A DNA stretch of 64,000 bases. Source: Bernardetia sp. ABR2-2B (lineage in GTDB: Bacteria > Bacteroidota > Bacteroidia > Cytophagales > Bernardetiaceae). The stretch spans positions 2,841,293 to 2,905,292 of the forward strand of contig NZ_CP147020.1 of assembly GCF_037126435.1 (NCBI RefSeq), in the 5' to 3' direction. The translations under genes were made by a program, and so were the position numbers. The notes beneath the pieces were generated by a model. It saw only the letters and a list, made by a program, of their open reading frames with translations. It made no database searches and was not told where the DNA came from. Positions 1 to 64,000 of the stretch are shown piece after piece (the stretch's first letter is position 1; the number at the start of each line of letters is the position of its first letter).

Positions 1-105
1 ATCGAACTTGACCTTAACGACGATGAGAAAGCACTTTTAGAAACTTCTCGTCAGCACGTTAAAGAAGTAATGGATACTTTTGACTCTATGAATGCAACTG
101 CATAA
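1..105 (+). CDS. mdh: Malate dehydrogenase, C-terminal end (partial)
   Basis: The window opens inside a reading frame that ends at TAA 103-105. The last 34 residues (IELDLNDDEKALLETSRQHV then a short tail) resemble the C-terminal helix of bacterial lactate/malate dehydrogenases, which typically read 'xELxLxxxEKxxLxxSxxxVKxxM'. Malate dehydrogenase oxidises malate to oxaloacetate in the TCA cycle. Only the tail is visible, so no catalytic residue can be checked and the identification rests on the helix pattern. A terminator follows directly. Confidence 0.62.
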   Translation: MELDLNDDEKALLETSRQHVKEVMDTFDSMNATA

Positions 106-126
106 GTTGAATCAAATATTTTTTAT

Positions 127-161
127 AAAAAAGTCCATAATTCATTTTATGGGCTTTTTTT
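127..161 (+). terminator. Rho-independent terminator after the malate dehydrogenase gene
   Basis: An inverted repeat (AAAAGTCCATAA paired with TTTATGGGCTTTT, one G-U pair) is followed by a T run. It lies 22 bases after the stop codon. The A-rich left side gives it some bidirectional character. Confidence 0.8.
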
Positions 162-292
162 GTGGATAATATTTCAAAACTATATGTACTGGTTAAACTT
201 GTAAAGTCAGTTCAAACATGTTTATTATATAATTCGTATTTTTAGTGTTTTGTTAATCACAATTCAATTTATTCTTTTAAGATTCTATTATT

Positions 293-916
293 ATGCCTAA
301 TGGCGTTCACTATTTAGATACAAAATCTGCTCAAATTTATCAAAGTTCTTCTGACCAGTTATATTTCTTCAAAGTATTTATTGGAAACCAAACTATCGAA
401 GTAGAAGAAGGTGATTGTATTTATTATTTTGATGATGTTCTTGAGTATGCACATTTAAAAAAAGGAAAGTGTAGCATCAACTCTTTGCATTGTGCTACAC
501 TTATACGAGGTTATATGCCTCCAGAAGCTAGTATTTCTCTCAAAGGAGTTACGGTTCTGCCGTATATCAATGGCTGTTCTACTAAACAGCTTTTTCCTCC
601 CATTAGGCAAGGCGACCCTACTTTGCAATATCTTTATATGCCTCCTAATAGTAGTGAACAGGCTCATCACATACACTCTACAGCACGAGTGGTTCTTGTA
701 CTGAGAGGAAAAGGACAAAGCATTGTCGGCTTAGATAAACATGCACATACTGAAGAATTATATAAAGGAAAAGTTTGTATATTAGAGCCTATGTGTCCTC
801 ATCATTTTGAAACACCTTTTGACGAACCTCTAGTTGTAGTTCCTCTGCATATTTTTTCGTCTATACCTCAATCTGAACAAAATCACCCTATGTATAATGG
901 TACTTACAGAATATAA
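293..916 (+). CDS. Cupin-fold protein, first gene of a three-gene operon
   Basis: This is a 207-aa protein without a signal peptide. Residues about 115-190 carry a cupin-like stretch: HHIHSTARVVLVLRGKG, then a region with acidic residues, then EPMCPHHFETP. The His-rich first half and later His pair are positioned as the metal ligands of a small beta-barrel cupin. Cupins include dioxygenases, isomerases and sugar-binding regulators, so the reaction cannot be named. The gene overlaps the next one by 20 bases and that gene lies 6 bases from the PP-loop gene, so the three are probably translated as a coupled unit and act in one pathway. The N-terminal 110 residues match nothing I recognise. Confidence 0.6.
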   Translation: MPNGVHYLDTKSAQIYQSSSDQLYFFKVFIGNQTIEVEEGDCIYYFDDVLEYAHLKKGKCSINSLHCATLIRGYMPPEASISLKGVTVLPYINGCSTKQLFPPIRQGDPTLQYLYMPPNSSEQAHHIHSTARVVLVLRGKGQSIVGLDKHAHTEELYKGKVCILEPMCPHHFETPFDEPLVVVPLHIFSSIPQSEQNHPMYNGTYRI

Positions 917-1289
917 AACTATTTTTGATGACTTCATCAAATCATTTAATAAAATGTGTGGGGAGTCAGGGCATACCTACTTGGTTCGTCAGCAGACCTA
1001 TAACTATGAAACAGGTTCTCGGACAGTTGATGAAAAATATAAAGTTAAATACAAACATGATAGAAAAGACAATACTTGGGAAATTTATGCTACTCCAAGA
1101 AGTTGGTTTTCGTTCAAGAAATTTCCACTTATCAAACTTGAATTTTCTGATAAGATAGTTATTACAGGCATTGCTACTAATAAAATAGACTCTATTGTAG
1201 AGAATAATGTTGATAGCTTGAAAAAGCTACTTAAAGACTACCAAGAAAAAGTTAGAAATCTCAATCCTGATACTTTTGCTCGTCTATAA
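897..1289 (+). CDS. Hypothetical protein in cupin/PP-loop operon
   Basis: A 130-aa soluble, lysine-rich protein that I do not recognise. It has no signal peptide or membrane segment. A central part with alternating strands (residues about 45-95, with TWEIYATPRSW and LEFSDKIVITGI) suggests a small alpha/beta or beta-sandwich fold, followed by a C-terminal amphipathic helix. Its ATG lies inside the end of the cupin gene and its stop is 6 bases before the PP-loop gene, so it is very likely co-expressed with both. Overlapping starts of this kind usually mark a fixed stoichiometry or a shared pathway. Confidence 0.6.
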   Translation: MVLTEYKTIFDDFIKSFNKMCGESGHTYLVRQQTYNYETGSRTVDEKYKVKYKHDRKDNTWEIYATPRSWFSFKKFPLIKLEFSDKIVITGIATNKIDSIVENNVDSLKKLLKDYQEKVRNLNPDTFARL

Positions 1290-1295
1290 ATTAAA

Positions 1296-2309
1296 ATGAT
1301 GAACACTCCACTAACTTTTCTACCTTTATCAAAACTGCTGCGAAATCCTTTTTATTACAGAAAATGTAAAAAGGAATACTTAGCTGCTTGTCGTTTTTTT
1401 GGGTGTACACTCATAGATCGTACACAAACATTAGATATTGGACATTTAAAGTTTAAGGTTCTTGACCCTCTCTATGATTTTCAAAAAACAGAACTTAGTT
1501 TCAAACAGATATCCCTTCTCAGAGCAAAACAATTACTAACATTTGCCCAAGAAACTGATAAAAGAATTTGCTTGTTATGGTCTGGAGGAATCGATTCTAC
1601 TGTTGCTCTTGTGGCTCTTATTCAAGTAGCACAAGAAAAAGGTAATTTAGATAATCTTGAGGTATTATTATCTGCAGAATCTATCAATGAATTTCCTAAC
1701 TTTTTTGAACAAGTTATACAAAGTAAAATTAATTATACGCTTTATCAGCCTCCTCTTTATCCACTTTTAGAAGACAAAACCAAAATCTTTATTACAGGCG
1801 AACACGGCGACCAGCTTTTTGGTAGTGATAAAGCAAAATATTATGTTCTATCAGAAGATGCTTTCAAGCCTTATCCAAATATTTTACCTTTTATGATTGG
1901 GCGAAAATTGGGTACAGAAAAACACACCCAAAAAATGCTAGACTTTCTAGTTCCACAAATCAAAAAATCGCCTTTTCCTATTGACACACTTTATGATTAT
2001 CTTTGGTGGATGAATTTTTCTCAAAAATGGCAACACGTATCTTTGCGACTAATTAGCAAATCAGAAGGCTTGATTTTAGGACAAGATATGATTCACTTTT
2101 TCAGTAGTTCTGAATTTCAGTCGTGGTCAATCTCTAATCATCCTCTTAAAATTGATAGAGCTTGGAACACCTATAAGAAAGTTGCTAAAGCATTTATTCA
2201 TGATTTTTTTGAGGATGAGGAGTATTTCTTGTATAAAGAAAAAGAACCTTCTCTTAAAGATGCTATTGTAGAAGAAAAACGAAATTTGTTTGTGAGTTTT
2301 CTTAAGTAA
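1296..2309 (+). CDS. Asparagine-synthase-like PP-loop amidotransferase/ligase without glutaminase domain
   Basis: A 337-aa protein whose PP-loop is clear: LLWSGGIDSTVALVAL, with SGGIDS at residues 96-101. A second motif, TGEHGDQLFG (about 167-176), matches the SGEGADELFGG loop of asparagine synthetase B. Asparagine synthetase normally has an N-terminal Ntn glutaminase with Cys2. That domain is absent here, so the enzyme would use free ammonia or another amine, or act as an adenylating ligase. Such stand-alone domains occur in natural-product, glycan and phage-borne pathways. Two in-frame ATGs (1296 and 1299) are possible starts. The neighbours (cupin, unknown, then galE 75 bases downstream) hint at modification of a sugar or small molecule, but the substrate is unknown. 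Confidence 0.75.
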   Translation: MMNTPLTFLPLSKLLRNPFYYRKCKKEYLAACRFFGCTLIDRTQTLDIGHLKFKVLDPLYDFQKTELSFKQISLLRAKQLLTFAQETDKRICLLWSGGIDSTVALVALIQVAQEKGNLDNLEVLLSAESINEFPNFFEQVIQSKINYTLYQPPLYPLLEDKTKIFITGEHGDQLFGSDKAKYYVLSEDAFKPYPNILPFMIGRKLGTEKHTQKMLDFLVPQIKKSPFPIDTLYDYLWWMNFSQKWQHVSLRLISKSEGLILGQDMIHFFSSSEFQSWSISNHPLKIDRAWNTYKKVAKAFIHDFFEDEEYFLYKEKEPSLKDAIVEEKRNLFVSFLK

Positions 2310-2384
2310 TCCAAAACTATTCTGAAAATAGTTTGAGATATAAATGAACTTATTTTTCATCAGTCAAAGTTTAAAACATTTATC

Positions 2385-3476
2385 ATGCAAAAGAAAGTAA
2401 TTATTACAGGAGGTTGTGGCTATATTGGCTCACATACCGTTGTTGAGTGTTTGGAAAATTACACAAAGAAAAACGGCTATGAACAGGATTATCAAATAAT
2501 TTCTATCGATAATCATCTAAACTCTTCTTCTTCTGTAATTGAAAACATAAAAAAACTAACAGGTAGAGAAGTGAAAAATTATGATATAGATTTGTGTGAT
2601 TACGACAAGACAAAAGAAGTTTTTGAGAAAGAAGTAAATAGTAGTTCTGAGTCAGATTCTGAAATAATAGGTATTATTCATTTTGCTGCCTTAAAGTCTG
2701 TTCCTGATTCTGTCGCTGACCCAGTATTTTATTATCAGAATAATCTAAATTCTTTGCTCAATATTTTGAAGTTGAGTAAAGAATATAAAGTAGAGAATTT
2801 TATTTTTTCTTCTTCTTGTTCAGTTTATGGAAATGTGGAAAAATTACCTGTTTCAGAAACCACGCCTTTCGGAGCAGCAGAATCTCCTTATGCCTATACC
2901 AAACAAGTAGGAGAAAGAATGATAATTGATTTTGCAAAAACTTCTGAACATCAAAAGTTTGTTTTGCTTCGATATTTCAATCCTGTAGGAGCGCATATTT
3001 CGGCACAAATTGGAGAAGACCCAAAAAATCCACCGACTTCGCTTGTTCCGATTATTACACTAACGGCAGCAGGAAAAAGAGATAAAATGCACGTTCATGG
3101 AAGCGATTATAACACTCGTGATGGTTCTTGTATTCGTGATTATATCCACGTTTCGGATATTGCAGAGGCACATCGTTTGGCTATTGATTTTCTAGTAGAA
3201 AATAATCAGAATGACAATAAAGAGGTAAATCAAGTAGAGATTTTTAATTTAGGAACAGGAAACGGAGTAACTGTTTTGGAAGCTATAAAAGCCTTTGAAA
3301 AAGTAAGTAATAAGAAACTTAATTACAAATTAGGAGAGCGAAGAGAAGGAGATGTAGTAGAAATTTATGCAGATAATGAAAAAGCAAAAACTGTTTTGGG
3401 ATGGATACCTAAATATGGGATAGAAGAAATGATGCGTTCTGCGTGGAAATGGCAAAAGAACGTTTTAGGAAATTAA
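2385..3476 (+). CDS. galE: UDP-glucose 4-epimerase
   Basis: A 363-aa extended short-chain dehydrogenase that interconverts UDP-glucose and UDP-galactose for cell-surface glycans. The NAD-binding motif GGCGYIGSH lies at residues about 9-17 and the catalytic YxxxK is in SPYAYTKQVGE (about 165-175). The family motif LRYFNPVGAH and the GDGSCIRDYIHVSDI-like stretch are also present. It is about 25 residues longer than the usual 338 aa, mostly in acidic, Ser/Asn-rich loop insertions near residues 75-95 and 270-280. It follows the PP-loop gene by 75 bases on the same strand and may be transcribed with it. Confidence 0.93.
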   Translation: MQKKVIITGGCGYIGSHTVVECLENYTKKNGYEQDYQIISIDNHLNSSSSVIENIKKLTGREVKNYDIDLCDYDKTKEVFEKEVNSSSESDSEIIGIIHFAALKSVPDSVADPVFYYQNNLNSLLNILKLSKEYKVENFIFSSSCSVYGNVEKLPVSETTPFGAAESPYAYTKQVGERMIIDFAKTSEHQKFVLLRYFNPVGAHISAQIGEDPKNPPTSLVPIITLTAAGKRDKMHVHGSDYNTRDGSCIRDYIHVSDIAEAHRLAIDFLVENNQNDNKEVNQVEIFNLGTGNGVTVLEAIKAFEKVSNKKLNYKLGERREGDVVEIYADNEKAKTVLGWIPKYGIEEMMRSAWKWQKNVLGN

Positions 3477-3483
3477 AGACAAT

Positions 3484-3508
3484 AAAAAAGGCTTATCAAA
3501 TGTAATGA
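3484..3508 (+). repeat. Truncated terminator half, identical to the reverse complement of 11559-11583
   Basis: These 25 bases just after galE are a perfect inverted copy of bases 11559-11583, most of the terminator hairpin behind the gene at 11173. Here the 3' arm of the hairpin stops after TGA and the sequence changes abruptly into the gene remnant at 3509. It looks like a terminator cut by an insertion or recombination event. Confidence 0.7.
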
Positions 3509-3618
3509 CAAAATAGGAAAAGGAAGAGCTAATCAAAAATTTGCTTTACCCTTTAAACTATCAAAATGAAACTTTTGAGGAATTGATGGAATATGCTAAT
3601 TCATATTTTTCTAAATAG
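3509..3618 (+). pseudogene. Broken 3' end of a paralogue of the 135-aa gene at 11873
   Basis: Read in frame to TAG 3616-3618, this stretch gives EKEELIKNLLYPLNYQ and EELMEYANSYFSK, nearly identical to the C-terminus of the protein encoded on the minus strand at 11873-12280 (EKEELVKNLLYPLNYQ, KELMEYANSYFSN). By eye there are about seven base differences over roughly 100 bases. A TAG at 3514-3516 and the lack of any upstream frame or start show that it is a remnant. The five prime end of the remnant abuts the truncated terminator half. The mixture of near-identical sequence and a sharp left edge implies a fairly recent duplication or gene loss. Confidence 0.8.
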
Positions 3619-3711
3619 CAGATTCATAAAAAATCTTTAGTAGTATGCTTTTTTTTATTAAATTGATACTCTATTGAATACTAAAAACAGATTTATTCCC
3701 CTTCTACAACT

Positions 3712-4440
3712 ATGAAAAAAACAACTAATTTATCCAATTTGATGGTGATGGATATCGAAACGGTTGCTTCCCACGCTACTTTCGAAGAGCTTCCAGAAAA
3801 CTTAAAATCTCTTTGGGAGAAAAAAGCTGCACGAATTTCTCCAGACAATACTCCAAAAGAAGCTTTTGAAGAGAAAGCAGGAATTTATGCCGAGTTTGGA
3901 AAAGTAGTAGTTATCGGAATTGGTTTTTTTGTAGCTCAAAAGAATGAAGAAGGAAAAGAAGAACAGGTTTTTAGAGTCAAATCGTTGGCGTCTGATAATG
4001 AAAAAGAGCTGTTGGAAGATTTTATAAAAGTAGTAGAAAAATTTGGTAAGAACTTGCAGTTTGTGGCACACAATGGAAAAGAATTTGATTTTCCGTATCT
4101 CTGCCGTCGTATGCTTATCAATGGTCTTGATATTCCGTATGCGTTGGATATTTCAGGCAAAAAGCCGTGGGAAATAAATCATATCGATACGATGCACATG
4201 TGGAAGTTTGGCGACTACAAAAACTTTACGTCTCTTTCTCTTTTGGCTGCCGTTTTTGGGTTGGCTACTAGTAAAGATGATATTGATGGAAGCGAAGTAA
4301 ATGGTGTTTATTACAATGAAAAGGATTTGAATAGAATTGCTGTTTATTGTACAAAAGACGTAATCTTGACAGGTCAATTATTTTTGAGAATGCAAAATTT
4401 ACCAATTATTAAAGAAGAGAATATTATTGTGGTGGAATAA
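3712..4440 (+). CDS. Predicted 3'-5' exonuclease related to the DNA polymerase B proofreading domain
   Basis: A 242-aa soluble protein with the three DEDDy exonuclease motifs: VMDIET (D14, E16), FVAHNGKEFDFPYL (N121, D126) and a C-terminal YCTKDVILT (Tyr and Asp about residues 213-217). This arrangement matches the stand-alone PolB-exonuclease-like family found in many Bacteroidota (the Pfam DNA_pol_B_exo2 type). The enzyme should remove nucleotides from 3' ends of single-stranded DNA, in proofreading or repair. It lies alone between a gene remnant and a methyltransferase gene on the same strand. Confidence 0.82.
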   Translation: MKKTTNLSNLMVMDIETVASHATFEELPENLKSLWEKKAARISPDNTPKEAFEEKAGIYAEFGKVVVIGIGFFVAQKNEEGKEEQVFRVKSLASDNEKELLEDFIKVVEKFGKNLQFVAHNGKEFDFPYLCRRMLINGLDIPYALDISGKKPWEINHIDTMHMWKFGDYKNFTSLSLLAAVFGLATSKDDIDGSEVNGVYYNEKDLNRIAVYCTKDVILTGQLFLRMQNLPIIKEENIIVVE

Positions 4441-4514
4441 AATACGTTTTAACACTAAGTTCTGAAATATCAAGGTTAATTAAGTTACACTAAGAGAGTA
4501 AAGAAATATCAAAA

Positions 4515-5132
4515 ATGAACTCAAAAAAACAACATTGGGAAACGGTTTATGAAACCAAAACACCACAAGAAGTAAGTTGGACACAATCCAAACCCCAAAC
4601 TTCGCTTGATTTTATCGCTTCTTGCAATTTAGATAAAAGTGCCAAAATTATTGATGTTGGTGGTGGCGAAAGTCTGCTTGTAGATTTTTTATTGAAAGAT
4701 GGATTCACAGACATTACTGTTTTGGATATTTCTTCAATTGCTTTAGAAAAAGCAAAAAAACGAGTAAAAGAAAAATTTGGAGAAAAATCAAATTATGTAA
4801 CGTGGATAGTAAGTGATGTTACAGCATTCGAACCCAAAACAAACTTTGACCTTTGGCACGATAGAGCAACTTTTCATTTCTTGACTGCTCCAAATGATAT
4901 TTCAAAATACATTCAAATCGTAGAGAAGTTTGTATCAAAAAATCTAGTTATAGCTACTTTTTCGAAAGAAGGAGCAAAAAAATGTAGTGGTTTGGAAGTT
5001 TCTCAATATAACGAAGAAAGTCTGACAGCTCAATTTAAGAGTTTCAAAAAGATTTCTTGTTTGCAAGAAGACCATACTACACCTTTCGATACAAAACAAA
5101 ACTTCTTGTTTTGTAGCTTTGAAAGAGTTTAA
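4515..5132 (+). CDS. Class I SAM-dependent methyltransferase
   Basis: A 205-aa protein with a Rossmann methyltransferase core: motif I IIDVGGGESLLVDFLL (about residues 45-60), an acidic strand end TVLDISS (about 70-76) and FDLWHDRATFHFLT as motif IV. The opening 'HWETVYETKTPQEVSW' is typical of the type 11/12 methyltransferases often annotated as thiopurine or tellurite-resistance-like. The substrate cannot be read from sequence. A terminator follows 50 bases after the stop. Confidence 0.82.
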   Translation: MNSKKQHWETVYETKTPQEVSWTQSKPQTSLDFIASCNLDKSAKIIDVGGGESLLVDFLLKDGFTDITVLDISSIALEKAKKRVKEKFGEKSNYVTWIVSDVTAFEPKTNFDLWHDRATFHFLTAPNDISKYIQIVEKFVSKNLVIATFSKEGAKKCSGLEVSQYNEESLTAQFKSFKKISCLQEDHTTPFDTKQNFLFCSFERV

Positions 5133-5183
5133 ATCTATTTCAGAGAATAAATACTTTTGTTAATTTTAGTTACAAAATTACTC

Positions 5184-5218
5184 ACACTCATACAATTCTT
5201 TTTTTATGAGTGTTTTTT
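5184..5218 (+). terminator. Rho-independent terminator after the methyltransferase gene
   Basis: ACACTCATA pairs with TATGAGTGT around a 12-base loop that is itself T-rich, followed by six T residues. Confidence 0.8.
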
Positions 5219-5325
5219 ATGCAAAATTTGAATAACTAAAAAATCAGGAATTATTACTTCTAACTTATTTTTTACCCAAAAACATAGAAATTCAGCACTT
5301 TTGACTGAACTCTATTACTTCTACG

Positions 5326-6786
5326 ATGAAAAAAAATACTCTTCCCTTTCTCATTTTTGTTTTATGCAATGGTTTGTTTCTCTTTTCTTGTTCAACTGCC
5401 GAAGCTCCTCCAAATTATACTCAAACTTCAGATAATAAAACTGAAATTCCTGCTCCTGAAATAGTTTTGCGTTCTATTCATGATGATGCGCTCATAGGCT
5501 CACCTGCTTATGCACAACTTCGCTATCTCTGCAAGGATATTGGACCTCGTCTTAGTGGCTCTAAAAATGCTCAAAAAGCTGTTGAATATATGCAAAGAGT
5601 TTTGGATTCTATGAATTTGGATAGCGTTTATTTACAGCCTGTTATGGTTCCTCATTGGGAACGTGGCGAAAAAGAATTTTGTCAGATTATTGGCAATGAC
5701 AAGAATAAAATCAATCAAAAAGTTCTTGATATTACGGCTTTAGGTGGTTCTGTCGGAACAGATGGAAGAATCAAATCTGAAATAGTAGCTGTTAATTCTT
5801 TAGAGGATTTAGAAAACTTATCTAAAAAAGAAGCTAAAAAATATGAAGGCAAAATAATTTTTGTAACACAGCCAATGAATGCAAAATTTATAAATACAGG
5901 TTCGGCGTATGGAGCTTGTTCTTCGGTACGTGTGCGTGGTGCAAATTATGCTGCAAAAGTAGGTGCAAAAGGCTTTTTATTGCGTTCGCTGACACTTGCA
6001 ACTGATAATCATCCACATACAGGAGTTATGATTTATGAAGAAGATGGAAGAAAAATTCCTGCTGCTGCACTAAGTACAAATTCGGCTAATTATTTGGAAA
6101 AATTATTAGTAAAAGCTGAAAAAGATAAGAAACCAGTAGAAATAGAATTACAAATGAATTGTGAAACGCTGCCAGATGTTCTTTCTTATAATGTTGTTGG
6201 AGAGCTTAGAGGGAGAGAAAAGCCAGAAGAAATAATTACCGTTGGTGGACATTTAGATTCGTGGGATTTGGCAGAAGGAGCGCACGATGATGGAACAGGC
6301 TGTTTGCAATCTGTTGAGGTTTTGAGATTGATTCAAAACTTAGAAGCTAGACCAAAAAGAACGATTCGTTGTGTCTTGTTTATGAATGAAGAAAATGGCG
6401 CAAGAGGAGCAAAAAAATATGCAGAAATAGCTAAAGAAAAAAATGAAAATCATATTGCTGCACTTGAATCAGATAGTGGAGGATTTACGCCACGAGGTTT
6501 TAGAGTGCAAGATTCTACTCGTTTGAAAGTTATTCAAAAATGGCAACCTTTATTTGAGCCATATAATTTACATAAAGTAGAATACGGTTATGGAGGAACA
6601 GACATTCGTCCATTAGGAGATTCTGGAACACTTTTAATTGGACTTGAACCTGATTCTCAGCGTTATTTTGACCATCATCATGCCGAAACTGATGTTTTTG
6701 AAAATGTACATGAAAGAGAGTTTTTGTTGGGAGCTGCTGCAATGGCAAGTCTTACTTATATGATGGCTGAATATGGAATAGAATAA
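5326..6786 (+). CDS. M28-family zinc metallopeptidase lipoprotein (carboxypeptidase Q-like)
   Basis: A 486-aa exported peptidase. The N-terminus is a lipoprotein signal with the lipidated cysteine at residue 22 (LFLFSCST). A PA-like insert region (about 130-280) precedes the M28 catalytic domain. That domain carries the zinc and catalytic motifs GGHLDSWD (His, Asp), AHDDGTG (bridging Asp), MNEENGARGA (catalytic Glu-Glu), ESDSGG (Asp) and HHHAETDVF (His). All residues expected for a dinuclear zinc aminopeptidase/carboxypeptidase are present. It probably trims peptides in the periplasm or at the cell surface. It is monocistronic, with a palindromic hairpin 19 bases after the stop. Confidence 0.9.
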   Translation: MKKNTLPFLIFVLCNGLFLFSCSTAEAPPNYTQTSDNKTEIPAPEIVLRSIHDDALIGSPAYAQLRYLCKDIGPRLSGSKNAQKAVEYMQRVLDSMNLDSVYLQPVMVPHWERGEKEFCQIIGNDKNKINQKVLDITALGGSVGTDGRIKSEIVAVNSLEDLENLSKKEAKKYEGKIIFVTQPMNAKFINTGSAYGACSSVRVRGANYAAKVGAKGFLLRSLTLATDNHPHTGVMIYEEDGRKIPAAALSTNSANYLEKLLVKAEKDKKPVEIELQMNCETLPDVLSYNVVGELRGREKPEEIITVGGHLDSWDLAEGAHDDGTGCLQSVEVLRLIQNLEARPKRTIRCVLFMNEENGARGAKKYAEIAKEKNENHIAALESDSGGFTPRGFRVQDSTRLKVIQKWQPLFEPYNLHKVEYGYGGTDIRPLGDSGTLLIGLEPDSQRYFDHHHAETDVFENVHEREFLLGAAAMASLTYMMAEYGIE

Positions 6787-6804
6787 TTTTATTCCTATAT
6801 TTCC

Positions 6805-6838
6805 AAACCCTAAGAGCCTTCGAAGACTCTTAGGGTTT
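6805..6838. repeat. Perfect compound palindrome between two genes
   Basis: AAACCCTAAGAG is perfectly inverted as CTCTTAGGGTTT, and the 10-base centre contains a second palindrome, CTTCGAAG. The 12-bp stem ends without a long T run, so it is a poor rho-independent terminator. It may still stabilise or end the upstream peptidase mRNA, or be a dispersed extragenic palindrome. Copy number elsewhere cannot be judged here. Confidence 0.75.
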
Positions 6839-6861
6839 AACTCTATTTTATAAAAAAAGCT

Positions 6862-7692
6862 ATGAAAACTACCTACGGATTACCTGCTAAAAGAGAAGAA
6901 CTTATAGATGTTTTAAATACTGCTTTTGCCGAGCAAAATTTAGATGATGAAGAATATGAAAACCGAGTAAAGGAAGCTCTAAATGCAAAATGTATTGAAG
7001 AGCTAGAAGTAATTATTTTTGATTTCCCTCAAGAAATAAAGAATAAACTATTTCCTAGTAAAAATATTTCACAACAAAAGTCAGACTTTCCACCTGCTGC
7101 TTTTTCATCTTCTAGTCAGCGAACTTCACATTCAAAGTCAGAGCATTCGTCTCCTAACAGTCATATTACCCACTCAAAATCAGAGTTTTCTTCATTTAAT
7201 TCAACAACTTACGTAGGCTCAGAGTTTTCTAATCTCTTTCCAGCAAGGAGTTCAAAGGCTATTTTTACTACTGACAAAGAATTAGTTTCTGTCTTAACAG
7301 AAAAAACTGTTCATTTCCAAGCTGTTTTCGGAACACAAAAGGTAGATTTTAGAAATTGTCGTTTTGAAGGACAACGTTTTAGAATAGATGTAGATAGTAT
7401 TTTTAGTAACACAACATTAGATTTGAGAAATCAAGACTTAGCAGGAAAACATATTGATATTTTTATAAAAGGTGCGCTCAACGAAATCAAAATTTATATT
7501 CCTAACGGTGGAACTGTTAATAAGAATGCAACTCTTATTTTGGGAGAGTATTCAATGAAAGACAAACGAAAAGGATTTTTAGGACAAATCAATAAATTCT
7601 TAGGCAATGAACAAGTAGAAAATGATTCAATTCCTTTCACAATCACTTTGCATGGAAATACTTTTATGGGGGCAGTAAAGATTATTTATTGA
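6862..7692 (+). CDS. SHOCT/DUF1707-like domain plus LiaF-like C-terminal domain
   Basis: A 276-aa soluble-looking protein with three parts. Residues 5-55 (GLPAKREELIDVLNTAFAEQ and the following helices) resemble the short helical DUF1707/SHOCT-like domain. Residues 75-130 are a low-complexity Ser/His linker with three imperfect repeats of the form HSKSExSSxNS. Residues 150-276 (VHFQAVFGTQKVDFRNC, a run of strands, then KIYIPNGGTV) fit the beta-helical C-terminal domain of LiaF/YvqF cell-envelope stress proteins. No membrane segment is visible, unlike true LiaF, so it may be a cytoplasmic regulator or partner in envelope sensing. That role is inferred. Confidence 0.65.
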   Translation: MKTTYGLPAKREELIDVLNTAFAEQNLDDEEYENRVKEALNAKCIEELEVIIFDFPQEIKNKLFPSKNISQQKSDFPPAAFSSSSQRTSHSKSEHSSPNSHITHSKSEFSSFNSTTYVGSEFSNLFPARSSKAIFTTDKELVSVLTEKTVHFQAVFGTQKVDFRNCRFEGQRFRIDVDSIFSNTTLDLRNQDLAGKHIDIFIKGALNEIKIYIPNGGTVNKNATLILGEYSMKDKRKGFLGQINKFLGNEQVENDSIPFTITLHGNTFMGAVKIIY

Positions 7693-7763
7693 TTTTGAAA
7701 TAAATCTAATAAAATGAGCAATAAAATATGTATTTTAGCAAAAAAATAAAAATAAACTAGAAT

Positions 7764-9104
7764 ATGGAAAATGCTCTGCTCTGGCTCATCTTGATAGGAA
7801 TAGGAATAATAATTTTTCTATTGATAAAATTGATACAGAATAAGGAGAATACAAACGGAAATAAACTCGTCGAAAATCTTCAACTTATAGAACGAGATTT
7901 ACAAAAAATAGAACAGCAGTTTGTTTTTAATCGTCAAGAATTAGCGCAACAATCTAAAGAAAACCGAACGGAAAGCAACCAAACTTTTGAGCAGTTTAGA
8001 GAAACTTTAGGGCAAGTTTCAGAAAAGAATCAAGAGCAATTAGAAAAAACAATTCGCCAGATAGCAGAGGCTTTTCGTCATTTCAAAACACAATTAGATA
8101 GCAACAGACAAGAATCACTACAAACGATATTACAGTTTGAAAGTAAAATCAATGAAACTACAACTTCTAACTTAGAGAATATCAGAAAAACGTTAGAGTT
8201 TAAAGTAAATGAATTGCAAACTCAGAATACAGAAAAGTTAGAGCAAATTCGTGTCGTTGTCGATGAAAAATTACAATCTACTTTAGAAAAACGCTTAGGA
8301 GAATCCTTTAAAATTGTGAGTGAGCGTTTAGAACTTGTCCACAAAGGATTAGGAGAAATGCAGCAACTAGCCAACGGAGTAGGAGATTTGAAAAAGATTT
8401 TGAATAATGTAAAGACAAGAGGAGTTTTTGGAGAGTTTCAATTAGAAGCCATTTTAGAACAGATTTTAAGTAATGAACAGTACGCCAAAAATGTAAAGCC
8501 AAACCCGAATAGTAACGCTATTGTAGAGTTTGTTTTGAAGATTCCACACGCAAAAGATAAAAGTCAAAATGTTTTGATTCCGATTGATGCAAAATTTCCA
8601 GTAGAAGATTACCATTCTTTGATGGATGCTTACGACGCAGCCGAACCACAATTAATAGAAGAGAAAAGAAAACTGATGATAAGAAGAATAAAATCATCAG
8701 CAAAGGATATTCAACAAAAATATATTGTTCCTCCTCATACTACGGATTTTGCAATCATGTTTTTGCCTTTTGAGAGTTTGTATGCTGAGGTAATGCGCTG
8801 TGATGGACTTTTTGAACAAATCCAACGAGATTATAAAGTTACCATTACCAGTCCGACTACACTTTCAGCTATTCTAAATAGTCTGCAAATGGGATTCCGT
8901 ACTTTGGCGATTGAACAGCGAAGTAGCGAAGTGTGGCAGCTTTTGGGAAGTATAAAAAATGAATTTTCTAATTTTGGAACAGCTTTAGAAAAAATCCAAA
9001 AGAAATTGGGAGAGGCTAGTAATACATTAGACCAAGCAAATGTTCGTTCTCGTGCCATCGAAAAGCAGTTGCAAAAGGTGCAGGAAATTCGTGTGGAAGA
9101 ATAA
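7764..9104 (+). CDS. rmuC: DNA recombination protein RmuC homologue
   Basis: A 446-aa protein with an N-terminal membrane helix (about 4-24), a long coiled coil rich in Gln, Glu and Lys (about 30-210) and a RmuC nuclease-like domain (about 215-420). Diagnostic stretches are NVKTRGVFGEFQLEAILEQ, VLIPIDAKFPVEDYHSLMDA and the FLPFESLYAEV segment. RmuC limits rearrangements at inverted repeats and is built on a restriction-endonuclease-like fold. The IDAKFP acid is part of the presumed active site. The gene begins 71 bases after the LiaF-like gene and ends 30 bases before the glycosyltransferase gene. Confidence 0.92.
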   Translation: MENALLWLILIGIGIIIFLLIKLIQNKENTNGNKLVENLQLIERDLQKIEQQFVFNRQELAQQSKENRTESNQTFEQFRETLGQVSEKNQEQLEKTIRQIAEAFRHFKTQLDSNRQESLQTILQFESKINETTTSNLENIRKTLEFKVNELQTQNTEKLEQIRVVVDEKLQSTLEKRLGESFKIVSERLELVHKGLGEMQQLANGVGDLKKILNNVKTRGVFGEFQLEAILEQILSNEQYAKNVKPNPNSNAIVEFVLKIPHAKDKSQNVLIPIDAKFPVEDYHSLMDAYDAAEPQLIEEKRKLMIRRIKSSAKDIQQKYIVPPHTTDFAIMFLPFESLYAEVMRCDGLFEQIQRDYKVTITSPTTLSAILNSLQMGFRTLAIEQRSSEVWQLLGSIKNEFSNFGTALEKIQKKLGEASNTLDQANVRSRAIEKQLQKVQEIRVEE

Positions 9105-9134
9105 CTTCATCTTCAAACAAAACCTATAATTTAT

Positions 9135-10880
9135 ATGAGCAAAGGGAAATTCTTAGATAAATTTTTTGGTTTTGTAGTTGTAGCTGGTGTAGTTTTATGT
9201 TCAATCTTGTTCTTGATTTTTCTATTTAATTTGGAGTATCAAAGTTTTACTTTTGAGCTTCTTTCTTTTTATAATAAAACTGATAGAATTGGTTTTTTTC
9301 GTCAGAATTTACTTACAGAAACTCGTTTTTTTATCTTAAAAGTAGTCGTCGGGCTAACTTGTATGCTTTTTTCTGCTTTCATTTTTTGGAAGTGGAAATG
9401 GATAAAAAAGTATTTTTTTTTATCTAAAAATAGAATTTATATTGAAGTAGAGTCAATTTTAAAAAAGGTAATATATACTTGGAATGAAATTTCATTTTTT
9501 GAAAAATTTGTTTTATTTATTCCTCTGCCTATTTATATTATTTTTTGGTGGCTCTATGGTTGGCAAAACGATGAGATTTTTTCTTATACCTTCTTTGTTG
9601 ATAGAGGTATTTTGGTTTGTGCTACTTATTATCCTGCTCCAAATAATCATGTTGCTTTCTTAATTTTTTCGGCTCTTCTTAATAAAATTATTCCTTCTTT
9701 TTTTTCTGATTTTATTTGTCTAAAACTTCCTGCTACGTGTTCGGCTATGCTTTCTTTGTGGATAATTTGGCTCTTTTTTTATAGAAGAAATCAAAAAAAA
9801 ATAGCGTGGTTTTCCTTTTATTTGGTTGCCTTTAGTGGAGGTTTTTTCTTTTATGCAACACACGGACGAGGTTATGCATGGACAATTTTGTTTTTTTTGT
9901 GGTCTTGTTTTGCCGTTTTCAAAATTATTTCTAATCAGAATAAAGCCATTGTTGGTGTTTTAGTGACAACGACTCCAACAATCCAATCTAAAAAATACTG
10001 GTTTTTATGGGCTATTTCTTTGATTTTTGGCTGTTATACGATTCCAATTTTCATCTATGTTTGGTTTGGGTCTCTTATCGGTTTGTGGCTTATTGGAACA
10101 AATAAAATTCGAATAGAAAGTATTATAGTATCTTGTGTTTCAGGAATAATTATTCTGTTTCTTTATTCTCCTATTCTAATTATTAATGGTCTTTCAGCTA
10201 TTGTTTCTAATTCTTGGGTTGCTCCTCTTAGTTTTGAAAAGTGGCTTGAAATATTTCCTTCGTATTTGATGGATGTTCACGGAATCGTTGGAATATTAGC
10301 TTTTATAGCTTCATTTATTTTATTTTTCCGTAAGAAAGAATTTAGAAAAACAATTATTTATTTTTGGTGCATTGCATATCTCCCTTATCTAATTACTTTC
10401 ATTCAAAAAGTATTGCCTTTTGAGCGAGTTTTTTTATACAGACAAGTAGCTGAAATTTTGATGCTTTGTTTTTGTGTAGTAATTCTGACAGAAAAATATT
10501 TCACGAAGCTATTTTATAAAAAGTCTCTTCAAATTACATTTATTTCTTTAGCCATTTTTTATGCTAGTGTTAGAATGTATGGACAATATTATCATTGGAA
10601 TATCAGAACGAATGTTTATCAGTTTGCAGAACCTTTAGCAAAAAAAATCTATACACAAAAACCTTCTTCTATTCTTGTTTTAGAGGATACATATAATGTC
10701 TTTTTAAGGTATTATTTCAGAGATTCAGATACGAAAGTTGATGTTTTGCCAAAATCAAAAACAGAATATCAAATTATTATTTTGCCACTAGAAAAAGAAT
10801 TTCCATTATCCAAAACTGACAGTCTGAACTATTCTATTTTTTATAAAGATAATTTTGTAAAAGGATTTGAGAGAAAATAA
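9135..10880 (+). CDS. GT-C family membrane glycosyltransferase (ArnT/PMT, GT39-like)
   Basis: A 581-aa integral membrane protein with about 11-12 hydrophobic helices. The first outer loop contains WQNDEIFSYTFFV, the acidic NDE motif used by GT-C enzymes such as ArnT and protein mannosyltransferases, followed by a loop with APNNHVAF. These enzymes move a sugar from a polyprenyl-phosphate donor to lipid, protein or glycan on the outer face of the inner membrane. The C-terminal 90 residues form a soluble tail. The acceptor is unknown. Codon use is very T-rich because of the hydrophobic helices. The frame after the stop stays open in another phase to 11020, which raises the possibility of a frameshifted tail. 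Confidence 0.72.
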   Translation: MSKGKFLDKFFGFVVVAGVVLCSILFLIFLFNLEYQSFTFELLSFYNKTDRIGFFRQNLLTETRFFILKVVVGLTCMLFSAFIFWKWKWIKKYFFLSKNRIYIEVESILKKVIYTWNEISFFEKFVLFIPLPIYIIFWWLYGWQNDEIFSYTFFVDRGILVCATYYPAPNNHVAFLIFSALLNKIIPSFFSDFICLKLPATCSAMLSLWIIWLFFYRRNQKKIAWFSFYLVAFSGGFFFYATHGRGYAWTILFFLWSCFAVFKIISNQNKAIVGVLVTTTPTIQSKKYWFLWAISLIFGCYTIPIFIYVWFGSLIGLWLIGTNKIRIESIIVSCVSGIIILFLYSPILIINGLSAIVSNSWVAPLSFEKWLEIFPSYLMDVHGIVGILAFIASFILFFRKKEFRKTIIYFWCIAYLPYLITFIQKVLPFERVFLYRQVAEILMLCFCVVILTEKYFTKLFYKKSLQITFISLAIFYASVRMYGQYYHWNIRTNVYQFAEPLAKKIYTQKPSSILVLEDTYNVFLRYYFRDSDTKVDVLPKSKTEYQIIILPLEKEFPLSKTDSLNYSIFYKDNFVKGFERK

Positions 10881-11079
10881 AGCTATTTGAGAAGACTTAT
10901 TTAATATATAGAATACTTTCCATAACAGTAGTTCGTTCAAAACCTTCTGATTTTGTTGATAAATTAAAATTTCATGTGATAAATAATTATCCAAACCTAT
11001 TTATTCTTAAAAAAAAATAAGAGTATATGAAGTATTTATGTAACTAATCTAACGAATTTTAATTTTTTTTTAAAGTTGG

Positions 11080-11087
11080 TAGTTTTG
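11080..11087 (+). promoter_or_regulatory. Possible Bacteroidota -7 element for the 116-aa secreted protein
   Basis: TAGTTTTG matches TAnnTTTG about 86 bases upstream of the ATG at 11173. The region about 20 bases further upstream is only T-rich and gives no clear TTTG, so the call is weak. The rest of the 292-base gap after the glycosyltransferase gene is AT-rich. It holds only an open stretch without a start codon, described separately. Confidence 0.35.
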
Positions 11088-11172
11088 TGCATCAATTTTG
11101 TAAAATATTTTTTATACTTATTTAACGAAGTATAATTTTAATTACTACTATTTATCTCAAAATTAGACAATT

Positions 11173-11523
11173 ATGAAAACTCTTTTTTCTTTTATGTTCG
11201 CAGCAACATTGTTTTTCGCTATTCAATCAGAAGCAGCAGCTCAAAAGTATTTTACCTATGATGGAGACACTTTTTCTGTACAACTCAAAACAAACAGTGC
11301 CAATACTCAAGTAATGGAAATATACTTCTCTAGTGAAGGAGAGTGGCATAAGTTTGACATCGTTGATTACCACGATTTGACAGATACTCGCAAAGGTGGT
11401 TTTGTTTATACAGTAAAAGATGGCAAAGGACACAGATACGAAGTAGATTATCGCAGTTATGCAGATTATGTAGTCGTTCATAACTCTGACTATACTTCGG
11501 AATGGAGACTCAACCGAAGATAG
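11173..11523 (+). CDS. Small secreted protein of unknown function
   Basis: A 116-aa protein with a Sec signal peptide (MKTLFSFMFAATLFFAIQSE, cleavage likely after AAA or AAAQ about residues 22-24). The mature part is about 92 residues, rich in Tyr, Asp and Ser, with a predicted all-beta pattern (YFTYDGDTFSVQL, VMEIYFSSEGEWHKF). It ends in basic residues. I recognise no family. A strong terminator follows and its own weak promoter precedes it, so it is probably a single-gene transcript for a periplasmic or surface protein. Confidence 0.7.
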   Translation: MKTLFSFMFAATLFFAIQSEAAAQKYFTYDGDTFSVQLKTNSANTQVMEIYFSSEGEWHKFDIVDYHDLTDTRKGGFVYTVKDGKGHRYEVDYRSYADYVVVHNSDYTSEWRLNRR

Positions 11524-11547
11524 AACACTACTACTAAAAAAATATTC

Positions 11548-11583
11548 AAAAAGGCTTATCATTACATTTGATAAGCCTTTTTT
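11548..11583 (+). terminator. Rho-independent terminator after the small secreted protein
   Basis: AAAAAGGCTTATCA pairs perfectly with TGATAAGCCTTTTT around a 7-base loop, with T residues continuing. Being A-flanked on the left it works in both directions and may also stop minus-strand transcripts from the HEPN locus. Bases 11559-11583 recur inverted at 3484-3508. Confidence 0.88.
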
Positions 11584-11683
11584 AGACGCTATCCTATCAA
11601 GTGTGTAAGTTGCAAAAATTTTAGATTTACGAGTTGGTAGAAAATTTAAAAAACGATACTTAGAACTTTATGGTGTTTTTTTT

Positions 11684-11860
11684 CTACTGGTACTGAGTTA
11701 AATACACAACAGGAACAGCAAATACTAGAGCCATAATAAAAGCCTGACCAGCAAGAGATGGCTTTGTGAAAACTGATAATAGTGAAATAACTGACATTGA
11801 AGCACAGAAATATCCTAATATTTTTCTACTCCTCTCATAATTTTGTGATACAAATGTCAT
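11684..11860 (-). CDS. 58-aa small membrane protein, last gene of the HEPN locus
   Basis: An ATG (complement of 11858-11860) opens a 58-codon frame that ends at TAG (complement of 11684-11686). The product starts MTFVSQNYERSRKILGYFCA and contains two hydrophobic segments (about residues 15-31 and 38-54) separated by FTKPSLAGQ, so it looks like a two-pass membrane peptide with a basic N-terminus. It begins 12 bases after the stop of the 135-aa gene, consistent with co-transcription. Small membrane peptides occur as toxins or as effectors of defence loci, but no family is recognised. A random origin cannot be excluded at this length. Confidence 0.5.
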   Translation of the reverse strand: MTFVSQNYERSRKILGYFCASMSVISLLSVFTKPSLAGQAFIMALVFAVPVVYLTQYQ

Positions 11861-11872
11861 TTTGTATTGAGT

Positions 11873-12280
11873 TCAATTAGAAAAATATGAATTAGCATAT
11901 TCCATCAATTCCTTAAAAGTTTCATTTTGATAGTTTAGAGGATAAAGTAAATTTTTGACTAACTCTTCTTTTTCCTCTTTTTTGTATTCTATCCACTCAT
12001 CAAATTCTGAAAGGTGTTTTTTTGCTGTTTCTATTGTTTTTTCATAATCGTAATTATTTTTTACCAAATCAAAATATCTGTTTTCTACTCGCTTTTTTCC
12101 TGTTTCTTCTTCTAAATTAATTTCTATTTGTTTATCTATTTTCAATAAAAGTTCTCCTGCATTTTTATCAAAAGCTACTTTCCAAGAGTGAAAACCGTAA
12201 TGAAGAAACTTTGCAGTGTATAAAGAATTATACAGAGTTATAAGCTCTAGTGTGTTTAGTTCAATTTTAGAAGTTTTCAT
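11873..12280 (-). CDS. Hypothetical 135-aa protein paired with a HEPN protein
   Basis: A mostly helical, highly charged 135-aa protein (many Lys, Glu and aromatic residues) with no signal peptide. The N-terminal part IELNTLELITLYNSLYTAKF and the C-terminal YANSYFSN bracket several amphipathic helices. It starts 23 bases after the stop of the HEPN gene and is followed 12 bases later by the 58-aa membrane peptide. A nearly identical C-terminal remnant lies after galE at 3509-3618, so the family has been duplicated in this genome. Pairing with a HEPN-motif gene suggests a toxin-antitoxin or defence role. That is an inference from context. Confidence 0.7.
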   Translation of the reverse strand: MKTSKIELNTLELITLYNSLYTAKFLHYGFHSWKVAFDKNAGELLLKIDKQIEINLEEETGKKRVENRYFDLVKNNYDYEKTIETAKKHLSEFDEWIEYKKEEKEELVKNLLYPLNYQNETFKELMEYANSYFSN

Positions 12281-12303
12281 AAAATCAACTTTTTTTATAA
12301 AAA

Positions 12304-12969
12304 TTAGAAAACCATATTGTTAGCAAAATAATCATCTACAATTTCTTTTATTTCTGACAAACTATTCAACATTTCTTCATTAGTGTAAGTTTTATCAAAG
12401 CTGTGAGCGATAGAGTTTCTTATGTTTCTAAATTTATCTATTTTATCTTTTTCTGATTTACTTATCAAATTATAAAAATAATTTAACTCAAGCATTGTAC
12501 TTTCATTTGCTTTTTCAAATCTTTGACTTCTTGAAAACGCTTTCCATTTCTCTTCGCTATCAAGATAATCTAAATTATGCATTAAAAACTTGAATTTTAG
12601 GATTTGAAAGATAATAATATACAACTCCCCAAATGCTTGTATTTTTCTGTTTATATTGAAATCCTGTAGAATTTTATCAAAATTATATTTGCTTCTGAGT
12701 TCTTCTATTGGACGATATAAATTCCATTCTTTACTACTTATTACCTCTAAAGCTTTTTCATGACTATACCCTCTTTTTTTATGCTTTTCCATGTAATTTG
12801 GTATTGGCTTACTGCTAAGAAATTCTATTACACCATGAATCTTTCCATCAATTGGACGGGTAGATTTAGGCATTGTGTCTCTATGTCCTCCTTGTGTAGA
12901 GTCATTAATCATTTCATCAGTAATTTCATCCAAAGGAATGAAATAATATATACTATCGTTATAAGACAT
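12304..12969 (-). CDS. HEPN-motif protein, possible RNase toxin
   Basis: A 221-aa protein when started at MSYNDSIYYF (complement of 12967-12969). An upstream in-frame ATG at 13086 lies inside dnaE, and the added residues look non-native, so the internal start is preferred. The C-terminal half is helical and contains FRNIRNSIAHSFDK. RNSIAH fits the R(N/D/H)x3-4H active-site motif of HEPN ribonucleases found in toxins, Abi systems and CRISPR effectors. The N-terminal half is unrecognised. The gene lies 64 bases downstream of the dnaE stop on the same strand and leads a three-gene unit. Molecular function is inferred from the motif only. Confidence 0.62.
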   Translation of the reverse strand: MSYNDSIYYFIPLDEITDEMINDSTQGGHRDTMPKSTRPIDGKIHGVIEFLSSKPIPNYMEKHKKRGYSHEKALEVISSKEWNLYRPIEELRSKYNFDKILQDFNINRKIQAFGELYIIIFQILKFKFLMHNLDYLDSEEKWKAFSRSQRFEKANESTMLELNYFYNLISKSEKDKIDKFRNIRNSIAHSFDKTYTNEEMLNSLSEIKEIVDDYFANNMVF

Positions 12970-13033
12970 AGTTATTATGAATATTTTTAAGTTAAAAATT
13001 GAATAAAGGACAGTTTTCAAACAGTCCTCTACA

Positions 13034-16000
13034 TTACCCCACCTGACAAACCACCCCCAACTGCTCAATATCTCTAACCAAATCACTACTTGGCTCTATT
13101 TGTAAATGATGCGAAACGGTTTTGATAAAAGTACGTCCTTTTTGTGGTGCTTGGTGGAAAAACTCCATTTTTATCTTGCAGTTACCAGCCTTACAGTCGT
13201 TAAAAAGGTTTTCTAAGTCCACTATCAGCGTTTCATTTAGATTCAATAAATTAATGGCTATGTTAATGTTGCTTATAGGCTTTTGTTTGACATCACTAAG
13301 TAAGGAAATATTCTTTATTTTAAGTTCTACTTGGTCAGGACTTTTATAACGCTCTTCCATTCTACCTGTAATCAAAAGAAATTCGCCTTGCACCAAAAAG
13401 CCTTTAAAGTGGTCATATTCCTTTCCAAAAAGCGCAAATTTATAACTTCCAGAATAATCTTCTAGCGTAAACAAACCAAAATCTCTTCCTGTGGCTGTCT
13501 TTCTGTGTGCTACTTCTATTATCATTCCTCCTACTTTTAGCTCTGCTCCTTTTCGTGCATTGGCAAGGTTTAGAAGGGTAGAAGTACAAGAGGTTTTCAT
13601 TTCTATTTTATATTGGTCTAATGGGTGTCCAGAAATGAAAAAACCGACGACTTCTTTTTCTTTGTTAAGCTTATCTATTTCTGTCCAACGCTCTATTTCA
13701 GCAAGACGTGGACGCATTACCTCTACTTTACCATCTGCTCCTCCAAACATAGAAACTTGTGAAGATTCGGCTTCTTCTTTTTGTGCCTTTGAATAAGCTA
13801 AAAGCAGTTCTAAGTTTGTTTTTCCTGTATTCGTTGGTGCAAAAACTTGCGCTCTATGAATATCATCAAAACAGTCTAATCCACCTGCAAACGTCAAGGC
13901 TTCAAAAGTTCTTTTATTGATAACTGATAAATCCATTCGCTCCACAAAATTGAAAATATCTTCGTACTTTCCTTTCTCTTCTCGTTCTGTAATGATATGT
14001 GAAACGGCAGTTTCTCCTGCTCCTTTTATGGCTGCTAATCCAAAACGAATCTGTCCCTTGTCATTCACACCAAAACGCTCAATACTCTCATTTACATCGG
14101 GTCCAAGAACAGGAACACCAATACGCTGCGCCTCATCAATAAAAAACGTAATTTTATCAATACTGCTCATGTTATTGGTCATAACGGCTGCCATATATTC
14201 GGCTGGATAATGCGCCTTCAAATACCCTGTTTGGAACGCCACCACAGAATAAGCTGCCGAGTGAGAACGGTTGAAACCATAGGAAGCAAATTTTTCCATT
14301 ACCTCAAAAACCTCTTCGGCTTTTTTCTTATCAATTCCGTGTGTTTTCTTTGCACCTTCTACAAAAATGACCTTTTGTTTTGCCATTTCTTCAGCCTTTT
14401 TCTTACCCATGGCACGACGCAAAATATCTGCACCACCAAGCGAATAACCTCCCATTATCTGTGCAGCCTGCATAATCTGCTCTTGATAAATCATGATACC
14501 AAAAGTAGGTTCAAGAATAGGTTTTAAGAGTTCATGAGGATATTCAACGGTTTCTTTTCCGTGTTTTCTGTCGATATAAGAAGGAATAAAATCCATAGGA
14601 CCAGGACGGTACAAGGCATTCATGGCAATCAAATCTTCAATATTTGTAGGTTTTAGTTCCTTCAAATACTTACGCATTCCATCAGACTCAAACTGAAATG
14701 TTCCAACCGTATCTCCTCGCTGATAAAGTTCATACGCCTTTACATCATCAATAGGAATTTCGTCTGGATCAATCTTGATACCATGATTTTTTTCGATTAA
14801 ATCAATGGCATCTTTTATAATAGTTAAAGTTTTCAGACCCAAAAAATCCATCTTGAGCATCCCTGCATCTTCAACTACTTTTCCATCAAATTGCGTAATG
14901 AAAAGGTCGGCATCTTTGGCTGTACAAACTGGGATATACTCTGTAATATCGTCTGGAGCAATAATAACACCTGCTGCGTGTGTTCCTGTATTTCGAACAG
15001 ACCCCTCCAAAACCTTAGCATTCTGCAATACTTTTCCTTGCAAGTCTTTTCCTCTAAAAATACGTACCAAATCTTCTACTTCATCAAAGGCTTTGTCTAG
15101 TGTAGTACCAGGTTTTTCTGGAACAAGTTTGGCAATTCTATTGGATTCATCTAAGGGCAATTCCATTACACGAGCAACATCTTTGATAGACATTTTGGCT
15201 GCCATTGTACCATAAGTTACAATCTGTGCCACTTGATTTCTTCCATATTTCTCCACTACATAATCAATTACTCGCTGTCTTCCCACGTCGTCAAAATCCA
15301 CATCAATATCTGGCATGGACACACGTTCTGGATTCAAGAAACGCTCAAAAAGTAGATTGTAATGAATAGGGTCAATATTAGTAATTCCGATGCAATAGGC
15401 GACTACAGATCCTGCGGCCGAACCACGCCCTGGACCCACGGCAACACCAATTCTACGAGCTTCATTAATGAAATCTTGTACAATCAAGAAGTAACCAGGG
15501 AAGCCCATATCTTTCATGATTTTGAGTTCGTGGTCTATGCGCTCTTTGATGGCTGGTGTAATTTCTTTGTAACGGTCTTTTGCACCTTCGTAAGCCAAAT
15601 GTGCCAAAAAAGCATCTTCATCTGGAAACTCTGATGGAATTTCGTATTTTGGTAATAAAATATCACGCTTGAGCTTGATAGGTTCTGTTTTTTCTACAAT
15701 TTCCATCGTCGTTTCAATGGAAGCTGGAAGGTCTGCAAAGAGTTGGTTCATTTCTTCGGCAGATTTAAAATAAAATTCGTGGTTTGGAAAGCCAAAACGA
15801 TACCCACGACCACGACCAACAGGTGTACTTTTCGGAATACCATCTTTCACACACAAAAGCGTATCATGTGCATCTGCGTCGTCTTTTTTGAGATAAAAAC
15901 AATCATTTGAAGCAAAATATTTTACATCATATTTGTCTGCCCAACGTAAAAGAATTTCATTTACACGCTCTTCTTCTTCTAATCCGTGGCGTTGAAGTTG

Positions 16001-17227
16001 AATATAAAAATCATCTCTAAATTCTTCTAACCACCATTGAAAAGCCTCTTCTGCTTGTAGCTCACCTACATTCAAAATCAGTTGAGGAATTTCTGCTCCT
16101 AATCCTCCTGTGGTGGCAATTATATTCTCTTTATGCTTCACTACAAGCTCTCTATCCACACGTGGATAACCTGCATAATAACCATCTACATAACCATAAG
16201 AACACATTTTGGCAAGATTATGATATCCTGCTTGATTTTTAGCTAAAAAAACTTGTTTTGTTCTTCGGTCTGGATTGTCTTTAGTAAACTTGTGTTTGTG
16301 TCTATCTTCTGTTAGGTATAATTCTGCACCAATAATTACTTTTATTCCCAGTTTCTCCCCTTCTCCCACAGCATAAAAAGCACCATGCATATTTCCTGTA
16401 TCAGTAATCGCAACGGCTGACATTCCCATTTCCTTAGCCGTACTGACTATTTTTTTGACATTGGCTGTACTCTGTAAAATGGAGAATTGTGAATGCGTAT
16501 GAAGATGAGCAAAAGGCAAAATTTCATCTAGCTTTCTGTCTTTTTTTAATCTATCACTCGCCTTACTTTTCTTTTGGACTTGCTGAAAATTTGCCTCATC
16601 AAGTTCTGGAGCTTGATAAACGACCATTTCTGGCGTAATATCTTCTACTGTTGGAACTACTTTATTTTGTAATAATCCGAAAAAACATTTTGCTGTTGCA
16701 TCTACATCATAAGCAGCATCGTGAGCATCTGCAAAGGGGACTCCGAAAAGTTTGGTGTGAAGCTCAGTAAGCGTAGGCCATTTGAAACGTCCACCACGTC
16801 CCCCTTGAATTGCCACAAAATCTACTGAAGTCAGTTTTGTACAAAGCGTTTCTTTTTCCATAAAACCACGCTCAATGCTTTCTCTATGGTATTCTGCACC
16901 CATTATAGCAACATCAAACTCTACATTGTGTCCGATGAGAATATCAGCTTTCCCATAATCATCAGCAAAAGCATTCAGAACATCGGAAAGAGGCTTTCCA
17001 TTTTCTTCTGCTCTTTTTGTAGAAATTCCGTGTACTTTCTCTGCATTAAATGGAATCGTAAATCCATCAGGATAAACAATATGATTTTGAGCAGATAATA
17101 AATTTCCTTTTTTATCGTGCAACTGCCAAGCAATCTGAACCAAGCGAGGCCAGTTTTCAGAATCTGTAACAGGTGCGTTGAAGTTTTTTGGAAGTCCTGT
17201 GGTTTCGGTGTCGAATACTAAATACAT
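13034..17227 (-). CDS. dnaE: DNA polymerase III alpha subunit with fused N-terminal DnaQ-type exonuclease
   Basis: A 1397-aa replicative polymerase. Residues 1-190 form a DEDDh proofreading exonuclease: DTETTG (D6, E8), IGHNVEFD (D105) and HDAAYD (H169, D174). A short linker leads to the PHP domain starting HLHTHSQFSIL (about 242), then the polymerase core with GPGRGSAAGSVVAY and the catalytic PDIDVDFDD, a helix-hairpin-helix region (YGFNRSHSAAYS upstream) and a C-terminal OB fold (KVGGMIIEVAHRK). Elsewhere exonuclease (epsilon) and polymerase (alpha) are separate chains. The one-chain form is known in some Bacteroidota and fixes a 1:1 ratio. The C-terminus ends in a short soluble tail. Confidence 0.95.
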   Translation of the reverse strand: MYLVFDTETTGLPKNFNAPVTDSENWPRLVQIAWQLHDKKGNLLSAQNHIVYPDGFTIPFNAEKVHGISTKRAEENGKPLSDVLNAFADDYGKADILIGHNVEFDVAIMGAEYHRESIERGFMEKETLCTKLTSVDFVAIQGGRGGRFKWPTLTELHTKLFGVPFADAHDAAYDVDATAKCFFGLLQNKVVPTVEDITPEMVVYQAPELDEANFQQVQKKSKASDRLKKDRKLDEILPFAHLHTHSQFSILQSTANVKKIVSTAKEMGMSAVAITDTGNMHGAFYAVGEGEKLGIKVIIGAELYLTEDRHKHKFTKDNPDRRTKQVFLAKNQAGYHNLAKMCSYGYVDGYYAGYPRVDRELVVKHKENIIATTGGLGAEIPQLILNVGELQAEEAFQWWLEEFRDDFYIQLQRHGLEEEERVNEILLRWADKYDVKYFASNDCFYLKKDDADAHDTLLCVKDGIPKSTPVGRGRGYRFGFPNHEFYFKSAEEMNQLFADLPASIETTMEIVEKTEPIKLKRDILLPKYEIPSEFPDEDAFLAHLAYEGAKDRYKEITPAIKERIDHELKIMKDMGFPGYFLIVQDFINEARRIGVAVGPGRGSAAGSVVAYCIGITNIDPIHYNLLFERFLNPERVSMPDIDVDFDDVGRQRVIDYVVEKYGRNQVAQIVTYGTMAAKMSIKDVARVMELPLDESNRIAKLVPEKPGTTLDKAFDEVEDLVRIFRGKDLQGKVLQNAKVLEGSVRNTGTHAAGVIIAPDDITEYIPVCTAKDADLFITQFDGKVVEDAGMLKMDFLGLKTLTIIKDAIDLIEKNHGIKIDPDEIPIDDVKAYELYQRGDTVGTFQFESDGMRKYLKELKPTNIEDLIAMNALYRPGPMDFIPSYIDRKHGKETVEYPHELLKPILEPTFGIMIYQEQIMQAAQIMGGYSLGGADILRRAMGKKKAEEMAKQKVIFVEGAKKTHGIDKKKAEEVFEVMEKFASYGFNRSHSAAYSVVAFQTGYLKAHYPAEYMAAVMTNNMSSIDKITFFIDEAQRIGVPVLGPDVNESIERFGVNDKGQIRFGLAAIKGAGETAVSHIITEREEKGKYEDIFNFVERMDLSVINKRTFEALTFAGGLDCFDDIHRAQVFAPTNTGKTNLELLLAYSKAQKEEAESSQVSMFGGADGKVEVMRPRLAEIERWTEIDKLNKEKEVVGFFISGHPLDQYKIEMKTSCTSTLLNLANARKGAELKVGGMIIEVAHRKTATGRDFGLFTLEDYSGSYKFALFGKEYDHFKGFLVQGEFLLITGRMEERYKSPDQVELKIKNISLLSDVKQKPISNINIAINLLNLNETLIVDLENLFNDCKAGNCKIKMEFFHQAPQKGRTFIKTVSHHLQIEPSSDLVRDIEQLGVVCQVG

Positions 17228-17246
17228 AGGTAGTGGTATTTTGTCG

Positions 17247-17264
17247 TTGGTGGGGACACCAACA
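17247..17264. repeat. Short palindrome sharing arms with the repeat at 20513
   Basis: GTTGGTG is perfectly inverted as CACCAAC around GGGA, located in the dnaE leader 20 bases before its start codon. The same arms, with longer stems and a different loop, occur at 20513-20546. A near-consensus -7 box (TAACCTTG on the minus strand, complement of 17270-17277) adjoins it, so the hairpin would lie at the very 5' end of the dnaE mRNA. Confidence 0.6.
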
Positions 17265-17364
17265 ACGGCAAGGTTAGTGCTGTTTTATTTACGAATTTAC
17301 GAAAAATTTTGCTTATTTTGTTAGCAGATTCGCTCATTTTTAGATTTTATAATTTTCTAGTCTT

Positions 17365-17874
17365 ATGAAAAAAATATCAGTTATTGTCTTATTTTTGGGA
17401 ATGATTTTGTCAGCTTTCGCAGTAAAAAATTATAGCAAAAAAGAAATTGATGAGATTACAAATGCAATAGATCATTATTCAGCTTTTTCTTTACAAACAT
17501 TAAATGCTAATGAAGTTTATGAAACTACTTTTGATGGTGGAGGAGAAATAAAAATTCTTTGGAGAGGCGATGAAGCAAAGAAAGTTCATCAAGATATTTT
17601 TTTATCTTATGGGAAGCTATCCACAACTTTTTATTTTGACAATAAAAAAATTATCAAAATCATCGAAACAGAAGAAAATTTTGAGTTTAAAGAAGATATG
17701 AGCTTAAATTATGATAAACTAACAGAAGTTTTCAAAGAAGAAATTTATGTTTTAGATTATGAAAACGAAATTGTTGAAAAACAGATTATAGGAGAAAGAA
17801 AAGTATCTAATGACGTTTCTGTTACTAAATATTACCAAACAGCAGACTTTATTTTAGAAAAAATAAAAAATTAA
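17365..17874 (+). CDS. Secreted protein of unknown function
   Basis: A 169-aa protein with a Sec signal peptide (MKKISVIVLFLGMILSAFA, cleavage about residue 20). The mature part is acidic and lysine-rich with alternating strands (EVYETTFDGGGEIKILWRG, KLSTTFYFDNKKIIKI), suggesting a small beta-rich periplasmic protein. No domain is recognised. It stands alone between dnaE (divergent) and the polyprenyl synthase gene (convergent). Confidence 0.62.
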   Translation: MKKISVIVLFLGMILSAFAVKNYSKKEIDEITNAIDHYSAFSLQTLNANEVYETTFDGGGEIKILWRGDEAKKVHQDIFLSYGKLSTTFYFDNKKIIKIIETEENFEFKEDMSLNYDKLTEVFKEEIYVLDYENEIVEKQIIGERKVSNDVSVTKYYQTADFILEKIKN

Positions 17875-17963
17875 ACAGGTCGATAATTATTGTGATATTC
17901 TATAAATTTAATTTCTTTTAGCTCTTCGTAATTTGGATTGATAACTTCTCTACTTTCAAAAAA
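17871..17963 (-). pseudogene. Possible remnant of a gene 3' end
   Basis: On the minus strand a 30-codon open stretch reads FFESREVINPNYEELKEIKF and then IEYHNNYRPV before TAA. Its composition looks coding, but it is preceded by in-frame stops and has no start. It overlaps the last bases of the secreted protein gene. The AT-rich background can generate such frames, so this is weak. Confidence 0.25.
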
Positions 17964-17998
17964 CTACTATTTTTACCATTATTAAAGAGCTACAAAAC

Positions 17999-18976
17999 CT
18001 ACTTCTCCCTCTCAATAGCATACTTAACTAGTTCCATAAGCGATGTTTTGTGTTCAGATTTTGGGAAAACATCTAGCATTTTTAGGGCATCTTGATAATA
18101 GGTTTGCATTACAGTTTTAGTATATTCTATTCCTCCTGATTGCCTTACAAATTCTATAACTTCATTTATCTTATCAGCTTTATTATTCTTATTTTTCACT
18201 AAATAAATAATATGTTTTCTATCTTTATCAGAAGCATTTTTTAGAGCATAAATTAAAGGTAATGTCATTTTTCTTTCTTTGATGTCAATTCCTAAAGGCT
18301 TTCCTACTTCGGCAGTTCCGTAATCAAACAAATCATCTTTTATCTGAAAGGCAATTCCTATTTTCTCTCCAAAATCTTTCATTAAATCTACTATTTTTTG
18401 GTCTGCACCAGCCGAAGACGCTCCCACACCACAACAAGCAGAAATAAGAGTTGCTGTTTTTTGTCTGATTATTTCAAAATAGACTTCTTCTGTAATATCT
18501 AATTTTCTTGATTTTTCGATTTGTAATAATTCTCCTTCGCTCATTTCCCTAACAGCATTCGAAACGATACGCAAAAGTTCAAAATCTCCATTATCAATCG
18601 ACAATAATAAGCCACGAGAAAGCAAATAATCGCCTACCAAAACAGCTACTTTATTTTTCCAAAGGGCATTGATCGAAAAAAATCCTCTTCTATAATTTGA
18701 TTCATCAACAACATCATCGTGTACCAATGTCGCAGTATGTAAAAGCTCAACTAAAGACGCTCCACGATAGGTTACTTCTCCAATTGTTCCACTTTCAGAA
18801 CACATACCAGCCGAAAGAAAAACAAACATGGGGCGCATTTGCTTTCCTTTGCTTTTGACGATATAGTTAGTAATTTTATCTAAGAGCATTACGTCAGAAC
18901 GCATAAAATCCCTGAATTTTTGTTCGAAGACTTTCATTTCTGACTGAATGGGCGTTTGTATGCGTTTGAGGCTCAT
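17999..18976 (-). CDS. Polyprenyl diphosphate synthase (trans-isoprenyl)
   Basis: A 325-aa protein with both aspartate-rich motifs of all-trans prenyl transferases: LVHDDVVDESNYRRG (first, with the Arg pair that binds pyrophosphate) and IKDDLFDYG (second). KGKQMRPMFVFLS near residue 45 is the family KxxRP-like entry. It elongates farnesyl diphosphate with isopentenyl diphosphate units to give a long chain, most likely for menaquinone in this phylum. Chain length cannot be read reliably; an octaprenyl/heptaprenyl role is an inference. A TACCTTTG box lies about 50 bases upstream. Confidence 0.92.
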   Translation of the reverse strand: MSLKRIQTPIQSEMKVFEQKFRDFMRSDVMLLDKITNYIVKSKGKQMRPMFVFLSAGMCSESGTIGEVTYRGASLVELLHTATLVHDDVVDESNYRRGFFSINALWKNKVAVLVGDYLLSRGLLLSIDNGDFELLRIVSNAVREMSEGELLQIEKSRKLDITEEVYFEIIRQKTATLISACCGVGASSAGADQKIVDLMKDFGEKIGIAFQIKDDLFDYGTAEVGKPLGIDIKERKMTLPLIYALKNASDKDRKHIIYLVKNKNNKADKINEVIEFVRQSGGIEYTKTVMQTYYQDALKMLDVFPKSEHKTSLMELVKYAIEREK

Positions 18977-19025
18977 AGAAAAATAAAGAATAGAAGGATG
19001 AAAAAATGACTATTTGTACTCGTTA

Positions 19026-19033
19026 CAAAGGTA
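19026..19033 (-). promoter_or_regulatory. -7 element of the polyprenyl synthase promoter
   Basis: The minus strand reads TACCTTTG, an exact match to the Bacteroidota -7 consensus, 50 bases upstream of the start at 18976. No clear TTTG is present 19-20 bases further upstream, so the -33 element is weak. Confidence 0.5.
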
Positions 19034-19124
19034 GGAATTTGTATTTTTATGAACTAATTGTATTTTTAAACGGAATAACAACTTTTCCTCGTCTGTGTGC
19101 TCACAAATGAACTCAAATTATTAT

Positions 19125-19664
19125 ATGAAAATAGAATATACACTTCAAGAAAACGATTTTTTGGAATATCAACTTTATACTACTTCCAAATCTGAGGCTA
19201 TCAGAAAAAAACGTTTGATTTCGAAATTTGCTGTGCCTATGCTGTATGTTCTGTTGGGTGTTTTTTTTTATTTCTATGATAACAACAAAAACGCAATTTT
19301 GATTTGCCTTTTTTTAGGTGCATTATGGCTCTTTATTTATCCTTTTTATTCAAAATACAGATACAAACGATTTTACCTTAATCATATTAAAAAAAAATAT
19401 ACAGACAGATTAGACCACGTCGATGCCTTAAAACTAGGAAATAATAACTACTTTTATATCAAAGAACAAGGAAAGGAAGGAAAAGTAAAAACGTCTGACG
19501 TAGCAAACCTTATTGAACTAAAAGAACATTTCTTCCTCAAAACAAAAAAAGGAGGAGCAATTATTCTTCCCAAAAATTATATTCTGAATACTGACGAGTT
19601 CAAACAAATAATTGCCGATTTAGGTATAAATTATGTAGATGATACGGCGTGGAAGTGGAGTTAA
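19125..19664 (+). CDS. YcxB-like two-pass membrane protein
   Basis: The preferred start (MKIEYTLQEND) gives 179 aa; an ATG 18 bases upstream (19107) is possible. Residues about 35-52 and 58-76 are membrane helices separated by a short Asp/Asn turn (FYDNNKNA). The C-terminal part, with a strand reading VKTSDVANLIELKEHFFLKT and an ILP motif, matches the YcxB-like C-terminal domain. The family function is unknown. The protein sits in the inner membrane with a cytoplasmic beta domain. Confidence 0.65.
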   Translation: MKIEYTLQENDFLEYQLYTTSKSEAIRKKRLISKFAVPMLYVLLGVFFYFYDNNKNAILICLFLGALWLFIYPFYSKYRYKRFYLNHIKKKYTDRLDHVDALKLGNNNYFYIKEQGKEGKVKTSDVANLIELKEHFFLKTKKGGAIILPKNYILNTDEFKQIIADLGINYVDDTAWKWS

Positions 19665-19758
19665 TTGTTTGACAAGTTTTAACAGACAGATTTGCTACTT
19701 TCTTTTAGATAATTAGGCGACTACGTTTTTTAATGAGTTATATTAAAATTTTGATTTA

Positions 19759-20463
19759 ATGAAAAATACAACATTATATATTTTATTTATTTTGAGTAGT
19801 TTGGTTGCTCTTTCTTCTTGTAAAGATGAAGCTCCCGAAGAGCCAAATGACATTACTATTGGTCAATCATTTTATCCTACTGAAAAAGGACAATTCCAAA
19901 CTTTTCTTGTCAAGCAAACTCGTTTTGCACTTAATGAAACTCCTGTTACTACTACCTATCAACTTAAAGAAGTCATTGGAGAAGAGTTTGAAGGCGAAAA
20001 TGGCGAAAAATTGAATGAAGTCTTGCGTTATGTTCGTCCGAATGGCTTAGAGGTTTTTCGTCTGGATTCTGTTTTTTCGGTTAGAAAAGATGAAAATGTA
20101 GTTGTAAAGATGGAACATAATATTCCTTATGTAAAATTAGACTTTCCGATAGAGGAAGGCAAGACATGGAATGGTAATCTTTTCAATACTCGTCCTGTGA
20201 AAGACTATTTAGCGCAAGAAATAAATGCCTCGAAATCTATTGGAGGCACTACTTTTCCCAACACGATGACAATTATTGAAAGTCAGGATTCTAGTTTGGT
20301 CGATAAAGAACTGCGTTTTGAAATCTATGCTGATGAAGTTGGATTAGTTTATAAAAAAACGGAAAGTCTTTTGTATTGTAATCAACCTGAATGTTTTGGG
20401 CAGAAAATCATAGAACGAGGAATTATTTCTGAACTCACTATCTTTGATTGGGGTATTGAGTAA
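19759..20463 (+). CDS. Lipoprotein of unknown function
   Basis: A 234-aa protein with a lipoprotein signal; the lipidated cysteine is residue 21 (VALSSCKDE), followed by the acidic export-type sequence DEAPEEPND seen on surface lipoproteins of this phylum. The mature part is beta-rich and contains FYPTEKGQF near its start, similar to many uncharacterised lipoproteins of the Cytophagales. No enzyme motif is visible. Confidence 0.7.
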   Translation: MKNTTLYILFILSSLVALSSCKDEAPEEPNDITIGQSFYPTEKGQFQTFLVKQTRFALNETPVTTTYQLKEVIGEEFEGENGEKLNEVLRYVRPNGLEVFRLDSVFSVRKDENVVVKMEHNIPYVKLDFPIEEGKTWNGNLFNTRPVKDYLAQEINASKSIGGTTFPNTMTIIESQDSSLVDKELRFEIYADEVGLVYKKTESLLYCNQPECFGQKIIERGIISELTIFDWGIE

Positions 20464-20512
20464 ATTAGAAAGCATCTTATTTTAAACTCTAAATGTCTCA
20501 AAAAACCTAGCC

Positions 20513-20546
20513 TTTGTTGGTGTTTTAGCGTAGCGACACCAACAAA
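20513..20546. repeat. Perfect palindrome sharing arms with the repeat at 17247
   Basis: TTTGTTGGTGT is perfectly inverted as ACACCAACAAA around TTTAGCGTAGCG. It lies between two convergent lipoprotein genes and may act as a bidirectional terminator. Since its core arms recur at 17247-17264 it may belong to a dispersed extragenic palindrome family. Confidence 0.7.
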
Positions 20547-20586
20547 TACAGGCACAAGTAAAACTTCATTTTAAAAAAAATATTCT

Positions 20587-22149
20587 CTAATTAGCTCCAT
20601 CAGGTTTTCTCAAACGATAACCTTCCAAATTACTGCGCTCTCCTGTTGGAAGTTGTAAATAAACTTCAAAATCAATAAAACTAGCTTCTGCAAAACGAAT
20701 ACTTTGCCTATAAAACAGGTCGTCAAAATCGTTTTCAAAGAAAATTCTTCTACCATCTGTTCCTGAAACTTGTACAGAAAAAGAATCTCTAATTCCTCTG
20801 TTTGTAATAACTGTAACTCTCAAAACAGCATTGTCTGTAACTATACTTTGTGGGTCAATTACTTGAAACTCTTTTTGAAAAAGCGTACGGTTTTCTCCTG
20901 TGTTTGAAGGAACTGTATTTAATCCATCAGGGATAGTAACTGTCAAATAATTGATGCGAAAAGTAGGTTCTTTTACCGTAAAACGAATTTTGAAAGTAAA
21001 CGGATTCTCATCTGGGTCGTTACTCTGAATACTTATTGTTCCTATATTTTCTCCTAAAATAATTGCATTAAAACGAACCAAAAAAAGAGTTTTCTGACCA
21101 CTTTCTAAATTGTCTATCAATACATTAGAAACTTGAAAATTTGGATTATCACTTTGCAAACTAGAAAGATTGAGCATTCCATCTCCTTGATTTTCAATTT
21201 CAAACTCAAAAATTTCTCTAAAACTTGTTTCTAGCTCTCCTCCTTCTATAAACTCAAAACCATTTTGCAGTTCTATATCTTGGTTATTCTCTTTATAAAA
21301 AATAGCAATATCTGGAATAGGTGCAGGATTCGGATTGGCTACTATTTCAAAAATATATGGATTCTCTTCACTATTTGGGTCATTATTCTCAATCTGAACT
21401 TGTGTGAGGTAATTACGAGCAGTTGTAGGTTCGAAAATAACTAAAAAAGTAGTTTCTTGGTTAGGCAAAACCTCATTTTGGACTACACTTTGAATTTCAA
21501 AATCACTTGTTGTAGAAATAATATCTGAAATGATAAGGTTTGATTCGCCTTCGTTTCTTATAGTAAAAATAGCTTCATAACGTTGTCCTACTTCGGTACT
21601 TTCAAAACTATAAATTCCAATTTGAGAAGGAATAAAAGTAGTCTGTTGATAGACTTTTATACTGGGTAATTTTGGAGGTGGTGGTGCATTGACAGTTATT
21701 TTAATAAAAAAAGTAAAAGTAGGTTCATTCCAATCATTCGAAAGAATCGTAATCGGAATTTGATACTCTCCTACTTCCAACCCTTCAAAATTTACTTGAA
21801 AAGAATCACTCTCATTTGTTTCGAACTTATTTTTGAGAGGTTGAACAATCTCAAAATTCAACGTAGAATCTATATTATTTGATTCTATTTCTCCTATTTT
21901 CAAAACGTTTCCTCCCTTATTTTCTATCAGAAAAGATAATCTGAAAGGGTTTTCTGCCTCCACTTTATAAGATAAAACCTGACTTTCCGTGATTTGATTC
22001 TTTGCAGGAATATCTATTTCACTTTGTAAAGAATAAACCTCTAATTCTGGACAAAGGAGCTTTTCATCATCTTGGCAACTAACCAAAAAAAGAAGAAAAA
22101 CTATCAGTAAAAAACACGACTTAAAGTAATTTGAGAGAATAGAAACCAT
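20587..22149 (-). CDS. Lipoprotein with repeated Ig-like (choice-of-anchor D/ASH-type) domains
   Basis: A 520-aa lipoprotein; the signal ends at cysteine 25 (FLVSCQDDEK) with the acidic +2 to +4 residues common on surface lipoproteins here. Three or four beta-sandwich repeats share the pattern 'F.IxNxGxxxLxIxxIxSxxxxFxI' and 'xIxSNDPxExPFxFxI' (examples: IENQGDGMLNLSSLQSDNPN and SIQSNDPDENPFTFKI). These correspond to the 'choice-of-anchor D' or ASH/HYDIN-like domains of extracellular proteins. The last 120 residues form a different domain. The likely role is surface adhesion or scaffolding, inferred from the domains. Confidence 0.75.
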   Translation of the reverse strand: MVSILSNYFKSCFLLIVFLLFLVSCQDDEKLLCPELEVYSLQSEIDIPAKNQITESQVLSYKVEAENPFRLSFLIENKGGNVLKIGEIESNNIDSTLNFEIVQPLKNKFETNESDSFQVNFEGLEVGEYQIPITILSNDWNEPTFTFFIKITVNAPPPPKLPSIKVYQQTTFIPSQIGIYSFESTEVGQRYEAIFTIRNEGESNLIISDIISTTSDFEIQSVVQNEVLPNQETTFLVIFEPTTARNYLTQVQIENNDPNSEENPYIFEIVANPNPAPIPDIAIFYKENNQDIELQNGFEFIEGGELETSFREIFEFEIENQGDGMLNLSSLQSDNPNFQVSNVLIDNLESGQKTLFLVRFNAIILGENIGTISIQSNDPDENPFTFKIRFTVKEPTFRINYLTVTIPDGLNTVPSNTGENRTLFQKEFQVIDPQSIVTDNAVLRVTVITNRGIRDSFSVQVSGTDGRRIFFENDFDDLFYRQSIRFAEASFIDFEVYLQLPTGERSNLEGYRLRKPDGAN

Positions 22150-22194
22150 AAAGAGATTATTTTTTTAATTTTTCATTGTAGAAAACTGTAAATC

Positions 22195-22228
22195 AGCAAA
22201 CCATAGAAGCTAAAACGGTTTGCTTTTT
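22195..22228 (+). terminator. Hairpin with T run in a divergent intergenic region
   Basis: AGCAAACC pairs with GGTTTGCT around a 14-base loop, followed by TTTT on the plus strand. It lies 46 bases upstream of the minus-strand lipoprotein gene and 195 bases before the plus-strand gene, where no plus transcript is expected to end. It may be a leader structure of the lipoprotein mRNA or end an unannotated short RNA. The rest of the 273-base gap is AT-rich with nothing else seen. Confidence 0.45.
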
Positions 22229-22422
22229 CCTAAATATATCATTAAAAGCAATTTTAAAGCAAAGAGTTTCAGAGAGATTTTAAAGTTTATATCTGTACAC
22301 AATAACATTTTCTCAAAAATTTTCGTTAATATTAACCAAATGTTACTAAATTGTTAATAGATTTATTCATTTAATCCCTAATTTATTTTGGAATCTGTAT
22401 TGAAGAGGCTATTAAATTCTTC

Positions 22423-23355
22423 TTGATAACTCATTATTCTGCTCATTTTTTAAATTTTACTATTTTGAAACACTCTAAACACCAATTATCGTATCGAATA
22501 AATGTTTTACTTAAACTAAATGCTCTGCTTTTTTCAGCTAAAAGTTTTTTATTTCTTGTTCTTCATTTGTTCATATTAGCAATACTGAACTGCTCTTCTC
22601 CTGTTTTTGCTTCATCTACTACTTCTTCAAACTCCCATAATGAGCATAAAATGTCTTCTAGGTTATCTAGTTTTTTAGATGCTCATGATTCTATGACTCC
22701 AGAAATGAAGGAAATCGCTATCCAAAAGATTATAGATTTTAATGAAGACTTTAAGATTTCGCCTACTAATGAATCAAAAACATTGAGAAGGTTATTTTTT
22801 GCTGTTCAAGAAACTTTTTTAAAAGAATATAGTCTGTATTCTAGTTTTTTTCAAACAATTGATAGTGGAAAATATGATTGCTTGACAGGTTCGATATTAT
22901 ATGCTGTTTTATTAGAAGAGATAAAGCAAAAAGGAAATTTTGACTACACCTATCAACTTGTTCAGACTCCAACTCATGTTTTTATAAAAATAAAACTGTC
23001 TGATGAAAATGAAATGATTTTTGAGAGTACAAGTCTTGATAATGGTTTCATTGCTACACCCAAAGGAATTAACTTTTATTTGAACCAACAAGCAAAGAAA
23101 GCCAAAGAAGAAACGCAAAATGGAAGCATTGTTTTACTAGACAATCAAAGCCTTAACAATTTGGTAACATTAGAAACTGCTTCAGCTCTACTTTATTTTA
23201 ATCAAGGAGTTCTGTTTTTTAACCAAAGAAAATTTGGAAAATCACTTGATATGGCTAAAAAAGCACTTTTTTTTGACAAAAGAGATGCTTTTTATGATTT
23301 GGCTAGTATTTCTTCACAAGAGTTACGAAAAAACAACTTAATTACAGAAAAATAA
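22423..23355 (+). CDS. Exported transglutaminase-like protein
   Basis: A 310-aa protein whose start is uncertain. A hydrophobic export segment only appears at residues about 40-60 (SFLFLVLHLFILAILNCSSP), with no Met between residue 1 and it that would give a normal signal peptide. C57 could be lipidated. The mature part contains KYDCLTGSILYAVLLEE (C153), TPTHVFIKI (H185) and an acidic residue in FESTSLDNG, the Cys-His-Asp/Glu order of transglutaminase-like folds. The C-terminus (ALLYFNQGVLFFNQRKFGKS) looks like one TPR. In bacteria such proteins are often proteases or protein cross-linkers of the envelope. The activity is inferred from the triad. Confidence 0.6.
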   Translation: MITHYSAHFLNFTILKHSKHQLSYRINVLLKLNALLFSAKSFLFLVLHLFILAILNCSSPVFASSTTSSNSHNEHKMSSRLSSFLDAHDSMTPEMKEIAIQKIIDFNEDFKISPTNESKTLRRLFFAVQETFLKEYSLYSSFFQTIDSGKYDCLTGSILYAVLLEEIKQKGNFDYTYQLVQTPTHVFIKIKLSDENEMIFESTSLDNGFIATPKGINFYLNQQAKKAKEETQNGSIVLLDNQSLNNLVTLETASALLYFNQGVLFFNQRKFGKSLDMAKKALFFDKRDAFYDLASISSQELRKNNLITEK

Positions 23356-23524
23356 TATATTAAAATAGTTGAAATATTATCTTTATAATTAAAAAATAAA
23401 TTTTACTATCACGTGTTTTTTAATTTGAATTGAAATATTTTTTTTCTAAAAAGTCAAGAATTAAACTATCGATTATTCTTAATTTGTTAATAATACTGAA
23501 ACGAAAAGATTGCAAGGTGTGTCT

Positions 23525-23532
23525 TACCTTTG
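23525..23532 (+). promoter_or_regulatory. -7 element of the TonB-dependent receptor promoter
   Basis: TACCTTTG, an exact Bacteroidota -7 match. Transcription would start near 23540, only a few bases before the ATG at 23544. That argues for the downstream start at 23613 and a leader of about 75 bases. No good -33 box is seen at the usual distance. Confidence 0.55.
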
Positions 23533-23612
23533 TGGAAACTTAAATGAAAGCTCCTAACAACTTAGTTTGGAGTTACTTAATTTTCTCATTCAGCAAACCT
23601 TTTTATAATCTT

Positions 23613-26600
23613 ATGATGAAGCATTACATCTTAAGCCTTATCGCTTTGGTATTTGCTTGTTCGGTAGCATTCAATTCCTACGGACAAGGCTCTACTACGT
23701 CAGCCCTTAGTGGTGTCATTAAAGACAAAAACGGAGAAGAACTTCCAGGTGCGACTGTTTTGGCAGTGCATACTCCAACAGGTTCACAGTTTGGAACTGT
23801 AACTTCTCTAAATGGTAATTATTCTATTCGTAACATGAATGTTGGTGGTCCTTATACGATTACTGTACAGTATATCGGATACGAAGACAATAAAAAAGAA
23901 AATGTATATCTTTCTCTCGGACAAACACTTAGCCTTGACTTTGAACTTGCTGAAACAGCAAGTGAACTTGAAGTAGTTACAGTAACTAGCCAAAGAGAAA
24001 TTATTGATGGCGAAAAAACAGGAGCTTCTACAGTTATTTCTACTGAAACAATAGACAATATGCCTACTGCTTCTCGTAACTTAGGTGATTATCTTCGTGT
24101 TACTCCTCAAGCAACTGTAACGGAAGGAAATGATGGTCCTGAAATTTCTATTGCAGGTCAAAACAATCGCTTCAACTCTATCTTTATTGATGGTGCTGTA
24201 AGTAACGATGTTTTTGGTCTTTCTGGTAGTGGTACAAATGGTGGACAAACAGGTGTTTCTCCAATCAGTCCTGATGCAATTGAGCAAATTGAAGTTGTTG
24301 TTGCTCCTTATGATGTTACTTTAGGTAACTTTACTGGTGGTGGTGTAAATGCTGTTACTCGTAGTGGTACAAACAAATTTACAGGTTCTGCTTATTGGTT
24401 TACTCGTAATGAGAATTTTGCAGGAAAAACACCAACAGATACTGAAGGTGTAGAACGTCAAAAATTAAATGACTTTCAAAGTAATACATTTGGTTTCCGT
24501 TTGGGAGGTCCAATTGTTAAAAATAAAGTATTCTTCTTTGTGAATGCAGAGATGCAACGTGAAGAACAATCTCAACCATTTCCATTTGAATCATTTCGTG
24601 GAGATGCTACTCAAGCAGACGTTGATCAGTTAGTTAATTTTGTTTCAACTAATTATGGTTATGATTTGGGTGGCTATTTGGATAATGGTCGTCAAAGAGA
24701 TGCAAATAAAATTTTAGCTAAAGTTGATTGGAATATTAGCCAAAAACATAAATTATCTTTACGTCATAGTTATTCTTTTGGTGAAGAATTAGAAGGTAAT
24801 GCTAGTAATCCTAGTAATATCAACTTCTTGAGAGGTTCAGAGCTTTTTCCTTCAAATACTAACTCTACTACATTAGAATTGAAGAGTAATTTGAATGCTA
24901 ATATGTCTAACAAACTTATTGTTGGCTATACTGCTGTTCGTGATGACCGTAACTTTGAAGGCGACCCATTCCCTAGAGTACAGATTCAAGATGGACGTAA
25001 TAATATCAACTTTGGTTCAGAGCCTTTCTCTATTGGTAATGAGCTTAATCAAGATGTATTTATCCTAACAGACAACTTTACTTGGTTTAAGGATAAGCAT
25101 ACAGTTACTTTCGGTACACATAATGAGTTTTATTCTATCTATAACCTTTTCCTTCGTGAAAACTTTGGTGTTTATAGATTTGGTAGCTTAGAAGACTTCT
25201 ACAATAACAACCCTAACCGTTATGTTCGTTCTTATTCATTACTTCCTAGTGTAGATGCACAACAAGGTGATGCTGCTACTGCTGTTGCTGGAGAATTTTC
25301 TGCTGCTCAACTTGGTTTTTATGTTCAAGATGAATATTCAGCAACTAACAAACTTACTCTTACAGGAGGTCTTCGTGTAGATATTCCTTTATTCTTTGAT
25401 GAGCCAACTGCAAACCAAGATTTCAATGCAAACGCACTTCCTGAAATGCTTCAAACTTGGGCACCAGATGTAGAGGTTGCTTCTGGAACTATTCCTTCTG
25501 GAAACGTTCTTTTCTCTCCTCGTTTTGGTTTCAATTACGATGTGAAAGGTGATCGTTCTGTACAAGTTCGTGGTGGTCTTGGTTTATTTACTGGTCGTAT
25601 TCCTTTTGTATGGCCTGGTGGAGCATTTACAAACAATGGCGTATTTATAGCTAGTGTATTCCAAAATAACCCTCAAACTATAAATAGTGCAGGTGATACG
25701 GTAGCACTTCCTTTCAACCCAAATCCATTTGACCAATATACAGGTGCTGATATTGTAGGTTCACGTGAAGGAGCTAGTCAGATTGACCTTTTTGCAGATG
25801 ACTTTAAATATTCTCAAGTATTCCGTACTAGTTTAGCTGTTGATACAAAACTTCCTTTTGGTTTAGTAGGTACTTTAGAAGGTATTTACACAAAAAATAT
25901 CAATCAAATTTTGTATCGTAATATCAACGTAGCTGCACCAGTAGGAACTGTAAATACTTCTTATGGAGATGATCGTCCTGTATATGATGGAGCAATTACT
26001 CGTGATTATGACCGTGTACTTCTAGCTACTAATACAAACGAAGGATATTCTTACAATATTACTGCTCAAATCCAAAAGCCATTCTCTGGTAGAAAATTTG
26101 ATTTCTCTGCAAATGTAGCTTATACATTCGGGCGTTCTACTTCAGTGCTTGATGGAACTTCTTCTCAAAACTCTTCTAACTGGAGAAACACGTATGTAAC
26201 TGACAGAAATAATTTAGAACTTAGTCGTTCTGATTTTGACCCTGGTCATCGTATTAATGCTTTCGTTTCTGGAAAAGCTACTTATGGTAGTTTTGCTGCA
26301 ACTACAATCTCACTTTTCTATAACGGACAGTCAGGAAGACCATTCTCTTATGTATATGCTGGTGGTATCCATGGTGATGACCGTTCAGGACGTGATTTCA
26401 ATAACTTAATTTGGATTCCTGCTGACCAAAGTCAAATCAATTTGATTGACAATATCGATAGAGATGGTAATTTAGTTGCTACTGCAGCTGAACAGTGGAC
26501 TGCTCTTAATAATTTTATTGAAAATGATGATTATTTGAGTAAGAACCGTGGAGGTTATGCAGAACGTAACGGACCTCGTCTTCCTTTTGAATCTATCCTT

Positions 26601-26912
26601 GATTTGAAATTAGTTCAAGATTTCTTTGTTACAACAGGTAGTGGAAGCCGTAATCAACTTCAAGTTACTTTTGACATCTTTAACTTCACTAACTTCTTAA
26701 ACAAAGATTGGGGTCGTCGTCGCTCAATGCCTTTTGGTAGTTATGCTGCTATTGATTTTGAAGGTTTTGTAGATGAAGACAATGGAGATTTTACTCCTCA
26801 ATTTATTTTTGAAGAAGATGGGTCAGCTAAAGAAGTTTCTCAAATTAGAGATACTGGTTTTTATAGCTCACGTTGGCAAATGCAACTTGGTGTACGTTAT
26901 ATCTTCAAGTAA
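23613..26912 (+). CDS. TonB-dependent outer-membrane receptor with CarboxypepD_reg domain
   Basis: The chosen start (MMKHYILSLIALVFACSVAF) gives a 1099-aa protein with a proper signal peptide ending near SYGQG; the longer frame from 23544 adds 23 residues that would spoil it. A CarboxypepD_reg domain (SGVIKDKNGEELPGATVL, about residues 35-120) is followed by the plug (ISIAGQNNRFNSIFIDGAVS, with GVNAVTRSGTNKFTGSAYWF) and a 22-strand-type barrel that ends in the outer-membrane signal QMQLGVRYIFK. No SusD gene follows, so it is not a classical glycan-uptake pair. The substrate is unknown; it resembles the OmpA-related receptor group of Cytophagales. Confidence 0.9.
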   Translation: MMKHYILSLIALVFACSVAFNSYGQGSTTSALSGVIKDKNGEELPGATVLAVHTPTGSQFGTVTSLNGNYSIRNMNVGGPYTITVQYIGYEDNKKENVYLSLGQTLSLDFELAETASELEVVTVTSQREIIDGEKTGASTVISTETIDNMPTASRNLGDYLRVTPQATVTEGNDGPEISIAGQNNRFNSIFIDGAVSNDVFGLSGSGTNGGQTGVSPISPDAIEQIEVVVAPYDVTLGNFTGGGVNAVTRSGTNKFTGSAYWFTRNENFAGKTPTDTEGVERQKLNDFQSNTFGFRLGGPIVKNKVFFFVNAEMQREEQSQPFPFESFRGDATQADVDQLVNFVSTNYGYDLGGYLDNGRQRDANKILAKVDWNISQKHKLSLRHSYSFGEELEGNASNPSNINFLRGSELFPSNTNSTTLELKSNLNANMSNKLIVGYTAVRDDRNFEGDPFPRVQIQDGRNNINFGSEPFSIGNELNQDVFILTDNFTWFKDKHTVTFGTHNEFYSIYNLFLRENFGVYRFGSLEDFYNNNPNRYVRSYSLLPSVDAQQGDAATAVAGEFSAAQLGFYVQDEYSATNKLTLTGGLRVDIPLFFDEPTANQDFNANALPEMLQTWAPDVEVASGTIPSGNVLFSPRFGFNYDVKGDRSVQVRGGLGLFTGRIPFVWPGGAFTNNGVFIASVFQNNPQTINSAGDTVALPFNPNPFDQYTGADIVGSREGASQIDLFADDFKYSQVFRTSLAVDTKLPFGLVGTLEGIYTKNINQILYRNINVAAPVGTVNTSYGDDRPVYDGAITRDYDRVLLATNTNEGYSYNITAQIQKPFSGRKFDFSANVAYTFGRSTSVLDGTSSQNSSNWRNTYVTDRNNLELSRSDFDPGHRINAFVSGKATYGSFAATTISLFYNGQSGRPFSYVYAGGIHGDDRSGRDFNNLIWIPADQSQINLIDNIDRDGNLVATAAEQWTALNNFIENDDYLSKNRGGYAERNGPRLPFESILDLKLVQDFFVTTGSGSRNQLQVTFDIFNFTNFLNKDWGRRRSMPFGSYAAIDFEGFVDEDNGDFTPQFIFEEDGSAKEVSQIRDTGFYSSRWQMQLGVRYIFK

Positions 26913-26950
26913 GAATAATGAAATACTAAATTTGTAAATAAATTTTACTT

Positions 26951-26986
26951 AAAAACCCTTTCAGAAAGTTTCTGAAAGGGTTTTTT
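26951..26986 (+). terminator. Rho-independent terminator after the TonB-dependent receptor
   Basis: AAAAACCCTTTCAGAAA pairs with TTTCTGAAAGGGTTTTT around a two-base centre and is followed by T residues. A strong perfect stem 39 bases after the stop. Confidence 0.92.
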
Positions 26987-27203
26987 GATGCTCTCTACTT
27001 TTCAAAATAGCAAAATAAATATATTCTTTTGATTAGGTTATCCAACTCTTTTAAGTGAATAGGTTCATCATCTGGACAAATTCCTATCGAAAAATCTTTT
27101 TATTCAGTAGCTTTTTGATTATCTTTCCAAAAAGTGTATTTAAATTAAAAAAATATTCTAATTTCTGAAAAACAAAATTTAATTAGTAGATAGATATTTT
27201 TCT

Positions 27204-29456
27204 ATGTGGAAACTCAATACTATTGGCAAACGTGTTCGTGCTGGTAATCTCATTATTATTATTGCTGCTGTGATTAGTGCTTCATTGAGCTTGTTTATGC
27301 TCTCACGTAGCCAAAAAATGCTTCATCAATCCTTTTCCGTAATTACTCCTTCGGTAGAGGCTATTAATGATTTGCTTTTGCTTGTAACACGCTCAAAGAT
27401 GTATATTACCAACTGGATTCATCTGCCTGATAATATTGATGACAAAGAAGATTTGATTTTGCTGCATAATGAGCAGTTCCCAGAAGTAAAAGATAGAATA
27501 AGTACACTCAAAAGAGATTGGCAAAACAAAGAAAATGTATATCGTGTAGATTCTATAATCATCGCTTTTGATGACATTCTTCAAACAGAGCAAGAAGTAA
27601 TGAATACGCTCAACCGTTCGGAAGATTATAGTGATGGCACAAAAAGAGAAAAAGCAATTCGGTTAGTAAACGAAATGATTATTCCCAATAGTAATATACT
27701 CATAAAGAATTTAGAAGCATTAGAAGCAAGTAAACTAAAAGAAAAACAAGCAGATGGAGATTCTGTCGAACGTTCTCTAAACTGGTTATATAAAATTATA
27801 TTAGGTTTAGGTATCACTACTTTTATTGTTGGTTCTATGGCAAGTTTTTTAACCACAAAAAGTGTTTCAAAACCTATTCAAAAGCTCAATCAAGTGTTAG
27901 CTGGATTGGCTAGAGGTTCTATTCCTAATTCTGACTTTGGAATACGAATAGGAAATCATGAAATTGGGCAAATGACACGTTCTTTGCAAGAACTTATCAA
28001 AAGCCTAAAAAATACTTCAGAATTTGCTCGTAAGATAGGAAGTGGAAAGTATAATAGTGCTTTTGATGTTTTGGGGGAAAATGATATTCTCGGAAACTCT
28101 CTTTTAGATATGCGTAATAGCTTGGCTAAAGTAGCCGAAGAAGATCGTCGAAGAGCTTGGATAACAGAAGGAATAGCGCAATTTGGAGATATTCTCCGTG
28201 CTAACTATGATGATACAGAAGAATTTGCTGCTGCTATTGTTCAACGTTTAGTAAAATATACAGAGGCAAATCAGGGGGGAGTTTTTGTGATTTCTGAAAC
28301 ACCCGATTCAGAAGGTGAATTTATGTATTTAGCTGCTGCTTATGCGTGGGACAAACCTAAATATTTAGAGAAAAAAATACGAAAAGGAGAAGGACTTACA
28401 GGACAAGCTTGGCAAGAAGGTGAGACTGTATTTTTATCTTATGTTCCTGATGATTATATCCATATTACCTCTGGGCTTGGAAATACAAACCCATCTTCAA
28501 TTTTACTCACTCCTTTGAGTTATAATCAGAAATTATATGGAGTGGTAGAACTTGCCTTTTTCAATCCTCCAGAACCTTATCGCATAGAATTTGTCGAAAA
28601 AATTGTAGAAAGTTTTGCTTCTACGTTGTCTTCTGTCAGAACAAATCAACGTACTCAACTTCTCCTAAAAGAATCTCAAGAAATGACCGAGCAGATGAGA
28701 GCGCAAGAAGAAGAAATGCGTCAGAACGTCGAAGAGCTACAAGCAACACAAGAAATGGTAGAAAGAAAGAGTAGAGAATTAGAAGACCAACTCAATGCCA
28801 TTAATCAAGCTGCTGCTATGATAGAGCTAAACCCAAGAGGAATCATTACTGAAATAAATGAATTGTATCTGAAAATATCTCAATATTCAGAAGAAGAAAT
28901 AAAAGGACAACCTCATACTATCTTATTAAAAGAGGGATATGAAACGTCTAACAAATACATGCAGCTTTGGGAAAATCTAACTCAAGGAATTATAGTAGAG
29001 GGAGAATTCGAACGTCAAGCAAAAGATAAATCTTCGTTTTGGTTACGTGCAACTTATTATCCAGTTATGGATAATTATAAAAACCTAGAACGTGTAATTC
29101 ATATTGCGACGGACATTACAGAGCAAAAAACACAAGCCATTCGCTTAGAAGAAACATTGACAGAACAAGCAGAAGCTGTTGAGCAAATGCGTATGCAAGA
29201 AGATGTTATGCAACAAGCTATGGAACAAATGCAAGAAGCACAACAAGAAGTAGAAAAGCGAGAAAAACTATTAGAAGAATCATACAAAGAACAAGAGCAG
29301 TATATCGAACAAATGAACTCACAAGAAGAAATGATGGCGATGAGTATGGAAGATATGAATCAAAATATAGAAGAAATTACTAAAGAAAAGGAAGAAATGA
29401 AACAAAAATTAATCGCTTGTCAGAAAAGAGTAGAAGAGCTAGAGAGTAAAAAGTAG
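27204..29456 (+). CDS. Membrane sensor with HAMP, GAF and PAS domains and no output domain
   Basis: A 750-aa protein. Two membrane helices (about 16-36 and 195-217) flank a helical periplasmic domain. A HAMP domain follows (SKPIQKLNQVLAGLARG, about 220-270), then a GAF domain (about 335-480, with GEGLTGQAWQEGETVFLSYV), a coiled coil, a PAS domain (about 530-640, MIELNPRGIITEINELYLKI and HIATDITEQKT) and a 100-residue Gln/Glu/Met-rich coiled coil at the end. No histidine kinase, cyclase, phosphatase or chemotaxis output module is present. It probably passes its signal through its long coiled coil to a separate partner, a pattern seen repeatedly in this group. Confidence 0.85.
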   Translation: MWKLNTIGKRVRAGNLIIIIAAVISASLSLFMLSRSQKMLHQSFSVITPSVEAINDLLLLVTRSKMYITNWIHLPDNIDDKEDLILLHNEQFPEVKDRISTLKRDWQNKENVYRVDSIIIAFDDILQTEQEVMNTLNRSEDYSDGTKREKAIRLVNEMIIPNSNILIKNLEALEASKLKEKQADGDSVERSLNWLYKIILGLGITTFIVGSMASFLTTKSVSKPIQKLNQVLAGLARGSIPNSDFGIRIGNHEIGQMTRSLQELIKSLKNTSEFARKIGSGKYNSAFDVLGENDILGNSLLDMRNSLAKVAEEDRRRAWITEGIAQFGDILRANYDDTEEFAAAIVQRLVKYTEANQGGVFVISETPDSEGEFMYLAAAYAWDKPKYLEKKIRKGEGLTGQAWQEGETVFLSYVPDDYIHITSGLGNTNPSSILLTPLSYNQKLYGVVELAFFNPPEPYRIEFVEKIVESFASTLSSVRTNQRTQLLLKESQEMTEQMRAQEEEMRQNVEELQATQEMVERKSRELEDQLNAINQAAAMIELNPRGIITEINELYLKISQYSEEEIKGQPHTILLKEGYETSNKYMQLWENLTQGIIVEGEFERQAKDKSSFWLRATYYPVMDNYKNLERVIHIATDITEQKTQAIRLEETLTEQAEAVEQMRMQEDVMQQAMEQMQEAQQEVEKREKLLEESYKEQEQYIEQMNSQEEMMAMSMEDMNQNIEEITKEKEEMKQKLIACQKRVEELESKK

Positions 29457-29515
29457 TAAGTCATTATCAATCGTACTAAAATAAGTAAAAAACTCCTCCT
29501 ATTAATTGTTTTTCA

Positions 29516-29546
29516 TTGATAATGAATATTTTAGGTCGTACCTTTG
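29516..29546 (+). promoter_or_regulatory. Bacteroidota-type promoter of the CcmF gene
   Basis: TTG at 29516-29518 is followed by 20 bases and TACCTTTG at 29539-29546. This fits the TTTG-N19/20-TAnnTTTG consensus. The predicted leader is about 140 bases and contains a 16-bp palindrome (TTACGCTTTAGCGTAA, 29645-29660). Confidence 0.75.
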
Positions 29547-29693
29547 CACAAAAATAGGTGGTTAGTTAAATAAATAGTTGATTTACAAAATGTTAGCAAA
29601 ACAAATTTACTAACAACTTATTTCCTCTTTAAAATAAAAATAACTTACGCTTTAGCGTAAAAAAAATAGTTTTATATAGATTTTGTTCCTTCT

Positions 29694-32354
29694 ATGAACT
29701 TACTAATTGGTCAGATAGGACATTTATTTGTCATCCTTTCTTTTGTTTCTTCCATTGTGGCTGCGATTGCTTATTATTTTGCTAGTCAGAATAATGAATC
29801 ACTTTCAGATAAAAAAGAGTTAGAAATATACTCTTGGAAAAAAATGGCTCGCCTTGCTTTTGGTGTTCATGCTTTTTCTGTGATTGCTGTGGTGGTGGTT
29901 CTTTTTTCAATTATCTATAATCATCAATACGAGTATCATTATGCGTGGAGTCACTCTTCGAACAACTTACCGTATTATTACATGATTTCTTGTTTTTGGG
30001 AAGGGCAAGAGGGGAGTTTCTTGCTTTGGATTTTTTGGCATGTTTGTATTGGTGCTGTGATTATTCTGCGCTCTATTTTTATCAAACATAAGAAAAACAA
30101 CGCATGGGAAGCTCCTGTAATGATGGTTTTTGCTACTGTACAGGCATTTTTGGCTTCTATGATTTTGGGCGTAATTGTTCCTTTTGCTAATCTTAAAATT
30201 GGTAGTTCGCCTTTTATCTTGCTGCGTGATGCGATGGATGCGCCCATTTTTCAGTCTCAACCTAATTATATTCCTGTCGATGGAACAGGTCTGAACCCAC
30301 TTTTACAAAATTATTGGATGGTTATTCATCCTCCTACATTATTTTTAGGATTTGCGCTTTGTCTTGTGCCTTTTGCCTTTGTGATTGCTGGACTTTGGAA
30401 AAAAGAAACTACCAAATGGCTCAAACCTACCTTTGCTTGGTCTTTATTAGCTGCTGCCATTTTGGGAGTAGGAATTGTAATGGGTGCATATTGGGCGTAT
30501 GAAACACTTAATTTTGGTGGGTATTGGAACTGGGACCCAGTAGAAAATGCTGTTTTTATCCCTTGGTTAGTTTTGATTGCAGGAATACATGCCATGACAA
30601 TGCAACAAAAGCGACCTTCAATGGCAAAACTTTCTGCTGTTTTGATGCTTTCTAGTTTTTTATTGATTTTGTACTCTACCTTCCTTACTCGTAGTGGAAT
30701 TTTGGGAGATACTTCGGTTCACTCTTTTACAGATTTAGGACTTTCTGGTCAGCTTCTGATTTATCTTTTATTCTTTGTAATTGGTGCAAGTATTTTATTT
30801 TTTATGAATTGGAATAACTTTCCAAAATCAAAAGAAGAATCTAGTTTTTATTCAGGTGAATTTTGGGTTACGCTTGGTGTTGTAGTTTTAGGACTTTCTG
30901 CGCTACAAGTTTTAGTTCCTACTTCTATCCCAGTGTATAATGCTATTTTAGATAATTTAGGAATAGATTCAAATGTAGCTCCTCCAGCTGACCCAGAAAT
31001 GTTTTATACAAAATGGCAACTTTGGTTTAGTGTCGGAATTGCTTTTCTTTCTGCAACAGCACAAATTTTTTGGTGGAAAAGAATTGAAAAATCCAATATC
31101 AAAGATAATTTCGTTATTCCTTTAGTCTTGACAGCTATTATTACTACAATTATTATTGCAGTTGCTCAAATAAAATTGACTTTACCTCAAGACTATACAA
31201 GTTTTTATGATTTATTTATTGCAATCATTAAGGCAAAAGAAATAGCGTATATAATTCTGATTCTAACTTCTGTTTATGCACTTGTCAGTAATGGAATTTC
31301 TATTGCAAGAACTATTAAGTTCAACCCAAAATTAGCAGGTGGTGCGTTGGCGCATATTGGTGTTGCTTTAATGTTTTTTGGTATTTTATCTTCTTCAGGA
31401 TATGATGAAATTGTTTCTATGAATATGTCAGGACTTTTGTATAATAAAGAATTTTCTGATGAAGTCAATAGAGAAAATGTTTTGCTTTTCCGTAGTCAGC
31501 CTACCAAAATGAGCAAATATGCAGTTACTTATAAGGGACAGTATTGGGATTCTCCAAATTTTTCTCATTATGTAAATAAAGAAGATGTAAAGGGAACAGC
31601 CTATGCTCACAAAGTAGTGGCTCAAAAAGATTTGATTCACAATGACAAAGTAGAAGTAAAAGCAGGAGATACAATCCGAATTTTTGAAGAAAATACTTAC
31701 TACAAAATTGACTATGTAGATACGCTTACGAAAGAAACGTTTACACTTTTTCCTCGTGTACAGCAAAATCCTCAAATGGGATTTGTAGTAAGTCCAGATA
31801 TTTCTCAATCAGTTACAAGCGACCTTTATACGCATCTTAGTAGCCTTCCAGACCCAGCCGAAGAAAGAACTTGGAGTCAGCCAGAAACAAAAGTTTTAGC
31901 TCCTATGGATACTTTTATTGTCAATGATTTTGTGGCAGTATTAGATGGCGTACATCGTGGAAAGCCTTTGGCAGATGAAGATTATATGATTTATGCTGAA
32001 ATTAGAATTTTGGATAGAGAAGAAACCTACACTGCAAAGCCTATTTTTCAGATAAAAGGAAATGAAGTGCGTGGTGTTCCTGAAATCATAGAATCAGCTG
32101 GTGTAGAGTTTACGATGCTAAATATTGACCCAAAAACAGAACAATTTACCTTCAAAATCAGAACGACACAGCGTGATTGGATAATCATGAAAGCCTTGGA
32201 AAAACCGTATATTAGTTTACTTTGGCTCGGTGTAAGCGTGATGACACTTGGTATTTTGGTGGCAATGTGGAGAAGATATACAGAAGCTAGAAAAGTAACT
32301 ATTTCTAAAAAGTCTAATCAAAAAAAGCCAAAAAATGAAGTAGAATTAGCTTGA
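29694..32354 (+). CDS. ccmF: CcmF-type cytochrome c biogenesis heme-handling protein
   Basis: An 886-aa polytopic membrane protein. It carries the WWD-type heme-binding region near residue 275 (NFGGYWNWDPVENAVFIPWL) and conserved His residues in loops such as VIHPPTLFLG and SHSSNNLPYYY. The C-terminal third is a soluble domain that resembles the CcmF C-terminal region (KAGDTIRIFEENTYY), followed by a last membrane helix. It attaches heme to apocytochrome c for the respiratory chain. Many Bacteroidota have this single large protein where proteobacteria use CcmF with other subunits. A clear promoter lies upstream. Confidence 0.85.
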   Translation: MNLLIGQIGHLFVILSFVSSIVAAIAYYFASQNNESLSDKKELEIYSWKKMARLAFGVHAFSVIAVVVVLFSIIYNHQYEYHYAWSHSSNNLPYYYMISCFWEGQEGSFLLWIFWHVCIGAVIILRSIFIKHKKNNAWEAPVMMVFATVQAFLASMILGVIVPFANLKIGSSPFILLRDAMDAPIFQSQPNYIPVDGTGLNPLLQNYWMVIHPPTLFLGFALCLVPFAFVIAGLWKKETTKWLKPTFAWSLLAAAILGVGIVMGAYWAYETLNFGGYWNWDPVENAVFIPWLVLIAGIHAMTMQQKRPSMAKLSAVLMLSSFLLILYSTFLTRSGILGDTSVHSFTDLGLSGQLLIYLLFFVIGASILFFMNWNNFPKSKEESSFYSGEFWVTLGVVVLGLSALQVLVPTSIPVYNAILDNLGIDSNVAPPADPEMFYTKWQLWFSVGIAFLSATAQIFWWKRIEKSNIKDNFVIPLVLTAIITTIIIAVAQIKLTLPQDYTSFYDLFIAIIKAKEIAYIILILTSVYALVSNGISIARTIKFNPKLAGGALAHIGVALMFFGILSSSGYDEIVSMNMSGLLYNKEFSDEVNRENVLLFRSQPTKMSKYAVTYKGQYWDSPNFSHYVNKEDVKGTAYAHKVVAQKDLIHNDKVEVKAGDTIRIFEENTYYKIDYVDTLTKETFTLFPRVQQNPQMGFVVSPDISQSVTSDLYTHLSSLPDPAEERTWSQPETKVLAPMDTFIVNDFVAVLDGVHRGKPLADEDYMIYAEIRILDREETYTAKPIFQIKGNEVRGVPEIIESAGVEFTMLNIDPKTEQFTFKIRTTQRDWIIMKALEKPYISLLWLGVSVMTLGILVAMWRRYTEARKVTISKKSNQKKPKNEVELA

Positions 32355-32564
32355 TGGTACTCTTTTTAATAGCTTTAAAATAAAAATCAAGTAAATTAGA
32401 CCTATTCAAAGTATTTCTGAAGAAATTAGCAAACTATTTGATAAAAACATAACAACGAACAGACTAAAATTTAGCAACTTTTAAAGCAAACAAATTAAAT
32501 CAAGTAGTTTCTAAAGTAATCTTATCTAAAAATATTATTCTTTTTATTCAAAAAACATTTTATA

Positions 32565-33758
32565 ATGGAGTTAAATAAATTTGCTCACTTTACTATTTCA
32601 AAAAAATCATTTTTATTGATTTTTTCACTTCTCTTTGCTATTTCTTTTTCTAGCATAGCCCAAAATAAAGAACAAAAAATAAAAAAGGAAGAAAAAACAC
32701 CTGTCAAGATTGCCAAATATTTTTATAAAAAATTAGATGGACAGCTTGGCGACCAACGCATAGAATTTGATTTGATGCGTTTTGGTTCTACCCTAGAAGG
32801 ACATTTCTACTTTTTAGACAAAGAAGAAAAAGGAACTATCAGAGGAACAATTTCTGAAACAGGACGTGTTTCTTTAGAAGAAATTGAAGGAAGAACAGAA
32901 GAAGGAGATGCTAATATAGTAGGTTTCTTTGAAGGAAAATTTATGTCTCCTACCGAAATTGCAGGTACTTGGCATTCCTTTGATGGAGAGGAATATAATA
33001 CTTTTACTGTAAAAGAAAATTATCCAGAAAAATCGTCTAGCTTTTGGGTAGTCCATGAAGGTAGAAGTTATAGTGGAACGGCAACTGTTGATTTGGTTTA
33101 TGTAGTGATGGGAGATGAGAAACACAACGCTACTGCTAAAAAAATAAATGAGTTTATTAATAGCCATATTTTAAACTATGAACACCCTACAAGTACAAAA
33201 AAACAATTTGGCGATCATAGCGAATTTTTAGATGATTTTGTAAACCGTTATAAAAAGGCAAGTGAAAAAGCTCAAAAAGAAAGTGGACAAATGCCAATAT
33301 GGGATAATCATCATCAGATTATATTAGATTATAATAATCATAATATTATAGTTTTGGAGTTTGTCGAAAGTGTTTTTGAAGGAGGTGTTTATGCTGACGA
33401 AAAGATAAACTTTGTGAACTTTGATTTAGGTACAGGAGAGCGTATTAAATTAGAAGAACTTTTTGAGAAAGATTTTATGCCAAAGCTAACCAAAGTAGCC
33501 GAAGATGTTTTTCGTAATAAATATGGTTTTAAAGACATTGAAGATTTTTCAACAGAGGGAATCAATTTTGAGGATAACAAGTTTGTCTTGAATGATAATT
33601 ATGCACTTAGTAAAGGTGGAATTACATTTCGTTTTAATGAAAAAGAAATTGCTGCGCATTCAATGGGAGCTTTTGAAATTTTTATTCCTTATTCGAAAAT
33701 AAAAGACCTTATAAAAAAGGATAGTTCATTACAGGAAGTAATAGAAAATAACTATTAG
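32565..33758 (+). CDS. Exported DUF3298/PdaC-like (RsiV-type) protein
   Basis: A 397-aa protein with a signal peptide (hydrophobic about 15-32, ISFSSIAQ). The N-terminal 100 residues (GQLGDQRIEFDLMRFGSTLE) form a separate beta domain. The C-terminal half combines a DUF4163/PdaC-like part with a DUF3298 domain: FDLGTGERIKLEELF, then FVLNDNYALSKGGITFRFNE and AFEIFIPYSKIKDL. The same pair occurs in the lysozyme-binding anti-sigma factor RsiV and in polysaccharide deacetylase accessory regions. No transmembrane anchor or anti-sigma segment is present, so an envelope-binding role is more likely than sigma control. Confidence 0.72.
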   Translation: MELNKFAHFTISKKSFLLIFSLLFAISFSSIAQNKEQKIKKEEKTPVKIAKYFYKKLDGQLGDQRIEFDLMRFGSTLEGHFYFLDKEEKGTIRGTISETGRVSLEEIEGRTEEGDANIVGFFEGKFMSPTEIAGTWHSFDGEEYNTFTVKENYPEKSSSFWVVHEGRSYSGTATVDLVYVVMGDEKHNATAKKINEFINSHILNYEHPTSTKKQFGDHSEFLDDFVNRYKKASEKAQKESGQMPIWDNHHQIILDYNNHNIIVLEFVESVFEGGVYADEKINFVNFDLGTGERIKLEELFEKDFMPKLTKVAEDVFRNKYGFKDIEDFSTEGINFEDNKFVLNDNYALSKGGITFRFNEKEIAAHSMGAFEIFIPYSKIKDLIKKDSSLQEVIENNY

Positions 33759-33956
33759 AATACGAACTATAAAAAATGTTTGAGAACGTAGTTTTTTTCA
33801 TAAAATTGACTTTTTTTCAAAAAAAGTGAAACAGATAATCTTATCAGAACGTATCTTACTTACTACATCTTATCTTATTAACTCTTTGTTTATAAACCAA
33901 TTAAGATAGTGTTTAAATAGAGCTAACAGGAAGGAAATTGATAAAATATCTCCATT

Positions 33957-35387
33957 ATGAAAAAATCTACTTCAAAAATTCATTCTCATCTTATAAGCAA
34001 AACAAAACACGCTCATTTCCTTGCTCAAAAAAGACAAGATTCGATTACACACGAAATTATAGAAGAAGGAGATGAAGTTGTTTTTTGTAGTGTCTGTAAG
34101 TCAGCTTTCATGGTGGATTCTTGGGAGTATATTGGTCGTTCACATTGTCATCAACCTAAAACACTCAAAAAAGTACCTACATTGCGTACTCTTTCTTTAG
34201 ACAGAAGGAAAATTGAGAAAAGAAAAAAAGTAGCTTTTTATAAAAAACATTCTGGGGGAGTTCTAATAGCTGTTTGTGTTTTGAGTAGCGTTGTGGGAAT
34301 GATGACGATGGCAATAGATACCCTCACTTCACCAGCCAAGTCAATTAGCACTCAGGGAATTACGATTACTGAAAAACACTATATCAACAACGGAAAGGCA
34401 TATTATAAGGCACAAAACTATACAAAAGCTGAAAGTTTTTACATAAAAGCTCTCAATATAAACCCAAGCAATACAGAAGCTTTACATCTTTTAGAACAGC
34501 TTGAGAATGAATATTTACTAGCTCTAGAAGAAGCAGACCGTTTTTTCAAAGTGCAAAATTACAAAGACGCAAGTTATTGGTATAAGAGAGCTACACACTA
34601 CAAGCCTAATTCGGAGTATCCTACAAAACAGTTGTCGCTTATCACACAGGCACAAGCAGAGCCACCCATTTTGTTTACAAATGCAAAAGATTTGAACAAA
34701 GACTTAGATTATTCTACCTTAAAAGAATACCCAAAAGAGTGGGAAGAGTTTATAAATAAAGACGAAAAGCTTCATTTTTGGGTAGAGAATTTACAAAAAA
34801 CAGAAGTGCTTTTGAGCTATGAAAGTGGACTTGTAGAGTTGAGAAGTTTGGAAGAAGAAAAAGTCAACGAAAATAAAGAACAGTACGAGTTTTCAAAACC
34901 TCTTACTGATAATGAAGAAGAAACAAAGTTGGGAAAACTTCTAACTACTTTTCAAGGTGCAAGAATGCCACAAGCTACTTTTGTATATGGAGAATTGTTT
35001 TTGAGAGAATTTGAAAAACTAAGTGAAAAAGAAAAAGAAGAAATAGACAACAAAATATTTGCTTATGAGTCGATTTCTGTAATTAGTAAAGGTAATAAAA
35101 TATATTATTACACCTTAGATACTAGAGGAGCAAGGCAAGTAAATGAGTTCTCAACGTTTCATTTTAAGGATAATGAAAAAGTGATTTTGGGCAACAGTGG
35201 AAGATATTTTCTGATTCAGACAGACAAAATACTGCACCTCTATGATACTAGAAGTAAAGTAGTTATGAAGTCTTTACGAACAAATGAGCATCAATCTTTT
35301 ATAAAAGATGCTCGTTTCGATACTGAAAACAATCAAATTATTGCTCAAACAGCAAAAGGAGAAAGCACATGGAAAATTACGGAGTAA
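33957..35387 (+). CDS. Zinc-knuckle, single-pass membrane protein with TPR repeats
   Basis: A 476-aa protein. Residues 40-66 (VVFCSVCKSAFMVDSW, then SHCHQ) carry two CxxC/HCH clusters like a small RING-type or zinc-ribbon finger. A basic stretch precedes one membrane helix (about 100-122, GVLIAVCVLSSVVGMMT). Residues 140-225 contain two TPR-like repeats (NNGKAYYKAQNYTKAESFYI). The last 250 residues look like a beta-rich domain (EYESISVI, KVILGNSGRYFLIQ). No signal peptide is present, so the finger is probably cytoplasmic and the TPRs extracytoplasmic, or the reverse. I know no named family for the whole chain. Confidence 0.6.
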   Translation: MKKSTSKIHSHLISKTKHAHFLAQKRQDSITHEIIEEGDEVVFCSVCKSAFMVDSWEYIGRSHCHQPKTLKKVPTLRTLSLDRRKIEKRKKVAFYKKHSGGVLIAVCVLSSVVGMMTMAIDTLTSPAKSISTQGITITEKHYINNGKAYYKAQNYTKAESFYIKALNINPSNTEALHLLEQLENEYLLALEEADRFFKVQNYKDASYWYKRATHYKPNSEYPTKQLSLITQAQAEPPILFTNAKDLNKDLDYSTLKEYPKEWEEFINKDEKLHFWVENLQKTEVLLSYESGLVELRSLEEEKVNENKEQYEFSKPLTDNEEETKLGKLLTTFQGARMPQATFVYGELFLREFEKLSEKEKEEIDNKIFAYESISVISKGNKIYYYTLDTRGARQVNEFSTFHFKDNEKVILGNSGRYFLIQTDKILHLYDTRSKVVMKSLRTNEHQSFIKDARFDTENNQIIAQTAKGESTWKITE

Positions 35388-35404
35388 AATAAAGCTCTAA
35401 AAAA

Positions 35405-36295
35405 TTACTTTTTCTTTCTCACACGAAAAATATAACCTCCTTTTGGTGCTACAAAGTTATATTCATTGTCGTTGATAGAAATAGCAGGATTATACAAACG
35501 AAACTCTTTGTAAGTCATTCCGTGTTCTCTTGCCCACTTAGGAACGCTTTCAATATTTTCTGTAATTTTTACTTCATCAAACTCAAAAGTATCATAATAT
35601 TCATATTCTTCTATGCAATAGCCATACTTTTTAGGGTTTTCCAAAACCATTTTTAAGGCAGTAATTCGGAGTACGTAACGAGAAGTTTCAGCATTTAAGA
35701 ATAAATCATAATAATTTCTTGTTCCTTGATTATCCATTGCTTTTTCCAATCCTGCCATTCCTCTATTGTATGAAGCTGCAACAGCTGCCCAGCTTCCAAA
35801 TTTTTTATAGGCTTGTTGAAAATATTTAGTGGCTGCAACACAAGATTTTAATGGGTCTTGTCTCTCATCAATATTGTTATTGATGACCAAACCAAACTGT
35901 TTTCCTGTTTCTTCCAAAAACTGCCACGTTCCTAAAGCATCTCTATTCGACTTTATCATTGGGTCAAGGCTGCTTTCTGCAATTGCTAAATAAAAAAAAT
36001 CTTTATGAATCCCATATTTCATAAGGCTATCCTCCAAAGGTTTGCGCCACCTACCCGAACGCTTCAATAAAAGCATCGTATAGGCATGTCCATAAACAAT
36101 CGAAATGAGTTCTCTATCCAACCTTTCTTTTATGTTTTCATCTTCTAAAGGAACTCTCTCTCCTGCAAACATAACTGTATCAGGAATTTGGACAGGAACG
36201 ACTGTCTGAATATCACTCACTTTTTGAGCTACACAAGAAAAAGTAGTAAACAATAAAATAAATAGAAAAGCAAAAGTAAAATAGGTGGTTTTCAA
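35405..36295 (-). CDS. Lytic transglycosylase (MltD-like, SLT domain)
   Basis: A 296-aa exported protein with an N-terminal signal (possible lipidation at Cys21, TTFSCVAQ). The SLT catalytic domain begins near residue 80; FYLAIAESSLDP contains the catalytic Glu107, and ALGTWQFLEETGKQFGL plus AVAASYNRGMAGL are family motifs. The last 60 residues (KWAREHGMTYKEFRLYNPAI) form one LysM-like repeat for peptidoglycan binding. The enzyme cleaves glycan strands to 1,6-anhydro ends during wall turnover. Confidence 0.9.
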   Translation of the reverse strand: MKTTYFTFAFLFILLFTTFSCVAQKVSDIQTVVPVQIPDTVMFAGERVPLEDENIKERLDRELISIVYGHAYTMLLLKRSGRWRKPLEDSLMKYGIHKDFFYLAIAESSLDPMIKSNRDALGTWQFLEETGKQFGLVINNNIDERQDPLKSCVAATKYFQQAYKKFGSWAAVAASYNRGMAGLEKAMDNQGTRNYYDLFLNAETSRYVLRITALKMVLENPKKYGYCIEEYEYYDTFEFDEVKITENIESVPKWAREHGMTYKEFRLYNPAISINDNEYNFVAPKGGYIFRVRKKK

Positions 36296-36403
36296 AGTAG
36301 AGTATATAAATTAGTGAGTTATAAAATATCTAGTAAGTAAATATAAGGAAAAATACTCTTCTTTTCAGCTTAATATCAAGCTTTCCAAATGCATTTTAAA
36401 CAC

Positions 36404-36439
36404 AAAAAATCCCTTCCTAAAAAAATGGAAAGGGATTTT
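36404..36439 (-). terminator. Rho-independent terminator (minus strand)
   Basis: On the minus strand AAATCCCTTTCC pairs with GGAAGGGATTT with a single bulge, followed by six T residues. It lies downstream of the stronger terminator that already ends rel, so it would end a separate transcript originating between 36440 and 36800. Confidence 0.75.
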
Positions 36440-36498
36440 GCTTGTTTCTTATAAAAGTATAACTGAACAGTTAAAAAATAAGGATTTGCTAAAAATAA

Positions 36499-36618
36499 TC
36501 ATTTCTGATTGACAAATCGCATACTGCTCAATTTTGACTTTCTTAATAAAGGATTCTTAAAAAATAAAGTTGCTGTCAAAAATTTTGTATCACTACAATC
36601 AGCTACTTTGAGAATCAT
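36499..36618 (-). CDS. Possible 39-aa small protein
   Basis: An ATG (complement of 36616-36618) opens a 39-codon frame to TGA. The product begins MILKVADCSDTKFLTATLFF and ends in a basic tail (LSSMRFVNQK). It lies between two minus-strand terminators, which supports an independent transcript. It could equally be a worn-down fragment of a transposase or other gene; no match is recognised. Confidence 0.28.
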   Translation of the reverse strand: MILKVADCSDTKFLTATLFFKNPLLRKSKLSSMRFVNQK

Positions 36619-36803
36619 TTATTTGATTTATATATTTCAATATACTTGCCAACGCCAAAAAAAAGGTAGAAATAAGTCGGAATAACTCAAAATCATTGTT
36701 TAAAGCTCAAATGAGGCTATTTTTATTTTTTGATAGAATTTTGATAAAACAATATTTTTTCAAAATGGAAGGGTTACTTTCTCATTTTGGGAAAGTAGGA
36801 CAT

Positions 36804-36834
36804 AAAAAAACCTTAATCTACTCTGACTAAGGTT
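36804..36834 (-). terminator. Rho-independent terminator of the rel gene
   Basis: On the minus strand AACCTTAG pairs with TTAAGGTT around a 10-12-base loop, followed by a run of seven T residues. It lies 21 bases after the rel stop codon. Confidence 0.82.
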
Positions 36835-36854
36835 AATCTATTTTCATTAAAAAT

Positions 36855-39107
36855 CTAATCACTCAAAATTTCATCTTCATCCTGTCGCATTACCTGAACT
36901 ACTCCGTCTAGCTCTTTAAGCTCTACAATTAGCTTTTGCACTTGGTCAGTATTCAAGACACGCAAACGAATCTCTCCTTCAAAAACAGTCTCTTCATTAA
37001 TGTTAAAACTAATTCCACAGATATTAACTTTATTCTGATTGGAAATAATACGAGTAACATCATTTACAAGTCCCATTCTATCAGCACCAATAATGGTAAG
37101 CAAGACTTCAAAAGTTTGTGATTTTTGGCTAGACCAATTTACAGAAATAATTCTATCTCCATACGAAGCCATAATAGCGACAGCATTCGGGCAGTCTGTT
37201 CGATGAATACGAATTCCTCGCCCACTTGTAGTCAATCCAAAAATATTATCTCCCGGAATTGGGTGGCAACACTTAGACAAATGAAACTCAATTGTAGAGT
37301 CTCCTCCAATCATAAGAATATCGTCTTTTTTCTTCTTTTTATATCCCTTGCTTTCTTTTTTCGGTTTTATCTGTGCAGCTTTATACTGCTCATCTTCTTC
37401 TCTAAACTTCTTAATTTGTGTATGCTCAATTTTTCCTTTTCCGACAGCATAATAAAAATCAGAAGCATACTTATATTTAAAATAATCTAGAAGCTGATTG
37501 ACAGTCTCGTCATTAAAATCAAGTTTGAGCTGTTTGAGTTTTCGTTTTACAATGTCTTTTCCGTCTTCAACAATTATTTTTTGGTCTTTTTTGAGAGACT
37601 GACGAATAAGTTGTTTTGACTTTGAGGTACGAACATAAGAGAGCCAATCTTCATTTACTTTCGTTTTAGAAGAAACAAGAATTTCTATTTGGTCGCCATT
37701 TTGAAGCTCATAGTTGAGAGGAACAAGTTTATGATTTACTTTTCCACCCATACAACGCTCACCAATTTCAGAATGAATATCAAAGGCAAAATCTAAAATC
37801 GTAGAGCCTTGTGGTAGCACTTTCAAATCTCCTTTTGGTGTAAAGACATAAATCTCATCACTAAAAAAGTTATTCTGAAATTCATCAATAAACTCTAATG
37901 CAGAAAGGTCTTTGTTTTCGATGCTTTCACGCACTCTAGCAATCCAACCTTCAATACTGGATTCACTTTTATCTGTTCCTCCTTTATATTTCCAGTGAGC
38001 TGCATAGCCTTTTTCTGCTATCTCGTCCATTCTGTGAGTTCGAATCTGGACTTCTACCCATTGCCCTCGTTTGCTCATTACAGTTGTATGCAACGATTCA
38101 TAACCTGTCGTTTTGGGTGCGCTAATCCAATCTCTCAAACGTTGTGGACTAGGCTGATAAAAATCAGTTACGACAGAATAAGTACGCCAACACGCAGCCT
38201 TTTCATCTTCTCCGACTCCTGTGTTTAGGATAATTCGAATAGCAAACAAATCATAGACTTCATCAAAAGGAATTTGCTGCTTGACCATTTTTTTATGAAT
38301 AGACGAAATAGATTTCATTCGGCTCTTTACTTCAAAATCTAGCCCTTGTCGTGCTAGTTCTTCTTCAATCGGCTTTTTAAATTCATTGATAAAACGAGTA
38401 CGAGAAGCCTTCGTTCGTTTGATATGCTCAACAATTTCATTATATGCCTTTCGGTTAGAATACTTCAAAGACAAATCATCTAGCTCAGAACGAATATTAT
38501 ACAATCCCAAACGGTGGGCAAGGGGTGCATAAATAAATTGTGTTTCTGCTTTTATTTTAAGTTGCTTTGCATTAGGCATACTTTCTAGTGTACGCATATT
38601 GTGCAAACGGTCTGCAATTTTGATAAGAACAACACGAATATCTTCTGAAATCGTCAAGAGAACTTTTCTGAATGTTTCTGCTTGTTGTGATTTTTCTTGT
38701 CCAAACATATCACTAGGAACTTTTGTAAGTCCATCAATGATTTTGGCGACACGACTACCAAACTCTTTTTCTAGTCTTGAAAGAGGAATATCTGAATCTT
38801 CAACAACATCATGCAAAAGCGCACAAATAATAGAAGTTGTTCCTAATCCCATTTCCTCTACAACAATTCTTGCCACTTCGATAGGATGAAAAATATAAGG
38901 CTCTCCTGATTTTCTACGTACGTTTCCGTGTGCCTCAGTAGCTATCTGAAATGCTTTTTTAATTTTTTTGGTATCATCTCCTTGCATATAAGGACGTGCC
39001 AATCGCATTAAATGGCGATAACGTTGTAAAATCTCGTTTTTTTCTTTTTCTAGTTGTTGTTCTTCCGTTTTATTGGAAATTTCTACTCCCTTTTCTGGTA
39101 TTGACAT
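36855..39107 (-). CDS. rel: Bifunctional (p)ppGpp synthetase/hydrolase (RelA/SpoT homologue)
   Basis: A 750-aa stringent-response enzyme. The HD hydrolase domain is intact (GEPYIFHPIEVA, ALLHDVVEDSD, KIADRLHNMRTL), the synthetase domain follows (KSRMKSISSIHKKM, TGYESLHTTVM), then a TGS domain (VFTPKGDLKVLPQGSTILDF), a conserved Cys/His region (FHLSKCCHPIPGD) and a C-terminal ACT domain (VLLTIIGADRMGLVNDVTRI). The intact HD residues indicate both synthesis and breakdown of (p)ppGpp. A long imperfect hairpin lies about 90 bases upstream in the presumed leader. Confidence 0.95.
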   Translation of the reverse strand: MSIPEKGVEISNKTEEQQLEKEKNEILQRYRHLMRLARPYMQGDDTKKIKKAFQIATEAHGNVRRKSGEPYIFHPIEVARIVVEEMGLGTTSIICALLHDVVEDSDIPLSRLEKEFGSRVAKIIDGLTKVPSDMFGQEKSQQAETFRKVLLTISEDIRVVLIKIADRLHNMRTLESMPNAKQLKIKAETQFIYAPLAHRLGLYNIRSELDDLSLKYSNRKAYNEIVEHIKRTKASRTRFINEFKKPIEEELARQGLDFEVKSRMKSISSIHKKMVKQQIPFDEVYDLFAIRIILNTGVGEDEKAACWRTYSVVTDFYQPSPQRLRDWISAPKTTGYESLHTTVMSKRGQWVEVQIRTHRMDEIAEKGYAAHWKYKGGTDKSESSIEGWIARVRESIENKDLSALEFIDEFQNNFFSDEIYVFTPKGDLKVLPQGSTILDFAFDIHSEIGERCMGGKVNHKLVPLNYELQNGDQIEILVSSKTKVNEDWLSYVRTSKSKQLIRQSLKKDQKIIVEDGKDIVKRKLKQLKLDFNDETVNQLLDYFKYKYASDFYYAVGKGKIEHTQIKKFREEDEQYKAAQIKPKKESKGYKKKKKDDILMIGGDSTIEFHLSKCCHPIPGDNIFGLTTSGRGIRIHRTDCPNAVAIMASYGDRIISVNWSSQKSQTFEVLLTIIGADRMGLVNDVTRIISNQNKVNICGISFNINEETVFEGEIRLRVLNTDQVQKLIVELKELDGVVQVMRQDEDEILSD

Positions 39108-39198
39108 ATCTTTTCAGTAAAGTTTAATCTTATAAGAATTATTATTTTTGCTTTCTAATTTTTAAAATGATTCTAGTTACAAAGTATTTTTTCATTAT

Positions 39199-39250
39199 CA
39201 GTAAGGGCATCAAAAATAGCTAAGTCTTGTTATTTCTGATACCCTTGCTG
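39199..39250. repeat. Long imperfect hairpin upstream of rel
   Basis: Two 20-base arms (39199-39218 and 39231-39250) pair over 18 positions, with one G-U pair and two mismatches, around a 12-base loop. No T run follows in either direction. It lies in a 467-base gap (39108-39574) between rel and the divergent Nudix gene. The rest of that gap is AT-rich with no other feature seen. It may be a leader structure of rel or a protein-binding site. Confidence 0.6.
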
Positions 39251-39616
39251 ACCATAATTTATGCTCAAATAGTAAGATGAATAAGTGTCATACTTTTTGT
39301 AAGATCACCTAAAACTTATTCAAATTAGATAAGTAGCTAAACTAAATTACTCATTTTATTTCATATATTCTAACTCTTAAAGAAAAAATATATTTATAAA
39401 TCAACAAATTAGGTAGTCATACGGTTAGCATTTGTCAAGAAGAACCTAATCTATTTTATATGATTTTTTAAATACAAAATTTAATTATATATATAAATCA
39501 AGAAAAAAAACTAGTCTAAAACAGATTTTTTTTGCACTTTTGTAGTATCTAGTCTCTAGGTTTATAAGCCTTGAGTGCAAAGGTTCTCTATTATCTTATC
39601 AAAAAATAAAAAAACG

Positions 39617-40213
39617 ATGCGTATTTTCGTTCAAAATAATTATTTAGAATTCGTCAATGAATATCCTGAAGTAACAGGAGGACGTATTTTGCAAACCGAA
39701 GAAATAAAAGACAGTTATAAATTATACCTTTCTCTCAAGACAAGAACTGATTTTACTAGAGCTTACATAAAAACAGATGATATAGAAAAGTCATTTGAAG
39801 AATTTGCCAAAAAATTTAAAATTAGAGAGGCTGCTGGAGGGTTAGTGATGCGTGATACTTTACAGCTTTGGATTTTTAGAAATGGAAAATGGGATTTGCC
39901 AAAAGGACATTTGGAAGAAAATGAAACGAATGCTGAAGCTGCCGTTAGAGAAGTAGAAGAAGAGTGTGGTGTGAAAGCTGAAATTGTAAAAGAGTTACCA
40001 ACTACTTATCATATTTATACCTACGAAGGAAAAGAAATCATAAAGAAAACCTACTGGTTTGAGATGAGTACGGAAGATGAAAGTACGCCACAACCACAAA
40101 TCGAAGAGGGGATAGAAAAAGTAACGTGGCTCAAAGAAATCGAAATTCCTTATATCTTGAATAATACGTGGGCTTCAATTGAATATTTACTTTCTCAGAT
40201 TATTGAATTTTAG
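39617..40213 (+). CDS. Nudix hydrolase
   Basis: Started at MRIFVQNNYL (39617) it is 198 aa; an upstream ATG at 39575 adds 14 poor residues. The Nudix box GX5EX7REUXEEXGU is complete at residues 97-119 (GHLEENE, then REVEEECGV). It hydrolyses a nucleoside diphosphate linked to another group; the substrate is unknown. The N-terminal 70 residues form a small separate domain often seen in this Bacteroidota Nudix group. A terminator follows. Confidence 0.88.
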   Translation: MRIFVQNNYLEFVNEYPEVTGGRILQTEEIKDSYKLYLSLKTRTDFTRAYIKTDDIEKSFEEFAKKFKIREAAGGLVMRDTLQLWIFRNGKWDLPKGHLEENETNAEAAVREVEEECGVKAEIVKELPTTYHIYTYEGKEIIKKTYWFEMSTEDESTPQPQIEEGIEKVTWLKEIEIPYILNNTWASIEYLLSQIIEF

Positions 40214-40237
40214 ATTTTTATATGTTCTTTCTATAAA

Positions 40238-40285
40238 GAAATGATTTGTCTAATGCGCTTACTGCTATCAGACAAATCATTTTTT
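40238..40285. terminator. Terminator between convergent Nudix and lysA genes
   Basis: ATGATTTGTCT pairs perfectly with AGACAAATCAT around an 18-base loop and is followed by T residues on the plus strand; the minus strand also has a T-rich tract. It probably serves both convergent genes. Confidence 0.75.
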
Positions 40286-40297
40286 GATTTAGGTATA

Positions 40298-41572
40298 TTA
40301 AGAAATCACTTCTTCTTTGTTTTCAATGGCAATATTTTCAAAATCCATCTCAATTTGATTTCTTGTAATATCTTCAAAGGTTTCTCTTTTTCGGATAAGA
40401 TAGTCTTTTCCTTCATATACTAATACTTCAGCAGGACGGAAACGAGAATTATAATTAGAAGCCATCATGAAAGAATAAGCACCTGCATTTTGAAAAGCAA
40501 GAATATCATTTTCTCTTACTTCTGACAATTTTCGATTTGCTCCAAATGTATCTGTTTCACAAATATAGCCTACAACATTATAGACTCTTGCGACTCCTTT
40601 TGGATTAGAAATATTTGTAATATGATGATAAGAATCATAAAACATGGGACGAATAAGATGATTCATACCTGAATTAAGACCTGCAAAAACAGCCGTAGGA
40701 GTAGTTTTGAGTACACTCACAGAAGCTAAAAATGTTCCTGACTCGCTCACTAAATATTTCCCTGGTTCGAAAACAAGTGTCAAGTCTTTTCCGTATTGCT
40801 TACAAAACTCATTAAAACGCTCTGCAACCTGCTCTCCCAGTTTATCGATATCTGTCGTAATATCATTTTCTTTATAGGCTACCTTAAAACCACTTCCCAT
40901 ATCAATATATTCTAAGTCTGGGAAGTCTTCTGCTGTTTCTAATAAAATGTCTAATCCTCTCAAAAATACTTCTACATCTAAAATATCAGAACCTGTATGC
41001 ATATGAAGTCCTGTAATTTTCATTTTGTAGGCTTCAACAATACGCTGAACATGACGCATTTGATATAAAGAAATTCCGAATTTGGAATCTATATGCCCCA
41101 CCGAAATTTTTGCATTTCCACCAGCCATCAAATGAGGGTTTATACGTACACAAACGGGAACTTTACCTCCCCATTGATGTCCAAACTCTTCCAAAACCGA
41201 GATACTATCAATATTCACTTGTACTCCCAAACTCACAGCCTCATTTATTTCACTTAGTGCAACTGAATTAGGTGTAAATAAAATATCAGAAGGCTCAAAA
41301 CCAGCTAAAAGACCTAGTTGAACTTCCTCAATAGAAACAGTATCTAACCCTGCTCCCAATGATTTAAAGAATTTCAAGACCGAAATATTTGTAAGTGCTT
41401 TACAAGCGTAATGTACCTTCATTTTAGTTTTTGAAAACGCCTTACAAAGCTGTTTGTATTGTGTTTCCATTTTCTTTGCGTCATAAACATACAAAGGAGT
41501 TCCATATTTTTCTGAAAGTGAGAGAGCAGAAACGCCCCCAATACAATATTCGTCTTGATCAAATTCTAACAT
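40298..41572 (-). CDS. lysA: Diaminopimelate decarboxylase
   Basis: A 424-aa PLP-dependent fold-III decarboxylase that converts meso-diaminopimelate to lysine. The PLP lysine is K58 in VHYACKAL. Further motifs are GLHMHTGSD, DMGSGFKVAY (glycine-rich phosphate loop), EPGKYLVSESG and the dimer-contact CETDTFG. All agree with LysA rather than ornithine or arginine decarboxylases, although close relatives such as carboxynorspermidine decarboxylase cannot be fully excluded. Length is usual. Confidence 0.9.
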   Translation of the reverse strand: MLEFDQDEYCIGGVSALSLSEKYGTPLYVYDAKKMETQYKQLCKAFSKTKMKVHYACKALTNISVLKFFKSLGAGLDTVSIEEVQLGLLAGFEPSDILFTPNSVALSEINEAVSLGVQVNIDSISVLEEFGHQWGGKVPVCVRINPHLMAGGNAKISVGHIDSKFGISLYQMRHVQRIVEAYKMKITGLHMHTGSDILDVEVFLRGLDILLETAEDFPDLEYIDMGSGFKVAYKENDITTDIDKLGEQVAERFNEFCKQYGKDLTLVFEPGKYLVSESGTFLASVSVLKTTPTAVFAGLNSGMNHLIRPMFYDSYHHITNISNPKGVARVYNVVGYICETDTFGANRKLSEVRENDILAFQNAGAYSFMMASNYNSRFRPAEVLVYEGKDYLIRKRETFEDITRNQIEMDFENIAIENKEEVIS

Positions 41573-41710
41573 GAGATTGGATGAAAGTTAATTAAATTAA
41601 TAATAGTAAATGTTCTGATAAAGAACAGAACTTAAAACAAATTTAGTAAAGTAATAGTTCGTTCTGATAATTGAAGTTAGTTTTTTTATAAAAAATTAAA
41701 CTTTCAAAAT

Positions 41711-41742
41711 AAAAAACCTTATCTAATATAATTAGATAAGGC
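41711..41742 (-). terminator. Rho-independent terminator of the 51-aa peptide gene
   Basis: On the minus strand CCTTATCTAAT pairs perfectly with ATTAGATAAGG around a 3-base loop, followed by six T residues. It lies between the 51-aa gene and lysA, so the peptide gene has its own transcript end. Confidence 0.9.
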
Positions 41743-41824
41743 TTAATAACTAGTTAAGAGCATATTTTAAATTTTAGAAAAGTATAAATTAAATAGTATT
41801 TTCATATTTGAAAATTCATACTAT

Positions 41825-41980
41825 CTACCAAGGAAGTTTTGGAGGCTCTACATCTCTTCCATTTCCACCAGTAGTCATTTCTAGTCTTTCTTCTAACTCT
41901 TCAGTAAGAAGTTCGTTTTCTAATTCTGCAAAAAGCTCGTTTTGAGCGTCTATTTGATTTGAGTTATTTTGAGTTTTCAT
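41825..41980 (-). CDS. 51-aa peptide with double-glycine motif, possible secreted or modified peptide precursor
   Basis: An ATG (complement of 41978-41980) opens a 51-codon frame ending at TAG. The product has a hydrophilic start (MKTQNNSNQID), an acidic amphipathic helix (ELFAELENELLTEELEERL) and then EMTTGG followed by a 12-residue tail NGRDVEPPKLPW. A Glu/Leu helix before Gly-Gly is the layout of double-glycine leader peptides cut by C39-type transporter peptidases, and the tail would be the product. The tail lacks Cys; possible reactive sites are Asn, Asp, Lys and Trp. A consensus promoter lies 136 bases upstream and a perfect terminator 83 bases downstream. No maturation genes adjoin, so the role is open. 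Confidence 0.62.
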   Translation of the reverse strand: MKTQNNSNQIDAQNELFAELENELLTEELEERLEMTTGGNGRDVEPPKLPW

Positions 41981-42115
41981 AATGTAAAATTTTTGAAGTG
42001 TAAAAGTGTATTTTAAATGAATAAATAAAAAACAAGTATCTTGAAATAGTTTAATAGAAATACAAAACTAAGAGTGATAAAGAAGTCTTGTATAATTCCT
42101 TGTTTTAGTATACTT

Positions 42116-42146
42116 CAAATATAGGGGTTAGGGTTGCAGAATCAAA
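42116..42146 (-). promoter_or_regulatory. Consensus Bacteroidota promoter of the 51-aa peptide gene
   Basis: On the minus strand TTTG (complement of 42143-42146) is followed by 19 bases and TATATTTG (complement of 42116-42123). This is an exact match to TTTG-N19-TAnnTTTG. The predicted transcript begins near 42110 and has a leader of about 130 bases. Confidence 0.78.
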
Positions 42147-42520
42147 TACCGATTAACAGTTTTTTATTACTTGAGTTACTTGAAAAGGATTAATAAGTCA
42201 GAATTAAATTTGGCAAAATCAGTATTTATTAAAATAATAAGCTTTATTGTACTTCAACACATAATTAGTGTTCTTAATTATATGAAAAATCTAATTTTAT
42301 ATGATTTGAAAGATATTGAAAAATCAGCTTATCATTAAAATAAATTCTTTAACAAAGTCATAACACGCTGAAAATCTACGTTTTACATAAAAAAATTACA
42401 TAATAGCAAATCAAAAAAATATTTTTTCACCCTTTTTAAAGAAAAAAAATGACTTAATTTTATCAGAAAAGTCTAAAAAATTTAAAAACTCTTTACAAAA
42501 TAGAATAATTCAGAAAGCTC

Positions 42521-42528
42521 TATCTTTG
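42521..42528 (+). promoter_or_regulatory. -7 element of the alpha/beta hydrolase promoter
   Basis: TATCTTTG matches TAnnTTTG 78 bases upstream of the ATG at 42607. The -33 region is AT-rich without a clear TTTG. Confidence 0.5.
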
Positions 42529-42606
42529 TCTAATGAGTAGCTTAAAAATTACTTTCACATTGAATCAAAAAAAACACTGACATATTTAATAAAATATCAA
42601 ATAACT

Positions 42607-43398
42607 ATGAAACTCAATTATAAAGAATTAGGAGATATAGATGCACCACCTTTGCTTATTCTACACGGCGTATTTGGTTCGCTTGATAACTGGCTTACTT
42701 TAGGACGTCAATTTTCAGAAAAATATAGAGTGTTTTTAATAGATCAACGCAATCATGGACGTTCTCCACACGATGAGGCAATGAATTATAACATTTTGGC
42801 AGATGATTTATATAATTTCATAGAAGAGCATCAACTTAAAAAACCACTTCTTATTGGACATTCGATGGGAGGAAAAGTAGTAATGCAATACGCCTTAAAT
42901 TATCCTACTACTTTTGAAAAAATGGTAGTAGTTGATATCGCTCCTAGAAAGTATAATGTTTCTCATCATGAAGCTATTTTGAAGGGGTTGAAAGCTATTG
43001 ATGTAGAAAACTTAGAAAGTAGAGGCAGTGCTGATAAAAAATTAGGACAATATATAGATGAAGAAGGGGTTCGTCTATTCTTGCTGAAGAATTTAGCTCG
43101 TAAAAAAGAAGGATATGAGTGGAAAATGAATTTGTCTGTCTTAGAAAAATCTATTTTAAAAATAGGAGGCGCAGTAATCAAAAATAAAAATATAGCTTCG
43201 TCAGTAGATTACAATGAAAAGCCTGTTTTGTTTATAAATGGAGGGCAATCTCGTTATATTCAAGAGAAAGATATTCCTACGATTATAAAATATTTTCCAA
43301 ATGCCCATATACACACTATCGAAGAAGCTGGTCATTGGGTACACGCACAAAGTCCAAAGGAGTTTTTCGAAGTTGTTACAAACTTTCTTGAAAGTTAA
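42607..43398 (+). CDS. Alpha/beta hydrolase (YbfF-like esterase)
   Basis: A 263-aa single-domain hydrolase. LILHGVFGSLDNW provides the oxyanion loop, GHSMGG the nucleophile Ser (about residue 82) and AGHWVHAQSP the catalytic His, with an Asp expected near residue 210. DQRNHGRSPH is typical of the YbfF/acyl-CoA esterase branch. It probably cleaves short-chain esters or thioesters in the cytoplasm. No signal peptide. A bidirectional terminator separates it from tsf. Confidence 0.88.
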   Translation: MKLNYKELGDIDAPPLLILHGVFGSLDNWLTLGRQFSEKYRVFLIDQRNHGRSPHDEAMNYNILADDLYNFIEEHQLKKPLLIGHSMGGKVVMQYALNYPTTFEKMVVVDIAPRKYNVSHHEAILKGLKAIDVENLESRGSADKKLGQYIDEEGVRLFLLKNLARKKEGYEWKMNLSVLEKSILKIGGAVIKNKNIASSVDYNEKPVLFINGGQSRYIQEKDIPTIIKYFPNAHIHTIEEAGHWVHAQSPKEFFEVVTNFLES

Positions 43399-43425
43399 AA
43401 ATATTTTATTAGAGTTTGATATAAC

Positions 43426-43463
43426 AAAAAAACACTAGACTTTAAAAGCCTAGTGTTTTTTTA
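43426..43463. terminator. Bidirectional terminator between the hydrolase and tsf genes
   Basis: AAAAAACACTAG pairs perfectly with CTAGTGTTTTTT around an 11-base loop. T runs are present on both strands, so it can end both convergent transcripts. Confidence 0.9.
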
Positions 43464-43524
43464 TAAAATTCAAATGTGTATTCTGTCTAAGAAAACAAGC
43501 TGTTTTTATAACAGATTTAGTAAG

Positions 43525-44358
43525 CTACTCACCTACTGATACACGTTCGAAAGCTTTGACTTCCATTCCTTTTCCTTCATTTTTTACATACTGAGCAATC
43601 GTAACTTTAGGGTCTTTTACAAATGCTTGGTTCATTAATGTATTTTCTTGAAGGTATTTCTTAACATAACCTTGAGCGATTCTGTCTAAGATATTTTCTG
43701 GTTTGCCTTCTTCTCTTGCACGTTCTACGCCAATAGCCATTTCACGTTCAGTAACTTTAGGATCAACACCATCTTCATTAAGAGCAACAGGATTCATTGC
43801 TGCGATTTGCATACCCAAGTCTTTTCCGATAGCATCATAATCAGCACTTCCTGCATTATCCATAGCTACCAAAACACCAACTTTTCCATTTGAGTGAATG
43901 TAAGCTGCTAATTTGTCAGCTGATAGATGGCTATAACCTACGATAGAAATTTTCTCCCCCATTTTACCAACAAAGTCAGTAATTTTGGCTTCTAGGCTTT
44001 GTCCACCTGTTTCTAAAGCTAAAAGTTCTTCTGAAGAAGATGGTTTTTTGTCTGATGCAAGTTTTGCAATTTCATTTCCCAATGTTTGAAACTCTTCATT
44101 ACGAGCTACAAAGTCAGTTTCACAACCCAATCCAACAATTACGCCTTCTGAATCATTATTGAAAATTTCGATAAAAACTGCACCTTCTGAAGTATCTCTA
44201 TCAGCACGTTTTGCAGATACTTTTTGCCCTTGTTTACGCAAAATATCTACTGCACCATCAAAATCTCCATTAGACTCTGTAAGAGCTTTTTTGCAGTCCA
44301 TCATTCCTGCACCTGTCATTTCACGAAGTTTCTTTACTTCACTTGCCGTAATTGCCAT
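43525..44358 (-). CDS. tsf: Translation elongation factor EF-Ts
   Basis: A 277-aa protein when started at MAITASEVKKLREMTGAGMM (complement of 44356-44358). A longer open frame begins at 44448 but the added 30 residues are not part of EF-Ts. The N-terminal UBA-like domain carries the family stretch MMDCKKALTESNGDFDGAVD, and the core has GCETDFVARN. EF-Ts exchanges GDP for GTP on EF-Tu. It ends the rplM-rpsI-rpsB-(74 aa)-tsf cluster. Confidence 0.96.
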   Translation of the reverse strand: MAITASEVKKLREMTGAGMMDCKKALTESNGDFDGAVDILRKQGQKVSAKRADRDTSEGAVFIEIFNNDSEGVIVGLGCETDFVARNEEFQTLGNEIAKLASDKKPSSSEELLALETGGQSLEAKITDFVGKMGEKISIVGYSHLSADKLAAYIHSNGKVGVLVAMDNAGSADYDAIGKDLGMQIAAMNPVALNEDGVDPKVTEREMAIGVERAREEGKPENILDRIAQGYVKKYLQENTLMNQAFVKDPKVTIAQYVKNEGKGMEVKAFERVSVGE

Positions 44359-44520
44359 TGCTATTATATGTTTTGTGTTCTTGATAGAACGGTTGATTAA
44401 AAACGAATTAAAAAAAGAGTGATTAGTAGCTGCAAAGTTACAAATCACTCTCTATTTATAAATTATTCTTACCAAAATTTAATAAAATTAATAAGACAAT
44501 AAAAATATATGGTGGAATTA

Positions 44521-44745
44521 TTAAGCAAAATTAGAGCTTACATAATCCATGTCTTCTTGTGAGTTCTCACGACCACGGTAAGAATTAGCAAGAATAGTTT
44601 TGAGGCGTTTGAGTTCTTTACGAGCTTCATCCAATCCTTCAGAAGGGCGTTCAGATTTTTTCTTTTTGAAATAGTCTGACTGGATAGTTTTTAGCTCACT
44701 AACACGCTTCTCAATCTGTAATTTGGTCTTTGTTTCGAAAGCCAT
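44521..44745 (-). CDS. Small lysine-rich helical protein between rpsB and tsf
   Basis: A 74-aa protein (MAFETKTKLQIEKRVSELKT at the start) made of two basic helices, the second with EARKELKRLKTILANSYRG, and an acidic tail (QEDMDYVSSNFA). It is well placed between two translation genes: 250 bases after rpsB and 162 bases before tsf. Its composition recalls ribosome-associated or nucleic-acid-binding small proteins, but I do not recognise a family. Many Bacteroidota keep rpsB and tsf adjacent, so the gene appears to be a lineage-specific addition. Confidence 0.6.
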   Translation of the reverse strand: MAFETKTKLQIEKRVSELKTIQSDYFKKKKSERPSEGLDEARKELKRLKTILANSYRGRENSQEDMDYVSSNFA

Positions 44746-44995
44746 AGTGATATAAGAATTTTTGAATTCAATTACGAATTACGAATTAAAAATTACGAAA
44801 ATTAAAATTCTATTTTAAGTAACTAAAATCTGTTTTGATAAAATCAATTTATATAGATAAGTAGTAAATAATCAAATCAATAACTATTTACTACTTTTAA
44901 TTGTCTAGTTTGATTTGAAATAATGAATAAATAGTGAAGGCCAAACAAGTAATTAATTTATCACTAATCACTTATAGTTAATCACTAAAAAAAGA

Positions 44996-45793
44996 TTATT
45001 CCTCTTCGTCAGCACTTGCTTTCGAAGCTACGGCTTTAGATTTTTTTTCATCTATTGCACGTTTTTTATTTTCTTCTTCTTGCAATTTAGCTTGTTCTTT
45101 ATCTTCTTTACGTTCTGCTAAACCTTCTTCAACGGCTTTACCGATGATAGTAGTAAGAAGTAAGATAGACTTGTAAGCATCATCATTTGCAGGAACTGCA
45201 TAATCAACAACGTTAGGGTCTGCATTTGTATCTACGATAGCAAAAACAGGAATATTAAGGCGTTTTGCTTCTTTGATAGCAATGTGTTCACGAACAACAT
45301 CAACTACAAAAAGAGCAGAAGGCAAACGGTTAAGGTCTGCAATACCACCTAATACACGCTCTAATTTCTCTTGCTCACGTGTAATCATAAGACGTTCACG
45401 CTTTGCTAAGTTTTTGTACATATCACTTTTCATCATACGGTCTGTCGACTGCATTTTTTTGATAGACTTACGTACAGTAGCAAAGTTAGTGAGCATTCCA
45501 CCCAACCAACGGTCTGTAACATAAGGCATATTTAGGCGTTGTGCCTCTTGTGATACTACTTCTTGTGCTTGTTTCTTAGTAGCAACAAACATAATTTTTT
45601 GTCCTTTACGAGCCATTTCTTTGATGGCAGCCGTAGTGGTTTCTAGACTGGCGAGAGTCTTATTAAGGTCAATGATGTGGATACCATTGCGCTCCATAAA
45701 AATGTAAGGAGCCATTTTTGGATTCCACTTTCTTTTCAAGTGACCGAAATGCACGCCTGCGTCCAAAAGGTCTTTATATTCTATTTTGTCCAT
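44996..45793 (-). CDS. rpsB: Small ribosomal subunit protein uS2
   Basis: A 265-aa protein with the S2 signatures VHFGHLKRKWNPKMAPYIF at the N-terminus and NIPVFAIVDTNADPNVVDY near residue 195. The last 40 residues are a charged, low-complexity tail (rich in Glu, Lys and Ala), as often found in this phylum. It belongs to the ribosomal cluster that follows rplM and rpsI. Confidence 0.97.
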   Translation of the reverse strand: MDKIEYKDLLDAGVHFGHLKRKWNPKMAPYIFMERNGIHIIDLNKTLASLETTTAAIKEMARKGQKIMFVATKKQAQEVVSQEAQRLNMPYVTDRWLGGMLTNFATVRKSIKKMQSTDRMMKSDMYKNLAKRERLMITREQEKLERVLGGIADLNRLPSALFVVDVVREHIAIKEAKRLNIPVFAIVDTNADPNVVDYAVPANDDAYKSILLLTTIIGKAVEEGLAERKEDKEQAKLQEEENKKRAIDEKKSKAVASKASADEEE

Positions 45794-46062
45794 AGTAATA
45801 TGTTTACTCTGTGAAGAGAATGTAAATCAATTTCGAAACTTTGGTTCTTTTTTCTGTACGATTTGAATAAAAAATAAGCTTTTAATCAAGGTAGAGGCGA
45901 GAACCACGCATTCGGGATTATTATTTTAATAAAAAAAGGAAGGTTAAGAATTCTATTTGTTTCAAAAATGCCTTTTGAGAAATTTGAAAAAATAGTTTAA
46001 TGCTTATATTCATGTATCTGACAGTTTGAAGTATCTGATAAATAATAAGCAAAAGAAAATTC

Positions 46063-46452
46063 TTAACGCTTACTGAATTGGAATCTACGACGTGCTTTTC
46101 TACGACCGTATTTTTTACGTTCCACCATACGAGGGTCACGTGTCATGAATCCTTCAGCTTTAAGAGCTGGGCGAAGCTCTGGGTCATGCTCAACTAAGGC
46201 ACGAGAAATACCAAGACGAACAGCACCTGCTTGTCCTGTGATTCCACCACTAGCTACGTTTACATTTACATCAAAAACACCTACTTTGTCAGTAACAACA
46301 AAAGGTTGATTGATGATGATACGTAAGATTTCTGTTGGGAAGTAGTCTTCTATAGCACGACCGTTTACAGTGATTTTTCCTGTACCAGGTTGCATATAAA
46401 CACGAGCTACTGCCTTCTTACGTCTTCCGAGGGTGTGAAGAGTTGTACTCAT
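46063..46452 (-). CDS. rpsI: Small ribosomal subunit protein uS9
   Basis: A 129-aa protein of typical length with [15 protein letters not shown] at the start, [18 protein letters not shown] in the middle and the basic C-terminus ending FQFSKR that contacts P-site tRNA. The gene starts 39 bases after rplM, an arrangement conserved across bacteria. Confidence 0.97.
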
Positions 46453-46491
46453 TTATAAATTAAATGGTTTAGATTGACCTAAAAAGTTGAA

Positions 46492-46941
46492 TTAAAATTT
46501 CACTTCTTTAGGTTGTTGTGCTTCATGAGGATGCTCACTTCCTGCGTGCACGAACAAATTACGGAATAACTCACGCCCTAAACGGTTGTGAGGCAACATA
46601 CCTTTTACTGCATCTTCTACAAGTTGTGTAGGCTTACGCTGTAAAATTTGGCGTGCTGAATAAATTTTTTGACCACCTGGATAACCAGAGTGAGTAATGA
46701 TCTTTTTGTCGTTCCACTTCTTACCAGTAAGGTGGATTTTTTCGGCATTAATAACGATTACACTATCGCCACAATCATTGTGAGGAGTGTAAGAAGGCTT
46801 GTGCTTTCCACGCAAACGCTTCGCTATTTCACTTGCCATACGACCCAAAGTTTGTCCTTCAGCATCAACAATAAGCCATTCACGGTCTTCTTTGCCTTGC
46901 TCTGCAGTAACAAACTCAGTTTTGTAACTAAGTGAATCCAT
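46492..46941 (-). CDS. rplM: Large ribosomal subunit protein uL13
   Basis: A 149-aa protein with the L13 core (WLIVDAEGQTLGRMASEIAK, GDSVIVINAEKIHLTGKKW and the signature MLPHNRLGRELFRNLFVHAG near residue 115). It leads the ribosomal cluster. A long leader of about 220 bases lies between a consensus promoter (47167-47198) and the start. Confidence 0.97.
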   Translation of the reverse strand: MDSLSYKTEFVTAEQGKEDREWLIVDAEGQTLGRMASEIAKRLRGKHKPSYTPHNDCGDSVIVINAEKIHLTGKKWNDKKIITHSGYPGGQKIYSARQILQRKPTQLVEDAVKGMLPHNRLGRELFRNLFVHAGSEHPHEAQQPKEVKF

Positions 46942-47166
46942 TTTTTTGGAAATTTATTGAAGAGAAATTTCAATTGCGAATTATGAATTACGAAACCATT
47001 ATTCTAATTATGAATATAATTTATTTGTAATACTAATACTTTATTCAATAAAAAATATCTATTCAAATTACTATAAAAAATTAACTAATTTCTATCAAAA
47101 TCATTCAGTATCAAGTTAATAGGTTTTTGCAAACAAAAGCTCAATCCTGCTATTTTAATAGGTCTG

Positions 47167-47198
47167 CAAAATTAGAGGTTTTCTTATTGATTTCCAAA
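47167..47198 (-). promoter_or_regulatory. Consensus promoter of the rplM-rpsI cluster
   Basis: On the minus strand TTTG (complement of 47195-47198) is followed by 20 bases and TAATTTTG (complement of 47167-47174). This fits TTTG-N19/20-TAnnTTTG and predicts a leader of about 215 bases. The leader itself shows no obvious strong hairpin by eye. Confidence 0.7.
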
Positions 47199-47226
47199 TA
47201 GTTGTAAAAATTTATCGATTATTAAT

Positions 47227-47733
47227 TTATAAACTGTAATTCTTCAAGTCTAATTGCATCTTTATATTTGCACGTTCATAAAGTCCCTCTTCTAACGGTC
47301 TTTCTTCAAAACCTATTTTCTTATATAAATGAATTGCTGATTGAAGCACAGTATTGGAATAAAGAATGATTGTAGAAATACCATTGTTTTTTGCAAAATC
47401 CAAGCAATGTTTTAAAAGAAATTTACCTATTCCTTTTCCTTGTTCTTCGCTTGTAACAGCCATTTTTCCTAACTCAAAAATAGTATCAGTCTTTTTTAAT
47501 AATGAAGCCGTTGCTACAATTTCTTCATTATTCTTATCTCTAATTTTCACAAAAAAGATATATCCTCCTTTCTCAATAATCTCTTTCTTGGGATTTGAAA
47601 GTGAAATTACATCGCCTTTTTCTAATCTAAAGTATTTTTCAAGCCATTCAATATTTAGTTTTTTGACCCATTCACTCAAATTATCATCATAATTAATTAT
47701 TTCAATAGTTTCTTTATAATTTGTCAATATCAT
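47227..47733 (-). CDS. GNAT-family N-acetyltransferase
   Basis: A 168-aa protein with the acetyl-CoA-binding motif EEQGKGIGKFLLKHCLDFAK (Q/RxxGxG/A, about residues 97-116) and the C-terminal AIHLYKKIGFEE. The N-terminal part holds helices typical of the fold. The acceptor, a small molecule or protein, cannot be told. It lies just upstream of the rplM promoter on the same strand and downstream of the GT4 gene. Confidence 0.85.
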   Translation of the reverse strand: MILTNYKETIEIINYDDNLSEWVKKLNIEWLEKYFRLEKGDVISLSNPKKEIIEKGGYIFFVKIRDKNNEEIVATASLLKKTDTIFELGKMAVTSEEQGKGIGKFLLKHCLDFAKNNGISTIILYSNTVLQSAIHLYKKIGFEERPLEEGLYERANIKMQLDLKNYSL

Positions 47734-47778
47734 AATTCAAAAGTTAGAAATGGTATTTTTTAAAAAAAGAGTGTTTAA

Positions 47779-48885
47779 TCAGCGAAACAAAGCCAAAAAG
47801 TTCTCTCTATTAGATTTTACGGAGTATTCGTTTTGGATCGTTTGTAATGCTAGAGTTCCCATTTCCTGTCTTTTTTGTGGGTTTTCTAAAAGAAAAGATA
47901 GATGCTCTTTCCATTCAGTTTCTGTATCAGCTAAAAAACCGTTTTCATTAGTTGCCTCTTGATTAATAATTTTTTTATTGACACCAATCGGAGAAATCAC
48001 GGCAGGAACACCCAACGCCATATATTGCAAGGCCTTAAAGCCACATTTTCCTTCTGCCCACGCATCAGCCGTAAGTGGCATCACTCCAATATCTAATTCT
48101 GATAAATCTTTTATTTCTGTTTCTTTATTCCATTTCACAAACTCAAAGCTCTTCAAATTATTTTCTGTATCTAAGTTTGGGTTTTGATTGCAGATAACAC
48201 GAAAGATGAAATCATGTTTCTGTTCTAGTTCCTTCAAAATAGGGATAATCATTTCTAAATAAATCAGCGTAGAGTGCGAACCTGTCCAGCCAATAATCGG
48301 TTTTTTATTTGGGTTATGCTCGTGTAGCATATTATGCTTTTTTTCTAAATCAATCGTTGTTGGATTCAAAATAGCTTTTGTGGTAGAGTTTGCAAACTCA
48401 TTGGCGTTGCGTTGCAAATACTCATTTCCTGTACTTATTTTATACGACCATTTACAAATTTTCTTTACCTTATCAGGAGATTTTAAAAAGGCTGCTAATT
48501 TATTTTGAGAGGAAGTCGCATGAATCCATATCGCATCATCAAAATCATAGATAATCTTTCTATTAAAAACTTTTACCAAAATCCATTCAAAAATAGGATA
48601 ACCAATAGGAGTAGCTTCACGAAATAAAAAAACAAAATCTGCATTTCTAGCCTTCCAAATATGAACAAAACGCCTTAAAAACCCTTTCAAAACCCCTACT
48701 ACTTTTTGTAGAGTATGCCCTTTTTTATAGAGAATTTTATTTGTTTCTTCATCTAAAAAAGACAGTAATTCATAATCAAAATTATTTTCTTCAAGAATAT
48801 CCAAATACTGCTCATAACGAAATCGCTGACCAGGGGCAATGTCATAAGGATAAGGAACAATAAATTTGATTGTCTTTTTTTTCAT
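47779..48885 (-). CDS. GT4-type glycosyltransferase
   Basis: Started at MKKKTIKFIVPYPYDIAPGQ it is 368 aa; an upstream ATG adds seven residues. The N-terminal part resembles the Rossmann donor-loop region (PGQRFRYEQY, then FLFREATPIGYP), and the C-terminal part has IGWTGSHSTLIYLE and the conserved LPLTADAWAEGKCGFKALQY-like segment (here VMPLTADAWAEGKCGFKALQ) with EGKCGFK matching the GT4 E-x7-E region. It probably adds sugars to a surface polysaccharide or glycolipid. It is close to sixA on the same strand (44 bases). Confidence 0.82.
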   Translation of the reverse strand: MKKKTIKFIVPYPYDIAPGQRFRYEQYLDILEENNFDYELLSFLDEETNKILYKKGHTLQKVVGVLKGFLRRFVHIWKARNADFVFLFREATPIGYPIFEWILVKVFNRKIIYDFDDAIWIHATSSQNKLAAFLKSPDKVKKICKWSYKISTGNEYLQRNANEFANSTTKAILNPTTIDLEKKHNMLHEHNPNKKPIIGWTGSHSTLIYLEMIIPILKELEQKHDFIFRVICNQNPNLDTENNLKSFEFVKWNKETEIKDLSELDIGVMPLTADAWAEGKCGFKALQYMALGVPAVISPIGVNKKIINQEATNENGFLADTETEWKEHLSFLLENPQKRQEMGTLALQTIQNEYSVKSNRENFLALFR

Positions 48886-48929
48886 AGTGGTTGTATCAAC
48901 CGTCAACGAGATTTTATCGTCGTTGAGGC

Positions 48930-49436
48930 TTATCTAATCTCTTTATATTTTTTAGGATATTCAAAAAAACGAACTGTTCCTGAATGCCTTGCTACTTCTG
49001 CCCACGAATTTACATCAAAATCCAAACAATAAATACCTGTTGTGGGCATTTCTTCAATAGCTTTATCTGCCAAAAAATCCACTAACTTACTCAAATCTGG
49101 ATTATGCCCAACTAAAGCAACCGTATTTTTTGTATCAAAAAGTGTATTGATAATTCGCATGTGAAAAGGAACACCTGTAAAGTAAAGGTCGTCAGTTAAA
49201 TGAACTTGACTTTCCATAAATCCATAAATATCAAAAAAAATCTTTTGTGCTGTCTTTTTTGCTCTCTTAGCAGAGCTAGACAATACCAAATCTGGAATTA
49301 TATTTTTTTCAAATAAAACCTTTCCCATTAGAGGTGCATCGTTTTTCCCTCTAGTGTTTAGAGGGCGTTCACGGTCTGGCAGAGTTTCATCTTTCCACGA
49401 AGATTTGGCATGTCTTATAAGTATTAGTGTTTTCAT
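48930..49436 (-). CDS. sixA: Phosphohistidine phosphatase SixA-like
   Basis: A 168-aa histidine-phosphatase-superfamily protein. The RHG motif appears as LIRHAKSSW near residue 8, ARxRP-like DRERPLNTRG follows, and VGHNPDLS (His about 110) completes the site. SixA removes phosphate from phosphohistidine of signalling or transport proteins. Length and start fit the family. Confidence 0.88.
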   Translation of the reverse strand: MKTLILIRHAKSSWKDETLPDRERPLNTRGKNDAPLMGKVLFEKNIIPDLVLSSSAKRAKKTAQKIFFDIYGFMESQVHLTDDLYFTGVPFHMRIINTLFDTKNTVALVGHNPDLSKLVDFLADKAIEEMPTTGIYCLDFDVNSWAEVARHSGTVRFFEYPKKYKEIR

Positions 49437-49689
49437 AGATTTTGATTCGTATTTTTTTTACAAATATAATAGTTTTTTGTGGAGCAGGTATTTCTATATT
49501 TTAAAATATTTCTATTCATTTTTCAAATTTGTTGCAACCTTTGATTTTTTGTCTTGTCTTTCATAGTACAATAGCAAATATGAGAGATAACAAAAACGAT
49601 TTGAATATCTCTAACAACAATAACTAACGAAAAGATTATATTTATTTTTAATAAAATAAAGACCAATCTAAACAATCGCAATTACTTAA

Positions 49690-50292
49690 ATGGCAACTCC
49701 TACTGTTGATACAAATTATGAAGAACCTAATGCCGAACTAATAGAAAAGGTTCGATTAGGAAGTCAGAAGGCGCAATACCAACTCTACGAAAAGTATGTT
49801 AGGGCAATGTATCACGTCTGTGTCAGAATTGTGGGCAAAGGACATGAAGCCGAAGAAGTATTGCAAGACTCTTTTGTGAGAGCATTTATGCGAATTGAAG
49901 AATATCGTGGCGATGCAGCTTTTGGAGCTTGGCTCAAACGTATTGTCATAAATACTTCTATTAATTTTCTTCAAAAGAAGCGAATTGATTTGGTTTCATT
50001 AGATGAAATGCTTGTTGAACCAGTAGTAGAGCAGGATTGTGAAAATGATTTTGCAGAAATAAATATTCAAACAGGAGTTTCTGAAAAAGATGCCAAACAC
50101 AGCTCTGAAATCAGCCGAGTAAAAGAAGCAATTAATAAACTTTCAGACGGTTATAGAATCGTACTTAGTTTATATCTTTTTGAAGGCTACGACCACGGAG
50201 AAATTGGAGAAATATTAGGAATTTCTAGTTCTACTTCCAAATCACAATACAGTAGAGCAAAAAAGAGATTAAGAGGACTATTAGCAGCTTAA
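49690..50292 (+). CDS. ECF-type RNA polymerase sigma factor
   Basis: A 200-aa sigma-70-family protein. Region 2 is clear (YEKYVRAMYHVCVRIVGKG, then EEVLQDSFVRAFMRIEEYRG) and region 4 ends in LSLYLFEGYDHGEIGEILGI with a helix-turn-helix (SSSTSKSQYSRAKKRLRGLL). The linker (residues 100-140) is acidic. It directs RNA polymerase to a small regulon, usually envelope stress. It is followed by a putative membrane anti-sigma gene 60 bases later, as expected for an ECF operon. Confidence 0.93.
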   Translation: MATPTVDTNYEEPNAELIEKVRLGSQKAQYQLYEKYVRAMYHVCVRIVGKGHEAEEVLQDSFVRAFMRIEEYRGDAAFGAWLKRIVINTSINFLQKKRIDLVSLDEMLVEPVVEQDCENDFAEINIQTGVSEKDAKHSSEISRVKEAINKLSDGYRIVLSLYLFEGYDHGEIGEILGISSSTSKSQYSRAKKRLRGLLAA

Positions 50293-50352
50293 ATTTTCAA
50301 ACTGACATTACTAAAAAATAATTACGAAAAAGACTAAAACAGCATGTAAAAG

Positions 50353-51297
50353 ATGGCAACTAATAAAAAAAATACAGAAGAAAGACAGCTTGATGAGCTA
50401 GAAAAATTCTTACTTACTCATCGTAGCAAACTTCAAAAAGAAGAAAAAAAGTCGATTGATGAACAGTTTGATACTTCTTTTTCTATGGAAAAAAACTTTT
50501 TGGCTATTCAAGCTAAAATGAAAAACGAACAAGCAAGTCGGTTAGAGCCTAAAAACATCATAGGAGAAAAAGCAAAAAAACTGATGCAAACTGAATCAGA
50601 AGAATTAGAAAAAGAGAACACCAAAAACTGGGTTAAACCTGCTCCTTTTTCATCTGAAACAGCTAAAAATGTCAAAATAGGTCAGAAGAAAATAGAAAGA
50701 GATGTAACTAATTGGGTCAAACCTGCGCCTATCTCTTCCCAATATTCTTCTACCTCTTTAGAAAAAAGAAATCAAGAGAATACTCCAGCAACAAAAACAG
50801 TTTCTATCAGAAAATTTTGGACAGTTGCAGCTTCTCTAACAGCTCTTTTGGTTACTACTTTTCTCTACCAAGCTGATACTATCAGTATGCTTACAGAAGA
50901 AAACGATGAATTAATTTCTATGTATGAAGAAAATGGAAGTAGAGGTTTTGATGAAAATATTGAAGGAGAAGGACAAAATTATGCTCAAACAGTTTCTTTA
51001 CCTGCCGAACTCATAGAAGCTGAAAATTATTACACTTCTATTATCGCAAAAGACAAAAAAGAACTAAAGAAAAAAGATACTCAAAACTGGGTAACTCCAG
51101 AAACTATCCAAACTTTAGATGAGCTTGACGAAGCCTATAAAGTAATGAAAAGCGACCTTTTGGAAGAACAAAACCCAAAGGTACTTGTCGATGAAATGCT
51201 CAATAATCTGAAATTAAGAAAGCAAATCTTAGATGAGAGTATCCAAATTTTAGAAAACTCAAACTCATCTAACCTTGAAACCAACAAGAACATCTAA
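50353..51297 (+). CDS. Putative membrane anti-sigma factor with NWVxP repeats
   Basis: A 314-aa protein with a single membrane helix (about 155-173, FWTVAASLTALLVTTF). The N-terminal 150 residues are cytoplasmic and contain two near-identical motifs (NWVKPAPFSS about 93-101; NWVKPAPISS about 120-129). A third, NWVTPETIQ, lies near residue 248 on the other side of the membrane. The rest is charged and helical. Position directly after an ECF sigma factor gives the anti-sigma role; no ZAS-type Zn motif is present, so it is a divergent type. The stop overlaps the start region of the next gene. Confidence 0.62.
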   Translation: MATNKKNTEERQLDELEKFLLTHRSKLQKEEKKSIDEQFDTSFSMEKNFLAIQAKMKNEQASRLEPKNIIGEKAKKLMQTESEELEKENTKNWVKPAPFSSETAKNVKIGQKKIERDVTNWVKPAPISSQYSSTSLEKRNQENTPATKTVSIRKFWTVAASLTALLVTTFLYQADTISMLTEENDELISMYEENGSRGFDENIEGEGQNYAQTVSLPAELIEAENYYTSIIAKDKKELKKKDTQNWVTPETIQTLDELDEAYKVMKSDLLEEQNPKVLVDEMLNNLKLRKQILDESIQILENSNSSNLETNKNI

Positions 51298-51310
51298 AAA
51301 AATAAAACAA

Positions 51311-52414
51311 ATGAAAAATCTATATAAAAATCAATTCGCCATTCTTACACTTCTTTTATTTTGTTTTGGAACTTTAATTCCTATTACAAACATACACGCA
51401 GAAGGAAAAAACCCAAAAGAAGAAAAGCAAAAAGTTGTGAAAGCTACTTTCAAAGTGAGTGAAAAACATCTACTTTCTATTTCTAATAAATATGGAAATG
51501 TGAATTTTAAGAATCACGATAAAAATGAAGTTTCTGTTCAAGTTACTATTTTAGCTTGGGCTAGAAGTGATAAAGAAGCACAAAGAATGTTAGATAGAAT
51601 CGAAATAGACCAAGATAGTGATTCTGAAGACAGAACAGTTAGTTTCGAAACTGAAATTGAAGAATCAAGAGAGGGACACAATTATAATCAAGGAGAGGGC
51701 TTTGAAATTAATTATGAAATCAAAATTCCTAAAAATCTAAATGTAGATGTAGAAAATAAATTTGGTTCAGTTACACTCTCAGACCTCAATGGAAAGTTAA
51801 ACCTTCAACTAAAGCATGGTAATTTTAATGCTCATAACCTAACAGGAATGCGTCATTCTATTAGTGTAGAGTTTGGAAATCTTTCTATCAATGAAGTGGG
51901 TTCGGCAGATATAGAGGTTGCTCATGGAAGTATCAATATTGATAAAAGCAGTACAGATTTGAACGTGGACAGCAAACACTCAAACATCAGAATTGATGAA
52001 GCAAACCTTTTGGAAATAAATGCCAAACACGGAAATATGAGAATAGGGACAGTTTCTAAAGTTACGGGAGAGAATAAATTTGGACAAATAGAAATCCGAA
52101 AAGTCTTGAAATCAGCAGTCTTAAACCTCAAACATGGAAGTTGTCAAATTGAACGAATAGTAAAGGGATTTGATAGAATAGAAGTAGAAAATGCTCATGG
52201 AGGTATTGAACTACGCTTTGATTCAGATGCGAAGTTTCAATTTGAAACAAGAACAGAACATGGAAGCATCAGAAACTCAATGCCTAATACCACTATCCAA
52301 AGGCAAGAAGATGATGACCATGATAAAATATTGGAAGGCAAAACAAACGGAGGTGGAAGTGGAAAAGTACGTGTAACTAACCAACACGGAAGCATTCGTT
52401 TAGAAGAACGTTAG
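51311..52414 (+). CDS. Exported DUF4097-like beta-repeat protein (putative adhesin)
   Basis: A 367-aa protein started at MKNLYKNQFAILTLLLFCFG (51311); a longer frame from 51275 would overlap the preceding gene more. A signal peptide precedes a lysine-rich segment. Residues about 60-360 are repeated beta-strands with G-N/H-I turns (NKYGNVNF, AHGSINIDKSS, AKHGNMRIGT, AHGGIELRFDS, EHGSIRNSM), the pattern of DUF4097/DUF2807 putative adhesins. It is the last gene of the ECF sigma/anti-sigma operon and probably senses or modifies the envelope. Confidence 0.78.
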   Translation: MKNLYKNQFAILTLLLFCFGTLIPITNIHAEGKNPKEEKQKVVKATFKVSEKHLLSISNKYGNVNFKNHDKNEVSVQVTILAWARSDKEAQRMLDRIEIDQDSDSEDRTVSFETEIEESREGHNYNQGEGFEINYEIKIPKNLNVDVENKFGSVTLSDLNGKLNLQLKHGNFNAHNLTGMRHSISVEFGNLSINEVGSADIEVAHGSINIDKSSTDLNVDSKHSNIRIDEANLLEINAKHGNMRIGTVSKVTGENKFGQIEIRKVLKSAVLNLKHGSCQIERIVKGFDRIEVENAHGGIELRFDSDAKFQFETRTEHGSIRNSMPNTTIQRQEDDDHDKILEGKTNGGGSGKVRVTNQHGSIRLEER

Positions 52415-52470
52415 TTTGAAGTAAGAAAAATATAGACTATAATAGTTTTATTTTCTCTTCATTGAGATTC

Positions 52471-52510
52471 AAATTCGGTAGGTGTTTTACACTTACCGAA
52501 TTTTTTTTTT
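52471..52510 (+). terminator. Rho-independent terminator of the ECF sigma operon
   Basis: AATTCGGTAGGTGT pairs with ACACTTACCGAATT (one G-U pair) around a 4-base loop and is followed by ten T residues. Confidence 0.93.
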
Positions 52511-52756
52511 AACTTCGGCAATAAAGAAATATGAACAAAGGTTAGATTTACTTTATTCTTGAAAACTAAATCAAGTTTTATATCAGCAGTTTATCCCTAG
52601 TAGGAGAATCGGAGCTTATATTTCGTAATCATTAGGCAATTAAACACGAGTTATGTTATTAGACCTAGCCTTAAAAAAGAAAATGTTATTACAAACCTTC
52701 GCCTAATAAAAAAGACAATCTGACTTAAAAACAGAAAAGCACATAATAACAAGCCT

Positions 52757-52785
52757 TACAATAGTGTCATATTGACACTATTGTA
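52757..52785. promoter_or_regulatory. Perfect 29-bp palindrome, candidate operator of clpB
   Basis: TACAATAGTGTCA is perfectly inverted as TGACACTATTGTA around TAT. The core TGTCA-TAT-TGACA has the size of a dimeric regulator site. It lies 136 bases before the clpB start and about 30 bases upstream of the possible -33 box. It is not CIRCE (TTAGCACTC-N9-GAGTGCTAA) and not a CtsR repeat. There is no T run after it, so it is not an obvious terminator. Confidence 0.6.
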
Positions 52786-52814
52786 AACAAAATTATAGTA
52801 TTCTCAGTTTTAAA

Positions 52815-52845
52815 TTGAATAAAAATAGCCAAAAAGTCAGTTTTG
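52815..52845 (+). promoter_or_regulatory. Possible clpB promoter
   Basis: TTG at 52815-52817 is followed by 20 bases and CAGTTTTG at 52838-52845, one mismatch from TAnnTTTG. The leader would be about 70 bases. Weak alone, but the spacing fits. Confidence 0.4.
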
Positions 52846-52921
52846 AAATAATTGTATAGCTTTTGTTTTATGCTTATCAATTCAATCAAGAAACAAAGAT
52901 TTTACTATAAAATATTCAATT

Positions 52922-55537
52922 ATGAACTTTAATAAATTCACAATAAAGGCGCAAGACGTAGTTCAGAAAGCCTCTACCATAGCGACCAGTTCGCAACAAC
53001 AAATAATTCAAACAGGTCATATTCTCAAATCTGCTTTAGATGCTGATGAAAACATGACAAAGTTTTTGGTCAATAAATTAGAAGTAAATGTAACATTACT
53101 CAATCAAGTTTTGGATGAGTACATGGTTTCTTATCCAAAATCAAGTGGAGCAGAACCGTATCTTTCTAATGATTCTCATGCTGCCATTCGTGAAGCTGAA
53201 ACCTATCTAAAAGTATTCAAAGACGAGTTTATTGCCGTTGAGCATATTCTTTTAGGGCTTTTGAAAGGAAAAGACAAAACAGCTGACCTTATGCGTGAGG
53301 TGGGTTTTAATGAAGATAATCTAATAAAAGCAATCAAAGAACTTCGTGGAGGTCGTAAGGTAACTGACCCAAATGCAGAATCGAAGTATCGTTCTTTAGA
53401 ACGTTATTCGAATAACTTGACAGAACTTGCACGAAAAGGAAAAATAGACCCTGTTATTGGTCGTGATGATGAAATTCGTAGAGTTTTACAGATTCTTTCT
53501 CGTCGTACTAAAAACAATCCAATGCTTATTGGCGAACCAGGGGTAGGAAAAACAGCAATTATTGAAGGACTTGCACAGCGTGTAGTTGATGGTGATGTAC
53601 CTGAAAACTTAAAATCTGTTGTGATTGCTTCTTTAGATTTAGGAATGCTCGTTGCAGGTGCAAAATACAAAGGAGAGTTCGAAGAGCGACTAAAATCTGT
53701 CATTAAAGAAGTTACAGATTCAGATGGAGAAATCATTTTATTTATAGATGAAATTCATACACTTATTGGGGCAGGTGCTGGAGGAGATTCGGCAATGGAT
53801 GCAGCTAATTTATTAAAACCTGCTTTAGCTCGTGGCGAACTTCGTGCAATTGGAGCAACAACACTCAAAGAATATCAAAAATATATTGAGAAAGATAAAG
53901 CCTTAGAACGTCGCTTTCAGACCGTTACGGTAGATGAACCGACTATTCAAGATGCAATTTCTATTTTGCGTGGAATCAAAGAAAAATACGAACTACATCA
54001 TGGAGTTCAGATAAAAGATGATGCGCTCATTACGGCTGCACAACTTTCTAGTCGTTATATTCCAGACCGACAACTTCCAGATAAGGCGATTGATTTGATG
54101 GACGAAGCAGCAGCAAAATTGAGAATAGAAATGAATTCTATGCCTCAAGAATTGGACGAAATTCGTCGAAAAGTAATGCAGTTAGAAATCGAAAGAGAAG
54201 CAATAAGAAGAGAAGGAGATAAAGAAAAAAATACGATTCTTTCAAGAGAAATTGCAGACCTAAGAGCAATACAAGACGGATTAATGGGACGTTGGAACGC
54301 TGAAAAAGGAGCAATCGACGGAATAAGAGAAACAAAAAAAGAACTAGAAAATCTTAGAATACGAGCCGAACAAGCAGAAAGAGCAGGAGACTATGGAAAA
54401 GTAGCCGAAATTCGTTATGGAAAAATTACAGAAACAGAACAAAAACTAGCAGAATTACAAGAAAAACATGAGCAGCAAGAAACTGAAGAGTCAATGCTCA
54501 AAGAGATTGTAACCTCTGAAAATATTGCTGAGGTAGTTTCAAAGTGGACAGGTATTCCAATTACCAAAATGCTACAAGGCGATAAAGAAAAACTATTAAA
54601 CTTAGAAGCCGAATTAGGAAAGCGAGTAGCAGGACAGACAGAAGCTATTCAAGCTGTTTCTGATGCTGTACGCCGTAGTCGTGCAGGAGTTCAAGACCCA
54701 AATCGTCCGATAGGTTCGTTTATATTTTTGGGAACAACAGGCGTAGGAAAAACAGAACTTGCCAAAGCATTAGCCGAATATTTATTTAATGATGATAATG
54801 CGATGGTCAGAATTGATATGTCAGAATATCAAGAACGCCATAGTGTAAGTCGTCTGATTGGTGCGCCTCCAGGGTATGTAGGTTATGATGAAGGTGGACA
54901 GCTTACCGAAGCCGTCAGAAGAAAGCCATATAGTGTCATTTTGCTTGATGAAATTGAGAAGGCACACCCAGACGTTTTTAATATCTTATTACAAGTTTTG
55001 GATGATGGAAGACTAACAGACAACAAAGGTAGAATAGCAAATTTCAAAAATGCCATTGTTATCATGACTTCAAATACTGGTTCACAGATTATTCAAAATA
55101 ATTTTGCACTGGCAACTGAAAAAACAGACGAGCAAGTAGAACAACTTTATGAAGATACAAAAATACAAGTTACAGAACTTTTAAAAAGCACAATGCGACC
55201 AGAATTTTTGAATCGTATTGATGAAATATTAATCTTCAAGCCTCTTTCAAGATTAGAAATTCGTCAGATTGTAGATTTACAATTAAAGCAAGTTCAGAAG
55301 CGATTAGATGAAAATGGAATAACCTTAGAAGTTTCGAAAGAAGCGTTAGATTATATCGGAAAGATTGGTTATGACCCACAATTTGGAGCAAGACCACTCA
55401 AAAGAGTAGTTCAACGAGAAATCTTAAACGAACTTTCAAAGGAGATTTTGGCAGGAAAAGTTACCAAAGATGCACCTGTTGGTGTAGTTTTAGAAAATGG
55501 GAAAATTGCTTTTGTGAACTCTGTTTTTGAAGGGTAA
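52922..55537 (+). CDS. clpB: ATP-dependent chaperone ClpB
   Basis: An 871-aa disaggregase. The Clp N domain (1-145) is followed by the first AAA+ module (Walker A GEPGVGKT 204-211, Walker B ILFIDEIHTLIGAG), the coiled-coil middle domain (about 405-525), the second AAA+ module (Walker A GTTGVGKT, Walker B VILLDEIEKAHPDV) and the C-terminal domain. The middle domain separates ClpB from ClpA/ClpC, and no ClpP-binding tripeptide is evident. It rescues aggregated proteins with DnaK. The upstream palindrome may be its heat-shock control site. Confidence 0.97.
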   Translation: MNFNKFTIKAQDVVQKASTIATSSQQQIIQTGHILKSALDADENMTKFLVNKLEVNVTLLNQVLDEYMVSYPKSSGAEPYLSNDSHAAIREAETYLKVFKDEFIAVEHILLGLLKGKDKTADLMREVGFNEDNLIKAIKELRGGRKVTDPNAESKYRSLERYSNNLTELARKGKIDPVIGRDDEIRRVLQILSRRTKNNPMLIGEPGVGKTAIIEGLAQRVVDGDVPENLKSVVIASLDLGMLVAGAKYKGEFEERLKSVIKEVTDSDGEIILFIDEIHTLIGAGAGGDSAMDAANLLKPALARGELRAIGATTLKEYQKYIEKDKALERRFQTVTVDEPTIQDAISILRGIKEKYELHHGVQIKDDALITAAQLSSRYIPDRQLPDKAIDLMDEAAAKLRIEMNSMPQELDEIRRKVMQLEIEREAIRREGDKEKNTILSREIADLRAIQDGLMGRWNAEKGAIDGIRETKKELENLRIRAEQAERAGDYGKVAEIRYGKITETEQKLAELQEKHEQQETEESMLKEIVTSENIAEVVSKWTGIPITKMLQGDKEKLLNLEAELGKRVAGQTEAIQAVSDAVRRSRAGVQDPNRPIGSFIFLGTTGVGKTELAKALAEYLFNDDNAMVRIDMSEYQERHSVSRLIGAPPGYVGYDEGGQLTEAVRRKPYSVILLDEIEKAHPDVFNILLQVLDDGRLTDNKGRIANFKNAIVIMTSNTGSQIIQNNFALATEKTDEQVEQLYEDTKIQVTELLKSTMRPEFLNRIDEILIFKPLSRLEIRQIVDLQLKQVQKRLDENGITLEVSKEALDYIGKIGYDPQFGARPLKRVVQREILNELSKEILAGKVTKDAPVGVVLENGKIAFVNSVFEG

Positions 55538-55677
55538 ATTTTAATACAAATAAAGTAGAGAAACTGCTTTTTTTAAATAGTTTTTGAAGTTTTCCATAAA
55601 GTAGGATACTTGTGTTCTACTTTACGGAAAATAATGCAGTCTCTTTTATTACCTTAACTAACCTAATAAAACAAAAA

Positions 55678-56415
55678 ATGCTTCCAGAAATAGAATTAGA
55701 TTACTTGACAGAAGATGAAGATGAAAAAGAACTTTGTCGGTGTTATTGGCTTTTGAATACAGAAGAACAAGAACTCTTTGATGCAAAAGAAAAATTTCGT
55801 TATACACTCGCCGAACTCTCATTAAACTTCCGTCTAAAACCTCGTCAAATTCATAATAAGGTAGCACAATATAGTCGTGCTTACATCAAAAAATCAAAGT
55901 GTGATTTGTGTGGAATGCCTACTCACTTTCTGAATCGTAGGAATGATTTTTATTCGAATAGAAAAGTATATGAATATCAGCCTTGGGAAAACCCAATGCC
56001 TTATCTATGTGATAATTGTAAAGATGCTTTAGAGAAAAGACAAACACAGAAGGCAAAAGCAAAGAATCCATTACAATTTTCGGGAAAAGTAAAATCTATA
56101 TTTCCCACTTCACAGCATTTGCAGTTTTTTAAGCAACTTCGTAGAGAAGAGCATTTTGTTTATCCCCAAATTGCTATTTCTGTCTTTTTAGAAGAAGATA
56201 ACGCTGAAATAGTAGAAGGAGTTGAAAACCTAGAAAATGAAGTAGTTAATTTCTTAGTTTGTGATGGACAAGGAAAACCCAAAAAAGCTATTGATTTTGT
56301 AGTTATAAATCAAAATAATGATGGAGAACTTACTGATAGACAAAAGGAAATATTCTATCAGAAAGAAAGCCTTTTTGATAAGATTGGATTAGAATATAAA
56401 ATTGAATTTTCTTAA
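55678..56415 (+). CDS. Zinc-finger protein with possible DUF2726/nuclease-like C-terminus
   Basis: From MLPEIELDYL (55678) it is 245 aa; an ATG at 55612 would add 22 residues. Two CxxC pairs (CDLCGMP about 87-90 and LCDNCKD about 122-125) make a treble-clef-like zinc site. An earlier helical part (LLNTEEQELFDAKEKFRYTL) precedes it. The last 90 residues end with KAIDFVVINQ, DRQKEIFYQK and FDKIGLEYKIEF, which recalls the DUF2726 fold related to PD-(D/E)xK enzymes. The match is by pattern and a DNA role is only suggested. It may be translated with clpB, 140 bases away. Confidence 0.5.
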   Translation: MLPEIELDYLTEDEDEKELCRCYWLLNTEEQELFDAKEKFRYTLAELSLNFRLKPRQIHNKVAQYSRAYIKKSKCDLCGMPTHFLNRRNDFYSNRKVYEYQPWENPMPYLCDNCKDALEKRQTQKAKAKNPLQFSGKVKSIFPTSQHLQFFKQLRREEHFVYPQIAISVFLEEDNAEIVEGVENLENEVVNFLVCDGQGKPKKAIDFVVINQNNDGELTDRQKEIFYQKESLFDKIGLEYKIEFS

Positions 56416-56452
56416 AACTTTGTATTTTTTATAGGTCTTTACATCTAATAAT

Positions 56453-57385
56453 TTACTTTTTGTTTTTGATTCTTTCCAAGATTTTATCTCCACCAGCGTC
56501 TAATACTTCTTTTGCTAAGTCTATGGCTAGTTCTTGTCCCTTATCTTTATGGATTTTGCCTGACTTACGAATAATTTTTTTACCACTAAGACTAATCAAA
56601 CCTGCATCTATTTGAAGCGTATCACCTTCCAACTTTGCCAATACAAAAGAAGGAATACTACAACCACCATCTAAATGCTTCAGATAAGCACGTTCGGCAA
56701 GCAGACAGTATTCTGTTTTCTCATCATTAATAATCGTACGAATATCATTTCTGAGATGATTATTTATTTTAGAAGAAACCTCAATAGTCATTGAGCCTTG
56801 TCCTGCTTGTGGTGTAAACTCATCTAATGAAAGATGATCGACAATATAATCTTCAAAACCCATTCTATGGACACCTGCATACGCCAAAAGTAGTGCATCA
56901 CATTGTCCTTCTTCTAATTTTCTCATACGTGTTTGTAGGTTTCCACGCATATTTGTAGTTCTGATATTTGGATAGTAATGCTTGAGCATCGCTATTCTAC
57001 GTGTAGAAGAAGTCCCTACAAGCCATTTATCAGCAGCATCTAGCTTAAAATCAGAATTATAACTAACTACTACATCATGTGCTTTTTCTCGCTCTGTATA
57101 GGCTATTAATTCCAGTCCCTTTGGAAGTGTTGATGCCATATCTTTTGCACTATGAACAGCCAAATCTACTTTGCCTGTGTGTAGCATTTTTTCAAGTTCT
57201 TCCGTAAAAACGCCTTTACTACCAATTTTGGAGATTGCTTTGTGTAAAATTTTGTCTCCTTTGGTTTCGATAGCAATTATTTCAGTAGCAAAGCCATTTG
57301 ATTCAAGCAAACGTTGTACATGTTCTGCTTGCCACATAGCTAGTTTGCTGTTTCGGGTTCCGATTTTGATAGTTTTTTTAGCCAA
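56453..57385 (-). CDS. hemC: Porphobilinogen deaminase (hydroxymethylbilane synthase)
   Basis: A 310-aa enzyme that joins four porphobilinogens to hydroxymethylbilane in heme synthesis. Motifs: IGTRNSKLAMWQAEHV at the start, DLAVHSAKDMAST (substrate-binding Asp and Lys), VGTSSTRR (cofactor-binding), and HLDGGCSIP, whose Cys (about residue 243) holds the dipyrromethane cofactor. Length is usual. It is convergent with the zinc-finger gene. The 269 bases upstream of it are AT-rich with nothing seen. Confidence 0.95.
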   Translation of the reverse strand: MAKKTIKIGTRNSKLAMWQAEHVQRLLESNGFATEIIAIETKGDKILHKAISKIGSKGVFTEELEKMLHTGKVDLAVHSAKDMASTLPKGLELIAYTEREKAHDVVVSYNSDFKLDAADKWLVGTSSTRRIAMLKHYYPNIRTTNMRGNLQTRMRKLEEGQCDALLLAYAGVHRMGFEDYIVDHLSLDEFTPQAGQGSMTIEVSSKINNHLRNDIRTIINDEKTEYCLLAERAYLKHLDGGCSIPSFVLAKLEGDTLQIDAGLISLSGKKIIRKSGKIHKDKGQELAIDLAKEVLDAGGDKILERIKNKK

Positions 57386-57654
57386 TTTTTTTGCGCTTAT
57401 GTAGTGAGCGATAAATTGAAAATAGTATATTGATAGAATAGGGATTATTTCTTTTTATCAAATTTTTCTACAAAAAAGTTATATAAAAGATAACTTTAGT
57501 GCTTAATCAGAAATATTCAAAAAAAAATGATTATCATGCAAGTTTTTTGCGATTTTTTTTGTATAAAAGCTCTTTTTTTTTCAAAAAACAGATAATTTCT
57601 ACCAAATGTTTGTCATTTTTCTAATTAAAAAGATATTTTTTAAATAAAAGATTA

Positions 57655-58266
57655 CTATAATACCCAAGCTACGATTCCAAAACACGTTCCAAAACCTATC
57701 AAAAAACCACTCCAAACTTCATTGGGAGTATGTGCTTTTAGATATAACCTTGAACTCATTACCATTCCAGTCAAGAAAAATAAAGTTACAATAGGCAAGA
57801 GTAACTCAAGTGAAGTATTAGCAGCTTGAAATCCAAATAGAAACCCTAAAAGTCCACTAATTCCGATACTATGAACGCTTGTTTTGTGGAAAAGCGTAAC
57901 CAACGTAGTCAAGCACATAGAAAGCGCAACTCCCCCAGTCAGTAGAACAACTTGAATTTCATAACCTACCTTTCTAATCATCAAGTAAGCCAAAAGTGTG
58001 TAAAAAACAGTAGTAAACATAAATGGAACAGCTCTCTCTTTTCTATTTTGCATATCCAAAGAAGAAATAAAGCCTGTATAACGTAGCGTAAGCAAGAAAA
58101 AAGCAGGTACAGCAAAAGTACCTAAAAAAATAAGACTCAAAAATAAAACCTGTCGCTGTCCAAAAGGCTCACTGCTTAGCAAGAAGAAAAAAAGCAAATA
58201 TCCAACTACTGGCATCAGAGCAGGATGAAAAATATAAGAAATAAGTTTACAAAGTTTTTGAATCAT
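57655..58266 (-). CDS. PAP2-like membrane phosphatase
   Basis: A 203-aa protein with about six membrane helices. Three loops recall the PAP2 motifs: NRKERAVPF (K-x6-RP-like), SVHSIGISG (PSGH-like, with His replaced in order) and SRLYLKAHTPNEVWSG (SR-x5-H-x3-D-like, with Glu in place of Asp). The H in KAHTP is present. The departures suggest a divergent or inactive member; lipid phosphate or undecaprenyl-pyrophosphate recycling is the family role. It follows the large kinase gene by 106 bases on the same strand. Confidence 0.62.
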   Translation of the reverse strand: MIQKLCKLISYIFHPALMPVVGYLLFFFLLSSEPFGQRQVLFLSLIFLGTFAVPAFFLLTLRYTGFISSLDMQNRKERAVPFMFTTVFYTLLAYLMIRKVGYEIQVVLLTGGVALSMCLTTLVTLFHKTSVHSIGISGLLGFLFGFQAANTSLELLLPIVTLFFLTGMVMSSRLYLKAHTPNEVWSGFLIGFGTCFGIVAWVL

Positions 58267-58372
58267 AAATCAAAAATACAAATGTTTTGGTTCAGAATTA
58301 AATTTGTGATTCAAGACTTGGTTTTCTACTCATAGAAAATGTCTGTATGAGAATAAGTTATTTTTTGTTATA

Positions 58373-61300
58373 TCAAGGAGTGAGTTTAAAACCAATCACT
58401 AATATATCATCTGTTTGGGGCGTATTTTTTTTCCAATCTTGTAGAGAGGTTTTTATTTTTTGCTTCTGTTTTTTTATAGAAAGGTTAGCTCCATTTTGCA
58501 GAAGCAACTTGAAGTTTTTTATCATAAACTTCCTATCCTTTTCCCCTCCAAATTGATCTTGATAGCCATCGGAAGACATATAACAAGTGACTTCTTTATC
58601 AGCAAAGCTTATTTCTTGGTCTGTAAAATGGTTTTGTTTTTGACTCTTCATATAACTTCCTCCAATACTTTTTTTACTTCCTTTTATGATATTCAGTTTG
58701 TCTGTAAAATAATAGAAATCTTGTTTGGCAGCAGCTATTTTCACTTTCTTATTTTTCTTATCAATCAAACAGACCGTCATGTCCATTCCATCACGATTGC
58801 TTGTATGGTCTTGCTTTAATATTTTTGCAACAGCTTTATCTAGTTCTGTTAGTATTATACTTGGAATAATAATATTTTTAACATTAATAATTGTTTCTAA
58901 AATATTATTACCAATCAATGACATAAATGCCCCTGGTACTCCATGTCCTGTACAATCTACGAGAGCTAAGACAGTATAATCTCCTTTGTCTGCCACCCAA
59001 TAAAAATCGCCACTTACTATATTTCTAGGACGATAAAACACAAACATTTCTTCACTGACAGCATCTTTTAAATAATCGTCTTCAGGCAAAATAACATCCT
59101 GTATTCGCTTTGCATAATTTATACTTGAGGTAAGACTTTTGTTTTTGGTATCTAATTCCTTGTAGGCTTGGTCAAGTTTGATTGTTCTTTCTTTTACTCT
59201 ATTTTCCATTTGATTGTAGAGCAAAGCATTTTCTATTGAAATAGCTGCTTGTGAGGCTAAGAGTTTGAGTGTTTCTACTCTTTCTGCATGAAAAGCACCT
59301 TTAGAAATTGTATTTTCTACATACAAAATAGCAACAAGTTGGTTTTGCTTCAAAATAGGAAGACATAGTAAGGAGCGAGTTTTTTGCTTCTTGAAATAAA
59401 AATCTGACACAAACTTACTATCTTGTTTTATATCATCAATTACTAAATACTGCTTCGAACGTTTTACAAAATTAAATACACTTACAGGAAGTATATCCGA
59501 ATGGTTTTTCTTAGATATGGATTGAATAGAAATACTACTTTGCACATCTAAATAATCTTTTATTTGATTCCATTGTGCCATTACTTCCCAACTAGACTGA
59601 TTTTTTATTACTAAAACTCCCTTTTGAGCACCTGCATTCTCAACAAGTATCTTTATGAGTTTGGACAACAAACTATCCAATACAATCTCCCCAGAAAGTG
59701 CTTGAGAAGCCTTCAAAATACTACTATTATCGATATTAATATTTTGCTGTGAGGCTATTTTAGTAGTTCCTTGTTTGGAAGTATTCTGTATTGTAAAATC
59801 AGAAAAATCTGTGTTTGAGCTATAGGAATAATTTGTATCAAAGGTCTTTAGCCTGTCTTCCAACTGACTGTTTTTACCTTTTATTTGTATCGAATTATAT
59901 ATTTTTAGAGCTTCTATCAACTCATTTGTGGCAATAGAAAAGTTTTCTTTGTCATATAAATAAGCCAAATTTTCTTTACAGAAGGCAATCAGAAACAAGA
60001 TTTCATATTTTTTGCTTTGCTCTATTGCTTTGAGATAATGATAAATAGCTATTGAATTTTCATTGAGAGCTTGATGGTAAAATGCTTTACTACACTGATA
60101 ATATGCTCCGAAATTTTGCTCATTTAATTTTGCCCAGCTTTCAAGCTTTTCCAAGGAAGAAGTAATATGTGCTTTTATTTCACCAATGGAATCAGCATTT
60201 TTTTCTAATTCAAATTTTTTAGAGGCTGCACAAACAAATACATGATAAAATAGAGCTACTAAAAGAAGACTTCCTGCTGCACCTGCTTCTACATAAGGCA
60301 ACGCTCGTAATGAGTATTGATATGCGTTTTCATACTCTTCAAAAAATAAAGCTGTACGAGCCATCTCCATTAATGATTCACAAACATCAGTTGCGTTTTG
60401 TGCTTTTTCATACTCTTCTACAATAACTAATGGGTCAATTTTTTCGGTAAAAGGATTTCCCATCATTCGTTCGTGGTTGTACAAACGAATTTTGGCTTGT
60501 CCTAATTCTAAGGGAACATATTTTTCACAGTAGTCGTGCCAAAGCTTACATTGTGAATATATCTTTTGATAGTTTTCTGATTTGAGTAATAAAGCAATAT
60601 AAGACGTAAGCAAGACAAAACTAGCATATTGCTGTTCTCCTGATTGATGACACCACTGGTAGGCTTCTTCGGTTTGTTTGTAAGTATATTGGTAGTCATT
60701 TTTCCATGCCAAAGACATCGAATGAGCTAACATAGTAGTACGTCCTTTGCTATCCAAAAGATTATACTTTTGAGCAATTTGAAGAGCTATTTGTGCATAA
60801 TCATAAGAAAGTTTGTGATTCTGTGTACTACACATAATCATGGCTAACCAAGCAATTGCCTCACTACATTTTGGAGATGTGCCACTATTTAGTACGTGAG
60901 ATACACTTTTTGTTACGACCAAACCCAACCAAGCAGGATTGGCAAAGTAAGTGCTAATTACGGCTCTATTATAAATATCTCCAATGAGTAAATCTTTATC
61001 TGTTTTGGCTTCTTTTAGTTGTTGCAGTTTATCTACTGTTCCATCTTTCATTAGGTTTTCTAATAGAAGACCTGTCTGTTCTTGTGCCTCTTCATCAGTT
61101 TTTGGATATTTTTGTCCCAATGATTCTAGTGCTTCAATAGCATACTCTAATGCTTTATTTGCTTCTCCCGAACTCTGTAAGACATCACTATATTGTTTCA
61201 AGACAATTGCTCTTTCCGTATTATTATTTGTATGAGAAAGTAATATATCAAATATTTTTTTAGATTTTTTAAGCTGTCCATTTATACAGAGTAAAGCACC

Positions 61301-63640
61301 ATAATTCAAATAAAATTCTTTATCAATTTTATTACTTTTCTCTTCTAAAGAAGTTATGAAAGGCATAATGATATCCAAAAAGGTAAGTGCTGTTGGAAAA
61401 GCAGATGCCTTTTGTGATTTTTTACTTGCCAATAAATTTATTTCTATACGACGTTCTATGTTTGTTACTTCCTTATCAAAAGTAGAAGAAGAGTTGTATT
61501 GATTTGCAATAGTAAAAATAGATTTATCAAAATCTAAGTTTTTCTCTTTATAATAGGAATATAAAAAGTCTGCAATTTTTAAGTGATAGGTAGAAGTCTG
61601 TTCTGCATCCAACAACTGATAAGCCGTTTGTTGAATTTTGTCATGAGCAAATTTGAACTCTACTTCTTTGAGTAATTCTTCGTTCCATTCCTCTTCTTTT
61701 AGATGCCTATATTCTTGACTATTCTTGGAAACTGGTAATACAAAATCTTCTTTTTTTGCACTCCATAGTATTTCAATCAATTTTGTTGTCTTGATATTGG
61801 TTACATTTTTCAAAACAAAAGCATCAAACCGATTTCCGATACAAGAAGCAATATTTAAGACTTTTATAATCTCCTCTGACTGTGTATTTATTTTCTTTGC
61901 TATTAAATCTACTACGTTATCACTAAGATTAAAGGATTCTATATCGCTTTCTTTCCAAGTCCATGTTTCTTTATCATAATCAAAAAACAGAAGTTTTTCT
62001 CTGTATATTGTTTCTATAAATTGATTTGTAAAAAATGGATTTCCTTTTGTTTTTTGATATATAATTTCTGCTAACTGTTTTACTTCTTCTTTTTGTTTGC
62101 CAAAAGAGTCCATCAACATCGTATTAATAACTGATTTTGGAAGTTCTTTTAGCTCTATTACCTCTGTGGATGAATCAGAAACAATATCAGTTTTGCTTTT
62201 ACCAAAGGGAGATAACACTTCTATTTCATTGCTTCTATACGCATTGATGAGTAATAAATAAGGTATTTTTGTTGTGTTGATGAGTAATAATAAATCTACT
62301 GAAGAAAAATCTGCCCATTGCCAATCATCTAAAAAACAAACCAGTGGGTTTTCTTCTGTTGCGATAGTTGATAAAAAATTTATCATCAAAACATTAAACC
62401 TATTTTGCGCTTCTTTTGCTCCCAGTTCTTCTATTGAAGGCTGTTCTCCAATAATAAGAGTGAGAGTAGGAATGACATCTGTGAGTAACTTTCCATTTTT
62501 ATCTACTGCTTTGAGTATTTTTCTTTTCCAACTTGACACAACCTCATTATCTTCCATCAAAATATACTCACACCACTCTTCAAGAGCCTGTATCCATCCT
62601 AAATAAGGATAATTTTGATTATTTTTATCAAATTTTCCATTTATGAAATAAGCTGATTTTTGGGTAATAGGTCTGTATATTTCACTAATAAGACTTGTTT
62701 TGCCTACTCCTGAATAGCCTACTATATGTAGTGATTGGTATGCTCCCTCACTTACTTTGTCAAAAGTTTGTAGCAATGTTGTTTTTTCTGACTCTCTACC
62801 ATATAATTTTTTGCTAAGGTTTAAGTTTTCAGAAAAATCATGCGCTCCCAAAGTCATTTCTCCTTCATGATTTTTTGATTTCTCAATATCTGATTTTAAA
62901 CCAAAAGTAGATAAATAACGGTCTTCAGCATTTTTTTCTAACAGCTTCATGACAATATCTGATAAAGCAGTAGGAACAGTAGGACGAATTTGCTGGGGTG
63001 TTTGAGGTGTTTTGGCTAAATGAGAATGAACTATTTCCAAAGAAGAAGAAGCCTCAAAGGGCGTTCTACCTACAAGCATTTCATAAAAAGTAACTCCTAA
63101 AGAATACAAATCAGTTCTATAATCTACTACTCTACTCATTCTGCCTGTCTGTTCGGGCGAAATGTAAGCTAATGTACCTTCCAAATATTTAGGATTACCA
63201 AGATGTTTGATATAAGTATCTGTTTTGGAAGCCAGACCAAAATCAATAATTGTTAGTGTTTTGTCCGATTCATTGATTAAGATATTATTAGGGTTTATAT
63301 CTCGGTGTATAATCTCTTTCTTATGAACACGACCTAATATATCAACCATCAAAAGAGCATAATAATAAAACTCCTCTAACTCAAAACATCCTTTCTGTTT
63401 TATAAAATCTTTTACTGAAATACCTGCAAAAAAATCGCCTATTAGTGCATAACGCCCCTCTACTTTCGTTTCTTGATTTACATTTCGCACACCTTCGATA
63501 GACAAACCATCAAGTATGTCCAATTCATTCCTAAAAGAAGCTAATTGATTTAGTTCAGGAAAAGGATCTTTAAGTAGTTTGTATAACTTTTTATTTTGTC
63601 GATATACTAAAGTCTTAGAACTTTCATAGATAATATCCAT
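58373..63640 (-). CDS. 1755-aa protein kinase-ATPase-GAF-PP2C signalling protein
   Basis: A single very large chain. Residues 1-270 are a Ser/Thr kinase: HRDINPNNIL (D114), IIDFGLAS (D133) and SPEQTGRM as APE-like loop. An AAA/STAND-type NTPase follows, with Walker A GYSGVGKTS (308-316, K314) and Walker B LVCFLDDWQWAD (about 434-445). Residues about 650-1310 are helical, TPR-like. A GAF domain (about 1315-1475) and a coiled coil (about 1478-1510) lead to a SpoIIE-type PP2C phosphatase: VSGDFYWV (from 1544), VDCTGHGVPGAF, GMDMTVCLID, MSSDGYQDQFGG. Kinase/STAND/GAF proteins usually end in a histidine kinase; here the output is a phosphatase. Confidence 0.92.
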   Translation of the reverse strand: MDIIYESSKTLVYRQNKKLYKLLKDPFPELNQLASFRNELDILDGLSIEGVRNVNQETKVEGRYALIGDFFAGISVKDFIKQKGCFELEEFYYYALLMVDILGRVHKKEIIHRDINPNNILINESDKTLTIIDFGLASKTDTYIKHLGNPKYLEGTLAYISPEQTGRMSRVVDYRTDLYSLGVTFYEMLVGRTPFEASSSLEIVHSHLAKTPQTPQQIRPTVPTALSDIVMKLLEKNAEDRYLSTFGLKSDIEKSKNHEGEMTLGAHDFSENLNLSKKLYGRESEKTTLLQTFDKVSEGAYQSLHIVGYSGVGKTSLISEIYRPITQKSAYFINGKFDKNNQNYPYLGWIQALEEWCEYILMEDNEVVSSWKRKILKAVDKNGKLLTDVIPTLTLIIGEQPSIEELGAKEAQNRFNVLMINFLSTIATEENPLVCFLDDWQWADFSSVDLLLLINTTKIPYLLLINAYRSNEIEVLSPFGKSKTDIVSDSSTEVIELKELPKSVINTMLMDSFGKQKEEVKQLAEIIYQKTKGNPFFTNQFIETIYREKLLFFDYDKETWTWKESDIESFNLSDNVVDLIAKKINTQSEEIIKVLNIASCIGNRFDAFVLKNVTNIKTTKLIEILWSAKKEDFVLPVSKNSQEYRHLKEEEWNEELLKEVEFKFAHDKIQQTAYQLLDAEQTSTYHLKIADFLYSYYKEKNLDFDKSIFTIANQYNSSSTFDKEVTNIERRIEINLLASKKSQKASAFPTALTFLDIIMPFITSLEEKSNKIDKEFYLNYGALLCINGQLKKSKKIFDILLSHTNNNTERAIVLKQYSDVLQSSGEANKALEYAIEALESLGQKYPKTDEEAQEQTGLLLENLMKDGTVDKLQQLKEAKTDKDLLIGDIYNRAVISTYFANPAWLGLVVTKSVSHVLNSGTSPKCSEAIAWLAMIMCSTQNHKLSYDYAQIALQIAQKYNLLDSKGRTTMLAHSMSLAWKNDYQYTYKQTEEAYQWCHQSGEQQYASFVLLTSYIALLLKSENYQKIYSQCKLWHDYCEKYVPLELGQAKIRLYNHERMMGNPFTEKIDPLVIVEEYEKAQNATDVCESLMEMARTALFFEEYENAYQYSLRALPYVEAGAAGSLLLVALFYHVFVCAASKKFELEKNADSIGEIKAHITSSLEKLESWAKLNEQNFGAYYQCSKAFYHQALNENSIAIYHYLKAIEQSKKYEILFLIAFCKENLAYLYDKENFSIATNELIEALKIYNSIQIKGKNSQLEDRLKTFDTNYSYSSNTDFSDFTIQNTSKQGTTKIASQQNINIDNSSILKASQALSGEIVLDSLLSKLIKILVENAGAQKGVLVIKNQSSWEVMAQWNQIKDYLDVQSSISIQSISKKNHSDILPVSVFNFVKRSKQYLVIDDIKQDSKFVSDFYFKKQKTRSLLCLPILKQNQLVAILYVENTISKGAFHAERVETLKLLASQAAISIENALLYNQMENRVKERTIKLDQAYKELDTKNKSLTSSINYAKRIQDVILPEDDYLKDAVSEEMFVFYRPRNIVSGDFYWVADKGDYTVLALVDCTGHGVPGAFMSLIGNNILETIINVKNIIIPSIILTELDKAVAKILKQDHTSNRDGMDMTVCLIDKKNKKVKIAAAKQDFYYFTDKLNIIKGSKKSIGGSYMKSQKQNHFTDQEISFADKEVTCYMSSDGYQDQFGGEKDRKFMIKNFKLLLQNGANLSIKKQKQKIKTSLQDWKKNTPQTDDILVIGFKLTP

Positions 63641-63932
63641 ATATCAGAAATAATAATAAAATTAGCTAAAATCAGCTACAAAGTAAGACAAAGTGATTAT
63701 TTGTTACTAAAATAGAATAAAAATGTTTTAGTAAAAGCAGATGAATTGATTGAACAATTTTTATTAAAAATCTAATATAATCATTTTGATGTAATTAATA
63801 CAGCAATTTGCAATATTATTTTTTTAAACTAAAAAAAATAAGCCTTTATTTTTATAAGAATTAAAAAGTAGCTATTATTGAAAAGTCATAATTGGCTATC
63901 AATCAACTTTTTTACACAAAACTATATAATTT

Positions 63933-64000
63933 ATGGGCTTAAACAAATCCTTAGATTCTTTACATTCCTTTTCTAAAAAAGGAAATAAAAAAGAACAAGA
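63933..64000 (+). CDS. Start of a further gene (partial)
   Basis: An ATG at 63933 opens a frame that continues past the end of the window (MGLNKSLDSLHSFSKKGNKK and on). Only 22 codons are visible. The hydrophilic, lysine-rich start and A-rich upstream sequence are compatible with a gene, but nothing can be identified. The 292-base gap from 63641 shows no clear promoter. Confidence 0.4.
   Translation, partial: MGLNKSLDSLHSFSKKGNKKEQ

Follow-up and report, generated by a model that had tools for sequence, protein, structure and literature searches.

We report that Bernardetia sp. ABR2-2B encodes a small leader-bearing peptide, probably a precursor, in a stand-alone gene, and that the leader is probably removed by a site-2-like protease encoded in trans, which would release a short PPKLP tail. 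The gene was found in the window (the whole stretch of 64,000 nucleotides that was analysed), where it is flanked by its own promoter and terminator. The features are as follows (with the basis of each in brackets):

41825..41980, minus strand: precursor peptide gene, 51 aa, ATG start (ORF reading, orthologues and codon pattern)
42143..42146, minus strand: -33 promoter element TTTG (pattern match in the window; kept in 7/7 species)
42116..42123, minus strand: -7 promoter element TATATTTG, spacer 19 (TATNTTTG with identical spacer in 7/7)
41981..42110, minus strand: 5' untranslated region, ~130 nt (start site deduced from the promoter)
41714..41744, minus strand: intrinsic terminator with stem, TAT loop and T tail (stem in the window; kept in 7/7)
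41870..41938, minus strand: leader helix, residues 15-37, ELFAELENELLTEELEERLEMTT (dN/dS 0.08; predicted helix)
41870-41902, minus strand: leader core EELEERLEMTT, residues 27-37 (no amino-acid change in 7 species)
41846..41869, minus strand: variable linker, residues 38-45 (GGNGRDVE), containing a non-conserved GG (dN/dS 1.29; alignment)
41828..41845, minus strand: conserved tail PPKLPW, residues 46-51 (alignment; PPKLP without amino-acid change)

The promoter TTTG-N19-TATATTTG occurs once in the window against 0.03 matches expected from shuffles. A looser pattern, TTTG-N17-21-TANNTTTG, yields 7 window matches against 4.8 expected, so that a loose match alone is little proof; we hold the promoter to be real because TTTG-N19-TATNTTTG is conserved in all seven species, always with a spacer of 19. 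The terminator recurs in the same seven species, where 11-14 stem pairs, counting G-T, are followed by a T-rich tail, and the L006 version shows two-sided pair changes (judged by eye). The frame, promoter and terminator described in an earlier, sequence-only reading are thereby borne out: the ORF and both signals are kept in all seven Bernardetia genomes searched. In the 7-species alignment the early 5' untranslated region (window 42060-42115, minus strand, AAAACAAGGAATTATACAA) is seemingly more conserved than its later part; at gathering scores, Rfam gave no RNA family match in the window. The peptide itself has no match in NCBIfam or Pfam, and no second copy was found in its own genome at E <= 10. 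It is acidic and has no hydrophobic stretch; AlphaFold2, run on the single sequence (mean pLDDT 74.5), predicts one helix at residues 5-36, followed by a tail of low confidence that lacks secondary structure.

Orthologues were detected at E <= 3e-11 in 7/7 Bernardetia genomes among the 39 genomes searched (the own genome and 38 relatives); the peptide was not found in the other 32, and eight further matches in this search, all at E >= 0.27, were set aside as chance hits. Over the seven species dN/dS amounts to 0.30 for the whole peptide and 0.08 for codons 15-37, is zero for EELEERLEMTT and PPKLP, and reaches 1.29 in the linker (alignment columns 38-45, equal to residues 38-44 of the window peptide). 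Pairwise differences in codons 15-37 number 39, 39 and 139 at codon positions 1, 2 and 3, a bias that is not seen in the two shifted frames. The low dN/dS and the third-position bias thus indicate that the frame is coding, with leader and tail both conserved and the linker free to change. Both checks that had been proposed on this point, conservation of the frame in relatives and a coding-like ratio of synonymous to nonsynonymous changes, turned out in favour of the gene. After PPKLP the C-termini of the relatives are W, Y, G, M, WPIG or WPLG. Downstream of the peptide gene, with the terminator in between, 6/7 genomes have a gene of the Orn/DAP/Arg decarboxylase family (by Pfam), which we take to be lysA; in L007 this place is occupied by a convergent histidine-kinase gene.

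The leader is also found outside the genus. A profile of the seven Bernardetia peptides alone was run on 395 genomes of the class, of which 58 matched at E <= 1. Precursor-like short ORFs were obtained for the own genome (G000), G376 (E 1.3e-4), G229 (2.2e-4) and G112 (0.0087), the latter three before any protease was known. All other matched genomes were dropped as chance, a Lachnospiraceae match (L048) lying inside a 1056-aa frame was dropped as well, and no viral relatives of the peptide were confirmed. In G112 three tandem Cys-rich short ORFs adjoin a radical SAM/SPASM protein, and in G229 one leader-bearing short ORF is accompanied by a radical SAM protein, a P450 and a squalene-cyclase-like protein; two cluster precursors tested have no NCBIfam or Pfam match. 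A 26-position leader profile was then run on two orders. In that of G112, 13 out of 348 genomes matched at E <= 0.05; nine were kept, while G586, G554, G483 and G512 were dropped as chance. In that of G229, 6 out of 346 genomes matched; three were kept, while G1019, G861 and G1002 were dropped as chance. The surroundings of two dropped genomes, G586 and G1019, contain no HExxH protease of the daptide-like kind. On the 395 class genomes the leader profile matched 34, with E < 1e-9 in four (G000, G112, G229 and G376), E-values being inflated for the training members of the profile; the other 30, at E >= 0.04, were dropped as chance.

Altogether, the leader core ELExR(L/F/Y)E(M/T) was found outside the genus in 43 ORFs (39 distinct) at 13 loci, mostly in tandem arrays with diverse, often Cys-containing tails. 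The search pattern demanded the L, E, R and E of LExRxE; that these residues are constant outside the genus is therefore no finding. One locus, L165 (G643:C20), holds eleven leader-bearing short ORFs, several of them near-duplicates and one with a masked stretch. In the parts of the literature that were consulted, no description of this leader was found.

A membrane HExxH (M50/site-2-like) protein of about 350-430 aa is present in 12/12 leader loci with readable surroundings (L049, L050 and L164-L173, from 8 genera, out of the 13 leader loci), counting L050 and L173, which are near-duplicates with 99% identical proteases. The proteases of L049 and L172 were read in six frames (the ATG-based ORF list missed both), and those of L166 and L173 were assigned by the HExxH motif and their likeness to L164 and L050. 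Five cluster proteases were tested and match NF041824 (daptide intramembrane metalloprotease, E 1e-21 to 1e-34) as well as NF058609 (YydH/LiaK), in both cases below the curated cut-offs. In the PDB, the profile of the family finds a site-2 protease structure, 3b4r (E 3.5e-5). The N-terminal ~90 residues have PqqD (3g2b) as best PDB match, over the full length but weak, at E 0.18, and no PqqD match in Pfam; given this weak match, it is by analogy that the domain is likely a RiPP recognition element (RRE).

Running a protease profile built from 8 cluster proteases (including that of G112) on 16 genomes revealed a full-length homologue in 6/7 Bernardetia genomes (E 1e-63 to 1e-69), in the own genome at the following position:

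G000:C1:3808717-3810021: protease gene, 434 aa, about 925 kb (0.93 Mb) from the peptide gene on the same chromosome

The HExGH and DGYW motifs are intact in all six Bernardetia proteases, which are 20-25% identical to the cluster versions. Three of the six were tested and have daptide_HExxH (NF041824) as best NCBIfam match, at E 1e-23 to 2e-29, below its cut-off. In G005 (460 contigs, 92% complete) the search found no full-length protease and a 41-residue match at E 0.001 only. Four other Bernardetiaceae genomes gave no full-length protease (short weak matches in G008 and G009, none in G007 and G010), and the peptide is absent there too. Within the 15-20 kb read around the Bernardetia protease no leader-bearing short ORF is present, and no radical SAM or toroid gene was recognised beside it. 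A divergent ParA-like ATPase gene and a gene for a ~150-aa protein stand beside the protease in 6/6 genomes (L197:8409-9035; same place in L198-L202). The suggestion that the leader-peptide gene stands alone, with its processing machinery not adjacent and probably acting in trans, is supported, the candidate being this unlinked M50-like HExxH protease.

Peptide and protease are connected by their distribution. Protease matches at E <= 1e-60 (a cut-off set after the table was seen, with at most four candidates scored per genome) occur in 4/395 class genomes, namely G000, G112, G229 and G376, the same four that bear the leader. Fisher's test for this association gives p = 1e-9, or 1e-7 without G112 (which contributed to the protease profile), with kinship ignored; that the leader and protease searches covered the same 395 genomes was judged from equal numbers and handles. 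The strong protease match of G376 lies on another contig than the leader and adjoins a toroid protein. Weaker protease matches without leader are seen in G038 (E 1.8e-17, partial) and G059 (3.9e-9), bringing the leader to 4/6 genomes at E <= 1e-8. The distant relative in G038 (L206, G038:C2) adjoins a nitroreductase-family protein, presumably SagB-like, and the two perhaps form another peptide system. With genes 0.93 Mb apart and a protease this distant from the cluster versions, the pairing in Bernardetia rests on co-occurrence.

Based on these data we propose the following mechanism, which we regard as likely. The window gene would encode a stand-alone ribosomal precursor peptide, whose N-terminal helix with core EELEERLEM would act as leader. 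An HExxH protease of site-2/M50 type, embedded in the membrane, would recognise it. This protease, encoded elsewhere in the same chromosome and carrying a possible RiPP recognition element as its N-terminal domain, would cut off the leader, probably close to where EMTT meets the linker. It may also export the product, a role that has been proposed for EpeP. What is left would be a short peptide with PPKLP(W) at its end. A single copy in the own genome, a neighbour that is usually the same across the genus and the conservation of the tail point to a signal or another core/housekeeping peptide rather than a mobile bacteriocin.

In the sequence-only reading the peptide was compared to double-glycine precursors that are cut and exported by a C39 peptidase ABC transporter, here possibly in trans. 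The TTGG and the 12-residue tail are present in the window species as described, and C39 peptidase matches occur in 7/7 Bernardetia genomes, but GG is kept in one of the seven species only: EMTT is followed by GG, SA, DG, SA, DS, DG and NV, respectively, with no common GG/GA/GS cleavage site. Instead of a constant helix-GG boundary with a varying tail, the alignment displays a constant helix-EMTT boundary, a varying linker and a constant PPKLP tail. A C39-type ABC transporter does exist in the own genome (at L085, by Pfam; the C39 match at L086 is a C39-VKOR-thioredoxin protein), but the GG peptides nearby have another leader. Near C39 genes, 13 short ORFs with a MKSLKKKFGKFAVS-type leader (12 ending in GG, one in GA) were found in 7/9 loci scanned, from the own genome, G001, G002, G003 and G005; those of G004 and G006 hold none. 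Since GG occurs in one species only and the MKSLKKKFGKFAVS...GG leader is unlike that of the window peptide, a double-glycine mechanism for the latter is unsupported and, in our opinion, very unlikely. The MKSLKKKFGKFAVS...GG peptides beside the C39-ABC transporter and C39-VKOR-thioredoxin protein are probably the real GG export system of the genus; L085/L086 (G000:C1:2286000-2320000), L087, L088, L089, L092 and L094 contain genuine double-glycine peptides, several of which are Cys-rich. Hardly credible is a role as leader peptide or attenuator of the decarboxylase gene, as its downstream position beyond the terminator in most species might suggest: L007 retains the peptide promoter and terminator though the histidine-kinase gene follows, the conserved tail has one Lys, and the amino-acid sequence is kept along the whole helix.

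Potential tailoring enzymes are found at several leader loci. By Pfam, radical SAM proteins are present in L049, L050, L170 and L172, together with a P450 in L049. Proteins of one family, 630-720 aa long and squalene-cyclase-like (toroid) in their C-terminal half, repeatedly accompany leader and protease:

L049:7932-9932, L167:7473-9431, L169:9278-11446, L171:9939-11825, L172:9783-11828, L203:1817-3799: toroid family proteins

The presence of radical SAM, P450 or toroid proteins at other leader loci speaks for a full RiPP, in which an enzyme encoded elsewhere would modify the tail, perhaps at the invariant PPKLP, before the same protease sets it free. We nevertheless judge this somewhat unlikely. 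The radical SAM protein of G112 has no homologue in 11 Bernardetiaceae genomes (a search without positive control), and the SPASM family gave, above the cut-off, a frame of 340-390 aa in 5/7 Bernardetia, which other genera (G008 and G009) have as well, so with the G112 query and the SPASM family no genus-specific radical SAM maturase was found. Toroid proteins are absent from 7/7 Bernardetia (G376 and G504 serving as positive controls), and G112 is without them as well. Because the radical SAM, SPASM and toroid searches found no tailoring enzyme, the peptide may fall outside the strict definition of a RiPP; with toroid and G112-type radical SAM proteins absent and the SPASM frame not specific to the genus, the Bernardetia system may be a cut-down version of leader peptide and protease. 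Possibly, though we put this forward tentatively, it is a minimal two-gene system of an unmodified precursor and an unlinked site-2-type protease, in which intramembrane cleavage alone would make and release a genus-wide PPKLP signal. The same co-occurrence data, the conservation of both ends and the predicted helix would also suit a small regulatory protein that binds the protease (as adaptor or inhibitor) and stays uncut, but this is improbable, since elsewhere several ORFs in an array share this leader while their tails differ, which is the layout of precursors.

The proposed release of the tail by a site-2-like protease has parallels in known systems. According to sections of the daptide paper (PMC10036551), daptides have an RRE fused to an intramembrane site-2 protease, MpaP, which removes a leader with motif ELExMEAP. 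Like daptides (MpaA/MpaP), the present system combines short precursors and an acidic ELE-type leader motif (here ELExRLEM) with an N-terminally extended HExxH membrane protease. Unlike daptides, the Bernardetia peptides lack an invariant C-terminal Thr, as the varied endings after PPKLP show, their gene is not linked to that of the protease, and no daptide C-terminal enzyme (MpaBCDM) was recognised by eye beside the protease. The daptide BGCs surveyed in that paper come from Actinomycetota and Bacillota, with a single one from Pseudomonadota. For want of the C-terminal Thr we do not file the system as a daptide, even though the leader/protease step is daptide-like. Epipeptides (YydF/EpeX, YydG, YydH/EpeP) likewise pair a small peptide with a membrane M50-type protease, YydH/EpeP, which in parts of the corresponding papers is thought to cleave and export it (PMC7026026, PMC10885120); theirs are cluster-encoded with a radical SAM epimerase, whereas none is found beside the Bernardetia peptide or protease gene. 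In TMcin (TmcA/TmcP) the leader is removed by TmcP, a site-2-clan intramembrane protease, as proposed here for Bernardetia, but its precursor, as portrayed in part of the source (PMC13252029), has a transmembrane helix and cluster-encoded partners, unlike the acidic window peptide. The double-glycine/C39 peptides of Bernardetia itself are small leader peptides too, yet the window peptide has a different leader and no conserved GG.

Mining of RiPPs in Bacteroidales stresses GG motifs and C39 exporters, at least in parts of the published account (PMC10352776). Split systems of an unlinked precursor and protease are easily overlooked by cluster-based mining, and the leader signature described here flags a group of peptide clusters within the class. 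Should the two-gene system prove true, its relative would be the module of leader and protease that is found elsewhere in the class together with tailoring enzymes of the radical SAM, P450 and cyclase-like kinds. For Bernardetia, the analysis provides a testable precursor-enzyme pair of which neither gene betrays the other by its position.
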